Origin: Candidatus Saccharimonadota bacterium
GTDB taxonomy: Bacteria; Patescibacteriota; Saccharimonadia; Saccharimonadales; AWTP1-31
Reading direction: 5' to 3'
DNA length: 45,023 nucleotides
Assembly: GCA_026395435.1 (NCBI GenBank)
Contig: JAPLYT010000013.1
Location: forward strand, 1-45,023
Below, one piece after another: positions 1 through 45,023 of the stretch. The position numbers and the translations under genes are program-made. Positions within the stretch are counted from its first letter, which is position 1; the number at the start of each line of letters is the position of its first letter. The notes beneath the pieces were generated by a model. That model searched no databases. It was not told the DNA's origin and saw nothing but the letters and a program-made list of their open reading frames with translations.

Positions 1-128
1 GCTGGCCAAGGCTTTTCTTGGGAGTCATATCATACATATGCCCAAATTATACCACAATTTATATCATTTTAACAGGGGTAGCATGCGCATGAATAATTCC
101 TACGCTTGAGGTATTTTGGAGATAATGG

Positions 129-177
129 TGCGACTCGCAAATGAGACGTATTGTAATACGTCAAATGCGAATCGTAA
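129..177. repeat. Two-tier inverted repeat downstream of the G5 protein
   Basis: An inner perfect stem pairs 145-152 (GACGTATT) with 155-162, and an outer nine-base stem pairs 131-139 with 166-174 with one mismatch. There is no T tract on either side, so this is not a clear intrinsic terminator. It sits about 75 nt after the stop of the G5 protein on the minus strand and could be a 3' mRNA structure. The rest of 1-251 holds nothing else that I can support. Confidence 0.4.
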
Positions 178-251
178 GGCATTAGATTCAAAAGACCCAA
201 GAAGCAAATAAATTCAGGCTTTGCCTGATTTCTTTGCTGACGTAGATATTA

Positions 252-1493
252 TTACCACCAGCCTTGAACTTGCCAGGCGTTATAAGCCCCTTGCCATCCA
301 CCATACCGACTTGCATACGCAGAGAAATGTCGTAGCTGACAAACAGGGTCATTTTGCCAGTTCGGACACGCGTTGATGAGCGCGTTTCCTCCACCACTCG
401 GACATCGTTGTCCGAGACCAATACAACCACCGGCATTAACCGCTCCAGGGTTCCAATGCGACTCGCGGTTCATGATGTAATCTACGGCGTAATAATCTCC
501 CGGGCTAATGCCTGCGCCGACAAGCCATTCTGCCTTACCTCCTGAAAGAGTGACTTTGGTTCCTTTAGAAATGACACGGCGGGCGGGCTTGGCGGCAATG
601 ACTTCTTGCAATACCTTGCGGCTAATTTCTACGTCGTTTTTAAGCTCAAGTTCATAGGTGACCAATTTCTTACCATCTGCTCCTGCCTCACGAACGACGG
701 TGGTACCCATTGGTTGCTCAGGGTCAGTTATAACCTCTTCTGGAGCGGGAATGACTTCTTCGGTGGTAACGACTTTTTTACCAACGCGAACGATAAACAC
801 TTGGATGCCTGCCGTCACTGGCGTATCTCGAGTAGGCTGTATTGTATCTCCCTGAATGACCTTGATCTTTCGTTGATCAAGCAGATCGCCGACCGTCTTT
901 GCACGGGTATAGACCGTAAATGCATTTCCATAAAGATTTATATTCGCCTCTTTTGCCCTGCTGACCACAACTTTCTGGCCGATAACTGCCTCGCGAGTTG
1001 CGTCTATTGGCTGGGTAGATTCGACCACATCTTCTGTCTGTAATTTGATACCAGCTTGAGCTACGACGACACGCGGCTGCTGCTCGGCGCTCAGTATAGT
1101 GATCCTTCTGCCGTTATCTTCTATGGTGACAGGACGAGCCTTTTTGATACTTACTTTGAAATTATCCACCAGTATTCGGGTGCTCGGTACAGGGGTTACA
1201 ATATCATTTTTACCTACTTGAATATCTAGCTTTTCAATAAGATCTTTGACCGTGGTTGCCCGCGTCGGAACTGTCCGTTCAACACCATCTACCGAAAGAA
1301 TGATAGATCGAGAATCACTCGGCGCAACGGTTTGGCTGTTGAGTAAGATGAGGCCGACGGTGGATGTAAAAAAGAGCGCTAAAAAAGTGATGACAGGGAC
1401 GACAAAAGGATGACCCCTAAGGACATGAAATCGTGTAACTTTTGCCTTGCGGATAACTTGATAGCGGCGTGATAGTCGTTTTATCTTTGTCAT
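252..1493 (-). CDS. G5/DUF348 domain protein with C-terminal lysozyme-like domain (YabE/Rpf-like)
   Basis: A 413-aa membrane-anchored extracytoplasmic protein, probably a murein hydrolase. A basic N-terminus precedes one membrane segment at about residues 29-52. Two or three DUF348 (ubiquitin-like) repeats follow at about 64-235, a G5-type segment at about 240-315, and a C-terminal domain from about 320. The C-terminal domain carries NRESHWNP, where the Glu fits the catalytic acid of lytic transglycosylase or Rpf-type folds, and ends in GAYNAWQVQGWW. Four Cys residues in this domain could form disulfides. The order DUF348-G5-lysozyme is that of YabE and resuscitation-promoting factors. The role in wall remodelling is inferred from family. 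It is transcribed alone, downstream of the Nudix gene on the same strand. Confidence 0.85.
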   Translation of the reverse strand: MTKIKRLSRRYQVIRKAKVTRFHVLRGHPFVVPVITFLALFFTSTVGLILLNSQTVAPSDSRSIILSVDGVERTVPTRATTVKDLIEKLDIQVGKNDIVTPVPSTRILVDNFKVSIKKARPVTIEDNGRRITILSAEQQPRVVVAQAGIKLQTEDVVESTQPIDATREAVIGQKVVVSRAKEANINLYGNAFTVYTRAKTVGDLLDQRKIKVIQGDTIQPTRDTPVTAGIQVFIVRVGKKVVTTEEVIPAPEEVITDPEQPMGTTVVREAGADGKKLVTYELELKNDVEISRKVLQEVIAAKPARRVISKGTKVTLSGGKAEWLVGAGISPGDYYAVDYIMNRESHWNPGAVNAGGCIGLGQRCPSGGGNALINACPNWQNDPVCQLRHFSAYASRYGGWQGAYNAWQVQGWW

Positions 1494-1571
1494 AATTAGG
1501 TAACTCGTGAAGGTGTTTTAGGTCTGACAATACGAAATATTCACCTATGAGTCACTTCTCAGTATATCAGA

Positions 1572-2111
1572 TTATTTGGCGCCTGGGTCGCCAGCCACCT
1601 CAGTAATTATACGTCGCACGGTCGAGCTCATCTTGATCTTAGCTACTTCACGTGGTCTAATCCACATGCAATCTGAAATTTCATGTCTATGAAGCGTGAT
1701 ATGTGGCGATTGTTTGAGAGCCAAAGAAAAACAATGAAGTGTCACCGACACGCCAGCTGATTTTGCATATATGGTGCCTCTTGGCTCTAAGTCTGAAAGC
1801 TTTATTTTGAGCCCCGTTTCCTCAAATATTTCACGAATTGCACCATGCTTGTCATCTTCTCCACGGTGCAGCCCGCCACCCGGGAGGCTCCATGATCCGT
1901 CGCCCAGCCAATCTTTCAAAAGTAGAATTTTGCCATTATAGGCGATGACTACACGCGTTCTCGGCGGAGATATGCGAAGATACACCCAGATAGCCGGCCA
2001 AAGCACCACGTACGCGATATGACCTATGATAGCCCAGGTTTTTTCACCTAACATTCGAGCCATGAAAGGCGCGTTATAGGTGGTGGCGTGGGTTCGAAGA
2101 TTTCTGCTCAT
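1572..2111 (-). CDS. Nudix hydrolase
   Basis: A 179-aa protein with a perfect Nudix box (G-x5-E-x7-REIFEETGL, about residues 79-101), the Mg-binding catalytic helix that hydrolyses nucleoside diphosphate derivatives. The residues before it (about 22-45, IIGHIAYVVLWPAIWVYLRI) are hydrophobic, so the protein may sit at the membrane, which is unusual for Nudix enzymes. The substrate cannot be told from the sequence. The start codon overlaps the uvrD stop by 4 nt (2108-2111), so the two are translationally coupled. A housekeeping or nucleotide-pool role beside a DNA repair helicase is plausible but inferred. Confidence 0.88.
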   Translation of the reverse strand: MSRNLRTHATTYNAPFMARMLGEKTWAIIGHIAYVVLWPAIWVYLRISPPRTRVVIAYNGKILLLKDWLGDGSWSLPGGGLHRGEDDKHGAIREIFEETGLKIKLSDLEPRGTIYAKSAGVSVTLHCFSLALKQSPHITLHRHEISDCMWIRPREVAKIKMSSTVRRIITEVAGDPGAK

Positions 2112-5100
2112 TCTTCGATTTTCTTTAGCGGAGCAAATGCTACGTTAAGTTTCTTGCTACCTCGGCCTTTGAAATAGATGACGGCGTTATCGCCGTCCAT
2201 TTCCATGACTTGGCCGTCGCCAAAGACGCTATGTCGAACATAATCGCCTTCTGAAATATCGGCAACGTAATGAGGTTCATCGTTTTTGGTCGATGCAGCA
2301 AAGTGCTCACTGGTGGCGCCTTGACTCGGCCCATAACTTGACGAATCATACCCCGCTCCATGCGATTGCATAAATTCACCGTCAATTTCTGATAAAAATC
2401 GTGACGGCGGATTGTGTTGAACGCCACCGTACAGCACTCGGCTACTGGCATAGATGAGATTCAGCTCTTGCCGGGCACGCGTCATACCCACATAGCACAG
2501 CCTTCGTTCTTCTTCCATTTCGGATTGATCATACAAGGCACGAGAATGTGGGAAGAGCGTTTCTTCCATGCCGACCATAAAGACCACCGGAAACTCGAGG
2601 CCTTTGGCTGAGTGCAAGGTCATGAGCGTGACGGCGTTATTACCGAATTCAACATTATCGAGGTCACTGACGAGTGCGACTTCTTCCAAGAAACCATCCA
2701 GCCCCAGGTCTTGATATTCCTGGGCGACACTGATCAGCTCTTTCACGTTTTCCTGACGAGATTCCCCTTGGGCCGTGCCATCATTCAAAAAGTGTAGGTA
2801 ATCTATCCGGCGAATCAACGATTCGATTAAACTCGACACCGTGGCGTCTTCGTTGGCAGTTCGTAGTTCGTCCAGTTGTGCGGCCAAGTCATACAAGCTT
2901 TTACGCGCTCTTGGTGTGATGGCAGTACAGTCTTGGACGGTTTGCAGTGCTTGAAGGAGTGTGACATTAGACGTAGTTTGCCAGGCCAGAAATCCTTCGA
3001 CTGATTTTGTGCCAATACCCCGAGTCGGGACATTGACGATCCGCTCAAAACTGACGCGGTCTTCTGGTTGGAATATAATCCGTAGGTACGCCATGAGGTC
3101 TTTGATTTCTTTTCGGTCATAAAACCGCTGTCCTCCAACAATTCTGTACGGGATACCGTAGTGGATGAATGCTTCTTCGATTGATCGGCTCTGGGCATTG
3201 GTTCGATAAAGCACCGCGAAATCTTTATAATCACGGGCGCCGCTATCAACTCCTGCGCGTACTCGCCGCACGACTGCCTCACCCTCTGCCCGTTCGCCAT
3301 TTACTTGGGTGATCTGAACCGGCTGACCGCCCTTGATATCAGTCCATAGTTCTTTTTCACTGCGTTGTGAATTCTTGGTGATAATGGCATGAGCGGCATC
3401 CAGAATCGGTTTGGTGCTCCGATAATTTTGCTCCAGTTTAATGACGGTGCAGGAGGCATAGTCCGCTTCAAATTTCAAAATATTTCTAAAATCTGCACCA
3501 CGCCAACTGTATATCGAGTTATGCACTGCGATACCATCAGCTACATAATTGTGGACATTGTCTATCTCAAGATCGTAAACCTTACCCCTATATTGCTCTC
3601 TATCTACTGATATGACTGTATCGTCTACCAACGTTCCATCCTTAGATAGTGTAGGTATTATCATATCTGGGTAGATATGACTGGCTGGAGTAAAGTGAAA
3701 TTTTTCATTAGTTATATATCCGTATTTTTGAATTTGAACTTTTTCGCCTAGGAGTGGGCTGATTTTCTCTAGGTCTGACTCAATGATTCCGTAATCTAAA
3801 TTATGAATTTCAGAACGAACGGTTCCTGATTTTGCTTTTCGAATAGCGTACCCAGCTTTTTTAAATCCCGTCAGATCGCTATCGTTTGTGCTATTGATAG
3901 AAAGTCGGCTTGCCGACCATGGGCTATTAATGGTTTTTCGCTTGTCACCAAATAATACTATATTGATATTAACCCGATGTATATCACCACGAGAAGTGGC
4001 CTGAGGCTGGAAATGAGGATAGTCTTTCATGAGTCCTTTATCAGACATGAGTTTTTTAGCGCGCTCATGCGTATCAATTTCTGCAAATATTTTGTCAATA
4101 GACTCTTGAGAGATCTTCATTGCCCTCTGACCATATGAGTGAAACACGAGCATAGGAATCCCATAGCTGTATGCGAGCAATGCTTCTTGAACAACTGCTT
4201 CTTCACGAGTATCACATAGTGCAAGTATCCACATTGCATCTGCTCTTTCCTGATTAGCTCGAACTCTAAGTCCAATATCATCTTTTTTACCGTCGAATCT
4301 TGAGCCTTTGGTCATGCCAATTCGATACCCTTTAGAGCGGGAATACATCAAGTAAACAAAGAATTTTTCAGTTGAAGCCCACCTTGCAAAGAGTAAATGA
4401 TTTGGCGTTACTGAAATTTCTCTACCAGACTTAGTCAAAATATGAATAATTTCACCGTTATAGGGAAACTGCTTAACCGACGATACTGGGAAAAATCCTG
4501 TGGCACCATATCCGCTTGCAGAACGAACGAAATCCCCATTTTTAATGTTATTAATTTCTTTTTTGCCATCGATTGTTTCAACAATACTTCCCTCTGCGAG
4601 ACATTGCCAGTCGTCACCGACCACAGCAATGTTGTTATGCGGACCCGTCAAAAGTCGGACTAGTTTATATTGGGCAGCGTTGGTGTCTTGATACTCGTCA
4701 ATCATGACGTAGCTAAACTGCTTTTGCCATTTTTCGCGGAGCTCTTTATGTTTAGTTAACATGTTTACTGTTTTTGAAATGAGATCATCGAAGTCTAACC
4801 CGCCAGCATCATGTAAGATTTTTTCATACAGCGGATAGACTTGTGAGGCCGCTACTTGGGCAGGGCTGGTGGCCGAACCAGCATAGGCAGATGGGCCGAT
4901 CATTTCGTTCTTAGCGCTACTGATGAGGCCGCCAAGCACCCGCGGGGGGAATGCTTTATCGTCGATCATCAATTGCTTGCTAGCTCGCTTGATGGCCGTC
5001 AATCGATCAGACTCGTCAAAAATAACAAACGTCCGAGGCACACCGATATGCTCTCCGTCTTGTCGCAAGAGCCGCACACAAATACTGTGAAACGTCCCCA

Positions 5101-5557
5101 TATATGGCATAAAACTTCTAGGAGGTTCGACCGAAATATTAAAGACTTGAGATGAACTCAAGTCATCATTATTTCTTGCGGTAGATTGCTGTGTCGTCTG
5201 CCTGCGAGTCTCGCTCGACGTACCATCTGCACGACTCGCTCGATTCTCGTGGACTCCTTGCACTCCACTCGCATCGTAACCTCCTGAAGGATATTCCGGG
5301 TTAATAGAATTACTCACTAGGCGCCAAACGCGCTCCCGCATCTCTTTGGCAGCTTTGTTGGTAAATGTAACAGATAGAATATTATACGGCGTAGCCTTAT
5401 GGCTAGATAATATATGAGCGATCCGATGCGTCAGCACCATAGTCTTGCCACTACCTGCTCCTGCTTGGATTAGCAGCGGCCCTTCGGTGGTTTCTACAGC
5501 CCGCTTCTGTTCGGGGTTTAACCCTTCAATTAAGTCTAATTTAAGATCAGATGACAT
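2108..5557 (-). CDS. uvrD: UvrD/PcrA-type superfamily 1 DNA helicase, interrupted by an intein
   Basis: A 1149-aa open frame; without the intein the helicase is 787 aa, a normal UvrD/PcrA length. Motifs in order: Q motif LNPEQKRAVE (13-22), Walker A GAGSGKT (33-39), motif II DEYQDTN, motif III split after GDDWQ and resuming SIYSWRGA, motif IV LEQNYRST, motif V TLHSAKGLEF, motif VI CYVGMTRARQEL. It unwinds DNA 3'-5' in excision and mismatch repair. The C-terminus has the KKLNVAF tail region typical of PcrA. A low-complexity stretch at about 83-148 is inserted between motifs Ia and Ib, where relatives have a short loop. The start is at 5557, 6 nt after an extended -10 element, so the mRNA is probably leaderless. 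The Nudix gene is coupled downstream. Confidence 0.95.
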   Translation of the reverse strand: MSSDLKLDLIEGLNPEQKRAVETTEGPLLIQAGAGSGKTMVLTHRIAHILSSHKATPYNILSVTFTNKAAKEMRERVWRLVSNSINPEYPSGGYDASGVQGVHENRASRADGTSSETRRQTTQQSTARNNDDLSSSQVFNISVEPPRSFMPYMGTFHSICVRLLRQDGEHIGVPRTFVIFDESDRLTAIKRASKQLMIDDKAFPPRVLGGLISSAKNEMIGPSAYAGSATSPAQVAASQVYPLYEKILHDAGGLDFDDLISKTVNMLTKHKELREKWQKQFSYVMIDEYQDTNAAQYKLVRLLTGPHNNIAVVGDDWQCLAEGSIVETIDGKKEINNIKNGDFVRSASGYGATGFFPVSSVKQFPYNGEIIHILTKSGREISVTPNHLLFARWASTEKFFVYLMYSRSKGYRIGMTKGSRFDGKKDDIGLRVRANQERADAMWILALCDTREEAVVQEALLAYSYGIPMLVFHSYGQRAMKISQESIDKIFAEIDTHERAKKLMSDKGLMKDYPHFQPQATSRGDIHRVNINIVLFGDKRKTINSPWSASRLSINSTNDSDLTGFKKAGYAIRKAKSGTVRSEIHNLDYGIIESDLEKISPLLGEKVQIQKYGYITNEKFHFTPASHIYPDMIIPTLSKDGTLVDDTVISVDREQYRGKVYDLEIDNVHNYVADGIAVHNSIYSWRGADFRNILKFEADYASCTVIKLEQNYRSTKPILDAAHAIITKNSQRSEKELWTDIKGGQPVQITQVNGERAEGEAVVRRVRAGVDSGARDYKDFAVLYRTNAQSRSIEEAFIHYGIPYRIVGGQRFYDRKEIKDLMAYLRIIFQPEDRVSFERIVNVPTRGIGTKSVEGFLAWQTTSNVTLLQALQTVQDCTAITPRARKSLYDLAAQLDELRTANEDATVSSLIESLIRRIDYLHFLNDGTAQGESRQENVKELISVAQEYQDLGLDGFLEEVALVSDLDNVEFGNNAVTLMTLHSAKGLEFPVVFMVGMEETLFPHSRALYDQSEMEEERRLCYVGMTRARQELNLIYASSRVLYGGVQHNPPSRFLSEIDGEFMQSHGAGYDSSSYGPSQGATSEHFAASTKNDEPHYVADISEGDYVRHSVFGDGQVMEMDGDNAVIYFKGRGSKKLNVAFAPLKKIEE
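3518..4603 (-). mobile_element. Intein in UvrD motif III, with a GIY-YIG-like endonuclease region
   Basis: A 362-residue in-frame insertion (residues 319-680) begins with Cys in CLAEGSIVETIDG (splicing block A) and ends with VADGIAVHN, followed by Ser as +1 extein residue. Block B is recognisable as SVTPNHLLF and block F as YRGKVYDLEIDNVHNYVADG. Removing it joins GDDWQ to SIYSWRGA, rebuilding helicase motif III exactly. Between the splicing blocks lies FVYLMYSRSKGYRIGMTK, which resembles a GIY-YIG core, followed by an Arg- and Glu-containing helical region ending in QEALLAYSYGIP, as in that nuclease family. No LAGLIDADG motif is visible. The splicing assignment is strong; the nuclease class is an inference. 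Confidence 0.93.
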
Positions 5558-5563
5558 CTATCT

Positions 5564-5572
5564 ATTCTAACA
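5564..5572 (-). promoter_or_regulatory. Extended -10 promoter of uvrD, leaderless
   Basis: On the minus strand TGT-TAGAAT ends 6 nt before the ATG at 5557. The TG dinucleotide makes an extended -10 and no good -35 is visible. Transcription would start at or next to the start codon, and no Shine-Dalgarno sequence is present. Confidence 0.5.
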
Positions 5573-5590
5573 GAATGATTCGAACAAAGC

Positions 5591-6658
5591 TTACAGTGAA
5601 GTTATGGAATCTACTATATTCTTTGTCATAGCTTTAAATGCAGAAGGATCATTCTCTTTAGTACTTGTTCCATATGTGCCGGAGTTAAAACTCGGCAGTG
5701 TAATGACATGAAGCGTGTCTGTAACGAAAGCAATTTTTAGCTGTTGAACGCCTTCGTCCCCACCTGTAAACGTGTATACAGAAATCGCGCCATTCTGTTG
5801 CACTACAGGTTTTGCATTACTAAAATCAAGATAAACTGAATCTACTTTATTTTCAACTACGTCCCCTTCGGATATTTTAGTAACTATCCATTCTTTATTT
5901 TTCAAGGCTATCTGAGGCCCATATTTTCTACTGGTTATATCACTTGTCTTTGAAGGATATGTATATAAACCGAATTGTCCAGCAACTCCCAAGATTGTGC
6001 TCTTACCATCAACGAGAGATATTGTTTGATATTTACTGGTCACTTTATTGCCTGTGTCATCAACTAGATCGGTTACTTTCGTCATATCACCGAATTGCTT
6101 TGGATAAGCAAAGCTAAACCCTGAACTTTTATCAACATAGGTCATGTAACCATCTGGAGCTACAAATGAATATTTAGCAGTAGGTGTGTCTTTAGTCTTT
6201 GCAGTTTTCTGGTCCTCGGTTTTCTTCACATTAGTAGTCGGCTGAGTATTTGCGTCTGTTTTGTTGGCAGGCTTCATCCTCGTGAACCAGTACGCGCCTG
6301 CTGCTCCGGCAAATATTAAAATTGCGAGCACTACGCCTAGCATCATTTTTTTGCCTTTTTTACGGCCACCGACATGAGTTACAAAAGCTTCTGGCTTGAT
6401 AAGGTCGAGAGGGGCTTCTTCTCGGTAATTAGCCTGTGCGGGTACCGACATAACTTGTTGTGGTGCTTCGGTTTGTGGGGCGTCTTGAGGTTCAGGTGTA
6501 GGCACGTTTTGCGGAGTTTGTGGCGAGGATGTAAACATTGGGTCAGAGGTTACTGGGGCTCCTTGGTTGGTGATAGTAGACCGGCTGTTGGGCGTAGCAG
6601 GAGAAGAGCCTGGCTTGCTGACGTCAAAAAATCGTTTTGGCTTGCCGTTGTTATCCAT
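5591..6658 (-). CDS. Membrane-anchored protein with Pro-rich cytoplasmic head and PsbP-like outer part
   Basis: A 355-aa protein of unknown function. Residues 1-90 are hydrophilic, rich in Pro, Gln and Thr, and probably disordered. One membrane segment lies at about 104-126 (MMLGVVLAILIFAGAAGAYW). A Lys/Thr-rich linker leads to an outer domain from about 165 with YVDKSSGFSFAYPKQFG, an opening reminiscent of PsbP-like folds found in many anchored proteins of this phylum. The start overlaps the tpiA stop by 8 nt, so it is the second gene of a tpiA operon and precedes uvrD. The fold is a guess; the topology is clear. Confidence 0.75.
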   Translation of the reverse strand: MDNNGKPKRFFDVSKPGSSPATPNSRSTITNQGAPVTSDPMFTSSPQTPQNVPTPEPQDAPQTEAPQQVMSVPAQANYREEAPLDLIKPEAFVTHVGGRKKGKKMMLGVVLAILIFAGAAGAYWFTRMKPANKTDANTQPTTNVKKTEDQKTAKTKDTPTAKYSFVAPDGYMTYVDKSSGFSFAYPKQFGDMTKVTDLVDDTGNKVTSKYQTISLVDGKSTILGVAGQFGLYTYPSKTSDITSRKYGPQIALKNKEWIVTKISEGDVVENKVDSVYLDFSNAKPVVQQNGAISVYTFTGGDEGVQQLKIAFVTDTLHVITLPSFNSGTYGTSTKENDPSAFKAMTKNIVDSITSL

Positions 6659-7460
6659 TATTCACCTCACTACTTGTTTGCATTCGGTACGCTGCGTCGA
6701 TAATACCGGAGAATTCTTGATAATTAAGACTGGCGCCTCCAACCAATAGGCCATCCACACCTTCTGTTTCGAGTATACCTCTTGCCGTGGTCGAGCTTGC
6801 GCTTCCTCCGTACAGTACTCGGACGTCAGCAGCCGCTTTTTTACCATACAGTTCAGCTATGTTATGCCGAATGACCTTAATTGCATTGGCGATTATTTCT
6901 GGTGTAGCAATTTCATGATGGGCGTAATCGCTTCCAGCACTGAGAGCCCAGACGGGTTCATAGGCGATGACGATATTTGGAATATCACTCGATGTCAGAT
7001 TGCTGAGGGCTGTCACCACTTGGTCGTGGAGTACTTGGTTGGTCTCTTTAGCTTTGCGTTCCTGCGCAGTTTCGCCAACACACAAAATCGGCATGATGTC
7101 ATTTCGCACACTGGCGGCCACTTTATCGCGCACCACTTCCAGGCTTTCGCCAAATTTATGACGCCTGTCTGAATGCCCGACGATACAATAGTGAACTAAA
7201 TCCTGAAGCATTGAGAAAGAAACTTCCCCCGTAAAAGGGCCTTCGTCCACGAAGTACGCGTTCTGGGCGCACAGTCGAAACTTACGGCGGTCTATCTGCA
7301 TACTTAAAGGCTGCAGTGCCAACATGCTCGGTGCAAGCACCAACTCAATTTCCCGACGGATACGAATGCGTTCATGCAGCCGATGCAATAAAATGCTCGA
7401 CTGCGACACATTCATATTCATTTTCCAGTTGGCAACGATGAGGGTTCTGCTATTTTTCAT
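6651..7460 (-). CDS. tpiA: Triosephosphate isomerase
   Basis: A 269-aa enzyme interconverting dihydroxyacetone phosphate and glyceraldehyde 3-phosphate in glycolysis. All catalytic residues are visible: Asn11 and Lys13 in NWKMN, His96 in IVGHSDRR, Glu168 in AYEPVWALSAG (start of the mobile loop), and the phosphate-binding VLYGGSAS and DGLLVGGASL near the C-terminus. Length is slightly above the usual 250 because of an extended N-terminal helix region. The start ATG has only a weak A/G-rich Shine-Dalgarno. It overlaps the following membrane protein by 8 nt. pgk and pyk lie 2-4 kb upstream on the same strand. Confidence 0.97.
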   Translation of the reverse strand: MKNSRTLIVANWKMNMNVSQSSILLHRLHERIRIRREIELVLAPSMLALQPLSMQIDRRKFRLCAQNAYFVDEGPFTGEVSFSMLQDLVHYCIVGHSDRRHKFGESLEVVRDKVAASVRNDIMPILCVGETAQERKAKETNQVLHDQVVTALSNLTSSDIPNIVIAYEPVWALSAGSDYAHHEIATPEIIANAIKVIRHNIAELYGKKAAADVRVLYGGSASSTTARGILETEGVDGLLVGGASLNYQEFSGIIDAAYRMQTSSEVNNG

Positions 7461-7504
7461 ATGTTCTTTTCGCTTATGGTTTTAAGTATAAAGGAAAAAT
7501 GGCC

Positions 7505-7550
7505 AGCAGGATAGGGCTGTGGACTATCTGTACTTATCCACAGCCCCTGA
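7505..7550. repeat. Inverted repeat containing one perfect DnaA box
   Basis: GGGCTGTGGA pairs with TCCACAGCCC across a short loop, between the PheRS-like gene and tpiA. The right arm includes TTATCCACA at 7534-7542, the DnaA box consensus. It may simply be a terminator for the PheRS-like gene, although no T tract follows. A second hairpin (ACGGGTT/AACCCGT) and two GGGCCC repeats lie at about 7577-7612, directly after the stop codon at 7613. Confidence 0.4.
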
Positions 7551-7612
7551 CACTAAATCACATTTTACTCATCTGTTACGGGTTCAACCCGTGGGCCCCG
7601 TGGGCCCTAAGC

Positions 7613-8749
7613 TTATAGATAGCCTCCACTCCCCTTATTAATCTGCGGATATATACAATTGTAGATATCATTGGCTTGCTGACTGGTGAGGGATTTCTCT
7701 AAATGTCGCAATGTGATTCGAACCAGAACGTTCTTTTGATCCTTTCGGATACCTAACTTCTGACGGGCAATATCGGGCAGATCGCGGTACGATGTTTCGC
7801 TAAGTATCTCCACCTCTTCCAACGCTCCATTATCTTTGCCCAATGCGGCAACAATGTCTTGGCTGATATCTTCTTCAACGTAGTTTGAAGGCACGCTGTA
7901 TGACATGTCTCGTTTGATTGCCGGCTGATTGGAAACCTCTTGGTAAGTTGCGAGGTCTTTCATTTGAGCTGCAATCTTTGGATTGGTTGAGCGTAGATAA
8001 CGAATGTCAGGAATTGACTTGAGTGTCATGACTAATCGGTCGAGCCCAAAACCAGATGCCCATCCAGAATAAACTTCCGGATCGAGACCGGCATTACGCA
8101 GAATCGTATCGCTAATCAGGCCACATTCGAGGATTTCTATATCTCTGCCATCTTTGACGGCATTAACTTCCATTCCCTCTTTCGTGTATGGGTGTGGCAT
8201 GTCGACGATACGAAGTGACCAGCCTGGTGCCGCCACATCGGCCAATCCTCGTACGACGTCACGCAGGTCTTGACGAACCATCCGTACTTTTTTGGTCACC
8301 CTCCAAATGCCAAGCATGTGAATTGATGACAGATGTTTTTTATCTGTTACGTCTCGCCGATGAACCAAGGACGGAGTAAGGATAATTACATCGTCCCAGT
8401 CTTGTCTCTTTGCCAAATCGCGCAATACCCCAGGAATATGAGCTGTATCGTGTGTTCTGAGCATGTGAGTCTCATCCACATAGTGGGTGTATGTTGATGA
8501 CCGGCTGATATTATCTTTATCGATCAGTAGGTCATCATAATTATCTTTGACAGTTACAATCGGATTGCCACGATACACAATAATCTCACTGTCCGGGTGC
8601 ATTTCTCGCACCCGGACTTCTATTTTTTGATAGAGCAACGTTACTGCGTGCGCTTCCGTGCTTTGTGTTAAGTCCGGAATTGCCAGGTAGTGATTGAGCT
8701 GATGTTTCGTAATTGGTTGTATGTACATTTTCATAGTTGTATTCACCAT
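7613..8749 (-). CDS. PheRS-like class II aminoacyl-tRNA synthetase, single chain with FDX-ACB domain
   Basis: A 378-aa protein built like mitochondrial PheRS: a PheS-type catalytic core (about 1-275) joined to a ferredoxin-fold anticodon-binding domain (about 280-378, with AIKRDMSYSV). Motif 2 is recognisable as VHRRDVTDKKH and motif 3 as SGWASGFGLDRLVM. The beta-sheet motif is MEILECGLI-like (DIEILECGLI). Three substrate-contact positions differ from PheRS: HQxEG is replaced by HMLGI, FAFG by WASG, and the Thr-Ser of RTHTS by Asp-Thr. It may charge Phe, or act on another substrate. It is the last gene behind a Phe-codon leader and attenuator; the small upstream gene overlaps its ATG. I do not assign pheS because the family fit is not orthodox. 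Confidence 0.8.
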   Translation of the reverse strand: MVNTTMKMYIQPITKHQLNHYLAIPDLTQSTEAHAVTLLYQKIEVRVREMHPDSEIIVYRGNPIVTVKDNYDDLLIDKDNISRSSTYTHYVDETHMLRTHDTAHIPGVLRDLAKRQDWDDVIILTPSLVHRRDVTDKKHLSSIHMLGIWRVTKKVRMVRQDLRDVVRGLADVAAPGWSLRIVDMPHPYTKEGMEVNAVKDGRDIEILECGLISDTILRNAGLDPEVYSGWASGFGLDRLVMTLKSIPDIRYLRSTNPKIAAQMKDLATYQEVSNQPAIKRDMSYSVPSNYVEEDISQDIVAALGKDNGALEEVEILSETSYRDLPDIARQKLGIRKDQKNVLVRITLRHLEKSLTSQQANDIYNCIYPQINKGSGGYL

Positions 8750-8946
8750 TTCTTCCAGGTCCGTGGGACGAGTTCATCAAGTGATAATTCTGAACTTGCC
8801 AGCGGGTTTGTAACTGGTTGACTTATATCGGTTGTTGACGGCAACATTCCGTCATTATCGTTTTGACTTATGTCATTTGAAGTATCTATTGATGCTTCAG
8901 GGTGTTCGTGACGTGTTTCGCCAATCGAAGTGTTATGTTCTTTCAT
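8743..8946 (-). CDS. Small hydrophilic 67-aa protein between the Phe leader and the PheRS-like gene
   Basis: This gene starts at the ATG at 8946, which has the best Shine-Dalgarno of the region (AGGAGA, 6 nt upstream). The frame is open further upstream, but that part is the leader/attenuator and is not expected to be translated in this frame. The product is acidic, Ser/Thr/Asp-rich and ends in RTWKKW. It has no Cys, no membrane segment and no family that I recognise. Its stop overlaps the start of the PheRS-like gene, which suggests translational coupling. It could be a regulator, a partner subunit or a peptide substrate; none is shown by the sequence. Confidence 0.6.
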   Translation of the reverse strand: MKEHNTSIGETRHEHPEASIDTSNDISQNDNDGMLPSTTDISQPVTNPLASSELSLDELVPRTWKKW

Positions 8947-8976
8947 AGTATTTCTCCTAAAATTTGATTTGAAATT

Positions 8977-9002
8977 AAAAACGACCGCTTTGGTGGCGGT
9001 CG
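8977..9002 (-). terminator. Attenuator terminator of the Phe leader
   Basis: A seven-base GC-rich stem (CGACCGC/GCGGTCG) with a CACCAAA loop is followed by TTTTT on the minus strand. It lies after the leader-peptide stop codon and before the ribosome-binding site of the 67-aa gene. Part of the left arm (CCGCC, 8999-8995) can instead pair with GGCGG at 9050-9046 inside the leader reading frame. Confidence 0.8.
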
Positions 9003-9028
9003 CTCTTGTGGTTATTTTTGGTCGTTTA

Positions 9029-9142
9029 TTACGTTCGTGGAGAGGCCGCCTGAATAAAATTTCCAAAAAAGAAAACAGCATCACGAATTACAGCTGCTGA
9101 CAGACTGGACAAGATTTCAGATGTAGATCGTAAATTAATCAT
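9029..9142 (-). CDS. Phe-codon leader peptide (37 aa) for transcription attenuation
   Basis: The reading frame from ATG 9142 to TAA 9029 (followed by a second TAA) encodes 37 residues. It contains three consecutive Phe codons at 9073-9065 and a fourth at 9058-9056, in AVFFFGNF, 14 to 8 codons before the stop. A ribosome stalled on these codons would leave GGCGG at 9050-9046 free to pair with 8999-8995 and block the terminator; a ribosome reaching the stop codon would cover it. This is the logic of pheST and pheA leaders in enterobacteria. The start lies 6 nt after a -10 element, so the leader itself is probably translated from a leaderless RNA. The frame encoding this peptide differs from the frame of the 67-aa gene. 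Confidence 0.72.
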   Translation of the reverse strand: MINLRSTSEILSSLSAAVIRDAVFFFGNFIQAASPRT

Positions 9143-9148
9143 TTTTAT

Positions 9149-9177
9149 ATATTATCATTATAATATAACTATGTCAA
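9149..9177 (-). promoter_or_regulatory. Promoter of the Phe leader / PheRS-like operon
   Basis: On the minus strand TTGACA (9177-9172), a 17-nt spacer ending in TGA, and TAATAT (9154-9149) form a consensus -35 with an extended -10. The expected start of transcription is at 9143-9141, which coincides with the leader-peptide ATG at 9142. It lies just after the pgk stop codon at 9182. Confidence 0.8.
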
Positions 9178-9181
9178 GTAT

Positions 9182-10468
9182 CTAGGCACTTTGGAGGGCT
9201 TCGACACCGGGTAGTTTTTTACCACTCATCAGTTCCAGTCCGGCTCCACCACCGGTCGAAACATGGTCGAAACTGCCGGTGAGTTTCCTGCTTTCGACAT
9301 ATCCAACGGTGTCGCCACCGCCAACGACACTAAATGGTCGGTGCCCAAATTGACCGAGCATGGCGTCGACCAGAATCTCGGTACCGTGCGAAAACGGCCC
9401 CACGGGCCCATGAATCGCTGGCGTTTCGGTTACGCCCAGTGCACCGTTCCAGATGACAGTATTACAGAGTTGCATGCCTCCGGCGATGAAGGCCCCTGTC
9501 ATTGGGCCAATATCAAGAATAAGTTCGTCATGATCGACCTTGCCGGCTTCTCGCCCGGGGATTTTAGGATAATCTTCGATGTCGGCGATAGTTTGTGTAC
9601 CCCAGTCGACGATGCGGGTTGTCGTTTTGGAGTCGAGTTTTGTAGCTACCACGCCATCAGTCGGTAAATGAAATACGAACGATCGTTTCTTTGCTTCCTT
9701 GGCTGCTCGCTCCAAAATATCCTTAGCTAATGGAACATCGTCGGGATCGCTCAAACTCTTACCGATATCGACACCTTGCGCCCGGAGAAAGGTGTTTGCC
9801 ATAGCGCCACCCACTACCAAGAAATCCGCTATATCAATAAATCGGTTCAACACCGTAATCTTGTCGGCTATTTTGGCACCACCAATGACAGCCATTAGTG
9901 GTCGATTGGGCTTGCTCATGACATTGGTGATGGTATCTACTTCGTGTTCAAGCAGCAGACCGGCAACACTTGGAATAAATTTGGTAATGGCGCTGGTGGA
10001 GGCGTGGGCGCGATGCACCACCCCGAATCCATCCTGTACAAACACATCTGCCATGCTGGCAAGCTCACTGGCAAAAGCGGTATCGTTGTCTTCTTCTTGG
10101 ATATGATAGCGAAGATTTTCGAGTAAGATGATATCGCCAGGTTTCATAGCTGCTACTTTTTGTTTAACTACGTCGCCAATGCAATCAGGCGCAAAAGCGA
10201 CTGGTGTGTCGAGCAACTTTGATAGTCGCTTAGCGACTGGCTGCAGGCTACAACTCTCATCGGTCGGACTTTTTGGTCGTCCTAAATGCGAAATAATGAT
10301 TATTATGGCACCCTGTTTTTTCAGATATTCCAGCGTAGGGACGGATTGGGTTATTCGATAGTCATCGGTGATTGTGCCGTCTTTTCCAACGGGTACATTA
10401 TAGTCAGCACGGAGGAGTACTCGCTTACCTTTTAGGTTTAAATCTCTGATAGTCTTCTTGGTAAACAT
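9182..10468 (-). CDS. pgk: Phosphoglycerate kinase
   Basis: A 428-aa kinase transferring phosphate from 1,3-bisphosphoglycerate to ADP. It starts with the typical KKTIRDLNLKGKRVLLRADYN-type opening (RADYNVP carries the substrate Arg and Asp), then ISHLGRPK, LLENLRYH, the hinge and nucleotide-binding GGAKIADK, and the C-terminal VVGGGDTVGY and STGGGAGLEL. A loop around residues 300-330 is slightly longer than usual. It begins 4 nt after the pyk stop and is surely co-transcribed with it. No terminator separates its stop from the next promoter. Confidence 0.97.
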   Translation of the reverse strand: MFTKKTIRDLNLKGKRVLLRADYNVPVGKDGTITDDYRITQSVPTLEYLKKQGAIIIIISHLGRPKSPTDESCSLQPVAKRLSKLLDTPVAFAPDCIGDVVKQKVAAMKPGDIILLENLRYHIQEEDNDTAFASELASMADVFVQDGFGVVHRAHASTSAITKFIPSVAGLLLEHEVDTITNVMSKPNRPLMAVIGGAKIADKITVLNRFIDIADFLVVGGAMANTFLRAQGVDIGKSLSDPDDVPLAKDILERAAKEAKKRSFVFHLPTDGVVATKLDSKTTTRIVDWGTQTIADIEDYPKIPGREAGKVDHDELILDIGPMTGAFIAGGMQLCNTVIWNGALGVTETPAIHGPVGPFSHGTEILVDAMLGQFGHRPFSVVGGGDTVGYVESRKLTGSFDHVSTGGGAGLELMSGKKLPGVEALQSA

Positions 10469-10472
10469 GGGC

Positions 10473-11912
10473 TTAGAGCACTCGTACTTTAATGGTATCG
10501 GTAGTGCCGACGACCCTTGGATATTTGCCCGAAACTGTCACGATGGTGTCACCTTTTTTGAGGACTTTATTGGTATGAAGCCAGTTGGTGAGTTTGGTCG
10601 CAGCGAACGGGTCAACTGGTCGGTCGTAACTCTTGACGCCATAGGCGAGGGCAAGTTGATGAACTGTTCGAACATTGGAAGATACAACTATAACGGGAGC
10701 TTCTGGTCGATGAGAAACGATTTGCAGTGCCGTATCGCCACTCAGCGTCTCGACCACAATTGCTTTGGCGTCTACAGTGTGCGATAGATTAATCACTGCC
10801 GATGATATTGCTTGCTGCTGATTGTGGTCACCTTTTGGCCCATCGGCAAAATTGACCGTTAGTGGATTGTGCTCTTGGACGTAGAGAATCACTCGTTTCA
10901 TAATCTCGACACTTTGAATCGGATATTTACCACTGGCGGTTTCGTCACTGAGCATCACACAATCAGCCCCCAATATGACGGCTGTGGCGATATCGGACAC
11001 TTCGGCCCGAGTAGGCTCGGGCATCTCGGTCATACTGGCAAGCATTTGAGTTGCCACAATTGTTGGCGTGGCATAGCGCAAGCCTAACCCAATGATTTGC
11101 CGCTGCACCACAGGAACGGATTCGGGTAGTGTTTCAATGGCCAAATCGCCGCGGGCGACCATCACCATGTCTGATTCCTTGACGATTGCCTCTAAGTTTT
11201 CGGTAGCCGCTTTTGTCTCAATCTTGGCAATAACCTTTGCGGAACTGCCCAAGTTCTTAAGCATCTTACGAACTTTGGCAACATCAGATGCCTGCTGGAT
11301 GAAACTAAGCGCCACATAGTCAATGTCTTGGGTCGAACCAAATGTCAGGTCAGCTTTGTCTTTGGTAGTCATAATGTCGCCGCCAAAGTCGGTATCAGGT
11401 AAGTTGATGCCCTTGCGCTTCACAAGCACGCCGTCGTTCTCTGCCCGAGCATAAACAATACCATCCTTGACGCTCGTGACGACGGTGCGTATGCGGCCAT
11501 CAAAAAGGAATAATCTCTCCCCGCGCTTCATTTTCTTAGCAAGATCATATTGAGTAGGGATGATGCCCGATGCGTCGTAGTCGGCATTGTATTTAAATGA
11601 CAGGCTCTGGCCAAGCCGCACATTAATAATGCCTTCAAAGTCTCCCAAGCGAATTTTTGGCCCCTGTAAATCTTGGATAATAGCCACAGGTTTGCCGTAT
11701 GCCTTACTAGCCTTTCTGATCCAGCCGATTTGCTCAATACGCTCTTCGTGTGTGCCATGGCTAAAATTAAGCCGGAAGCCGTTAGCACCGGCCTTCATCA
11801 TGGCGAGTATAGAAGTGTAGTTACTGGTAGGCGGACCAATAGTCACGATTATTTTCGTGCGCTTAAAATGAGCTATCGGCACGATTGGCGCCTTATCTGT
11901 TGAATCTACCAT
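10473..11912 (-). CDS. pyk: Pyruvate kinase
   Basis: A 479-aa glycolytic enzyme producing pyruvate and ATP. Visible signatures are TKIIVTIGP near the N-terminus, FRLNFSHG (substrate Arg and Asn), VIAKIETKAA with the catalytic Lys, MVARGDLAIE for Mg binding, and ATQMLASM. The C-terminal domain has the EHNPLTV-to-RVL stretch usual for the allosteric domain. It heads the pyk-pgk operon. The ATG at 11912 has GGGG very close upstream; about 16 residues precede the conserved opening, so a slightly later start cannot be excluded, but no better codon is visible. Confidence 0.97.
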   Translation of the reverse strand: MVDSTDKAPIVPIAHFKRTKIIVTIGPPTSNYTSILAMMKAGANGFRLNFSHGTHEERIEQIGWIRKASKAYGKPVAIIQDLQGPKIRLGDFEGIINVRLGQSLSFKYNADYDASGIIPTQYDLAKKMKRGERLFLFDGRIRTVVTSVKDGIVYARAENDGVLVKRKGINLPDTDFGGDIMTTKDKADLTFGSTQDIDYVALSFIQQASDVAKVRKMLKNLGSSAKVIAKIETKAATENLEAIVKESDMVMVARGDLAIETLPESVPVVQRQIIGLGLRYATPTIVATQMLASMTEMPEPTRAEVSDIATAVILGADCVMLSDETASGKYPIQSVEIMKRVILYVQEHNPLTVNFADGPKGDHNQQQAISSAVINLSHTVDAKAIVVETLSGDTALQIVSHRPEAPVIVVSSNVRTVHQLALAYGVKSYDRPVDPFAATKLTNWLHTNKVLKKGDTIVTVSGKYPRVVGTTDTIKVRVL

Positions 11913-12056
11913 TCCCCTTATTTTAATAGCTTATGGTTGTTTTTACTAGCAGATATTTACGAGACAATATTGACGCCATTAACCATTAGTGAAATACTGA
12001 AACCAGCTAGCAACGTAATACCTGTAGTATTACTTTAAATATGAAAGTAAAATCAT

Positions 12057-13385
12057 ATGCCAGTAACAAAAAATACTAAAATAAAAGCAAAACCACCGCA
12101 GACGAAAGGGCTTCAAACAAAAAGAAAAATTAACAAAAAGATAGTAGCCCTTGTCACTGTAGTAATTGCTGCTATAGGTGCGTTGCTTTTGATATTCTCT
12201 CATGCAGATGTCAATGGATGTACGCAGCTAACTGATACAGATAAAAAAGTATATAGTGTTTGTAGCGTCCGTTTTCTTCGAGGAAGAGATGACTCGATCC
12301 TACTAAAAAGCGGTAGTTCAGAGATCACAAGTCTCAAGGCAGCTGGGTTCGACCAACTAGGCGGTTTTGATTACGGAAATGTCTTCAGAGCTCCAGATGG
12401 CCCATATAAGGGAGCCGTCCCGATATATCGAGTCTTCAATGCCGGAGCAAGTTTGCATGATTTTGTCACCGCTTCACAGCGAGACCAAAAGTCAGCTGTC
12501 TGGAAAGCTAGTTCATACGTAAACGAAGGAATTGCATTTTATGCCTACGAAACACAAGTACCTGGTACTGTACCGGTATATCGCTCATACCATAAAGGCT
12601 CAACTTTTACCCTCTATACAACTGATTTAGCTCAGCGCAATGCCCAAGTAGCGCAAGACGGTAATATCTTGCCTGGAGCAAGTGATGGTTTGAAATACAC
12701 AGGTGATATAGCGTTCTATGTATACCCTAATATTGACTGTTCTAAGGCTGAGAATTTCTATACACCAGGTTGTAACGATGAAAGAACCGACCTATTCACA
12801 CCTCCAGATGTTAAAAAAGCAGCTGAAGACGCTGCCAAAGCCGCAGCTCAAGCACAGATTGCCGCAACCACCGCTAAAACACCCGAAGCTAAAAAAGCAG
12901 CAACTGTAGCTACAACGACAGCGAAAAAAGCTCAACAGACAGCGAAAAAAAGTGGGCAAAAAGCCGCTTCTAAAAATAAGAAAAGCAAAACGCCTGTTGA
13001 TACGGCGACATTAAAACCAGCGCCAGCACCAGTAGTACAGTGTAGTACTGGATTTGAGAGAGGCGGAGACTTTGGTAAATGCGTAAAAATTCAAACAGGA
13101 ACTAATCCTGGACAATGTAGGGCAGATCAATCAAAAAATGCACAAGGTGAGTGTATTGCCACCGTTCCTTTGAAAGATTGTAAAATTTCTTATATCCAAG
13201 ATGGATATACATTCCTAAACCTAGCTGCAGGAACCTTCAGTGATAGATGGACAGGTGCCACACAGAAGGAGTGTGATGGCATACTTATATATAGAGCTAA
13301 GAATCGCAAGAATAACGGCTTTAATCGTGAGAGACACGACTTCAAAGAATACTGGGGGGGAAAATACATTAGAAGTATAAAATAA
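12057..13385 (+). CDS. Secreted or anchored protein with DUF5648 repeats and an Ala/Lys-rich linker
   Basis: A 442-aa protein. After a very basic N-terminus, one membrane segment at about 28-48 (VALVTVVIAAIGALLLIF) should anchor or export it. Residues about 55-225 hold DUF5648-type repeats, of which two are clear: VPIYRVFNAGASLHDFVTAS and VPVYRSYHKGSTFTLYTTD, each followed by a G-IAFYxY end. Such repeats occur in extracellular and lipase-like proteins. Residues about 252-320 are an Ala/Lys/Thr-rich helix, likely a stalk. The C-terminal part is Cys-rich and ends in a basic tail. It is a single gene, divergent from pyk, with a strong terminator. Its function is unknown. Confidence 0.75.
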   Translation: MPVTKNTKIKAKPPQTKGLQTKRKINKKIVALVTVVIAAIGALLLIFSHADVNGCTQLTDTDKKVYSVCSVRFLRGRDDSILLKSGSSEITSLKAAGFDQLGGFDYGNVFRAPDGPYKGAVPIYRVFNAGASLHDFVTASQRDQKSAVWKASSYVNEGIAFYAYETQVPGTVPVYRSYHKGSTFTLYTTDLAQRNAQVAQDGNILPGASDGLKYTGDIAFYVYPNIDCSKAENFYTPGCNDERTDLFTPPDVKKAAEDAAKAAAQAQIAATTAKTPEAKKAATVATTTAKKAQQTAKKSGQKAASKNKKSKTPVDTATLKPAPAPVVQCSTGFERGGDFGKCVKIQTGTNPGQCRADQSKNAQGECIATVPLKDCKISYIQDGYTFLNLAAGTFSDRWTGATQKECDGILIYRAKNRKNNGFNRERHDFKEYWGGKYIRSIK

Positions 13386-13402
13386 TCAGTGGTGACTATT
13401 CC

Positions 13403-13430
13403 AAAAGGCCGGCAAATTAGCCGGCCTTTA
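13403..13430. terminator. Bidirectional intrinsic terminator
   Basis: AAAGGCCGGC (13404-13413) pairs with GCCGGCCTTT (13420-13429) across a six-base loop, with A and T runs on both flanks. It lies 18 nt after the stop of the DUF5648 protein. Confidence 0.88.
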
Positions 13431-13669
13431 TTCTAAAGTTAAAGTACATGATTGTGTTCTTATACAATGAATTACAGCATTGACTCCATTCGTATCACAA
13501 AATCCAAGGTCTAGTGGCTTTAAAAGCCCTATACCAGATGCAAGGGCAAAAAGTTTAGCAAAATAAATCTAACCTTGAATTAATCAAACTAATAACCGGC
13601 CACTCAGCCGGTTATTAGTTTGAGCTTCAATGCATCTGTGTTGGCATTTGATATAAAAGATATAACAGT
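13431..13669. other. Intergenic stretch without a supported gene
   Basis: Apart from the terminator at 13586-13621 there is nothing convincing here. Short open frames exist (for example 14 codons from the ATG at 13468), but none has a ribosome-binding site or a promoter of the type used elsewhere in the window. Confidence 0.5.
13586..13621 (-). terminator. Intrinsic terminator of the Lnt-like gene
   Basis: A perfect 15-base stem (13586-13600 with 13607-13621, core AACCGGC) with loop CACTCA. It lies 48 nt after the stop of the Lnt-like gene, and the stem ends in TTT on the minus strand. Confidence 0.75.
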
Positions 13670-15085
13670 CTATCTTGATATGAAACGGCCCTGGTTGGTG
13701 ATTATGTAGCTTTCGCCGCTGCGACTTGCTTGCACGAGTGGCTTGTTGTTGGATACTGCTTGAAAGCGAGCCATGTTGTGAGCGTAGACATGATAGCGGC
13801 TATGCGGCTTCAGAAACGCCAGCGAGGCGCTGTTGATCAATATGTCGGCTCCATGGTCGGAAAGCCGGTTGTATTCGCTCAGGGCGCTTATGCCGCTACA
13901 TGCCAACGCTCCATAGGTGTGTCCGCCGTAGCTAAACGGGTATTCATCTATCTTGCTATTGGTGATTTGCTGGATATACCTGAACTCATCTAGGGTAGAT
14001 CGCTGCCTAAGGAGCAGGAAGCTTGCCTGTAGGCTATAGGGCAACGTTTCGCCTGTTGGTATCAAAAAGGTTTTGTCTTGTGAATTCACAATAACGCCAT
14101 CGCGGTTGATATAAATCAGTCTGTTAGTACCGAGCGGCGATTTGCCGGCACGAATAGTGGTCACCGCAAGCCCGTTTTTGCTGAGTCGTTTCAGGATTAT
14201 TTTATAGTCGGGGTTGTTAAGTAATTCTGAATATTCCGGTAATACCAGTAGGTCTGTCCCCTGCTTTGGCCACGAGCTTGCGTCCCATGTAGCCAAGCTC
14301 TCGTCTGCCTTGAGCGGGACAAATGAGACTGATAGGTTTTTACTGTCTGTTCGAAGCCCCTCGCGCCATCCTCCGTAGGTCAGGGCAGCAATGATGACAA
14401 GCAGTATTGTTGACGCCAAAGGACGCCTGCGAGTCACTACTAGATAGATGCAAATATTAATGACTACGACCAAAGCGGTCAGTCCAAAAAACCCCACCAA
14501 ACGCGAGGCATAGACCAGCGGAGTGCCAGATGCCGGGACAGCCAATGACCCCCAGTTGAAGTTAGGACTGAGCTTGCCATGTGGGCCGTAGGCCATAATG
14601 GCGAACAAGTAGCTTCGAGCAATTTCGGCGATCGCAAAGCCAAACGGCAAAGCGGCTAAAGCCTGGAATGTTTTTGGAATTTTTGCCAAACAGTACCCAA
14701 GCACCAAGAAACTCAGCGAACAAAAACTACAAATCAACATCCATGCCAAGAACGTGGCGAAGAGAGCGAACGAAGCGCTTAACTTGACCGACCAGTTTTG
14801 CGGATCAAGGTCGAACAGGAACAAATTACCAAAGCCACAAATGATGAAACCGCTGAGATAAAAATCAAGTAGTGCCTGGCGGAGCGTATTTTTGTGCATG
14901 TGCATTACATAATGCACTAAAGGTAGCAGTGATATAACGAGGAGCCACTCGCTTCCCCGTACGACGAACGTCACTCCAGTGAGCAAGCTTGATAGATAGA
15001 TAGTCGAGCGTCTCGCGAGCATAACCCGGTTGTTTGTAAGATAACGCTTAATGGCAACCGCAGATCGCTTATTTGATTTACTCAT
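13670..15085 (-). CDS. lnt: Apolipoprotein N-acyltransferase-like protein
   Basis: A 471-aa protein with about eight membrane segments in residues 25-240, then a nitrilase-type domain. Lnt adds the third acyl chain to lipoproteins, using a Glu-Lys-Cys triad. Here the Glu is in LVLPEYSE, the Lys in SQDKTFLIPTGE and the Cys in ALACSGIS; the C-terminal NMARFQAVSNNKPLVQ matches the end of Lnt. The residue pair after the Cys (SG in place of YE) and the lack of the usual NDAWF segment show divergence. It could also be a nitrilase-like membrane acyltransferase. The start overlaps the preceding stop (TAATG). A lipoprotein is encoded 3 kb upstream. Confidence 0.75.
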   Translation of the reverse strand: MSKSNKRSAVAIKRYLTNNRVMLARRSTIYLSSLLTGVTFVVRGSEWLLVISLLPLVHYVMHMHKNTLRQALLDFYLSGFIICGFGNLFLFDLDPQNWSVKLSASFALFATFLAWMLICSFCSLSFLVLGYCLAKIPKTFQALAALPFGFAIAEIARSYLFAIMAYGPHGKLSPNFNWGSLAVPASGTPLVYASRLVGFFGLTALVVVINICIYLVVTRRRPLASTILLVIIAALTYGGWREGLRTDSKNLSVSFVPLKADESLATWDASSWPKQGTDLLVLPEYSELLNNPDYKIILKRLSKNGLAVTTIRAGKSPLGTNRLIYINRDGVIVNSQDKTFLIPTGETLPYSLQASFLLLRQRSTLDEFRYIQQITNSKIDEYPFSYGGHTYGALACSGISALSEYNRLSDHGADILINSASLAFLKPHSRYHVYAHNMARFQAVSNNKPLVQASRSGESYIITNQGRFISR

Positions 15086-15975
15086 TAGGCAGTATTCTTT
15101 TTTGATCGACGTTTTATCAAAAAATACATCGACATTGACGACAGAGCCAGCGCATTACACTGCAACAAACGATCGCCAAGGTATCCGAAAGTCTTTTCGT
15201 ACTGAGACTCAGCAGATACAGATGAAGCCTCGTCTAGATGCAATTCATAATACTTTGCCGATACATTTGTATCAGCTAGATGGGCCACGGACTTTTGAAA
15301 ACCATAGTCTAAGACTGCAAATTCATGCCTATCCCGATTGCTGTTCAATGTGGGCTTATCGCAAAAAGATTGAGTCGTTGGATTATTTTTGGCTTCATTT
15401 ATGGCCGCAGTATTATTCTTTACAATATGAGGAGGGAGTGCAGTTTTTTCGGTAAAACTTTGATATCCACTCGCTTTGCCCGGCAATGTATCAAAATATT
15501 TCTCCGTTTCTATATCGAGTGGCTGGCAGGCAAATTTGTGGTCGATACGATGATATAAGGATGATAGCTCGAAACCAGCTTGGGCAAAGGCGTTTTTGTT
15601 TTCATTCTGAGTGAATGAGCGAGCATCTTCTCTGACAGCCAATTCGACGGCATGGGTGCGATCTGTATCAATAACTTCTTGATAATGAACCATCGACATA
15701 ACGCCTAAGGCAAAACCAGCACAGCCAGCCCCGATTCGGACCATCTTTCGAACCATTCGATTGTGATAGATATCTCTCGCATTGTTGTTAAGATTTATAG
15801 CATGAAGCGACACTTGATCTTTAAACGATAGCTCTTCACGCAAAGTGCCTTCGTTAAATTCATTAAATATTTCAACGAAGTGTGGGTCACTACGTTCCAT
15901 ACGAACCTCGATGGAGCTGAGTAATCCTTTTTCGACGTCACTAAGAGGTTGGATGTGCTCATAACTTTCTGACAT
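15085..15975 (-). CDS. Unknown protein with two membrane segments, coupled to the Lnt-like gene
   Basis: A 296-aa protein that I do not recognise. The N-terminal 80 residues are acidic and soluble. A membrane segment lies at about 83-102 (IGAGCAGFALGVMSMVHY), followed by an outer or loop domain of about 165 residues, and a second membrane segment near the C-terminus (about 271-288), ending in a basic RRSKKN tail. Both ends would be cytoplasmic if the segments span. The stop overlaps the Lnt-like start by one base, so the two are co-expressed. Confidence 0.7.
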   Translation of the reverse strand: MSESYEHIQPLSDVEKGLLSSIEVRMERSDPHFVEIFNEFNEGTLREELSFKDQVSLHAINLNNNARDIYHNRMVRKMVRIGAGCAGFALGVMSMVHYQEVIDTDRTHAVELAVREDARSFTQNENKNAFAQAGFELSSLYHRIDHKFACQPLDIETEKYFDTLPGKASGYQSFTEKTALPPHIVKNNTAAINEAKNNPTTQSFCDKPTLNSNRDRHEFAVLDYGFQKSVAHLADTNVSAKYYELHLDEASSVSAESQYEKTFGYLGDRLLQCNALALSSMSMYFLIKRRSKKNTA

Positions 15976-15984
15976 ATAAAGCCC

Positions 15985-16013
15985 AGTATATGACTTTGGC
16001 CCTTCGGTGTAAA
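15985..16013 (-). promoter_or_regulatory. Promoter of the membrane protein / Lnt-like operon
   Basis: TTTACA (16013-16008), a 17-nt spacer and TATACT (15990-15985) on the minus strand. The -10 ends 9 nt before the ATG at 15975, giving a 5' leader of only two or three bases and no Shine-Dalgarno. Confidence 0.7.
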
Positions 16014-16090
16014 TGGCTACAGGTCCAAATACATCTGCACCCTGCCTTGTTCTTCGAACTCAGGAGTTCGGTTGTCCATTCGGACAACCG

Positions 16091-16130
16091 CCAACGAAAA
16101 GGCCCCACATAAGTGGGGCTCTTTCGTTGG
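16091..16130 (-). terminator. Terminator after tRNA-Glu
   Basis: A long stem (CCAACGAAA...GCCCCAC with GTGGGGC...TTTCGTTGG) around an ATAA loop overlaps the CCA end of the tRNA. On the minus strand the GC core is followed by CTTTTCG. Two further small inverted repeats lie downstream at 16055-16070 and 16070-16090. Confidence 0.75.
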
Positions 16131-16202
16131 TGATCCCAAGGAGAATCGAACTCCTATTGCCGGGATGAAAACCCGATTTCCTAACCGTTAGAAGATGGGA
16201 CC
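16128..16202 (-). tRNA. tRNA-Glu (anticodon TTC)
   Basis: The minus strand folds into a 75-base tRNA with encoded CCA. The acceptor stem GGTCCCA pairs with TGGGATC (one G-T pair), the T arm contains GTTCGATTC, and the anticodon loop TTTTCAT carries TTC. A TATACT box at about 16216-16221 upstream could be its -10 element. Confidence 0.95.
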
Positions 16203-16278
16203 ACGTCGTTGCGTGAAGTATATAGACTCAACGCATTTAAGACTTGGAAAGTATAGCATAACAGGGGCTAAAATGGAA

Positions 16279-16303
16279 GACTCCCCGCAAGCGAGGAGTC
16301 TTA
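16279..16303 (-). terminator. Terminator after the surface-protein operon
   Basis: AGACTCC pairs with GGAGTCT with a nearly perfect CGC/GCG inner stem. It lies 90 nt downstream of the surface-protein stop. A second stem-loop (CACAGTTA/TAACTGTG, 16355-16373) lies between them without a T tract. Confidence 0.65.
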
Positions 16304-16392
16304 TCTGAGTTGGAGCGGCCAGTCACGTACGGCTCTTTTACTACTCTACCTTATCACAGTTATGGTAACTGTGCAAGGTCGGGGTATCAACC

Positions 16393-18267
16393 TTAGGCTG
16401 ATTTGCGGTCAGCATATGCACGGTGCATGAATGCGCCGATCAATGTAACTGCTGCAAATAGTCCGAGGATGTTTCCTGAACCGGTGTCTGTCAACTTGCC
16501 AGATGGTGGAGTAGTCGGAGGAGTAACAGGAGGAGTGCTGATAGTAACAGCAGCTGAACACTTGTCGCTTTCGACTTTCTTCTCTTCACCATTGACCATG
16601 AACACGACTACGGCACGAGGAACGTATGTTCCGTCTTTGGCATAGGTGTGCTCAACGACAGTTTTGTCGGTCATGAGCTTGTCTGAACCGTCAGCGAAGT
16701 CGTAGCTGATGTACTTCAGCGTTGCACCATCACGGGCAGTGAACTTGGTTGTGTATCGATATGTTTTGTCGGCGATCTTATCAGCAGTGAATAGGTCACA
16801 GCTGTACACAGGAATAACAGGCTTTGGTGAGATAGTAATGCTTGTCGCACAGGTTTCGCTGGTAACAGTCTGGTCTTTATCGTTGACCGTGAACGTAGCA
16901 GCAACAGCAATGTTGAATGTACCATCTTTAGCGTAGGTGTGTTCAGTTGTAGTAGCAGTTGTATTTACGCTTGAACCATCGCCGTAGACGTATTTTAGGT
17001 TCTTGAGTGTTGCACCATCTTTTGCGATGTAACGAACATCGAACTTGTACTTGTGGTCACCAATCTTGGCGCCAGAGAGTAAATCACAGCTGTACACAGG
17101 AGTAACGGGGTTACAGTTTTCTTTCGTGATTGTGACGTCTGCATAGTCGTTGATTTCAGGTGTAGTCGTTGATTTTGCAAATGCAATGTTTCGTACTTTG
17201 GTAGAACATCCAGCAAAGTCATCTTTGGTGATCGCACTAAATACGATCAGTGAATCATCATTAGGGTTGTACTGTCCACCGATGATACCGCCACCGAACA
17301 AAGGTGCATCAGCCTGAACGCCAGATCCTTTGGCGTTGATATACTTAATGCTTCCAGGTACGAGCTGGGTGTGTGGAGGCAAGACATCTCGAGTGGTAAC
17401 ACCCATGAGAGTTGCTGCGCCAGCGTTCTTAGTATTTAGAACGTAGTCAACTTTTGTGCCAGCAGGGACTGAAACTTCTTTGCTCCAGTTGCCTGTCTGA
17501 CCATCTACATGCTTACGAACTTGCTTGGTGAGGTCTAGGTTGTAGCTAGCAGTCTGAACACGGACTCGAATTTCTACAAGTGCGGCAAAGTCGAAACAAC
17601 CAGGAAGATTACCATCCATAGTTTTGTCGCCAATAAGTGCACCAGTAGTAACGATGTTGTCGCTCAAGTTGTAGCTTGCAGTTCCACGAAGGAGTTTTGC
17701 AGAACCAGCAACATATGAAACGCTAAACTGTTGGGAACCAGACATATCGGCAGTGTCTTCTACAGAAGCAGCGTTATCTGCAGTAATGTATGATCGAGCA
17801 CGCAAGACTTGTGCAGTCGCCGTTGGAAGTGCAACACGTACTTTTGCATTCTTGGCTACACCAATAGTGTTGTTGGTGTTTTGGTTAGCGTTGTTGTGCA
17901 CGTATGTTCGCAAAACAACTTCTTTGCTGCCAGTCGTAACGTCACCAATAAGGTCTGCGTTCTGGCCAACTGTTTGGTCAGCACGACGGCCATCGAAGAA
18001 AGCTCGTTCGTCGCCGTAACTTGGAGTGTTGATGAAGCTGTTGAGAACAGGACCCTGCAAAGAACCACAGCGGTTTAATGCAGCGCTATCAGCGGCAACA
18101 CAGGTTGAACCGTTTAGTGGGGCTTTGTTGTAGTCAAATACTGGACGTACTGGGTAATACTCGGCCATAACAGCTAGAGGGATTGCGACTACTGCGGCAA
18201 TTCCAGCTACTGCTACAACTGCACGCATTTTCTTACTGAGTTTCTTGAAGATATTTGGTAGTTTCAT
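16393..18267 (-). CDS. Cell-wall-anchored surface protein with DUF11-like region, two PKD-like repeats and LTDTG tail
   Basis: A 624-aa secreted protein. A basic N-terminus and hydrophobic segment (about 17-35) end in AVMAEYY, a likely signal peptidase site. Residues about 60-250 form an unknown Ala/Thr-rich domain, about 250-390 a DUF11-like domain (DYVLNTKNAGAATLMGVTTR), and about 393-577 two PKD-like repeats of about 90 residues, each with HTYAKDGT and flanking Cys. A Pro/Thr linker leads to LTDTG (592-596), a hydrophobic helix and a basic end, the layout of a sortase signal with Thr in place of Pro. It is preceded by a lipoprotein gene 28 nt upstream and has a good Shine-Dalgarno (AAGGA). 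Adhesion to a host is a reasonable inference. Confidence 0.82.
   Translation of the reverse strand: MKLPNIFKKLSKKMRAVVAVAGIAAVVAIPLAVMAEYYPVRPVFDYNKAPLNGSTCVAADSAALNRCGSLQGPVLNSFINTPSYGDERAFFDGRRADQTVGQNADLIGDVTTGSKEVVLRTYVHNNANQNTNNTIGVAKNAKVRVALPTATAQVLRARSYITADNAASVEDTADMSGSQQFSVSYVAGSAKLLRGTASYNLSDNIVTTGALIGDKTMDGNLPGCFDFAALVEIRVRVQTASYNLDLTKQVRKHVDGQTGNWSKEVSVPAGTKVDYVLNTKNAGAATLMGVTTRDVLPPHTQLVPGSIKYINAKGSGVQADAPLFGGGIIGGQYNPNDDSLIVFSAITKDDFAGCSTKVRNIAFAKSTTTPEINDYADVTITKENCNPVTPVYSCDLLSGAKIGDHKYKFDVRYIAKDGATLKNLKYVYGDGSSVNTTATTTEHTYAKDGTFNIAVAATFTVNDKDQTVTSETCATSITISPKPVIPVYSCDLFTADKIADKTYRYTTKFTARDGATLKYISYDFADGSDKLMTDKTVVEHTYAKDGTYVPRAVVVFMVNGEEKKVESDKCSAAVTISTPPVTPPTTPPSGKLTDTGSGNILGLFAAVTLIGAFMHRAYADRKSA
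16537..17095 (-). repeat. Two tandem PKD-like repeats in the surface protein
   Basis: The two copies start with YSCDLL/YSCDLF and share KDGATLK, an F/Y-GDGS-like loop, EHTYAKDGT and a terminal Cys before the next linker. They are clearly diverged at the amino-acid level, so this is an old duplication. Confidence 0.75.
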
Positions 18268-18295
18268 ATTATTTCCTTATTTATCCCTTAAAGCC

Positions 18296-19306
18296 TTAAA
18301 TATTTCCGGGTCCGCCGGTTGAGCCACCTTGGCCGCCAATAGTGTCAACACTGGTAGGAGGCGCAGCTGGTGTGCCGTTACCACCGAGGTTTGGATTCTG
18401 TTCAACGCCCGTTGGTGGGGTTGGTACAACAGTTGGGCTGTTTGGGTCAGTGCTAGTCTTGGTTTCTGGAACAGGGGCTACTGGTTGTTCTCCAGGAACA
18501 AAACCTTGTCCGTTTGGAGTTTGGCCTACTGGGCCTACACCTGGACCTGTTGGGCCAGATGCAGCTGTACCGCTTCCACGGTTTTGGCCAGGGACACCAG
18601 CAGGAGTTGTATTCTTGTCGACTTTAGGCGAGACACCTTCGTCTGTTGGACCAGTAGGGAGTCCTGGCACAGGTTTTTCGGTGACCATATTCCCACATCG
18701 TTCCATGATCCAGATAGTACGGCCATCGGGCATCGAGACCTTAATTGCTTTTCGATTTCCGCTAATGCCGTTGTGGCTGGCAAATACGACGGAACCATTC
18801 TGGTCGATACCAGAGTTCGTACCAACTTCTGGTGCTTGGTCTGGGGTGAGATCAGAGAGTGAGAGTGTGGTATCGAGTTGAGCTCGAAGTGTTTCGGCCT
18901 TATCGCTGGCACATGCACCTGATGCATCTACCAAATCGGCTGGATTAACGTCAGCGTTAAGTATAACTTTTGATACGCCAGAAAGTGTTGCTGGTGACCC
19001 AGCAACAATTCCGAGCCATTCTTGCTGGATGGCTTCTCGCGCATCAGCAGGAGTTTGTGCGTCTCGGATAGAAGCGAGACCTTCACTGACAAAACGATGA
19101 TCGCTTGTAGTTAGTTGCTTAATCTCCCAAGATTGGGCGCAAGCTTCCTGCGAGGTAGCGACTTCAACGGTAGTAGTCGTGGCAGAATTATGAGTACTTT
19201 CTTTTGGACTATCGCTACAACCAGCTACGAGGCCTAATGCGGCTATTGTAGCAGCGGCTGCAACTTGTCGAGTTCGGTCGGCAAAATTTACGAGTTGTTC
19301 AGACAT
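18296..19306 (-). CDS. Secreted lipoprotein with Gly/Pro-rich C-terminal half
   Basis: A 336-aa protein. The start chosen is the ATG at 19306, which has AGGGAG upstream and begins a short lipoprotein signal ending in the lipobox LVAGC; an upstream TTG in frame (19333) lacks these. Residues about 45-200 are a globular domain of unknown family with two Cys pairs (CAQSW, GACAS) and WIMERCGN near its end. The remaining 130 residues are Gly/Pro/Thr-rich and disordered, possibly wall-spanning. It precedes the surface protein by 28 nt and is probably co-transcribed from a strong promoter. Lipid modification fits with the Lnt-like gene nearby. Confidence 0.78.
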   Translation of the reverse strand: MSEQLVNFADRTRQVAAAATIAALGLVAGCSDSPKESTHNSATTTTVEVATSQEACAQSWEIKQLTTSDHRFVSEGLASIRDAQTPADAREAIQQEWLGIVAGSPATLSGVSKVILNADVNPADLVDASGACASDKAETLRAQLDTTLSLSDLTPDQAPEVGTNSGIDQNGSVVFASHNGISGNRKAIKVSMPDGRTIWIMERCGNMVTEKPVPGLPTGPTDEGVSPKVDKNTTPAGVPGQNRGSGTAASGPTGPGVGPVGQTPNGQGFVPGEQPVAPVPETKTSTDPNSPTVVPTPPTGVEQNPNLGGNGTPAAPPTSVDTIGGQGGSTGGPGNI

Positions 19307-19393
19307 TATATATATCTCCCTGTGAGTGCTCAAATGAGACTCTTATATTTGTTACGAACGGTACGAAATATCCACCTCTCGTTAATGTGTTTA

Positions 19394-19422
19394 ACTTTAC
19401 CACATGCATACGCTTATGTCAA
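19394..19422 (-). promoter_or_regulatory. Promoter of the lipoprotein / surface-protein operon
   Basis: TTGACA (19422-19417), a 17-nt spacer ending in TGG and TAAAGT (19399-19394) on the minus strand: consensus -35 with extended -10. It leaves a leader of about 80 nt with a Shine-Dalgarno, unlike the leaderless genes nearby. An inverted repeat (CACAAGC/GCTTGTG, about 19449-19473) lies just upstream and could be an operator. Confidence 0.65.
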
Positions 19423-19504
19423 TACTTTCTACAATAATAACTCAATAAACACAAGCGTTTTGAGTGCTTGTGTTAACTTCGGTAAATCAGGGTAGAGAAA
19501 TACC

Positions 19505-19534
19505 AAAAAGACCGCAAATCAATCGATAGCGGTC
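19505..19534 (-). terminator. Terminator of the sensor kinase gene
   Basis: GACCGC (19534-19529 on the minus strand) pairs with GCGGTC (19515-19510), followed by TTTTT, 18 nt after the kinase stop codon. Confidence 0.75.
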
Positions 19535-19551
19535 ATTCTGTCCACAATTAG

Positions 19552-21747
19552 TTATTTAGCTGGTTTTGGGTCAACTTTTGTATCTGTGGTTGTGTGAGGC
19601 AAGATGGTCGAATTCTTCGGTAAAGTAAAGCCGAAGGTGCTTCCCTTACCCTCTTGGCTGGTGAAGATGATTGCTCCACCTTGGGCAACAACCACCTTTT
19701 TGGCCATAAAGAGCCCCAAGCCGGTACCATCTGGTCGTGCCCGACGGGCATTATTGGCCCGGAAGAACTTCGTAAACAGGTTATGTTGTTCAGATTTCGG
19801 CACTCCCAGCCCATCGTCCACCACGGTAAATTCGATAGAATTACCCAAATCTTGCAGTGAAACCTTAATATTTCCATCTTTAGGGGTGTAATGAAGGGCA
19901 TTATCGGTAAAGTTCATGATAACTTGGCGCATTTTGGTCTCATCGAGCATCAAATCGATGAATTTAGCCGGCTTAGCGTATGTAAGGGTCTGATTTTTAC
20001 CTGCAGCAGCCTGTTTGAGCTGTTCGATCTCGGCTTCAACCACATCTGCCAGGTTAGTTTGCTTGTTTTCGATCACAAACTTACCCGTACGTAAGCGAGA
20101 AACGTTCAAGAGGTCGGCAATGAGGTATACCATGCGTTGAGAACTCATAAATGCCTGATCCAACAGCTCTTTCTGCTGTTTGTTGAGCTTTCCAGCGTCA
20201 CCTTCCACAACCATGCTCACATAGCCCTTAACAGCGGTCAGAGGGGTCCGTAGCTGGTGAGAGGCCATACTAATGAACTCATCCTTTGTTTCATCCAGTG
20301 CCTTAAGCTTCTCGTTGGTACGGCGTAACTGCCGAGTGGCGTCATTGACCTTTTCCTGCAAGGTGACGGTAAATGCTTCGATTTCTTCAAATCGCATCGC
20401 ATTTTGGACAGCAATTACGAGTTCGTTGGCGATTATGTCCAAAACCTGCAAATCTTGCTTGTTATAAGGGTTTCCACTCTGTTTACTGCCCAGTGCTAGA
20501 TAACCTAGAGCAATCGTATCCTTCCCTGTTGGCGCCAATCGTGCCAAGACAGAAATCTTATTCTTTGAAAGCACCGCCTTGATCTTGCCATGAGATTCAT
20601 CCAACTCATCAGCAACGATTATCATATCTAAATCTTGATTATGAGCTGTTAATTCGCTTATTTGGTCGTCATCCAGCTCCACTTTCTTTGAGCCAATCAC
20701 CCTTTTCGATGATCCTTCTACTTCTTTGATGATAAATGCGGCATATTCAGCCTTCAACGTGCCTTCCAGCAGCTCAGATGTCTGCCGCAACAGGGGTTGC
20801 AGATCGATATTCCCCACCAAAACCTTGTTGAGTTTATCGAGTAAATCCTGAGAATCATAGGCATCTCGATAAAATAGCCTGTTGGTAAGCTTATCGAAAA
20901 ACTTCCGAAGTGGCTGCAACGTAAACCCAAACACCAGCGTCCCAGCGAAGTAAAACGCCTGCTGCAACGTAGTCAACTTCGAAGCACCCAACAACGATGA
21001 CGATATACCAAATATTGCAATGACATAAATACCGATGAGGGTCCCAAGTGTTAATATATACCCCATGGCCCGTGCAACAATAAGGCGAATGTCAAATAAC
21101 TTATGCTTCACGATCGTATAGCCAACCATTCCAATAAGCAAAAGTGAGAATATTGGGCCAAGTCTGGAGCTGGACCAGTTATCTACATAAAGTGGAAGTA
21201 GGATGTTTGAAATCACAGCCAGAGAGGCGTAAAGCATAATACCACAAGCCACTAACTTTAATTGAAGTTTCTGACTAAAATTTAGACCACTTTTAAATTG
21301 TTTATAGATTACGAAAATAAAAAGTATGATTGAAAATACTGTGTAGGCTAAAAATACATTATATAAATACGAAGTTACGATCTCGTCTCTCGTGACTTTT
21401 TGTATAAATTTATTTGTAAAAACTAAAGGCAGTAATATTAAAGTGAATATTCTATATAACTTTACCACCGTAGTTTTACCCACGCCCGAGTCGATTGGGA
21501 AAATACATAAGAAGTTGACAATTGATGTGGCGGTGAGAATGCCGGTGAAAAACACCATTCGAGTTACTATGTCGCTTGTGAGGAATACCACCGAAAGATA
21601 ATTAAATACAGTCCATGCAATAATTGAAAATGCGAGCAATCCGAATAGCCTATTGATCTTTAATTTAGGATTTCGAATGAGAATCAATAAACCTACGATT
21701 AGCATTGCGAAGGTGCTGACTGCCATTATAATAAAATCAAATTTCAT
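19552..21747 (-). CDS. Sensor histidine kinase with multi-pass membrane sensor and GAF domain
   Basis: A 731-aa kinase. The start chosen is the ATG opening MKFDFIIMAV; a TTG 13 codons earlier is possible. Seven or eight membrane segments occupy about 1-280 (7TM histidine kinase type), a GAF-like domain about 300-455, a coiled coil about 460-490, HisKA with SHQLRTPL (phosphoacceptor His497) and an HATPase domain with NALHYTP, DDGLGVP, FRAN and GTGLGLF. It lacks a receiver. Candidate partners are the two single-domain receivers at 24464 and 27087, both also lacking output domains. The stimulus is unknown. It is transcribed alone, divergent from the DUF2156 gene. Confidence 0.93.
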   Translation of the reverse strand: MKFDFIIMAVSTFAMLIVGLLILIRNPKLKINRLFGLLAFSIIAWTVFNYLSVVFLTSDIVTRMVFFTGILTATSIVNFLCIFPIDSGVGKTTVVKLYRIFTLILLPLVFTNKFIQKVTRDEIVTSYLYNVFLAYTVFSIILFIFVIYKQFKSGLNFSQKLQLKLVACGIMLYASLAVISNILLPLYVDNWSSSRLGPIFSLLLIGMVGYTIVKHKLFDIRLIVARAMGYILTLGTLIGIYVIAIFGISSSLLGASKLTTLQQAFYFAGTLVFGFTLQPLRKFFDKLTNRLFYRDAYDSQDLLDKLNKVLVGNIDLQPLLRQTSELLEGTLKAEYAAFIIKEVEGSSKRVIGSKKVELDDDQISELTAHNQDLDMIIVADELDESHGKIKAVLSKNKISVLARLAPTGKDTIALGYLALGSKQSGNPYNKQDLQVLDIIANELVIAVQNAMRFEEIEAFTVTLQEKVNDATRQLRRTNEKLKALDETKDEFISMASHQLRTPLTAVKGYVSMVVEGDAGKLNKQQKELLDQAFMSSQRMVYLIADLLNVSRLRTGKFVIENKQTNLADVVEAEIEQLKQAAAGKNQTLTYAKPAKFIDLMLDETKMRQVIMNFTDNALHYTPKDGNIKVSLQDLGNSIEFTVVDDGLGVPKSEQHNLFTKFFRANNARRARPDGTGLGLFMAKKVVVAQGGAIIFTSQEGKGSTFGFTLPKNSTILPHTTTDTKVDPKPAK

Positions 21748-21872
21748 ACTACAATTTTCTAAGGAACCTATTATGCTTAACTTCAATATAAATCATATCA
21801 AATAAAATGGTTTTAACGCAGAAGAAACACCAAAGTATACAAATTAAATAATAAACCTGTATTATTACTATA

Positions 21873-22775
21873 ATGATTAAATCGTTCCCTGAATTCACAA
21901 AGATCACGATCGATCTTAAGCAAGAAATATCAGAATACACTAAAAAATACGAGCTATATTCTGACTTTAGTTTTGCGAATCTATTCTCGTGGAATACCGA
22001 TGACAAAGCTGGCGTTTGTTGGCTAAATGGAAATCTAGTAGTAAAGCTACCCGACTACGTTTATGGAGGCGAGCATCTATACTCCATTCTTGGTCACCAG
22101 CGGATAGATGAATCAGTAGCAGAAATTCTTAAAATTGCTGGTAGATTAGACCTAGTGCCAGAAGTGGTAATTGGCCATATGGAGAACCCTGAGATATATG
22201 CAATAGCAGAAGATAGGGATAGTTTTGATTACGTTTACTATGTAGAAAGACTTCGTGAACTCAATGGGTCTAAATTAAAAAACAAAAGACAAAAGGTGCA
22301 CCATACTAAAAATGATTTGGGCGACCGCTTAACTTTTGAAAACATTAATAAGCTCAATAAGGAGCTACAGGTTGAAATGCTGGAAGTTCTCAGTAAATGG
22401 CAGAAACAAACTCCCCAACCAGCGGACCATACACGACTTGAACAAATTGCAATTAATAGATTATTTTCCCATATCGATCACTTCGAACTCCATATCACCA
22501 CAGCAAGAATTGATGGTAAACTAGCTGGCTTTTCCATACATGAGACAATTGATGATAAAAATTATATTTGCCATTTCGAGAAAGCAATTTTGGATGAGCA
22601 TGATGGCATATATGCTGTGCTCATTAATGAAGCCGCAAAATCATTAGATAGTTCTGGTCAAAAAAATGTCAACTGGGAACAAGATTTAGGAATCCCAGGA
22701 CTAAAACAAATTAAGCGTTCCTACGCCCCATATAAATTCCAGAAGAAATATTGGGTAAGTTCAGGAATATCTTAA
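21873..22775 (+). CDS. DUF2156 (GNAT-fold) protein
   Basis: A 300-aa protein matching the DUF2156 / phosphatidylglycerol lysyltransferase C-terminal family. Signatures are DYVYYVERLRELNGSKLKNK near residue 125 and NWEQDLGIPGLKQIKRSY near the C-terminus. It has no membrane segments, so it is the soluble stand-alone type, whose members transfer acyl or aminoacyl groups to unknown substrates. A TATAAT sequence overlaps the ATG, so its promoter is unclear. It ends in a 4-nt convergent overlap with the next gene. It may belong functionally to the peptide locus 2 kb downstream, but nothing in the sequence proves this. Confidence 0.82.
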   Translation: MIKSFPEFTKITIDLKQEISEYTKKYELYSDFSFANLFSWNTDDKAGVCWLNGNLVVKLPDYVYGGEHLYSILGHQRIDESVAEILKIAGRLDLVPEVVIGHMENPEIYAIAEDRDSFDYVYYVERLRELNGSKLKNKRQKVHHTKNDLGDRLTFENINKLNKELQVEMLEVLSKWQKQTPQPADHTRLEQIAINRLFSHIDHFELHITTARIDGKLAGFSIHETIDDKNYICHFEKAILDEHDGIYAVLINEAAKSLDSSGQKNVNWEQDLGIPGLKQIKRSYAPYKFQKKYWVSSGIS

Positions 22776-23578
22776 TATTTAATACTTGGCAATATTAAGG
22801 CCATACCTTGAAACAAATCATGTGTTTCTTGCGTAAGTTCAATTGCAACCGGCTTAGAAACAATCCCTAGTTCGCCTTCTTCTGTACTGAATTCATCTCT
22901 TCCCATAAGATTTTGGACACTTACGCCCACACGCTCAAAAGAATTAATTTGGCTCTCATTAATAGTCGCAAATGCAACCGTACTCCCTACTTTTGACCCG
23001 TTTCCTATTACTGTATTCACAACTGTTAGGTATGTAAGTTCGGCAGTACCCAGACCATTAAATGGCTCGAAATCCGGATCTAACTTAAAGTTCGTTTCAA
23101 CGGCTATTGATTCACGCATATTAACTCCGTGTTCATCATAGAAATCATAGAAATCAGCGAGGCTAAAATTACCACGCGAGATAAGGCTGTCAATTGTGTA
23201 CACGCCAGTAATTTGTGGGTCTTGGTCAGATTCTGGACGTTCACGTGGCCACATAATCGATGCGGCATGTGCAATCACACCATCATCCTCTCTTGTATCG
23301 ACTATCACTAAGTAATCCTGATTTAGGTCGTACAGAGGATCAACATCGCCGGCTTCAGACCAAATACGAGCTTCGTGAGTTCTGGCAAAATTTGAATACG
23401 GATGGCCTGCGCTTATCCACGCTACAGAAACAGTATTGCCAAACGCATCACGTGCTTGATCACATACACCTGCCTCAATCTGAGATATTTCTAGGTCACT
23501 CAAGTCAAATCTTGACTCAAATGCAGGACTTCCGGGGTTCTCTGTTTGATTAACTGGCATGGCGTCATCTATATGCAT
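22772..23578 (-). CDS. Unknown protein, possibly a GNAT-type N-acyltransferase
   Basis: A 268-aa acidic soluble protein. The order of a Glu-rich middle (RTHEARIWSEAG), DYLVIVD strand, a conserved-looking SIMWPRE and a later ELTYLTVVN helix resembles GNAT-fold or N-acyl amino acid synthase layouts, but I cannot see a decisive CoA-binding loop. It follows the membrane protein gene by 6 nt and is co-transcribed with it. Low certainty about function. Confidence 0.55.
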   Translation of the reverse strand: MHIDDAMPVNQTENPGSPAFESRFDLSDLEISQIEAGVCDQARDAFGNTVSVAWISAGHPYSNFARTHEARIWSEAGDVDPLYDLNQDYLVIVDTREDDGVIAHAASIMWPRERPESDQDPQITGVYTIDSLISRGNFSLADFYDFYDEHGVNMRESIAVETNFKLDPDFEPFNGLGTAELTYLTVVNTVIGNGSKVGSTVAFATINESQINSFERVGVSVQNLMGRDEFSTEEGELGIVSKPVAIELTQETHDLFQGMALILPSIKY

Positions 23579-23584
23579 AATATA

Positions 23585-24331
23585 TTATATGTTATCACGA
23601 TTATCGACAGCATATTTATTCTTTATTTTTTTAACAACTGCAGCACCAAATGCAAAAACACCTAAAATTGGTCCAACAATTTTTGGCTCAGTCATATTAG
23701 TTAAACCCTCGGCTATCAAGAATCCTTGCAGAGAGGTTGCACCAATTAGCCATGACGTCGTAAAAAGCCCTTTCCTCAAAAGTTGTTCTTGGTCAAGCAT
23801 TAGGTCTTCCCGTTTTTTAACCTTCATAACCGCAGGGGCACCGAGTTCGAGACCGACTAATGCTTCTACGACAGGCGGCATCACTGCGTCTTCGGAGATT
23901 ATTTTTCGTGCAAATTTGCTGTCCAATAATTTATCAATTAACTTTAGAGCGGTACTTCCTTTGGGATGTGTGAGTAGATGCGACGCTGCATAAACCGCAC
24001 CACCCTCAACCAATCCAGTTGAAAGCCCTAAGGATCCCGCACTTAAATATGGGTTCTTTGTTGATGCTAAAACAGTTCCAAAGACTGCCCCATAACGCAA
24101 TGCTCCACCAATGAACGGCGCTGCTTCGGCTACAATAACAGCTTCTCTAGCATATTCACGCCATGTTCTATTTGTATTCGATTCATCATTAATGAGTGGG
24201 TCAGTTGGAATGATTTCGGTTTGAGGTCTAGTCAAGGCATCAAAATCCTCACCAAAATATTCTGCACGAATAGCAGAGACTAAAACTTCTGGATTGTTGA
24301 TAAGTGGAGCAATCGTTTGGTCTAATTCCAT
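23585..24331 (-). CDS. Unknown multi-pass membrane protein
   Basis: A protein of about 248 aa counted from the ATG at 24331. The frame is open 34 codons further, but a complete promoter (-35 at 24366-24361, -10 at 24343-24338) lies inside that extension, and the expected transcription start falls at 24331. Three or four hydrophobic segments lie at about 60-110, 160-195 and 200-235; a soluble acidic N-terminus precedes them. The sequence is rich in Gly and Ala in the membrane parts. No family recognised. It heads a two-gene operon with the possible GNAT protein. Confidence 0.65.
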   Translation of the reverse strand: MELDQTIAPLINNPEVLVSAIRAEYFGEDFDALTRPQTEIIPTDPLINDESNTNRTWREYAREAVIVAEAAPFIGGALRYGAVFGTVLASTKNPYLSAGSLGLSTGLVEGGAVYAASHLLTHPKGSTALKLIDKLLDSKFARKIISEDAVMPPVVEALVGLELGAPAVMKVKKREDLMLDQEQLLRKGLFTTSWLIGATSLQGFLIAEGLTNMTEPKIVGPILGVFAFGAAVVKKIKNKYAVDNRDNI

Positions 24332-24337
24332 TGTCAT

Positions 24338-24366
24338 ATTGTACCATTTTTTTGTTATTTTATCAA
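24338..24366 (-). promoter_or_regulatory. Promoter of the membrane-protein operon, leaderless
   Basis: TTGATA, a 17-nt spacer ending in TGG and TACAAT (24343-24338) on the minus strand. Seven nt downstream is the ATG at 24331, so translation would start at the first base of the mRNA. Confidence 0.72.
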
Positions 24367-24425
24367 GGGTACTTTTCGTTTTATTGGTTAAATCCAAAAA
24401 GTGTAAATTTTGCAGCATAAGTGGC

Positions 24426-24455
24426 TTGCGCAAGAGGGGTGAAGTGGCGTATCAT
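24426..24455 (+). promoter_or_regulatory. Promoter of the first receiver gene, leaderless
   Basis: TTGCGC (24426-24431), an 18-nt spacer and TATCAT (24450-24455), followed after 8 nt by the GTG start at 24464. No Shine-Dalgarno is present. Confidence 0.55.
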
Positions 24456-24463
24456 CAGAGCTT

Positions 24464-24832
24464 GTGCAGAAAAAAATAGCAATAGTTGAAGACGACAGAC
24501 CTATTGCTGAAATGTACAAGTTTAAGCTTGAATCTGCTGGATTCAAGACTTGTGTTGCTTCCAACGGCGTTGAGGGACTTGTAGTAATTGAAGAGCAAAG
24601 CCCGGATTTGATTTTGCTTGATTTACGGATGCCGGTAATGAGCGGCGACGAGATGCTCGAGAAATTGCGTCAGACTGAATGGGGTGCTCCAATTCGTGTC
24701 ATCATTTTGACAAACATTAGTAGAGATGAAGCCCCTCGTGCACTTGGGTTATTGAACGTGGATCGATATATCGTCAAAGCACATCACACGCCACAACAAG
24801 TTCTCGACATAATTAACGAAGTACTATTATAA
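24464..24832 (+). CDS. Single-domain response regulator (receiver)
   Basis: A 122-aa receiver with the acidic pair EDD near residue 9, phosphoacceptor Asp in LILLDLRMP (about 50), Thr in IILTN and Lys in IVKAHH. There is no output domain, so it works by protein contact, as in CheY or Spo0F. The start is GTG. A close relative lies at 27087. It is directly upstream of the RiPP-like precursor and may be read into it: the gap is only 67 nt and has no strong terminator. Confidence 0.92.
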   Translation: MQKKIAIVEDDRPIAEMYKFKLESAGFKTCVASNGVEGLVVIEEQSPDLILLDLRMPVMSGDEMLEKLRQTEWGAPIRVIILTNISRDEAPRALGLLNVDRYIVKAHHTPQQVLDIINEVLL

Positions 24833-24885
24833 AGTTTTCTTTTTGAAAAATACCTTATACTGGAGTATGTTGTAATTACTAACTT

Positions 24886-24891
24886 AGGAGG
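24886..24891 (+). promoter_or_regulatory. Strong Shine-Dalgarno of the precursor peptide
   Basis: AGGAGG lies 8 nt before the ATG at 24900. It is one of the best ribosome-binding sites in the window and decides the start between three nearby ATGs. A weak TTGAAA-17-TATGTT pair upstream (24845-24873) could be its promoter. Confidence 0.7.
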
Positions 24892-24899
24892 GCCATGGT

Positions 24900-25073
24900 A
24901 TGAATGAGCAACTACGAATTAATCTAGCAGAAACTGCAGATGTGGCATTAACGTCACAAAATTTAGGTAGGATAACAATTCTTGAAGCACTTGCAATAGA
25001 ATCCGATCTAATTTCCATAGATGGAATGGGGCGTTGCACTCCTGATGGTACAGGCGTCGACTTCGATGACTAA
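24900..25073 (+). CDS. Small peptide, candidate graspetide precursor (57 aa)
   Basis: The frame runs from ATG 24900 to TAA 25071-25073. It starts MNEQLRINLAE, has a hydrophobic amphipathic middle (RITILEALAIES) and ends in RCTPDGTGVDFDD. The tail has two Thr, one Cys and five Asp within 13 residues, while the first 45 are leader-like. Graspetide precursors have such a C-terminal core in which Thr or Ser side chains are linked to Asp or Glu by ATP-grasp ligases, and a ligase of that family is encoded two genes downstream. The ribosome-binding site is strong. The peptide class is inferred from context, not from homology of the peptide itself. Confidence 0.7.
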   Translation: MNEQLRINLAETADVALTSQNLGRITILEALAIESDLISIDGMGRCTPDGTGVDFDD

Positions 25074-25090
25074 ACTTAGTACTTAATTAA

Positions 25091-25267
25091 TACATAGGCG
25101 ACAGTATTATAAAAACCTATTATAAATTTCCAGAATATCGAAAGGAACTTATTGATCTTGCCAATAAAGATCAGCTTGATTTACGCTCGAAATTACACGT
25201 TCTAAACCAAATTTCGGATAAGAAAATTAGGCAGTCTAAACTCGATGGGCTCTACTATGACTGTCAC
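25091..25267 (+). other. In-frame coding-like extension upstream of the DUF6624 gene, without a standard start codon
   Basis: Between the in-frame TAA at 25088 and the ATG at 25268 there is no ATG, GTG or TTG, yet the 59 codons read like protein (FPEYRKELIDLANKDQLDLR) and fit the opening of DUF6624 proteins. The ATT at 25106 has AGGCGA 4-9 nt upstream and is the likeliest start, giving a 216-aa product 32 nt after the precursor stop. A sequence error or decay of the start codon are alternatives. Confidence 0.55.
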
Positions 25268-25756
25268 ATGCGTGCGCTTCGTATGCAGGAGATAATGCTT
25301 AAAATAAAAGCACCAAGTATTGAGTCGATCGGGACCGATGGTTGCGAGGCGATATTATTACTTGCGCAACATTCATACCTAAGCTGCATGAAAGAAGTGC
25401 TGAGTATATTTCTAGAACAACACGCCAATAATTTAGATTCTGTGCCGATAATTCATTTACCTTCATTACAAGACAGAATTATGGTCTTCGAAACTAGAAA
25501 ACAGCATTACGGTACGCAGTGGAAACAAGATCCTAAAAGTGGTCAAATATATCTTATTGAAATGGATGATTTCAATTTTGTTAATGATCGGCGTGCGATA
25601 TTTGGATTAAAAAAGATCAGAAGACCCGTAAATCTTGCTAAAGGAGCGGTTAAATATCCTTTGGGAAAAGGGCTGGCAAAAGAAAGTGATCAAAAAGCAT
25701 TGTCTGCTGAGGCCTACAAGGAAATGACCAGATACGCGAAGTGTCTGGTCATTTAA
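25268..25756 (+). CDS. DUF6624-like protein (conservative start)
   Basis: 162 aa from the first standard start; the true protein probably begins about 54 codons earlier (see the extension). DUF6624 features are the GTDGCEAILLLAQHSY helix, SLQDRIMVFE, the signature HYGTQW and NDRRAIFGLKKI. The biochemical role of this family is unknown; its His, Tyr and Asp/Arg motifs suggest an enzyme. It lies between the precursor candidate and the ATP-grasp ligase, with 9 nt to the ligase start, so it is part of the same operon and may be a maturation or immunity factor. That last point is inference. Confidence 0.72.
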   Translation: MRALRMQEIMLKIKAPSIESIGTDGCEAILLLAQHSYLSCMKEVLSIFLEQHANNLDSVPIIHLPSLQDRIMVFETRKQHYGTQWKQDPKSGQIYLIEMDDFNFVNDRRAIFGLKKIRRPVNLAKGAVKYPLGKGLAKESDQKALSAEAYKEMTRYAKCLVI

Positions 25757-25765
25757 ATCTGTTTT

Positions 25766-26518
25766 ATGGAAAAATCTATACTTATAGCGGCGTCAAACTA
25801 CGATGAACATGCCTATGGACCAGTAACCGCTATTTTAGATTCAAAAGGTTTCAATGTAGTTACCTACTTAACCGACAAAGCACTTTCGGGCGAAGATGAT
25901 TTCCATGTTTATGTGAATGAGGATGCAGAGGTGCAATTGGCGTACAATGGGCAGCCTATTGATGTCGAAAATATTGGAGCCGCCTGGTTTAGAAAATTAT
26001 TGGCTTTTGAGCCGATCACAAGCGATCCAACTAAAAAACTATATATCAATTCAGAAATATTACACCTACATGATACTATTTGGGATTTATATCCCGACAA
26101 TCTTTGGTTAAACTCTCCAAATAATATTAAAAGGGCTGATCGAAAAATTAGACAGCTTCAGGTCGCGAAGTTAGCTGGTTTTACTATCCCGCCGACAATA
26201 ATATCAAGCACCTGGGAAAATATTGAACAAAATTTAATGCCAAATTATGATGAGGATATTATTGTAAAGACTATTCGGGGGATAATCAATGATGAAGAGA
26301 CAATAAAAGCCCATTTTACAACTGTACTGACGCACGAGCAAATACTGGCTATGAAAAACAGCGTGTCCCCCTATTTAGGACTTTACCAGCCTTTCATAGA
26401 TAAATTAAGGGAGTGGCGTGTCACCGTTGTGGGCAATGATGTACATTCTGCGTCCATAGAGACTGATCTTGCGGCAAAAGATCCGTATCTTGCCAACTTT
26501 TACCCCCTAGTTTTTTAA
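25766..26518 (+). CDS. MvdD-like ATP-grasp ligase, C-terminally truncated
   Basis: 250 aa, against roughly 320-330 for graspetide (microviridin-type) ligases. The family signature WLNSPNNIKRADRKIRQLQ is at 114-132, followed by AGFTIPPTIISS, ATP-binding Lys168 in IVKTIRG, the linker LYQPFIDK (206-213) and EWRVTVVGNDV (216-226). After about residue 230 the match stops: the usual DWR segment and the EINPNG-type motif with the Mg-binding Glu and Asn are missing. The last 33 codons overlap the convergent GNAT gene, which reads better there. No Shine-Dalgarno is seen; translation may be coupled. It may be a decaying ligase, a peptide-binding remnant, or an assembly problem. Confidence 0.8.
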   Translation: MEKSILIAASNYDEHAYGPVTAILDSKGFNVVTYLTDKALSGEDDFHVYVNEDAEVQLAYNGQPIDVENIGAAWFRKLLAFEPITSDPTKKLYINSEILHLHDTIWDLYPDNLWLNSPNNIKRADRKIRQLQVAKLAGFTIPPTIISSTWENIEQNLMPNYDEDIIVKTIRGIINDEETIKAHFTTVLTHEQILAMKNSVSPYLGLYQPFIDKLREWRVTVVGNDVHSASIETDLAAKDPYLANFYPLVF

Positions 26519-26885
26519 ACAGCTTCGAACTCTTCTCATTAGCAAAAGCGAGTATTAGTGAAGGTCGTAGTTCTTGGCTGACTTTTGAGACTACCTTACG
26601 GGTTAGCTCTGATCCTATTTTATGCCCTCGTAGATCAGGGTTAACGACCAACGCACCGAATTCAACGACATCACTGGAATAAATTACTGACACAGCAGCA
26701 TAACCTGCAAGTTCATTGTCTAGATACGCACACGTCGACAGATGATGACGAGCAAGGCTCTCATAACTTAATGGGATCATTTCATCGGGCCTATTTGACC
26801 ACTCAATTAAATTGTGTACGTCTTGGTCCGATTCGAGATCAAGATCTCTAAACACAAGTCCAGATTCATGTCCAAAATTATTCAT
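26421..26885 (-). CDS. GNAT family N-acetyltransferase
   Basis: A 154-aa acetyltransferase. The core is GYAAVSVIYSSDVVEFGALVV, then the CoA-binding loop NPDLRGHKIGSELTRKVV, and FANEKSSKLFKKLGG, a usual GNAT ending. The last 30 residues (after LGG) look non-conserved and overlap the ligase by 98 nt. Microviridin clusters include a GNAT that acetylates the peptide N-terminus, so a role in the same locus is possible, but it is convergent and has its own promoter region. It may equally act on another amine. Confidence 0.82.
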   Translation of the reverse strand: MNNFGHESGLVFRDLDLESDQDVHNLIEWSNRPDEMIPLSYESLARHHLSTCAYLDNELAGYAAVSVIYSSDVVEFGALVVNPDLRGHKIGSELTRKVVSKVSQELRPSLILAFANEKSSKLFKKLGGKSWQDTDLLPQDQSLWTQNVHHCPQR

Positions 26886-27051
26886 ACATATCTTTCTATC
26901 TACAAATTTTATATCACTGTTTTGTTTTTTAAGCTAGCATATTCTTACGATTACTCTAAATTCATAGCGAGTTTGTATTATTGATTTCTTTTTGTCAGGT
27001 ATTTACTAAAAGAAAGCTACTTTTAACGCCCCATAATACAGCTCAATCCAA

Positions 27052-27080
27052 TTGTGTTTTAAGCTAAATTACACTACTAT
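27052..27080 (+). promoter_or_regulatory. Promoter of the second receiver gene, leaderless
   Basis: TTGTGT (27052-27057), a 17-nt spacer and TACTAT (27075-27080). The ATG at 27087 follows after 6 nt and no Shine-Dalgarno is present. Confidence 0.68.
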
Positions 27081-27086
27081 TGCTAC

Positions 27087-27458
27087 ATGGCTATAAAAGT
27101 TGCAATTATTGAAGATGATCAAGCGATCAGTCAGATGTATCGGATTAAATTCGAGGCCGAAGGCTACGATGTAGAAACTGCTGAAAATGGCAAGGTTGGA
27201 CTGGCTGTATGTGAGAAAATGAAGCCAGAAATCATCCTGCTGGACCTTATGATGCCCGAGATGAATGGTGATGAAATGCTCGAGAAATTGCGTCAAACCG
27301 ACTGGGGTAAATCGATCAAAGTCGTTATCTTAACAAACATGGGTGAGCAAGAAATTCCTGCCAGCGTCAAATCACAAAACGTTAGTGCCGTAATCCTTAA
27401 AGCAGACATGACTCCTCGTCAGGTCGCCGAACTCGTCAAAAAAACCATCGACGGCTAG
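27087..27458 (+). CDS. Single-domain response regulator (receiver)
   Basis: A 123-aa receiver: IIEDDQ acidic pair, phosphoacceptor Asp in IILLDLMMP, Thr in VILTN and Lys in ILKADMTP. It is a paralogue of the receiver at 24464, sharing GDEMLEKLRQT and the same length. No DNA-binding part. The pair flanks the RiPP-like locus, and the kinase at 19552 is the only kinase in the window. It is convergent with the HIT gene (20-nt gap). Confidence 0.93.
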   Translation: MAIKVAIIEDDQAISQMYRIKFEAEGYDVETAENGKVGLAVCEKMKPEIILLDLMMPEMNGDEMLEKLRQTDWGKSIKVVILTNMGEQEIPASVKSQNVSAVILKADMTPRQVAELVKKTIDG

Positions 27459-27478
27459 TTGCAATAAGCTATTAACAA

Positions 27479-27937
27479 TTAATCCATCGACTTTTTGATC
27501 GAGTCTCGAATGCCCATATAGACCTTAACGTCGATGTTGCGCTGTTGGTCTCTATCATAATGGTAACCAAATTGCGGATCTTCAAAGGTCAGGTCACCAA
27601 AGGATACATCTTTCCTATACCTTGGCCGAAAGTGCCAGTGCACATGAGGTTTACTTGGTTGTTTTCGAAAGGCATTATTCATGAGACATGTCCAGTTGAA
27701 CATCTCAGCCCCAAGTGCTTTCTTGCAAGCCGTCTCGAGTAACGTGACGATGCGTGCATACTCTTTCCACTGCTGATCAGAAAGCTCACCCAAACTTCCC
27801 GTATGGTTCTTTGCTGTGACATAGCAGCGGCCCAAGTAGCCTTGGTCATTGGCCAAAAGTACTCGCCACTGGTCTGTTTCATAAATCACAGAGTCAGGGT
27901 TGATAGGTAATTTGCAGGTGTCACAGTCGGGATTCAT
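27479..27937 (-). CDS. HIT family (histidine triad) hydrolase
   Basis: A 152-aa protein with the triad HVHWHF followed by RPRY, the nucleotide-phosphate binding motif of the HIT superfamily, and an N-terminal CDTCKL pair that may bind zinc. Members hydrolyse dinucleoside polyphosphates or AMP-linked amines; the substrate here is open. Asn-rich MNNAFR and the KNHTGSLGEL segment fit the family. A perfect TATAAT ends 7 nt before the ATG, so the mRNA is probably leaderless. Confidence 0.9.
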   Translation of the reverse strand: MNPDCDTCKLPINPDSVIYETDQWRVLLANDQGYLGRCYVTAKNHTGSLGELSDQQWKEYARIVTLLETACKKALGAEMFNWTCLMNNAFRKQPSKPHVHWHFRPRYRKDVSFGDLTFEDPQFGYHYDRDQQRNIDVKVYMGIRDSIKKSMD

Positions 27938-27944
27938 ATCGATG

Positions 27945-27950
27945 ATTATA
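27945..27950 (-). promoter_or_regulatory. -10 element of the HIT gene, leaderless
   Basis: TATAAT on the minus strand, 7 nt before the ATG at 27937. No clear -35 is present (TATATC at 17 nt). Confidence 0.55.
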
Positions 27951-27979
27951 GAGTATTAGCTGAATTAGATATACGACAA

Positions 27980-29668
27980 TTATTTTGTGACATCAGCAAT
28001 TTTTGTGGCGAAGTTCTTGCTGTGAACAGATAACGTAGTGGTGCCTGCGCTCAAACTTGAGCCTTTTATAAACGTATAGTATACGCTGGCTCCTTTGGTG
28101 AGATCGTTCGGATTGAATCGCTGGATTGTGGCGCCATTCTGGATAGTAGAAGAGCAGGTGTCGGTTGCATCGACTCTGCATACCAGCAATATAGATTCGT
28201 CTGAGGCAACAGCACCGGTTTTAGAACGCGTGAGTCCACCGGTCGGAGGTTGGCGGGATTGTATTGCGGTTGTGCCCACCGTACCAGGAGGATTGACGAG
28301 AGCACTGGCGAGAAGCGTGGCTTTGTGAGCATTGACCCGTCCTGCTCCGTATTGATCAGTCCTACCTGCTCCACTCATGCCAGCAACTTTGTCGGTAGAA
28401 TCGATAAGAGCTCTTTGCAATTGTGCCACGGTAGGGTTTCCGAGCTGTGCGCGCAGAATACCAGCAAGCCCTGCCACAATAGGAGATGCAAACGACGTTC
28501 CGCTCGCGGCGCTGACATATCCATCGGTGGTATACACGCTGCTCCAGCTAGCGAGAGGTCCTACCAAATCTCCAGGCGCTACTACGTCAAGCTCAGCACC
28601 ATAACTACTGAATCCACTTCGATTATCCGATGAATCGGTCGATCCTACCGCAAGCACTTTAGGATATTTCGCCGGGTAGGCCATGCGCCCTGGTGCGACC
28701 ATATTGGCACAATCTCCGGCAGTACTGTTTCCGCAGTTCCCGCTGGCTGCCACTACCAAAACGCCACGATCCGTAGCGTAGGTGATAGCGGTGTCCATTG
28801 CCACGTCATAGCCGCTTCCACCAAGACTCATGTTGATGATCTTGGCTCCGTTATCGGTGGCGTATTGGATGGCTGCTGCGATAGCGTTGGTAAAACCTTC
28901 GCCGTCGTCAGACAATACTTGAAGCGGCATAATCTTGGATTGCCAATCCATCCCGGCTGTGCCGACACCATTGTTGGCCTGGGAGCCAATCAGGCTACTT
29001 ACCATGGTTGCGTGCTGCGTGCCAGTACCGATAGGATTTGTCATACCCGTTTGTGGGGAGTTATCATTGTTCACAAAATCCCAACCCCTGGTATCGTCGA
29101 TATAGCCATTTTGGTCATCGTCACAATTGTTGGTCGCTTTATTCGACGCGACACCAGTCCAACATGCATCGCCCAGTTTCGTTATTCCGGTTTCACCACT
29201 ATTGGTAGCCCACTTATTTGCGAGGTCTTCATGAGCTAATGCAAACCCTGTATCGATCACCGCGATAACCGTGCTTGCACTACCGGTAGACATATCCCAA
29301 GCTCGGGCAGATTGAATGGTTGTATGATGCCAACTACTGGCAACCTGCGGGTCGTTCGGTGTTTGCAAAGCGTAATAGGCTAATTGCGGGTAATCTTTGC
29401 CTGCCAAAAGCGAGCTAGCGAAGGTATTTTCGCTATTTGGAGCAGGAGTGCTTTTAGATGCTTCCTGCTTTTTTGGCTGCGGTGCTGGCACCGGCGCTAC
29501 GTTCACATTTTTAGAAAGAGCTGACGGTGATACAACTGGGCTTGAGCCAACAGGAGTAGCTGGAGGTAGTTGTACCTTGGCTTGAAATGACGGCGCAGCC
29601 AAAATTACACCAAATACTATGATGATTGCGGCAATTTTTGTAATGAATAGTTTTTTGATTTTTATCAC
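27980..29668 (-). CDS. Subtilisin-like serine protease (S8), exported
   Basis: A 562-aa protease with an N-terminal hydrophobic segment (about 10-28, IAAIIIVFGVILAAP) for export or anchoring. A Pro/Ser-rich pro-region runs to about 110. The catalytic triad is Asp139 (VIDTGFA), His219 (GTQHATMVSS) and Ser392 (GTSFASP), with oxyanion Asn311 (ASGNCGN). A Cys-containing insert at about 165-195 (CDDDQNGYIDD) resembles a Ca-binding loop. The last 100 residues form an unidentified C-terminal domain. The start is GTG. It could process surface or secreted proteins, possibly also peptides of the neighbouring loci; the substrate is not shown. Confidence 0.93.
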   Translation of the reverse strand: MIKIKKLFITKIAAIIIVFGVILAAPSFQAKVQLPPATPVGSSPVVSPSALSKNVNVAPVPAPQPKKQEASKSTPAPNSENTFASSLLAGKDYPQLAYYALQTPNDPQVASSWHHTTIQSARAWDMSTGSASTVIAVIDTGFALAHEDLANKWATNSGETGITKLGDACWTGVASNKATNNCDDDQNGYIDDTRGWDFVNNDNSPQTGMTNPIGTGTQHATMVSSLIGSQANNGVGTAGMDWQSKIMPLQVLSDDGEGFTNAIAAAIQYATDNGAKIINMSLGGSGYDVAMDTAITYATDRGVLVVAASGNCGNSTAGDCANMVAPGRMAYPAKYPKVLAVGSTDSSDNRSGFSSYGAELDVVAPGDLVGPLASWSSVYTTDGYVSAASGTSFASPIVAGLAGILRAQLGNPTVAQLQRALIDSTDKVAGMSGAGRTDQYGAGRVNAHKATLLASALVNPPGTVGTTAIQSRQPPTGGLTRSKTGAVASDESILLVCRVDATDTCSSTIQNGATIQRFNPNDLTKGASVYYTFIKGSSLSAGTTTLSVHSKNFATKIADVTK

Positions 29669-29774
29669 GATGAGTACAATCGCTGGTTATTCCTCTCACA
29701 GTGTAGTCTTTGAAACGTTATCTGTCTATAACGCTCACGGTTTGGGAAGGTCGCGCAGCAGCAGCTAAATAGGG

Positions 29775-29780
29775 TATGAT
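29775..29780 (+). promoter_or_regulatory. -10 element of murD
   Basis: TATGAT ends 6 nt before the ATG at 29787. The six bases between are AGAGAG, which could also serve as a weak ribosome-binding site if transcription starts earlier. No good -35 is visible. Confidence 0.45.
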
Positions 29781-29786
29781 AGAGAG

Positions 29787-31112
29787 ATGAAAATTGCCAT
29801 ACTCGGATACGACAGACAGGGACGATCAGCATACGACTATTGGGGCCCAGGAAATGAAATCACCATTTGTGATCGCAATCCGGAAACTGTCATTCCAGAA
29901 GGCGCAGAGTCGCACTTGGGCGAAGCATATCTGGATGATTTGGATGACTTTCATCTGATCATCCGCACACCCGGCCTACACCCTAAGCAAATCGTTGAAG
30001 CCAATAACGAGCGAATTCTCCGCAAAGTGACCACCGTTACCGAAGAATTTTTCCGCGTCTGCCCTGCTCCTATCATCGGCGTTACAGGCACCAAAGGCAA
30101 AGGCACCACATCGTCACTCATTGCGGCTATCCTAGAGCAAGCCGGCAAGACCGTCCACCTTGGTGGCAACATCGGCATCGCACCACTCGATATGCTCAAA
30201 GATGGCATCAAAAGCGACGACTGGGTGGTGCTAGAACTTGCCAATTTCCAGCTCATTGACCTGGGCGTTTCACCGACTATCGCTGTCTGTCTGATGGTCG
30301 TGCCGGAACATCTCGACTGGCATACTGACATGGCGGAATACATCGGAGCTAAGCAACAATTATTCCGCAATCAAGGACCAAAAGATCGAGCAATATTTAA
30401 CCGATTGAGTGATTTTTCTGGCGAAGTGGTCGAGGTCAGTTCGGCATTCAAGATTTCCTACGAAGTCCCGCCAGTAGGCCAAATACCCGGAGATAAAAAC
30501 GGAGCCTACGTTCTGGGGGATGACATTTATATGGATGACGAAAAAGTCTGCAAGACATCGGACGTGGCCTTACTTGGACGCCACAACCTGGAGAACGTTT
30601 GTGCGGCAATTGCGGCCATTTGGGATGTTATCGACAACGACGCTTCGGTGATCGTGGAAGCAGTGAAAAAGTTCAAAGGCCTCCCGCACCGGCTCGACCT
30701 AGTCCGCGAAGTGAATAATGTGAAGTATTATGATGATTCATTTGGCACTACACCAGAAACAGCCATTGTGGCGATCGAGTCTATTGCTGGCAAAAAAGTA
30801 TTAATACTTGGTGGCTCAGAAAAGAAATCTGACTATTCTGAGCTCGAGGGTATCATTGCCAAAAGTGACGTTCACACACTTATTACAATCGGCGTAACGG
30901 GATCGCGAATAGCTAGTGAAGCTGTTGCTGCCGGCTTTAACGGTGAAGTGCTAGATGGTGGCACTACGATGCAAAGCATAGTTGCCACTGCGTCTCGCGT
31001 AGCAAGACCTGGCGATAGCGTCCTCTTATCTACTGCTTGTGCTAGTTTTGGTATGTTCAAAGACTACATTGAACGCGGCGAACAGTTCAAAGCAGAAGTA
31101 GCAAAACTTTAG
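29787..31112 (+). CDS. murD: UDP-N-acetylmuramoyl-L-alanine--D-glutamate ligase
   Basis: A 441-aa Mur ligase adding D-Glu to UDP-MurNAc-L-Ala in the cytoplasm. It has the N-terminal UDP-binding domain (ILGYDRQGRSAY), the ATP P-loop GVTGTKGKGTTSS, EHLDWH with the carbamate-linked and substrate residues, LPHRLDLVREVNNV and YYDDSFGTTPET, typical for MurD. It ends in a 4-nt convergent overlap with murI, which makes its D-Glu substrate. The two share the pathway though on opposite strands. Confidence 0.95.
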   Translation: MKIAILGYDRQGRSAYDYWGPGNEITICDRNPETVIPEGAESHLGEAYLDDLDDFHLIIRTPGLHPKQIVEANNERILRKVTTVTEEFFRVCPAPIIGVTGTKGKGTTSSLIAAILEQAGKTVHLGGNIGIAPLDMLKDGIKSDDWVVLELANFQLIDLGVSPTIAVCLMVVPEHLDWHTDMAEYIGAKQQLFRNQGPKDRAIFNRLSDFSGEVVEVSSAFKISYEVPPVGQIPGDKNGAYVLGDDIYMDDEKVCKTSDVALLGRHNLENVCAAIAAIWDVIDNDASVIVEAVKKFKGLPHRLDLVREVNNVKYYDDSFGTTPETAIVAIESIAGKKVLILGGSEKKSDYSELEGIIAKSDVHTLITIGVTGSRIASEAVAAGFNGEVLDGGTTMQSIVATASRVARPGDSVLLSTACASFGMFKDYIERGEQFKAEVAKL

Positions 31113-31765
31113 ATTTTTATCTCTTCAAGCGTACGAACGATTTTACGTATGACTGACTGTTCGGGTTGTAAAACTAATGCTCTACCCTCGGCTATTCGGC
31201 GAATATCATCTTCTATCCAGTGATAATGGGTACAGCCCAGGACGATTATATCGACCTTTTGCTCACATAAATCATTGATCTGCTGTTCGATAAACGCATG
31301 GTCTACGGCATCAGCTTCAATCATTCGAGACCAGCTACTGCAATCTGGTTCGACCACTGCAATGGTATTTGCATAGGTATCTTTCAGCCAGTGATATCGC
31401 GCACTTGCCAGCGTAGCCGGGGTTGCACAGACTGCCACGATTCCCGTTTGTGTTTGCTCAGATGCCGACTTGACCATTGGTTCCATGCCGATTAACGGTA
31501 CTTTGATTGTCTGCCTAAGCTTTTCTATGAGGTTTGTTGAAACCGTATTGCAGGCAATCACGATTACATCACACTTTTCTTTTTCTAATTTCTTCAGAAT
31601 TGGCGCTACATATGAATATACGAGGTCCATCGACTTGTCGCCGTATGGTACATGTTCTGCGTCATTTACAAAAAGTACCTCTACCTTTGGGAGGGCTTTT
31701 TCAATCGCCTGAGCCACAGAAAGTCCACCTACGCCAGAATCGAATACGCCTATTTTTGAATTCAT
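31109..31765 (-). CDS. murI: Glutamate racemase
   Basis: A 218-aa racemase making D-glutamate for the wall. The start MNSKIGVFDSGVGG gives Asp9, Cys72 is in IACNTVSTN and Cys178 in VLGCTHYHW, the two cofactor-independent catalytic bases. The protein is about 40 residues shorter than most MurI proteins, mainly in loops and at the C-terminus. A perfect TATAAT 6 nt before the ATG indicates a leaderless mRNA. It faces murD, which uses its product. Confidence 0.95.
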   Translation of the reverse strand: MNSKIGVFDSGVGGLSVAQAIEKALPKVEVLFVNDAEHVPYGDKSMDLVYSYVAPILKKLEKEKCDVIVIACNTVSTNLIEKLRQTIKVPLIGMEPMVKSASEQTQTGIVAVCATPATLASARYHWLKDTYANTIAVVEPDCSSWSRMIEADAVDHAFIEQQINDLCEQKVDIIVLGCTHYHWIEDDIRRIAEGRALVLQPEQSVIRKIVRTLEEIKI

Positions 31766-31771
31766 AGACTA

Positions 31772-31777
31772 ATTATA
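31772..31777 (-). promoter_or_regulatory. -10 element of murI, leaderless
   Basis: TATAAT on the minus strand ends 6 nt before the ATG at 31765. The -35 region is weak. Confidence 0.6.
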
Positions 31778-31821
31778 CTCGTACTTTTCGTCTGATATTG
31801 GTAATTTTATAATTAGTTGAA

Positions 31822-32031
31822 TTAGGATTCGAAATCGCCCATGAAAGCTATATGGCCAATAGGTAAGCCCTCATTCCGTAGGCCTTCTTCAAGTACAAAC
31901 GGTCGAGGTGTTGGATCATACCCGTCAGTAACGGTAAGTATGACTGGCGAAATTTCATTAGTAGAGGCTATTTGGTTGAAAATAGCTTGTTCTGCTGCAC
32001 TAAGTGGTGATCGATCTGATTTTCCTGTCAT
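31822..32031 (-). CDS. Small hypothetical protein (69 aa)
   Basis: A 69-aa acidic protein without membrane segments or Cys. Its reality is supported mainly by a near-consensus promoter placed 6 nt before the ATG. It has a hydrophobic centre (ISPVILTVTDG) and a compact C-terminal helix/strand mix, so it may be folded. It has no recognised family, stands alone between murI and a divergent DUF4234 gene. Confidence 0.65.
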   Translation of the reverse strand: MTGKSDRSPLSAAEQAIFNQIASTNEISPVILTVTDGYDPTPRPFVLEEGLRNEGLPIGHIAFMGDFES

Positions 32032-32037
32032 ATAGCA

Positions 32038-32066
32038 ATTATATAACTAATATTACTTTTTGTCTA
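32038..32066 (-). promoter_or_regulatory. Promoter of the 69-aa protein, leaderless
   Basis: TAGACA (32066-32061), a 17-nt spacer and a perfect TATAAT (32043-32038) on the minus strand; the ATG at 32031 follows after 6 nt. Confidence 0.78.
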
Positions 32067-32128
32067 TACATCAACTTACAAATTTTCAGCGTATACTGAC
32101 AATAATAAACCTAACAACAGGAACATGT

Positions 32129-32464
32129 ATGAAATATCGAAGTCCTCTGAAAGTAGCACTGTTTACAATATTTAGTTTTGGAATTTATATACTCTTTTGG
32201 TATGTCAAAACAAAAGGAGAACTTAATGACCGGGGAGGCGAAATCCCGACTGCTTGGATTTGGCTCATCCCAATCTTTGGCTATTTCTACTTGATCTATA
32301 AATACTCCGAAGCTGTCGACAAAGTCACTAATCAAAAACTAAGCCTTCCGCTGGCCTTTATCCTCGTGTGGTTGATCGGTGGGGGGATCGGTGAAGCAAT
32401 CCTGCAAGACACCTACAACAAGCTTGGCGAAGATACGCACAGCGTTTCAAACGATCCAAAATAA
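32129..32464 (+). CDS. DUF4234 small membrane protein
   Basis: 111 aa from the ATG at 32129, chosen because AGGA lies 7 nt upstream; the frame is open further upstream without a ribosome-binding site. The opening KYRSPLKVALFTIFSFGIY and WYVKTKGELN are the DUF4234 pattern. Three membrane segments lie at about 8-24, 43-60 and 72-90, followed by a charged tail. The function of the family is unknown. It is convergent with the 78-aa gene and touches it. Confidence 0.8.
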   Translation: MKYRSPLKVALFTIFSFGIYILFWYVKTKGELNDRGGEIPTAWIWLIPIFGYFYLIYKYSEAVDKVTNQKLSLPLAFILVWLIGGGIGEAILQDTYNKLGEDTHSVSNDPK

Positions 32465-32701
32465 TTATTGCAAGACCATTTTTGTATGTGCAGCTAACTG
32501 TTCAATCCAGCGTTCATGTCTACTCAGACCGTGATTAATCATGGTAACTTCTTGAGCCATATCATCTAATCGCATAGCGAGCCCGTCTACCGTGCCCATA
32601 AGGGTATCTATTTTTACATCCTGGGCGACGAATCGAGCGTCAATACGATTGAACTGCTCTTGCATGTAGACATATAGTTTAGTGAATTCATCGTGGCTCA
32701 T
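32465..32701 (-). CDS. Small coiled-coil protein (78 aa)
   Basis: A 78-aa acidic helical protein whose Leu/Met/Ile spacing from about residue 15 to 65 fits a coiled coil. It has no Cys and no membrane segment. Its start overlaps the stop of the preceding small membrane protein by 4 nt, so it is the last gene of the M50/ABC peptide operon. Similar short coiled-coil genes are common in this phylum with unknown roles. It could associate with the transporter. Confidence 0.65.
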   Translation of the reverse strand: MSHDEFTKLYVYMQEQFNRIDARFVAQDVKIDTLMGTVDGLAMRLDDMAQEVTMINHGLSRHERWIEQLAAHTKMVLQ

Positions 32702-33027
32702 AATTCAATCCTATCACGTTTGTGATTAATATTTTGTTGTAATTTGGCCGTCAATAATCCGATGCTTGCGCAGAAAAGTATAAGCGCCAAGATTCGCAAA
32801 AGCGAAAGATTTATATTCACTTGGTAATTACCGTTACCGACAGCGTTTTTAGATAGTTCAAACAAAGGTACCGGACCTATTGAGCCTGTTACAGTACCTG
32901 TTGCATTAGATAAAAGCGATGCTTTCGACATTAACAGACCAATAAAGATCACCAGTCCGACTATCATGCCAATCGTAGTGCGAGTAATTAATTGTTTTTG
33001 TTGTTGCGACCTTTCAAGTACGGCCAT
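32698..33027 (-). CDS. Small membrane protein (109 aa) of the M50/ABC operon
   Basis: 109 aa with two membrane segments at about 18-38 (TIGMIVGLVIFIGLLMSK) and 78-97 (LRILALILFCASIGLL). A good Shine-Dalgarno (AAGGAGG) lies before the ATG at 33027, which overlaps the permease gene by 14 nt. Position and topology suggest an accessory or immunity protein of the transporter; I recognise no family. Confidence 0.7.
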   Translation of the reverse strand: MAVLERSQQQKQLITRTTIGMIVGLVIFIGLLMSKASLLSNATGTVTGSIGPVPLFELSKNAVGNGNYQVNINLSLLRILALILFCASIGLLTAKLQQNINHKRDRIEL

Positions 33028-34378
33028 ACTGTTTCCTCCTTATTATTTCAAATACAAATATCAGAGCCCACGCCGTCACCGCTGCCTCACTCCACAGGGC
33101 GATTTGCATAGAAACTGATACGTGAGAAAACTGGGCTGCCCTTGGAAAAAGCATGACTGTACTGCAGGCGGTCATTGCCGAGAAAAACTGAGCTCCAGTG
33201 TCATGAGCCGATGGCACGAATACGGTACCGGCAAATAGTCCGACAATAGAGCTGAATGTCTGAACCGACAGATAGAACATCAGAAACAATACCTGGCTGA
33301 CTGCACTGCCGTGAAGCGCAAAGTACATGGGTAGACCAATGATGAGCCCACAGAAAAGAACACCCAATGATTCACTCAGTACCAGACTCTTGGGCCCACC
33401 AAGTAACACGGCTTCAGGTGGAATAGCACGACGCATGGTTCCTCGAATATCACAGGCGAACATCGCAGCTAAAATGGCGCCCAGTATGAGCATCCCGTAG
33501 GGATCACTGAATGTCGTGCCCCGGACTAACATTGAAATCGCTGTCGATAATGAAAGTAGCATAGCAATGCCAAATGATGTTCTCGTGCGATTATTACGCC
33601 ACAATTTTACCAAGAACCAGGCTGATAGCGGGAGAAATTTAGGGATGATTTGCCTATGTTCAGGCTTAGAGCCGTGAAGAGTCCCTACCGAGTGATAAAA
33701 ATATGAATCAATGAGCCCATAGCACTGCAAGGCGATGATTGCATAAATTACAATGATGATTTGATTGAAGTGCTGGCCACCGGATGATTGCAAAAGATGA
33801 TCAAAAAGCGCCAGTAGAACACTCACCTGACCTACAAACAGGACTGTTTTTATAAATGGCGAAGATGGCCTACGTGCCAGCAAACCCACCATGCCACTGA
33901 GTAATCCGAGCGCCCATGCCAGGCTAAGCATCACCGCTGAAACTCCAAGCTTTTGGGCTATTGTACAGACTATAGATAGTCCAAATACGACCAAAATACC
34001 CCAAATGACCACGATAGGTAACATCGTACAGAACCACCGTTGCCGTGGGCGTAGTGGCATGAGCGAAATCATCGACTGCATGACTATGCGACTTCCTGCT
34101 TGCTGGAATATACCCGTTGCAAGCATCGCAAAACCTCCCAAGATAAATCCTATACTCAGCACAATTGCAAAAAGCACAGACGATGGAATACCCGTGGGGA
34201 GTTGTGCATTGTGCAGAGTTTTAGCCATGACATACCCTCCGCACACAGCACCGACGTAGAACCCTGTAATCCGCGTAAGCGCAGACCGCAATGGGTTTTC
34301 GCTTCCTCCACCGAACCGCGTCGATACAATAGTCGCGTAAAGCAACCGTGATGACCTACTTTGAGATTGCGGCGTCAT
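33014..34378 (-). CDS. ABC transporter permease, multi-pass
   Basis: A 454-aa hydrophobic protein with about ten to twelve membrane segments and no ATP-binding motif. It follows the ABC ATPase with a 23-nt overlap and a GGAG ribosome-binding site, so it is the membrane partner of that ATPase. It belongs in type with large ABC-2-like permeases of bacteriocin or antibiotic exporters, rather than substrate-binding importers, but the exact family is not clear to me. Export of the 65-aa peptide encoded upstream is the simplest hypothesis. Confidence 0.8.
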   Translation of the reverse strand: MTPQSQSRSSRLLYATIVSTRFGGGSENPLRSALTRITGFYVGAVCGGYVMAKTLHNAQLPTGIPSSVLFAIVLSIGFILGGFAMLATGIFQQAGSRIVMQSMISLMPLRPRQRWFCTMLPIVVIWGILVVFGLSIVCTIAQKLGVSAVMLSLAWALGLLSGMVGLLARRPSSPFIKTVLFVGQVSVLLALFDHLLQSSGGQHFNQIIIVIYAIIALQCYGLIDSYFYHSVGTLHGSKPEHRQIIPKFLPLSAWFLVKLWRNNRTRTSFGIAMLLSLSTAISMLVRGTTFSDPYGMLILGAILAAMFACDIRGTMRRAIPPEAVLLGGPKSLVLSESLGVLFCGLIIGLPMYFALHGSAVSQVLFLMFYLSVQTFSSIVGLFAGTVFVPSAHDTGAQFFSAMTACSTVMLFPRAAQFSHVSVSMQIALWSEAAVTAWALIFVFEIIRRKQYGRT

Positions 34379-35108
34379 TGTACAGCTCCATAAATCGTGA
34401 CTCTACACTGCCATATTGCCTAACTATAGTTGCGGTAGCTTCTCTGAGAACGATGTGGCCTCGACGTATCATAACGATTTCGTCAGCGAATCGTTCTGCC
34501 CACCAAAGATCATGGGTGGCTGCAATAATGGCCGACCCCGATTGCATTCGCGCTTTTAAGAGTGCTTCTGCTCGAATTATGGCAATCGGGTCGAGGCCGT
34601 TACGTAGCTCATCCACAATGATGAAATGGGGATCGTGAAGCAATCCTGCGATGATCTGAACTTTCTTTTTATTGCCATGACTCAAGTACCCGAGCTGTTG
34701 GTCAAAAGAAGTGAAGATAAGATCACGCGCCATCTGCTCTACACGCCTTCGCATGAGTACACGGCTTTGACTGGGGAGCTGAACCGACATGAGCAGTTCG
34801 AAGTACTCCCGAGCAGTAAGCTCAGGAATGATCCAGGTGTCGTCGTCGGGCACATACCCAACCGCTCGCTTAACGAGCGGATTGTCACTATGCGCCTTTT
34901 GCCCATTGATCCTGACTTCACCCTCAATTGGCGGCAATAGCCCAACCAGCGATTCTACAAGTGTGGTCTTGCCACTACCATTAGCCCCGACGATGCACGT
35001 CACCGTACCTGGCGTTACGACCAAAAACGGGATATTGATTTCAAAGCGAGCATTACGCCGGACCCGTAGTCCGTCGACGCTGAGTAGAAGTCGTTGTCGT
35101 TTTCTCAT
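34356..35108 (-). CDS. ABC transporter ATP-binding protein
   Basis: 250 aa from the ATG at 35108, chosen because AGGGA lies upstream; a start 17 codons earlier is possible. Walker A GANGSGKTT, Q-loop region VGYVPDDD, signature YLSHGNKKKVQI (SHGNK in place of SGGQ), Walker B FIIVDELR and the switch His in AATHDLWW are present. The signature variant is seen in ABC-2-type exporters. It overlaps the protease gene by 56 nt and is followed by the permease. It drives the exporter of the peptide locus. Confidence 0.93.
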   Translation of the reverse strand: MRKRQRLLLSVDGLRVRRNARFEINIPFLVVTPGTVTCIVGANGSGKTTLVESLVGLLPPIEGEVRINGQKAHSDNPLVKRAVGYVPDDDTWIIPELTAREYFELLMSVQLPSQSRVLMRRRVEQMARDLIFTSFDQQLGYLSHGNKKKVQIIAGLLHDPHFIIVDELRNGLDPIAIIRAEALLKARMQSGSAIIAATHDLWWAERFADEIVMIRRGHIVLREATATIVRQYGSVESRFMELYNDAAISK

Positions 35109-35946
35109 AGCTATATCCCTTTCTGAATGAAGTGATTTCTTTACTAAGCGCCTGGCCATCTCCGTATGAAGGTAGCCAACTCGCTGCGTGGAATATGCAG
35201 ACTACCCTGCTTGCCTCCGCCACTACATGAGCATCTATCGCCCATCCAATAAGTCCGAGTATTGCAGCCGAAACAATCCCCATCAACGGACCCATAAGCG
35301 CAGAGAGAATATTTCGTTTGCGCGAGAGTTGGTGATGTACAATTCCGAGCCGTAATCCTCGAACAATGATGACAGGCGTATGATTTGATGACTTACTAAT
35401 TACCACGTGCATATATTCATGCACAATCGTGGTGAACCACAGGATGCTGATGCAAAACAATGAGAGCAAAGCGTATGATGGCATGCCTGCAATAATACTT
35501 AACATGCTAACGAATATTGTAAGAACTGCCAACTGACTCATTGCCTGACTAACAGCAATGGCAATTGCCCTGTGTGTTGCAGGGAACCGAGATGCGTGTG
35601 ACTGCAACGTCACTCCTTGTAGTCTCCATCGAGTTCTTTGAACTATGATTTGAACCTGAGCCTTTCGCGTACGGCGAATAGCGATACCCCCAATAGAATT
35701 CAAGAAGTCTATGAGCTCCATCCATTCACTGTCGGTCAAACCTGAAGCGATTGAATAGGCATACCACTGTGAAACCTCAATTCCTTTTCCAAGTACGTTC
35801 AGCACATCTCGAGCTTTACCTGAAATGATATGCCGCGCCCCGTTCGCATGATCGAACAGCATACGTTGTCTTACTTGTAGTCTCGGAGCGAGCGACACCA
35901 CGTCGCCTGCATGAATGATTCCAAGGCTTTCAGTGAAGAAGTCCAT
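35053..35946 (-). CDS. M50-type membrane metalloprotease with PqqD-like N-terminal domain
   Basis: 297 aa from the ATG at 35946, which overlaps the peptide stop codon (TAATG); a TTG 12 codons earlier is less likely. The N-terminal 100 residues (LAPRLQVRQRMLFDHANG, then helices) resemble PqqD-like peptide-recognition domains. The membrane part carries the zinc motif HEYMH (about 176-180) in a hydrophobic helix and a second Asp motif in LPSYGDGQ (about 258-265), as in site-2 proteases. In YydFGHIJ-type RiPP loci, the M50 protease YydH sits beside an ABC pair, the same layout as here without the radical SAM enzyme. It is coupled to the peptide gene and overlaps the ATPase. Confidence 0.8.
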   Translation of the reverse strand: MDFFTESLGIIHAGDVVSLAPRLQVRQRMLFDHANGARHIISGKARDVLNVLGKGIEVSQWYAYSIASGLTDSEWMELIDFLNSIGGIAIRRTRKAQVQIIVQRTRWRLQGVTLQSHASRFPATHRAIAIAVSQAMSQLAVLTIFVSMLSIIAGMPSYALLSLFCISILWFTTIVHEYMHVVISKSSNHTPVIIVRGLRLGIVHHQLSRKRNILSALMGPLMGIVSAAILGLIGWAIDAHVVAEASRVVCIFHAASWLPSYGDGQALSKEITSFRKGYSYEKTTTTSTQRRRTTGPA

Positions 35947-36143
35947 TATCGACACATGAATGTTGCTTTGCCGTGCAACCAATCGATGACGACGCTTTTA
36001 GCGCCTTTCCACCCACAGATCATTAAGGCTGCAATTGCTACTGAACCGATTGCGATCACCCATGCTGTTGCTGCAACAATAATCGCCGCTTCTTTGGCGT
36101 CATAATCTACTGATGAATCGGCCAAAACTCCTGAATTACCCAT
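35946..36143 (-). CDS. Small hydrophobic peptide, candidate bacteriocin or RiPP precursor (65 aa)
   Basis: A 65-aa peptide. The first 18 residues are hydrophilic and acidic (MGNSGVLADSSVDYDAKE), then a Gly/Ala/Ile-rich membrane-active segment at about 19-42, then a basic amphipathic end with Cys43, Cys64 and three Lys. This split into acidic leader and hydrophobic-cationic core fits bacteriocin or RiPP precursors. The stop overlaps the protease start. It could equally be a small membrane protein of the transporter. An AGAGG lies very close to the ATG, so the ribosome-binding site is imperfect. Confidence 0.65.
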   Translation of the reverse strand: MGNSGVLADSSVDYDAKEAAIIVAATAWVIAIGSVAIAALMICGWKGAKSVVIDWLHGKATFMCR

Positions 36144-36379
36144 ACCTCTGCCTACCCTTTTCCATGATCATCATACCGTGCTGGTTTGATGATTATTAAG
36201 CGTTACGTTGATGGTGTAGCTACACGTGACTATGTTTTACGCCCTTGCAAGAACCGCGTCAAATGTTATTAGCATACGGAGCGAACGTGAGAATTTTCAA
36301 TAAGCGAATGTCAATCTTGAAATTCGTTGTATATAAAATGACGATATTTTTGACATCACAAAACCTACCAAAAGTACTA
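36144..36379. other. Intergenic region between folD and the peptide gene
   Basis: Holds the probable promoter of the minus-strand peptide operon. Candidates are TATGAT about 24 nt before the ATG and a TTGACG-17-TAAAAC pair further up; neither is strong. A short palindrome (TAGCTA) lies at about 36216-36221. No gene or terminator is visible. Confidence 0.4.
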
Positions 36380-37186
36380 TTATTTTGAAGATTTAAGCGC
36401 TGAGCGGAGGACGTTGTCGAATAACGCACAGATGGTCAGTGGGCCGACGCCACCTTTTTCTGGCGTGATGGTAATGTTGGGCAATTCACGGACAGAAGCG
36501 GCGATGTCACCGACGAGGCCGTTGCTATCGGTGGCGACGCCTGCGTCCACGATGATTGCTTCTGGCTTGACCATATCAGCCGTGATGAGTGCTGGTACTC
36601 CTGTAGCACAAACGAGTACATCGGCGTCTTTGGTAGCGTCTGCCAGGTTCTTTACCGACCGGTCGAGAACGGTCACCGGGAGGTCTGAAGCTTCCCATAA
36701 AGCTGCGAGCGGTTTACCCACGAGCCGTCCATTTCCGACAATTACGATATTCTTGCCACGCAGATCAATATTGTATCCGGCGATAAGCCAGTTTATCGCC
36801 ATAGGCGTGGCTGCATCAAACGTAGTCTTGGCGCCCAGGCCATCTACATCTTTGCGAGGATCGACAGCGTTCAATATTTCATCTGTTTGCGAAACGTCAG
36901 GCAGTGGAATCTGGACGATGATACCGTGCGTATCTGGGTCGGCATTCAAAGTTTTGATGGTAGCAAGCGCATCTTTTTGATCGACGTCATGCACGATGAC
37001 ATCTACATCAATATCCTCACCGTATGATTGCTTCATCTTCATGTAGCTATTGACCACCGCACTCGGGTTGGTCCGGACAATAGCCAGGCGCGGCGTTACA
37101 CCACCACTTTGTCGAAGCGAACGGGATTGATGGAGCTGACGCTCTTTGATATAACTAGCCAAATCGAGGCCACTAAGTAATTTCAT
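36380..37186 (-). CDS. folD: Bifunctional methylenetetrahydrofolate dehydrogenase / cyclohydrolase
   Basis: A 268-aa enzyme converting methylene-THF to formyl-THF. It has SYMKMKQSYG with the catalytic Tyr and Lys, VQIPLPD in the active site, VIVGNGRLVGKP for NADP binding, and the family end TPEKGGVGPLTICALF. VGNGRLVGKP has NGR where most have RSxxVGxP, a common variant. An extended -10 (TGG-TTAAAT) lies 7 nt before the ATG. It follows the pilin-like gene by 46 nt and may also be read from that operon. Confidence 0.95.
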   Translation of the reverse strand: MKLLSGLDLASYIKERQLHQSRSLRQSGGVTPRLAIVRTNPSAVVNSYMKMKQSYGEDIDVDVIVHDVDQKDALATIKTLNADPDTHGIIVQIPLPDVSQTDEILNAVDPRKDVDGLGAKTTFDAATPMAINWLIAGYNIDLRGKNIVIVGNGRLVGKPLAALWEASDLPVTVLDRSVKNLADATKDADVLVCATGVPALITADMVKPEAIIVDAGVATDSNGLVGDIAASVRELPNITITPEKGGVGPLTICALFDNVLRSALKSSK

Positions 37187-37193
37187 ATCTGTT

Positions 37194-37202
37194 ATTTAAC
37201 CA
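37194..37202 (-). promoter_or_regulatory. Possible extended -10 of folD
   Basis: TGG-TTAAAT on the minus strand, 7 nt before the ATG at 37186. No good -35, so this is weaker than the other leaderless promoters. Confidence 0.4.
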
Positions 37203-37232
37203 TATTCATCACGTTTTTAACAGAATTTCAAG

Positions 37233-37688
37233 TTAGTTGAGGTGGCTGCGGGAAAAAATCGTTTTACTATTTTCGAGTGTTGCGCTTAGTACGTACTTGA
37301 CGCAGGGTTTCTTGACATTGTCGCAGGCCATATCATCGGATGCCGTTGGCTGATAACTATAGATATTTGCAGTAGGCTTAGCCACCAGCGTCCCGCTTGT
37401 CCCCTTTGGATCTTTCATCTCCTCGGGTGTGAGGTCTTTTATGTTTTTGCGTACCCATGCACTATCGTTTAGATTTTTTAGCGTCGGATAGTACGCAGAT
37501 TGGGCAAAGAACGACTCGAGGCGTAAATGGAACGATTTAATGTCTGATTGACGTTGGGCGTCCCGCTTATTTCGAGAAATCTGCATGAACGAGTTCAGCC
37601 CAAATGACACGACAACTCCGATAAGTATAACCACGACAAACGTCTCAATAACGCTCAGCCCAAAATCCGGTTTTCGTAGTTTAGTCAT
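37233..37688 (-). CDS. Type IV pilin-like protein (151 aa)
   Basis: A 151-aa prepilin. The short basic leader ends at FG, followed by LSVIETFVVVILIGVVVSFG, the N-methylated hydrophobic helix with Glu at position 5. The globular part has DAQRQSDIKSFHLRLESFF, matching the main pilin at 44308, and a Cys pair near the end (MACDNVKKPC). It closes the pilMNO operon. It may be a second major pilin or a minor one. Confidence 0.88.
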   Translation of the reverse strand: MTKLRKPDFGLSVIETFVVVILIGVVVSFGLNSFMQISRNKRDAQRQSDIKSFHLRLESFFAQSAYYPTLKNLNDSAWVRKNIKDLTPEEMKDPKGTSGTLVAKPTANIYSYQPTASDDMACDNVKKPCVKYVLSATLENSKTIFSRSHLN

Positions 37689-37724
37689 TATACATCCTTT
37701 AGTCTAGTATACCTGAAATTGAGC

Positions 37725-38024
37725 TTATTCTTGAAATGGATTTTCGCGAGCATCCTTGAAGAGTGTCTTCACTTCACTACTGTTATTCTCAAGTTTTTTG
37801 AGCTTATTCGCCGTCGATTGGTCTATCTTAAGCTGTTTGATAGTTTGCACTTTTTCATTAATGGACGTATCAGACGGCTGCTTTCTATTAAGAATATTTA
37901 TCTGGACCACAAGCGCTGCATACAAGATGGCGACCACCGTAATGCTAATAACAACACTATGATGGCGAAGCCACGCAAGTGCTTTAAAGATTAGTGGTAG
38001 GATATTTTTTACATCTGTATTCAT
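37725..38024 (-). CDS. Small bitopic membrane protein of the pilus operon (99 aa)
   Basis: 99 aa with one membrane segment at about 23-45 (VVISITVVAILYAALVV) and a charged, helical C-terminal part. The start overlaps pilO by 4 nt. Its place after pilO is where pilP is found elsewhere, but it is shorter and lacks the PilP lipoprotein signal, so it may be a functional stand-in in a bacterium lacking an outer membrane. That is inference. Confidence 0.72.
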   Translation of the reverse strand: MNTDVKNILPLIFKALAWLRHHSVVISITVVAILYAALVVQINILNRKQPSDTSINEKVQTIKQLKIDQSTANKLKKLENNSSEVKTLFKDARENPFQE

Positions 38025-38620
38025 GGTTTTATATAGGTACTTAACACCAAATTAAAGGTCAGGTTATTACGGTTAGAGGTAGTGGGCTGAATTGTTACGC
38101 TGGTAACTTGCGCGGTTCGTCTGTTTTTCTCAAGCTTACTCAAGAAGTCGAGAAATTTCTCATAGCTGATGGGAGCTCCGGTGTCTTGCTGAACCGTAAT
38201 TTGCATTTCATAGAGCTTCGGGATGCCTGCCACTGGTGTCACCTGGGTGACGGCCGTCTTTGCTCCAGAGATTTTAGATGACTGTCCAAGTGTCGAGGCG
38301 GGGAAGCTTACACTACTCAATTTGATGCCCAAACTTGAGGCAATCGATGTGATATCGCGAACCGTACGAGCTTGATCTTTATCCTGCGGCACAACAGATT
38401 GGGCAATACCGTTTAGCTCTTTGTATGTTTCGATATCCTTCTTTGCTTTCACCAAAAAACTTTGTTGCTCGTCGAGCACACGGTTCTCTAGCTTGACCGC
38501 CACGAGCTCGTCAGAACTCTTTTTGAGAATTCCAAAACTACTGATGAAAGCCACGATAATACCTGCGGTCATGAGTATCGAGAGACAAATCATGGCATAA
38601 AAGGTCTTTTTAGTGGTCAT
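38021..38620 (-). CDS. pilO: Pilus assembly protein PilO-like
   Basis: A 199-aa protein with one N-terminal membrane segment (about 8-28), a coiled coil (about 35-75) and a ferredoxin-like end (about 120-199), the build of PilO, which forms the inner-membrane alignment complex with PilN and PilM. Its start overlaps the pilN stop by 4 nt. Confidence 0.85.
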   Translation of the reverse strand: MTTKKTFYAMICLSILMTAGIIVAFISSFGILKKSSDELVAVKLENRVLDEQQSFLVKAKKDIETYKELNGIAQSVVPQDKDQARTVRDITSIASSLGIKLSSVSFPASTLGQSSKISGAKTAVTQVTPVAGIPKLYEMQITVQQDTGAPISYEKFLDFLSKLEKNRRTAQVTSVTIQPTTSNRNNLTFNLVLSTYIKP

Positions 38621-39213
38621 GATTTTGGCCCTTCTGGTGCGATAAACAAGTACGATTTGTTATCGCTAAACTGCGTCCTAATGATGACAGTGCAAGGATA
38701 ACGTGGGTCAGTGGCAGCGTCACTACAAGTGATATTAATAATGTCTGCTTTATCGAAAATCTTGTTTGCTGGGTCGGCTAAGTTCACTTGGATCTGCGTA
38801 CCCGTATTGTAATCCGATGCCACAGCAGTTAGCACCACGCTACGCTCAGTTTTACTAATTTTAAGATCGCTCAAACTGGTATTGGCCGGCATCACGGCGC
38901 CAATTTGCTTCAATAATTTACTAAACAAAATTTCTCGAGACAAGACATCGGTGGTGAGCTTTATATTGCCCGATATCTCCTCAACTTTGGTTTGTACGGA
39001 CTCCAAATTTTGACTCTTGATCGCATCTTGCGAACCTTGGACTTGGGCAGCATAGGCAGTTTTTGATTGTTTCATGTAGAATACCCCACCCTGCGTAATG
39101 AGCAGCATACCAAGAATGGATCCGAACAACACAATGCTAATTTTAAACAGCATAAAATTGCGACGAGACAGAGCGATATCGTTCTTAGTATCAGGGGGTA
39201 GAAGGTTGATCAT
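38617..39213 (-). CDS. pilN: Pilus assembly protein PilN-like
   Basis: 198 aa from the ATG at 39213, which overlaps the pilM stop (ATGA) and has AAGGGGG upstream. It begins MINLLPPDTK, the conserved PilN tail that binds PilM, then a membrane segment at about 22-44 (FKISIVLFGSILGMLLITQG), a coiled coil and a C-terminal domain. The frame is open further upstream into pilM, which is not coding. Confidence 0.9.
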   Translation of the reverse strand: MINLLPPDTKNDIALSRRNFMLFKISIVLFGSILGMLLITQGGVFYMKQSKTAYAAQVQGSQDAIKSQNLESVQTKVEEISGNIKLTTDVLSREILFSKLLKQIGAVMPANTSLSDLKISKTERSVVLTAVASDYNTGTQIQVNLADPANKIFDKADIINITCSDAATDPRYPCTVIIRTQFSDNKSYLFIAPEGPKS

Positions 39214-40274
39214 AGAAAGACCCCCTTCGGTGGAACCAAGGCAAGGCCAGCAACAGTCATAAACTGAGCACGCTGAGCCTCCCGTATCGGCTCTAGGCCT
39301 GTCTGATATTTCACAATTTGCCAAGGATCTGATGTTCGCACTGGTATGCGCAATGTATTGGTCATTCGATCTGCGAGGCCGGGGAGGTCTGCCCCTAATC
39401 CCATGATCACAATCTGTGTGATGCCTTGTTTTTGAGTATATCGATCATCGTAATACCGAATCATCCGCTTTATTTCTAGGAACAGTTGATCCAAGATCGG
39501 CTCAAGTGCCATTGAGATTTCGTTTTGTTTGATACTATAGTTCAGCCCAAATTTCGTTTTGATAAGTCGAGCCTCTTCTGGGGTAACACCAAGTTGAGAA
39601 GAGATGTTAGACGTGAAATTGTCACCTCCACCACCGACGGTGCCCGTAGCAATAATGTTTCCATCATACATAGTGATGTCAGCTGACGATTTTCCAAAGT
39701 CTATTAAAACCGTAGGAGATGTAAAGTGATCTTTTCCGTTAATCAGTCTCGTCGACGCGTCGACGCTCGTTTCGATAATGACAGGCTCAATGTCGAGAGA
39801 TTGGGCGAGTTCGAGGTAAGAGTCAACGATCTGTTTCGGGGCGGCAACAGCAAAAAGCTCTACATATTCAGGGGTTTCATAGAGCTGCGTGTAGTCGAGA
39901 TAGAGACTATCAATGGCGACAGGTATGTATTGCTCAGCTTCTAGTTGGACTGCGTCGGATACTTCTTTTTCTTCAAGGTGTGGTAGACGGATGGCTCGGC
40001 TAAATGTGCGAGCTGAGGGAATTGTGAGGGCAACTCGCGATGTTGAAATGTCTCCTTTAATGCCTGACTTGAGCATTTGTTTGACCGCTCGGGCTACCTC
40101 TGGCACGTCCACAAGAACCCCCTCTTTAATCGCGTCTGGATCAAAGGTACACGAACCGTATCCGAGGATCGTCCGTTTTCCATCGTGCTCTTCGATCTGC
40201 ATCGCCTGAGCGGTGCCAATGCCGATATCGAGCCCAAATAGTGGTTTATCGCGAAAAAAGTATGTATATTTCAT
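39210..40274 (-). CDS. pilM: Pilus assembly ATPase-fold protein PilM
   Basis: A 354-aa actin-like protein of the type IV pilus. It has GLDIGIGTAQAMQIE (phosphate 1 motif), VLIDFGKSSADITMY (phosphate 2), and MGLGADLPGLADRM (adenosine motif). It binds the PilN N-terminus in the cytoplasm. It begins after an extended -10 promoter and AGGA, so pilM-N-O and the two genes after them form one operon. Confidence 0.95.
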   Translation of the reverse strand: MKYTYFFRDKPLFGLDIGIGTAQAMQIEEHDGKRTILGYGSCTFDPDAIKEGVLVDVPEVARAVKQMLKSGIKGDISTSRVALTIPSARTFSRAIRLPHLEEKEVSDAVQLEAEQYIPVAIDSLYLDYTQLYETPEYVELFAVAAPKQIVDSYLELAQSLDIEPVIIETSVDASTRLINGKDHFTSPTVLIDFGKSSADITMYDGNIIATGTVGGGGDNFTSNISSQLGVTPEEARLIKTKFGLNYSIKQNEISMALEPILDQLFLEIKRMIRYYDDRYTQKQGITQIVIMGLGADLPGLADRMTNTLRIPVRTSDPWQIVKYQTGLEPIREAQRAQFMTVAGLALVPPKGVFL

Positions 40275-40310
40275 AGTCCTGCTTGCCCGTCAAAGCATGA
40301 GCTTTATCCT

Positions 40311-40319
40311 AGTATACCA
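40311..40319 (-). promoter_or_regulatory. Extended -10 promoter of the pilMNO operon
   Basis: TGG-TATACT on the minus strand, about 36 nt before the pilM ATG, with a 5' leader that includes AGGA. It lies between the PilX-like gene and pilM. The -35 is not obvious. Confidence 0.55.
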
Positions 40320-40330
40320 GATAGCAACGC

Positions 40331-41935
40331 TCACGGCTTGGTCAAAACTTCACGCCACGAAAGGATAGTATAACTGCTCGTGATCGGGAAGCTTGGCGGT
40401 GGGGCATACAACAAATTATTGTCATATTCGGTCGTATTATTTTCGATGCCCGAAATATATCCATTTACCGGATCTCGAACGGCATCACCGCATGCCCCTC
40501 CGACCTGCCATGTCCAGGTCCACGGTTGCCGTGTAGCGACCGATCCATAGAAGTTAAACTGCTGATTGGAATTCACCCAGCCTCGTGTGCACCGATTGCT
40601 ATTGACCCGATATTTTAATGGGTACTCGACCGTTCCCGCTTGGGCGATCATGGCTGCGTCTACTTCGAAGGTGAAGCTTCCGGTACTTGGCGGTGCATAC
40701 GGAGCGATAAGTACCGAGCCTTCAGCCACAAGGCCGATTGCATCTTGTCCATTTTTGGTGCTATAGACGATATCATCAGCCACCACAATATTGGCATTAT
40801 CGCTAGTTGCCAACCGCCCTGCAGCAATAGTCACCCGTCCATGGTAGGTAGGGTTGGTGCGAACCCAAACATTATCTTCGGCAAAGATAACACCTGATGC
40901 AGGAATAGTAATCCCCGAACCAACCACCGTCCGGCTCAATGCCGATGTGTATGGTGTGCTTGTATCTGTCTCGCCATTTACCGTCGACAGATCATAGGTT
41001 CCATTCGTGTTGAGCTGAATAAGATACCCTTTGGAAATTGAGAATGTAGAACTTCTACGAGGAAGGTACGAAGCCGTGCGCGTACTTGGCACTTGAGAAC
41101 ATGCGTTAGAACTTGTTGCCAGTGCAGATGTGGCCGGGTCATCAGAGAAAGCCGTTTTCTTAATCGTACAAAGATTGCCGCTAATCGCATTGAAATCGAC
41201 GGCTGGTACTGGGTATCGCCAATCAGTTTTTACTCGAGTATTACAATTGACGGGCGAGATGACGCTACTATTACACCAGACACCTGGGTGGCTGGTCGAA
41301 CCATTACCACCCAGTGCAGATGATGGAACATAGGTGCTATTAGCGCTCGTCACATCGGTGGTACTGGGGCCATCCATGCGGACTCCTTGGTTTGAGTGAA
41401 CTGGGCCCGAAGCAGTTTCAGTATTGCCAAACCACACAGCTGAATCAGACACGACGCCATAGCTCGCAAACGACGGAGCACCTATAAACGCATCGATAGT
41501 ACGAAGTATGTCAGAATTTCCGACGCGACCAATGGACCTCACTTTTACTACTGATGAGCCATTAGACTGCGGGTTTATATAAAGCGTATATGTCCCTTGA
41601 TTAACACCATTATCATCTATGTAATTATGCACAAACGGACCGTAGCCGAGTGTCGGATCCGGCGTCATGGCGACAGTACTACCGTCTTTGAAATCACTCG
41701 GGCTGTGGCTTAGGTGCCATAAATAGTAGTTGATCCCCGCTTCCGATATATTGAATGCTTGCTGCCGTTTAACGTTGTTGTTTACGCTATAGAGATTACT
41801 CTCTATCACTATAAATGTGGCTGAGGCCAAAATGGCGATGACGATGATGATTCCGATTGCTGCTGGAAGCACAAACCCATCTCCATCGTTTTTGAGTGGC
41901 CGAATTCTCTGAATGATTTTACGCAAATGAATCAT
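40331..41935 (-). CDS. PilX-like minor pilin component, large
   Basis: A 534-aa protein. After a basic N-terminus, residues about 20-45 (GFVLPAAIGIIIVIAILASA) resemble the pilin helix of PilX-type proteins, and SEAGINYYLWHLS follows as usual. The rest is a Ser/Thr/Asn-rich extracellular part with several Cys pairs, much larger than a normal minor pilin. Its start overlaps the PilW-like gene by 4 nt. It may form the tip complex with the PilV- and PilW-like proteins. Confidence 0.8.
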   Translation of the reverse strand: MIHLRKIIQRIRPLKNDGDGFVLPAAIGIIIVIAILASATFIVIESNLYSVNNNVKRQQAFNISEAGINYYLWHLSHSPSDFKDGSTVAMTPDPTLGYGPFVHNYIDDNGVNQGTYTLYINPQSNGSSVVKVRSIGRVGNSDILRTIDAFIGAPSFASYGVVSDSAVWFGNTETASGPVHSNQGVRMDGPSTTDVTSANSTYVPSSALGGNGSTSHPGVWCNSSVISPVNCNTRVKTDWRYPVPAVDFNAISGNLCTIKKTAFSDDPATSALATSSNACSQVPSTRTASYLPRRSSTFSISKGYLIQLNTNGTYDLSTVNGETDTSTPYTSALSRTVVGSGITIPASGVIFAEDNVWVRTNPTYHGRVTIAAGRLATSDNANIVVADDIVYSTKNGQDAIGLVAEGSVLIAPYAPPSTGSFTFEVDAAMIAQAGTVEYPLKYRVNSNRCTRGWVNSNQQFNFYGSVATRQPWTWTWQVGGACGDAVRDPVNGYISGIENNTTEYDNNLLYAPPPSFPITSSYTILSWREVLTKP

Positions 41936-42534
41936 AGATTCGTCTTCCGATTTCTCAGTGAAACGGTCAAACTATTTGAGCGAATGTCGTTATATTTTGG
42001 ACCAGTAATGACGATGGAAAGATTAACTTGAATCCCTTTTATAGTGTGAAGATCAGCGATAGGCTGCGGGATCGCCACCCCAGAAGAGTCGAGATATTCA
42101 AACGTCTTAACCAGAGGATCTTGATGGAAATTTTCGATAATCGTATAAGTGTGACTTTTTGCGGTTAGCAGCGAGCCATTTGGTGGGTTACCATCCATGG
42201 GCGTTACATCTGCATAGAGTGATGGCTTGGGGCCAGCCACATAGTAGCGGACATACGACACATAGGTGTCATTCGGTGAGAAATAGGAATAAAACGTTAG
42301 ATCATTGTTATTTGCAACGGTGATATCTGTTATGCCTCGGAAAACCGTTGCGATTCTCTGGGAACTCCTGGTGAGATTATCAAAAGCAGAGCTATCTTGC
42401 TGTAATCCCAGATAATTGAGGAATGAAGTATTAAACACCGTAAAGATGATAATTGCTGCTATGCCACTCAGCGCAATGACCACCGTTAGTTCAACCAATG
42501 TGAATCCATTCTCTTCTTTTTTATAGCGAAACAT
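41932..42534 (-). CDS. Prepilin-type protein, PilW-like
   Basis: 200 aa from the ATG at 42534, chosen because GGGAGGA lies 5 nt upstream; the frame is open earlier but without a site. The class III prepilin signal is ENG|FTLVELTVVIALSGIA with Glu at position 5. A beta-rich globular part follows. It overlaps the PilV-like gene by 14 nt and the PilX-like gene by 4 nt. Confidence 0.86.
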   Translation of the reverse strand: MFRYKKEENGFTLVELTVVIALSGIAAIIIFTVFNTSFLNYLGLQQDSSAFDNLTRSSQRIATVFRGITDITVANNNDLTFYSYFSPNDTYVSYVRYYVAGPKPSLYADVTPMDGNPPNGSLLTAKSHTYTIIENFHQDPLVKTFEYLDSSGVAIPQPIADLHTIKGIQVNLSIVITGPKYNDIRSNSLTVSLRNRKTNL

Positions 42535-44092
42535 TGATTCCTCCCAACAGTGGTGCAGCAGGCAAGCTAAGCGTAGAACCACCAGAAATAATGCTTACTG
42601 CCGTCGATCCAACTGCAAATGCGCTTAAATCAACTGTGCAATCAATGATCAATCCTGCACTATCACCAATACAGCTGGCTGTTGAGGTTTGTGCGCCTTG
42701 CGTGACTTTAACTACACTACCGCAGCTTGCTGGCAAACTATTGCACGGTAAATTCGCCCCCGTTATTCGGAAGGCAAAGCTTGCGATAGTACCGCCGCTT
42801 TTACTGACTTCGCTCGGACTCATCGATGACACGCGAGGGAATGAACTGCTGGTGGTGAGAATGAGGCGAACTTTTTGGAGATAATTTGCTGAATTATAGG
42901 AGAAAACAGCCGGAGGACTGGTGCTGTTTGATGGCACAATAATTGGGCTCAGGACACTCGAACCGCCGTAAGGGACTGCCGCAGCTAGGTAGTAGGTCGT
43001 TCCTGCGACACTACAGCTTGTGGCCCCTGTATCTCCGCAGAATACATAACTTCCTGGGACCAGACTGCTGAGCGCACCCAGTCCAGATCCATCGGTAGTG
43101 GGCCGAACATCTGTAGGAGTCATATTGTCATAGTAATAACTTGTATCTGTTGTGGCGGTGTATTTTTTGTAGCCGCCTTTAGTGTACAATTTGACGCCAG
43201 CTAAAGGCGCTCCGCTGGTTGTAACGGTCTCAAGCGCGATGCTATTTGTGGCTTGCGGCATAATGGTCATGGTGGCATAGGAAGACTGTTGGGCAAAAAT
43301 GTTGAGGTTTGGATAATTTGGTTGCAGTACCCCCGAGGCAGGAATTGTAGTGAGCGTTGAATAATTTGTATTCTGAGTTGTTATCGAGTAGTCGAATCCC
43401 GTGGTATCAGGTGGTAGTCCATAGAAAATGGCAATCCCTGCATTATCGCTGGTGTCAGATAGCGCAACTGCTGGAGCGACAGTGGTATTGTTCACCGAGA
43501 CTGTAGCGCCAATCACAGGACTCCCCGTGCTGTCGATAACGTTGACAATCAAAGACCCGGTGTTGCTCGCCGTTTCTGCCACGCGTGCTGACACTTGGGT
43601 ATCCACTTCAGCAAGTTTCGCGTTTGTACGATTATAGGCCGTTACATGGATAATCTTATAGTCTTGGGGATTCTGATCGACGGCTGGCGCCCCAGAAGGA
43701 GCAGGATAATTACGGCAATACTTTTGTTTCAGTGCAAGCGTCGGATAGTTGGTGCAGCCATCGAATGCATCATCGATATAATTGATACTCGTTTTAATGG
43801 TATACGTATGATTATTAATCTTTTTTGTAACGGTCGATGGAAGCGGATTAGCAGAATAGATACTCCCTCCTGATACAGCCAAACTGTTATACGGGAGTGA
43901 CTTAAGATATTCCATCTGATTGGTGACAAGCGTTGAACCGGCAGATTTCTGTTTGGCGGTCAATGCACTACTAACCAGTGCGCTATACAAACCAAAAAAA
44001 CTCAGAGCGATCATGCCTAAGATGAAAATTCCGAGTACTAATTCGACAAGCGTTGAACCCGCTTGTTTATTTGTTTTGCAGTGCCCACGCAT
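42521..44092 (-). CDS. Large PilV-like minor pilin with CnaB-like and IPT-like domains
   Basis: A 523-aa protein starting with a prepilin leader QAG|STLVELVLGIFILGMIALS. After the pilin stalk, residues about 180-300 contain a carboxypeptidase-regulatory or CnaB-like region (GSLIVNVIDSTGSPVIGATV), a second one near 270-330 (ALETVTTSGAPLAGVKLYT), and residues about 420-523 an IPT/TIG-like region (PRVSSMSPSEVSKSGG) with two Cys pairs. Such modular minor pilins are tip adhesins in other systems, so a host-binding role is inferred. It has a -10 element 8 nt upstream of its ATG. Confidence 0.82.
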   Translation of the reverse strand: MRGHCKTNKQAGSTLVELVLGIFILGMIALSFFGLYSALVSSALTAKQKSAGSTLVTNQMEYLKSLPYNSLAVSGGSIYSANPLPSTVTKKINNHTYTIKTSINYIDDAFDGCTNYPTLALKQKYCRNYPAPSGAPAVDQNPQDYKIIHVTAYNRTNAKLAEVDTQVSARVAETASNTGSLIVNVIDSTGSPVIGATVSVNNTTVAPAVALSDTSDNAGIAIFYGLPPDTTGFDYSITTQNTNYSTLTTIPASGVLQPNYPNLNIFAQQSSYATMTIMPQATNSIALETVTTSGAPLAGVKLYTKGGYKKYTATTDTSYYYDNMTPTDVRPTTDGSGLGALSSLVPGSYVFCGDTGATSCSVAGTTYYLAAAVPYGGSSVLSPIIVPSNSTSPPAVFSYNSANYLQKVRLILTTSSSFPRVSSMSPSEVSKSGGTIASFAFRITGANLPCNSLPASCGSVVKVTQGAQTSTASCIGDSAGLIIDCTVDLSAFAVGSTAVSIISGGSTLSLPAAPLLGGINVSL

Positions 44093-44100
44093 ACATAATC

Positions 44101-44106
44101 ATTATA
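44101..44106 (-). promoter_or_regulatory. -10 element of the minor-pilin operon
   Basis: TATAAT on the minus strand, 8 nt before the ATG at 44092. No good -35, which would fit dependence on an activator bound upstream. Confidence 0.55.
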
Positions 44107-44156
44107 CCTCGGCGTTGGGCTTCACGGGTATGTTTTATGCGCACTGTCCTCGTGCA

Positions 44157-44178
44157 GAATGTGATATATCTCACATTC
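44157..44178. promoter_or_regulatory. Palindrome of CRP/FNR type upstream of the minor-pilin operon
   Basis: GAATGTGA pairs with TCACATTC around TATATC. The inner part (44160-44175) is TGTGA-N6-TCACA, the full CRP consensus. Its centre is about 73 bp upstream of the expected transcription start, a position used by class I activators. No CRP-family gene is in the window. Confidence 0.55.
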
Positions 44179-44257
44179 CTACTGCGGATGTGCTCAAAAA
44201 CAACCCAATCACCCTCACCAGCGTTTATTAGCATCATCCTGTAACACTCTCTAAATA

Positions 44258-44290
44258 AAAGATCGAGGTCTTTCGACCCCGATCTTTTTT
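44258..44290 (-). terminator. Terminator of the main pilin gene
   Basis: A 13-base stem with one mismatch (core GATCG/CGATC) and a GAAA tetraloop on the minus strand, followed by TTTTATTT, 18 nt after the pilin stop. The plus strand also ends in a T tract. Confidence 0.88.
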
Positions 44291-44307
44291 GTTAGTTCCC
44301 TCTATGA

Positions 44308-44775
44308 TTAAAGGTTTGTAACAGTTTTTAGTCCACCGCCTTCTTCGACGTAACTAATTGAGAACTTTGTACATTCGCTTCCCGCTACCGTGTTATCGCA
44401 CGTAGAGCCATCATCTTTGGTAGACTTGTAGCCGTACTTGAGACTCGTTGCGTCACCAGCATTAAACTGATAATCAGATGCTGCGGTTCCAGCTTTTGGA
44501 TCTCGGGTTGATTCCTTGTCGAGACCTTTGAGTTCACTCGAAATGAATGTCGCATTGTTCATATCAGTTGCCGTAGGATAGAAACTATTCTTAGCATTAT
44601 ATGTTTCAAGGTGACTTGCGACTGCCTTGATATCTGTTTGACGTTGCGTGTTACGAGCTGATTGTTGGATACCCGTAAATGTTACGAGTACTAATGTCGC
44701 CAAAATACCGATAACGATAATGACGATTAAGAGTTCCACGATAGTGAAACCAGATTGATTGCGTTTGAGAGACAT
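44308..44775 (-). CDS. Major type IV pilin
   Basis: A 155-aa prepilin with the classical signal QSG|FTIVELLIVIIVIGILATL and Glu at position 5. The globular head includes RQTDIKAVASHLETY and two Cys (CDNTVAGSEC) that can close the D-loop. It has GGAGG upstream, its own terminator, and follows the pilC gene. High abundance is suggested by the strong signals; I take it as the main subunit, with the gene at 37233 as paralogue. Confidence 0.93.
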   Translation of the reverse strand: MSLKRNQSGFTIVELLIVIIVIGILATLVLVTFTGIQQSARNTQRQTDIKAVASHLETYNAKNSFYPTATDMNNATFISSELKGLDKESTRDPKAGTAASDYQFNAGDATSLKYGYKSTKDDGSTCDNTVAGSECTKFSISYVEEGGGLKTVTNL

Positions 44776-44897
44776 GAGAGCCCACCCTCCTTGTTATGTT
44801 TTGTTTTAGAACGCTTTTGCACGTACCATACCACTGATTATAACCGTAAGCGTAACGGCGTCAAGCAGATTCATCAGCCTGCTTTGTGATATGTCGG

Positions 44898-45023
44898 TTA
44901 ATTTTGTTGGATATTTTTGCTGAGGTTAGCGATTGGGCCCATCACGCTGGCTGCTATGAGTCCGACGATGGCGCCAAGTACAATGATCATCAGCGGTTCG
45001 ATAAGTGAGCTCAAAGCGTCCAC
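44898..45023 (-). CDS. pilC: PilC/GspF inner-membrane pilus protein, C-terminal end only
   Basis: The last 41 codons of a gene that continues beyond the window edge. The sequence reads LSSLIEPLMIIVLGAIVG, followed by the last membrane helix and a short tail before TAA. This matches the C-terminal end of PilC/GspF, in which SLIEP is conserved. It lies just upstream of the pilin on the same strand, with 122 nt between them. Confidence 0.85.
   Translation of the reverse strand: MDALSSLIEPLMIIVLGAIVGLIAASVMGPIANLSKNIQQN

Follow-up and report, generated by a model that had tools for sequence, protein, structure and literature searches.

The locus described here lies in a 45,023-nt window (the whole stretch of DNA analyzed; positions 1 to 45,023 of contig JAPLYT010000013.1) from a Candidatus Saccharimonadota bacterium. 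Between two genes for single-domain response regulators, RR1 and RR2, the window encodes a small peptide, a DUF6624-like protein, an ATP-grasp ligase and, on the opposite strand, a GNAT acetyltransferase (Table 1). The original prediction placed these genes in a graspetide-type locus of a candidate-phylum bacterium, and this class assignment stands because the combination of peptide, DUF6624 and ligase is found repeatedly at different loci.

Table 1. Coordinates of the locus and its borders within the window
Feature	Position	Strand	Remarks
Histidine kinase of the conserved neighborhood	19552-21786	-	
RR1, single-domain response regulator	24464-24832	+	Left border of the insertion
Shine-Dalgarno-like AGGAGGG	24886-24892	+	Ends 7 nt ahead of the peptide ATG
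57-aa graspetide precursor homologue	24900-25073	+	Leader with ITILEALA; core GMGRCTPDGTGVDFDD
DUF6624-like open frame	25091-25756	+	221 codons; without ATG/GTG/TTG before 25268
MvdD/MdnC-like ATP-grasp ligase, truncated	25766-26518	+	250 aa; homology stops at ~nt 26482
GNAT acetyltransferase, convergent	26421-26885	-	PF00583, E=1.3e-10; probably a bystander
Inferred deletion junction	26483-26520		3' part of the ligase gene lost here, possibly the GNAT 3' end too
RR2, single-domain response regulator	27087-27458	+	Right border of the insertion

Based on NCBIfam profiles (MvdC, E=1.3e-21; MvdD, E=2e-19; residues 6-233 covered), the ligase has pre-ATP-grasp and ATP-grasp domain homology to MvdC, MvdD and MdnC, and a profile of its family matches MdnC/MdnB (5ig8, 5ig9), AMdnB (7m4s), CdnC (7mgv) and PsnB (7drm). 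Judged by these matches, the enzyme is a member of the microviridin/graspetide synthetase family (MdnC/MdnB/CdnC). The WLNSPNNIKRADRKIRQLQ stretch, originally taken as the signature of an MvdD-type ligase, lies within the conserved region of the family; family and stretch were thus correctly recognized, but the enzyme is truncated. A first scan of genome contigs with the window ligase as the single query gave no matches. Relatives are present in 22 of 393 genomes of the same order (the window genome counted), mostly as open frames of 320-344 codons, and a named scan recovered Ca. Saccharibacteria MAGs, several MAGs titled 'bacterium', some of which are the same contigs as loci compared here, and one Streptomyces, one Flavobacteriales and one 'Proteobacteria' record. 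Three related loci (L030, L031 and L032) have full-length ligases that are 44-49% identical to that of the window, together with a neighboring precursor and DUF6624; in a tree, the window ligase clusters with these three and the Streptomyces ligase with moderate support (93/96).

Compared with the 320-344 residues of its relatives, the window ligase has only 250, and homology ceases at approximately residue 239 (model position ~232 of 321). The missing ~80-85 C-terminal residues include the D-W-R motif and the LECNPNGQ segment, i.e., the C-terminal catalytic/metal-binding part (D-W/F-R; LEC/LEM/LEI-NxNGQ) that is present in intact relatives. In ATP-grasp enzymes, the LECNPNGQ segment carries metal ligands. 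In the comparison set, each of the other 13 ligases extends beyond window residue 239, and the 21 invariant columns in that region are all missing in the window. The D-W-R motif of the intact relatives aligns with MdnC and presumably equals the 'DFR' motif of graspetide synthetases that has been termed critical (PMC13097080), an equation that is our own. The missing C-terminus was found neither in any frame of the window nor on the other contigs of the genome, and we therefore rejected the idea that it is masked by a frameshift or relocated. Heavier decay of the ligase body was likewise rejected, since among the 239 residues left 2 of 27 invariant columns are altered, compared with 0-5 in other ligases. 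Because the body is no more eroded than in relatives, these data point to a recent truncation.

The 57-aa peptide and its strong ribosome-binding site are as originally described. In nearly all saccharibacterial loci examined, a small peptide directly adjoins the ligase. The precursors have in common a leader motif, (V/I)(L/F)EALA or TVFEKLA, and the leader of the window peptide is conserved in L030, L031 and L032, such that the ligase neighbors a precursor with a conserved leader, as in a graspetide cluster. Because its alignments to the L031 and L030 peptides outscore 5000 of 5000 shuffles, the window peptide is, on this statistical evidence, more than a chance ORF; the score against the L032 peptide lies above all except 5 of 5000 shuffles. 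The similarity signal is located in the leader. For the last 19 residues alone, 249, 2961, 2437 and 2903 of 5000 shuffles match the score in four comparisons, and the Thr/Asp tail is therefore not demonstrably conserved. Thus, of the Thr/Asp-rich end in the original prediction, the Thr and Asp residues are present and acidic residues are kept, but the match to the cores of relatives is no better than that of shuffles; the leader is conserved and non-random, and conservation of the core Thr/Asp positions is not detectable. The core pattern SNxS(T/S)...D of the relatives is not found in the window peptide; SNxST...D-DD is common to the L030 and Streptomyces precursors, and L031 and L032 have close variants. 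Variability of the core is usual in RiPP precursors. Two main types of loci can be distinguished: the first lacks a nearby DUF6624 gene (precursors such as MSLETLSREQ...TVFEKLAQ...NSVTRLGDGQTVPDER), and the second has DUF6624 and cores such as DISRSNASTVPAGDADDQ. Judged by the moderately supported clustering of its ligase, the window locus belongs with the second type.

The DUF6624-like gene was confirmed as a homologous open frame but not as a conventional gene. Its match to Pfam PF20329 (E=7.8e-4, 19.4 bits) falls below the curated cut-off of 27 bits; the homologues in L031 and L032 clear this cut-off with 40.3 and 36.6 bits, respectively, and the window frame has clear homology to the saccharibacterial relative scoring 40.3 bits. 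The first standard start codon, at 25268, lies inside the domain, and an ATT at 25106, preceded by AGGCGA, is the sole plausible (nonstandard) start. A ligase, or what remains of one, lies next to DUF6624 in the window, L030, L031, L032, L039 (on the opposite strand), L043, L110 and L113, and DUF6624 occurs without a ligase in L103-L105, G004 and others. Because it is found both with and without the ligase, its role is experimentally separable. Conversely, many precursor-ligase loci have no DUF6624 within several kb. The suggestion that DUF6624 takes the place of a second ligase is not supported: in many saccharibacterial loci, the only ligase is unaccompanied by DUF6624. A structure model from four sequences (mean pLDDT 69) has a mostly helical N-terminal part; a search of the PDB gave no significant structural match (best E=0.61) and no sequence relative.

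The convergent GNAT gene is present as originally noted but is probably not a component of the locus. Its 3' end runs antisense into the end of the ligase gene with an overlap of 98 bp, it has no match at related loci, and none was found in family mates; distant matches occur in 7 other genomes of the order. We therefore rejected the GNAT as a tailoring or immunity gene and, given the lack of a related-locus match together with the overlap, regard the convergent arrangement as a local accident. The final ~20 GNAT codons lie on the strand opposite conserved codons of the ligase, which makes a deletion fusing two converging genes plausible. The GNAT tail (LLPQDQSLW..CP) resembles tails within its own family, and truncation of the GNAT itself is therefore uncertain.

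Four of six family mates (G001, G002, G003 and G005) have RR1 and RR2 side by side, with 46-108 bp between the matched ranges in G002, G003 and G005 and a tandem of three in G001. In G004, the slot between RR1 and RR2 holds only a DUF6624 gene, split across two contig ends. In other families, the cassette occupies other positions in the same neighborhood, i.e., the kinase-RR1 gap (L042, L043), beside the kinase (L036), or after folD (L030), and in L031 and L040 a transposase-like fragment, read by eye, precedes the peptide. The variety of sites and the transposase-like fragments fit a mobile, short-lived cassette. Peptide, DUF6624 and ligase or ligase remnant also occur together in L043 and L110, and further damaged copies include interrupted ligase genes in L042 and L044 and, in G174, a DUF6624 gene broken by stop codons. 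At L110:4406-5501, a peptide and DUF6624 lie next to a ligase stump, and at L113:4462-5239, DUF6624 lies next to a C-terminal scrap of a ligase. Near the window locus, a gene for a subtilase-family protease is located at 27980-29668(-); it was rejected as a leader peptidase because it has no match in related loci. Neighboring ABC transporter genes were rejected as exporters because their related-locus matches are merely generic.

Altogether, our findings make it likely that the locus is a recently broken saccharibacterial graspetide cassette, consisting of a precursor, DUF6624 and a single ATP-grasp synthetase, that came to lie between the genes of two response regulators. The synthetase of intact relatives would recognize the leader helix around (V/I)(L/F)EALA and spend ATP on phosphorylating Asp/Glu side chains of the core; attack by Ser/Thr side chains on these phosphorylated groups would give the ester rings. 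DUF6624 may serve as a partner, in tailoring or in self-protection, and we prefer a partner or tailoring function. In the window copy, a deletion probably took the last ~80-85 codons of the synthetase, and ring formation is accordingly not expected; the cross-linked product originally proposed thus seems out of reach for a ligase without the catalytic C-terminus. The ring-forming enzyme has lost its catalytic end, and the gene set is thus most probably a recent relic that no longer functions. Nevertheless, the lack of erosion in the ligase body and a DUF6624 frame that is open over 221 codons suggest that parts may remain under selection.

A separate proposal concerns the function of DUF6624 and is no rival to decay of the cassette: DUF6624 would confer immunity or self-protection, and cassettes losing the ligase would keep, or drift toward, DUF6624 alone. 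The ligase-free DUF6624 genes at the same site in G004 and in L103-L105, the retention of DUF6624 beside the ligase remnants in L110 and L113, and a free-standing integron cassette in Klebsiella argue for this proposal; however, the many precursor-ligase loci without DUF6624 are incompatible with an obligate immunity gene, free-standing copies may be explained by another role, and a fold match is absent. We therefore consider immunity unlikely. In a broader and more doubtful version, DUF6624 in Saccharibacteria would shield the maker of a graspetide weapon rather than serve as a modifying enzyme, and fast cassette turnover at a kinase/response-regulator hotspot would leave orphan DUF6624 and precursor genes. 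The integron cassette is located on a Klebsiella pneumoniae plasmid (L141:3980-4525; NZ_CP009874.1), where DUF6624 lies between dfrA1 and aadA1 in a class 1 integron.

As to the broken ligase, the truncation could be an assembly artefact, with an intact cluster in the real genome, and the genome is indeed a draft of 17 contigs. However, the genes flanking the locus on either side (RR1, RR2, histidine kinase and Mur-ligase-like) agree with those of relatives, no other contig carries the missing C-terminus, and the DUF6624 start is missing as well, which makes an artefact improbable. It is more improbable still that the cluster works with a truncated but active ligase completed by DUF6624 as a partner protein: partner-dependent graspetide synthetases exist, as in the case of rosaritide MirB/MirC (PMC13097080), the conserved ligase body is not eroded, and the peptide retains its leader and strong ribosome-binding site, but ligases adjoining DUF6624 are full length in L030, L031, L032 and L043, the invariant or near-invariant D-W-R and LECNPNGQ are absent, and truncated ATP-grasps have been characterized as catalytically inactive (PMC8939145).

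Microviridin loci are characterized by a second ligase and a PFFARFL-type leader. The intact saccharibacterial ligases have the ligase family and motifs in common with the microviridin synthetases MdnC/MdnB and CdnC; unlike these, they have neither a second ligase alongside nor a PFFARFL-type leader. Makarova et al. (2022; PMC8939145) described graspetide loci in CPR bacteria, and their CPR branches 1 and 2 resemble the present loci in their CPR hosts, diverse precursors and an uncharacterized accessory protein; accessory protein cluster 23 has a conserved His and Arg, and the leader motif of these branches is Phhx(1,2)h, compared with (V/I)(L/F)EALA here. Carter et al. (2026; PMC13097080) found DUF6624 to be frequent in graspetide groups 18, 20, 23 and 42, which combine precursor, graspetide synthetase and DUF6624 as in the window, where, in contrast, the synthetase is truncated; groups 27 and 42 have many candidate-phylum members. 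Based on these two studies, the combination of precursor, synthetase and DUF6624 in CPR is known in outline, contrary to the novelty originally claimed for a Patescibacteria version with DUF6624, and the window holds a decayed member. Saccharibacteria are named in neither of the two main texts, but we claim no taxonomic first. CPR graspetides have been suggested to act on the host or rivals (PMC8939145); in the literature, we found no product or role for those of episymbiotic CPR. The intact relatives, L031 and L030 foremost, are compact three-gene sets open to direct testing, and the window copy, which is unsuited to expression, is chiefly of value as an example of decay.

Relatives of these genes also occur outside CPR. 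In Streptomyces sp. DSM 110735, a ligase (L069:4977-5978) shares 46% identity with its saccharibacterial counterpart, and the precursor (L069:6049-6186) ends in SNQSTPSAGDADDQ, almost the core of L030; the 11 kb examined around this ligase contain no DUF6624. The likeness of ligase and precursor makes gene transfer between Saccharibacteria and actinobacteria possible. A viral origin of the locus was rejected, as IMG/VR contained no relative. The Leptospira phage vB_LalZ_80412-LE1 (L144:2122-3816; KF114876.1) encodes a graspetide-synthetase-like ATP-grasp with 34% identity; a 37-aa ORF precedes its gene, and a membrane-protein-like ORF follows it.
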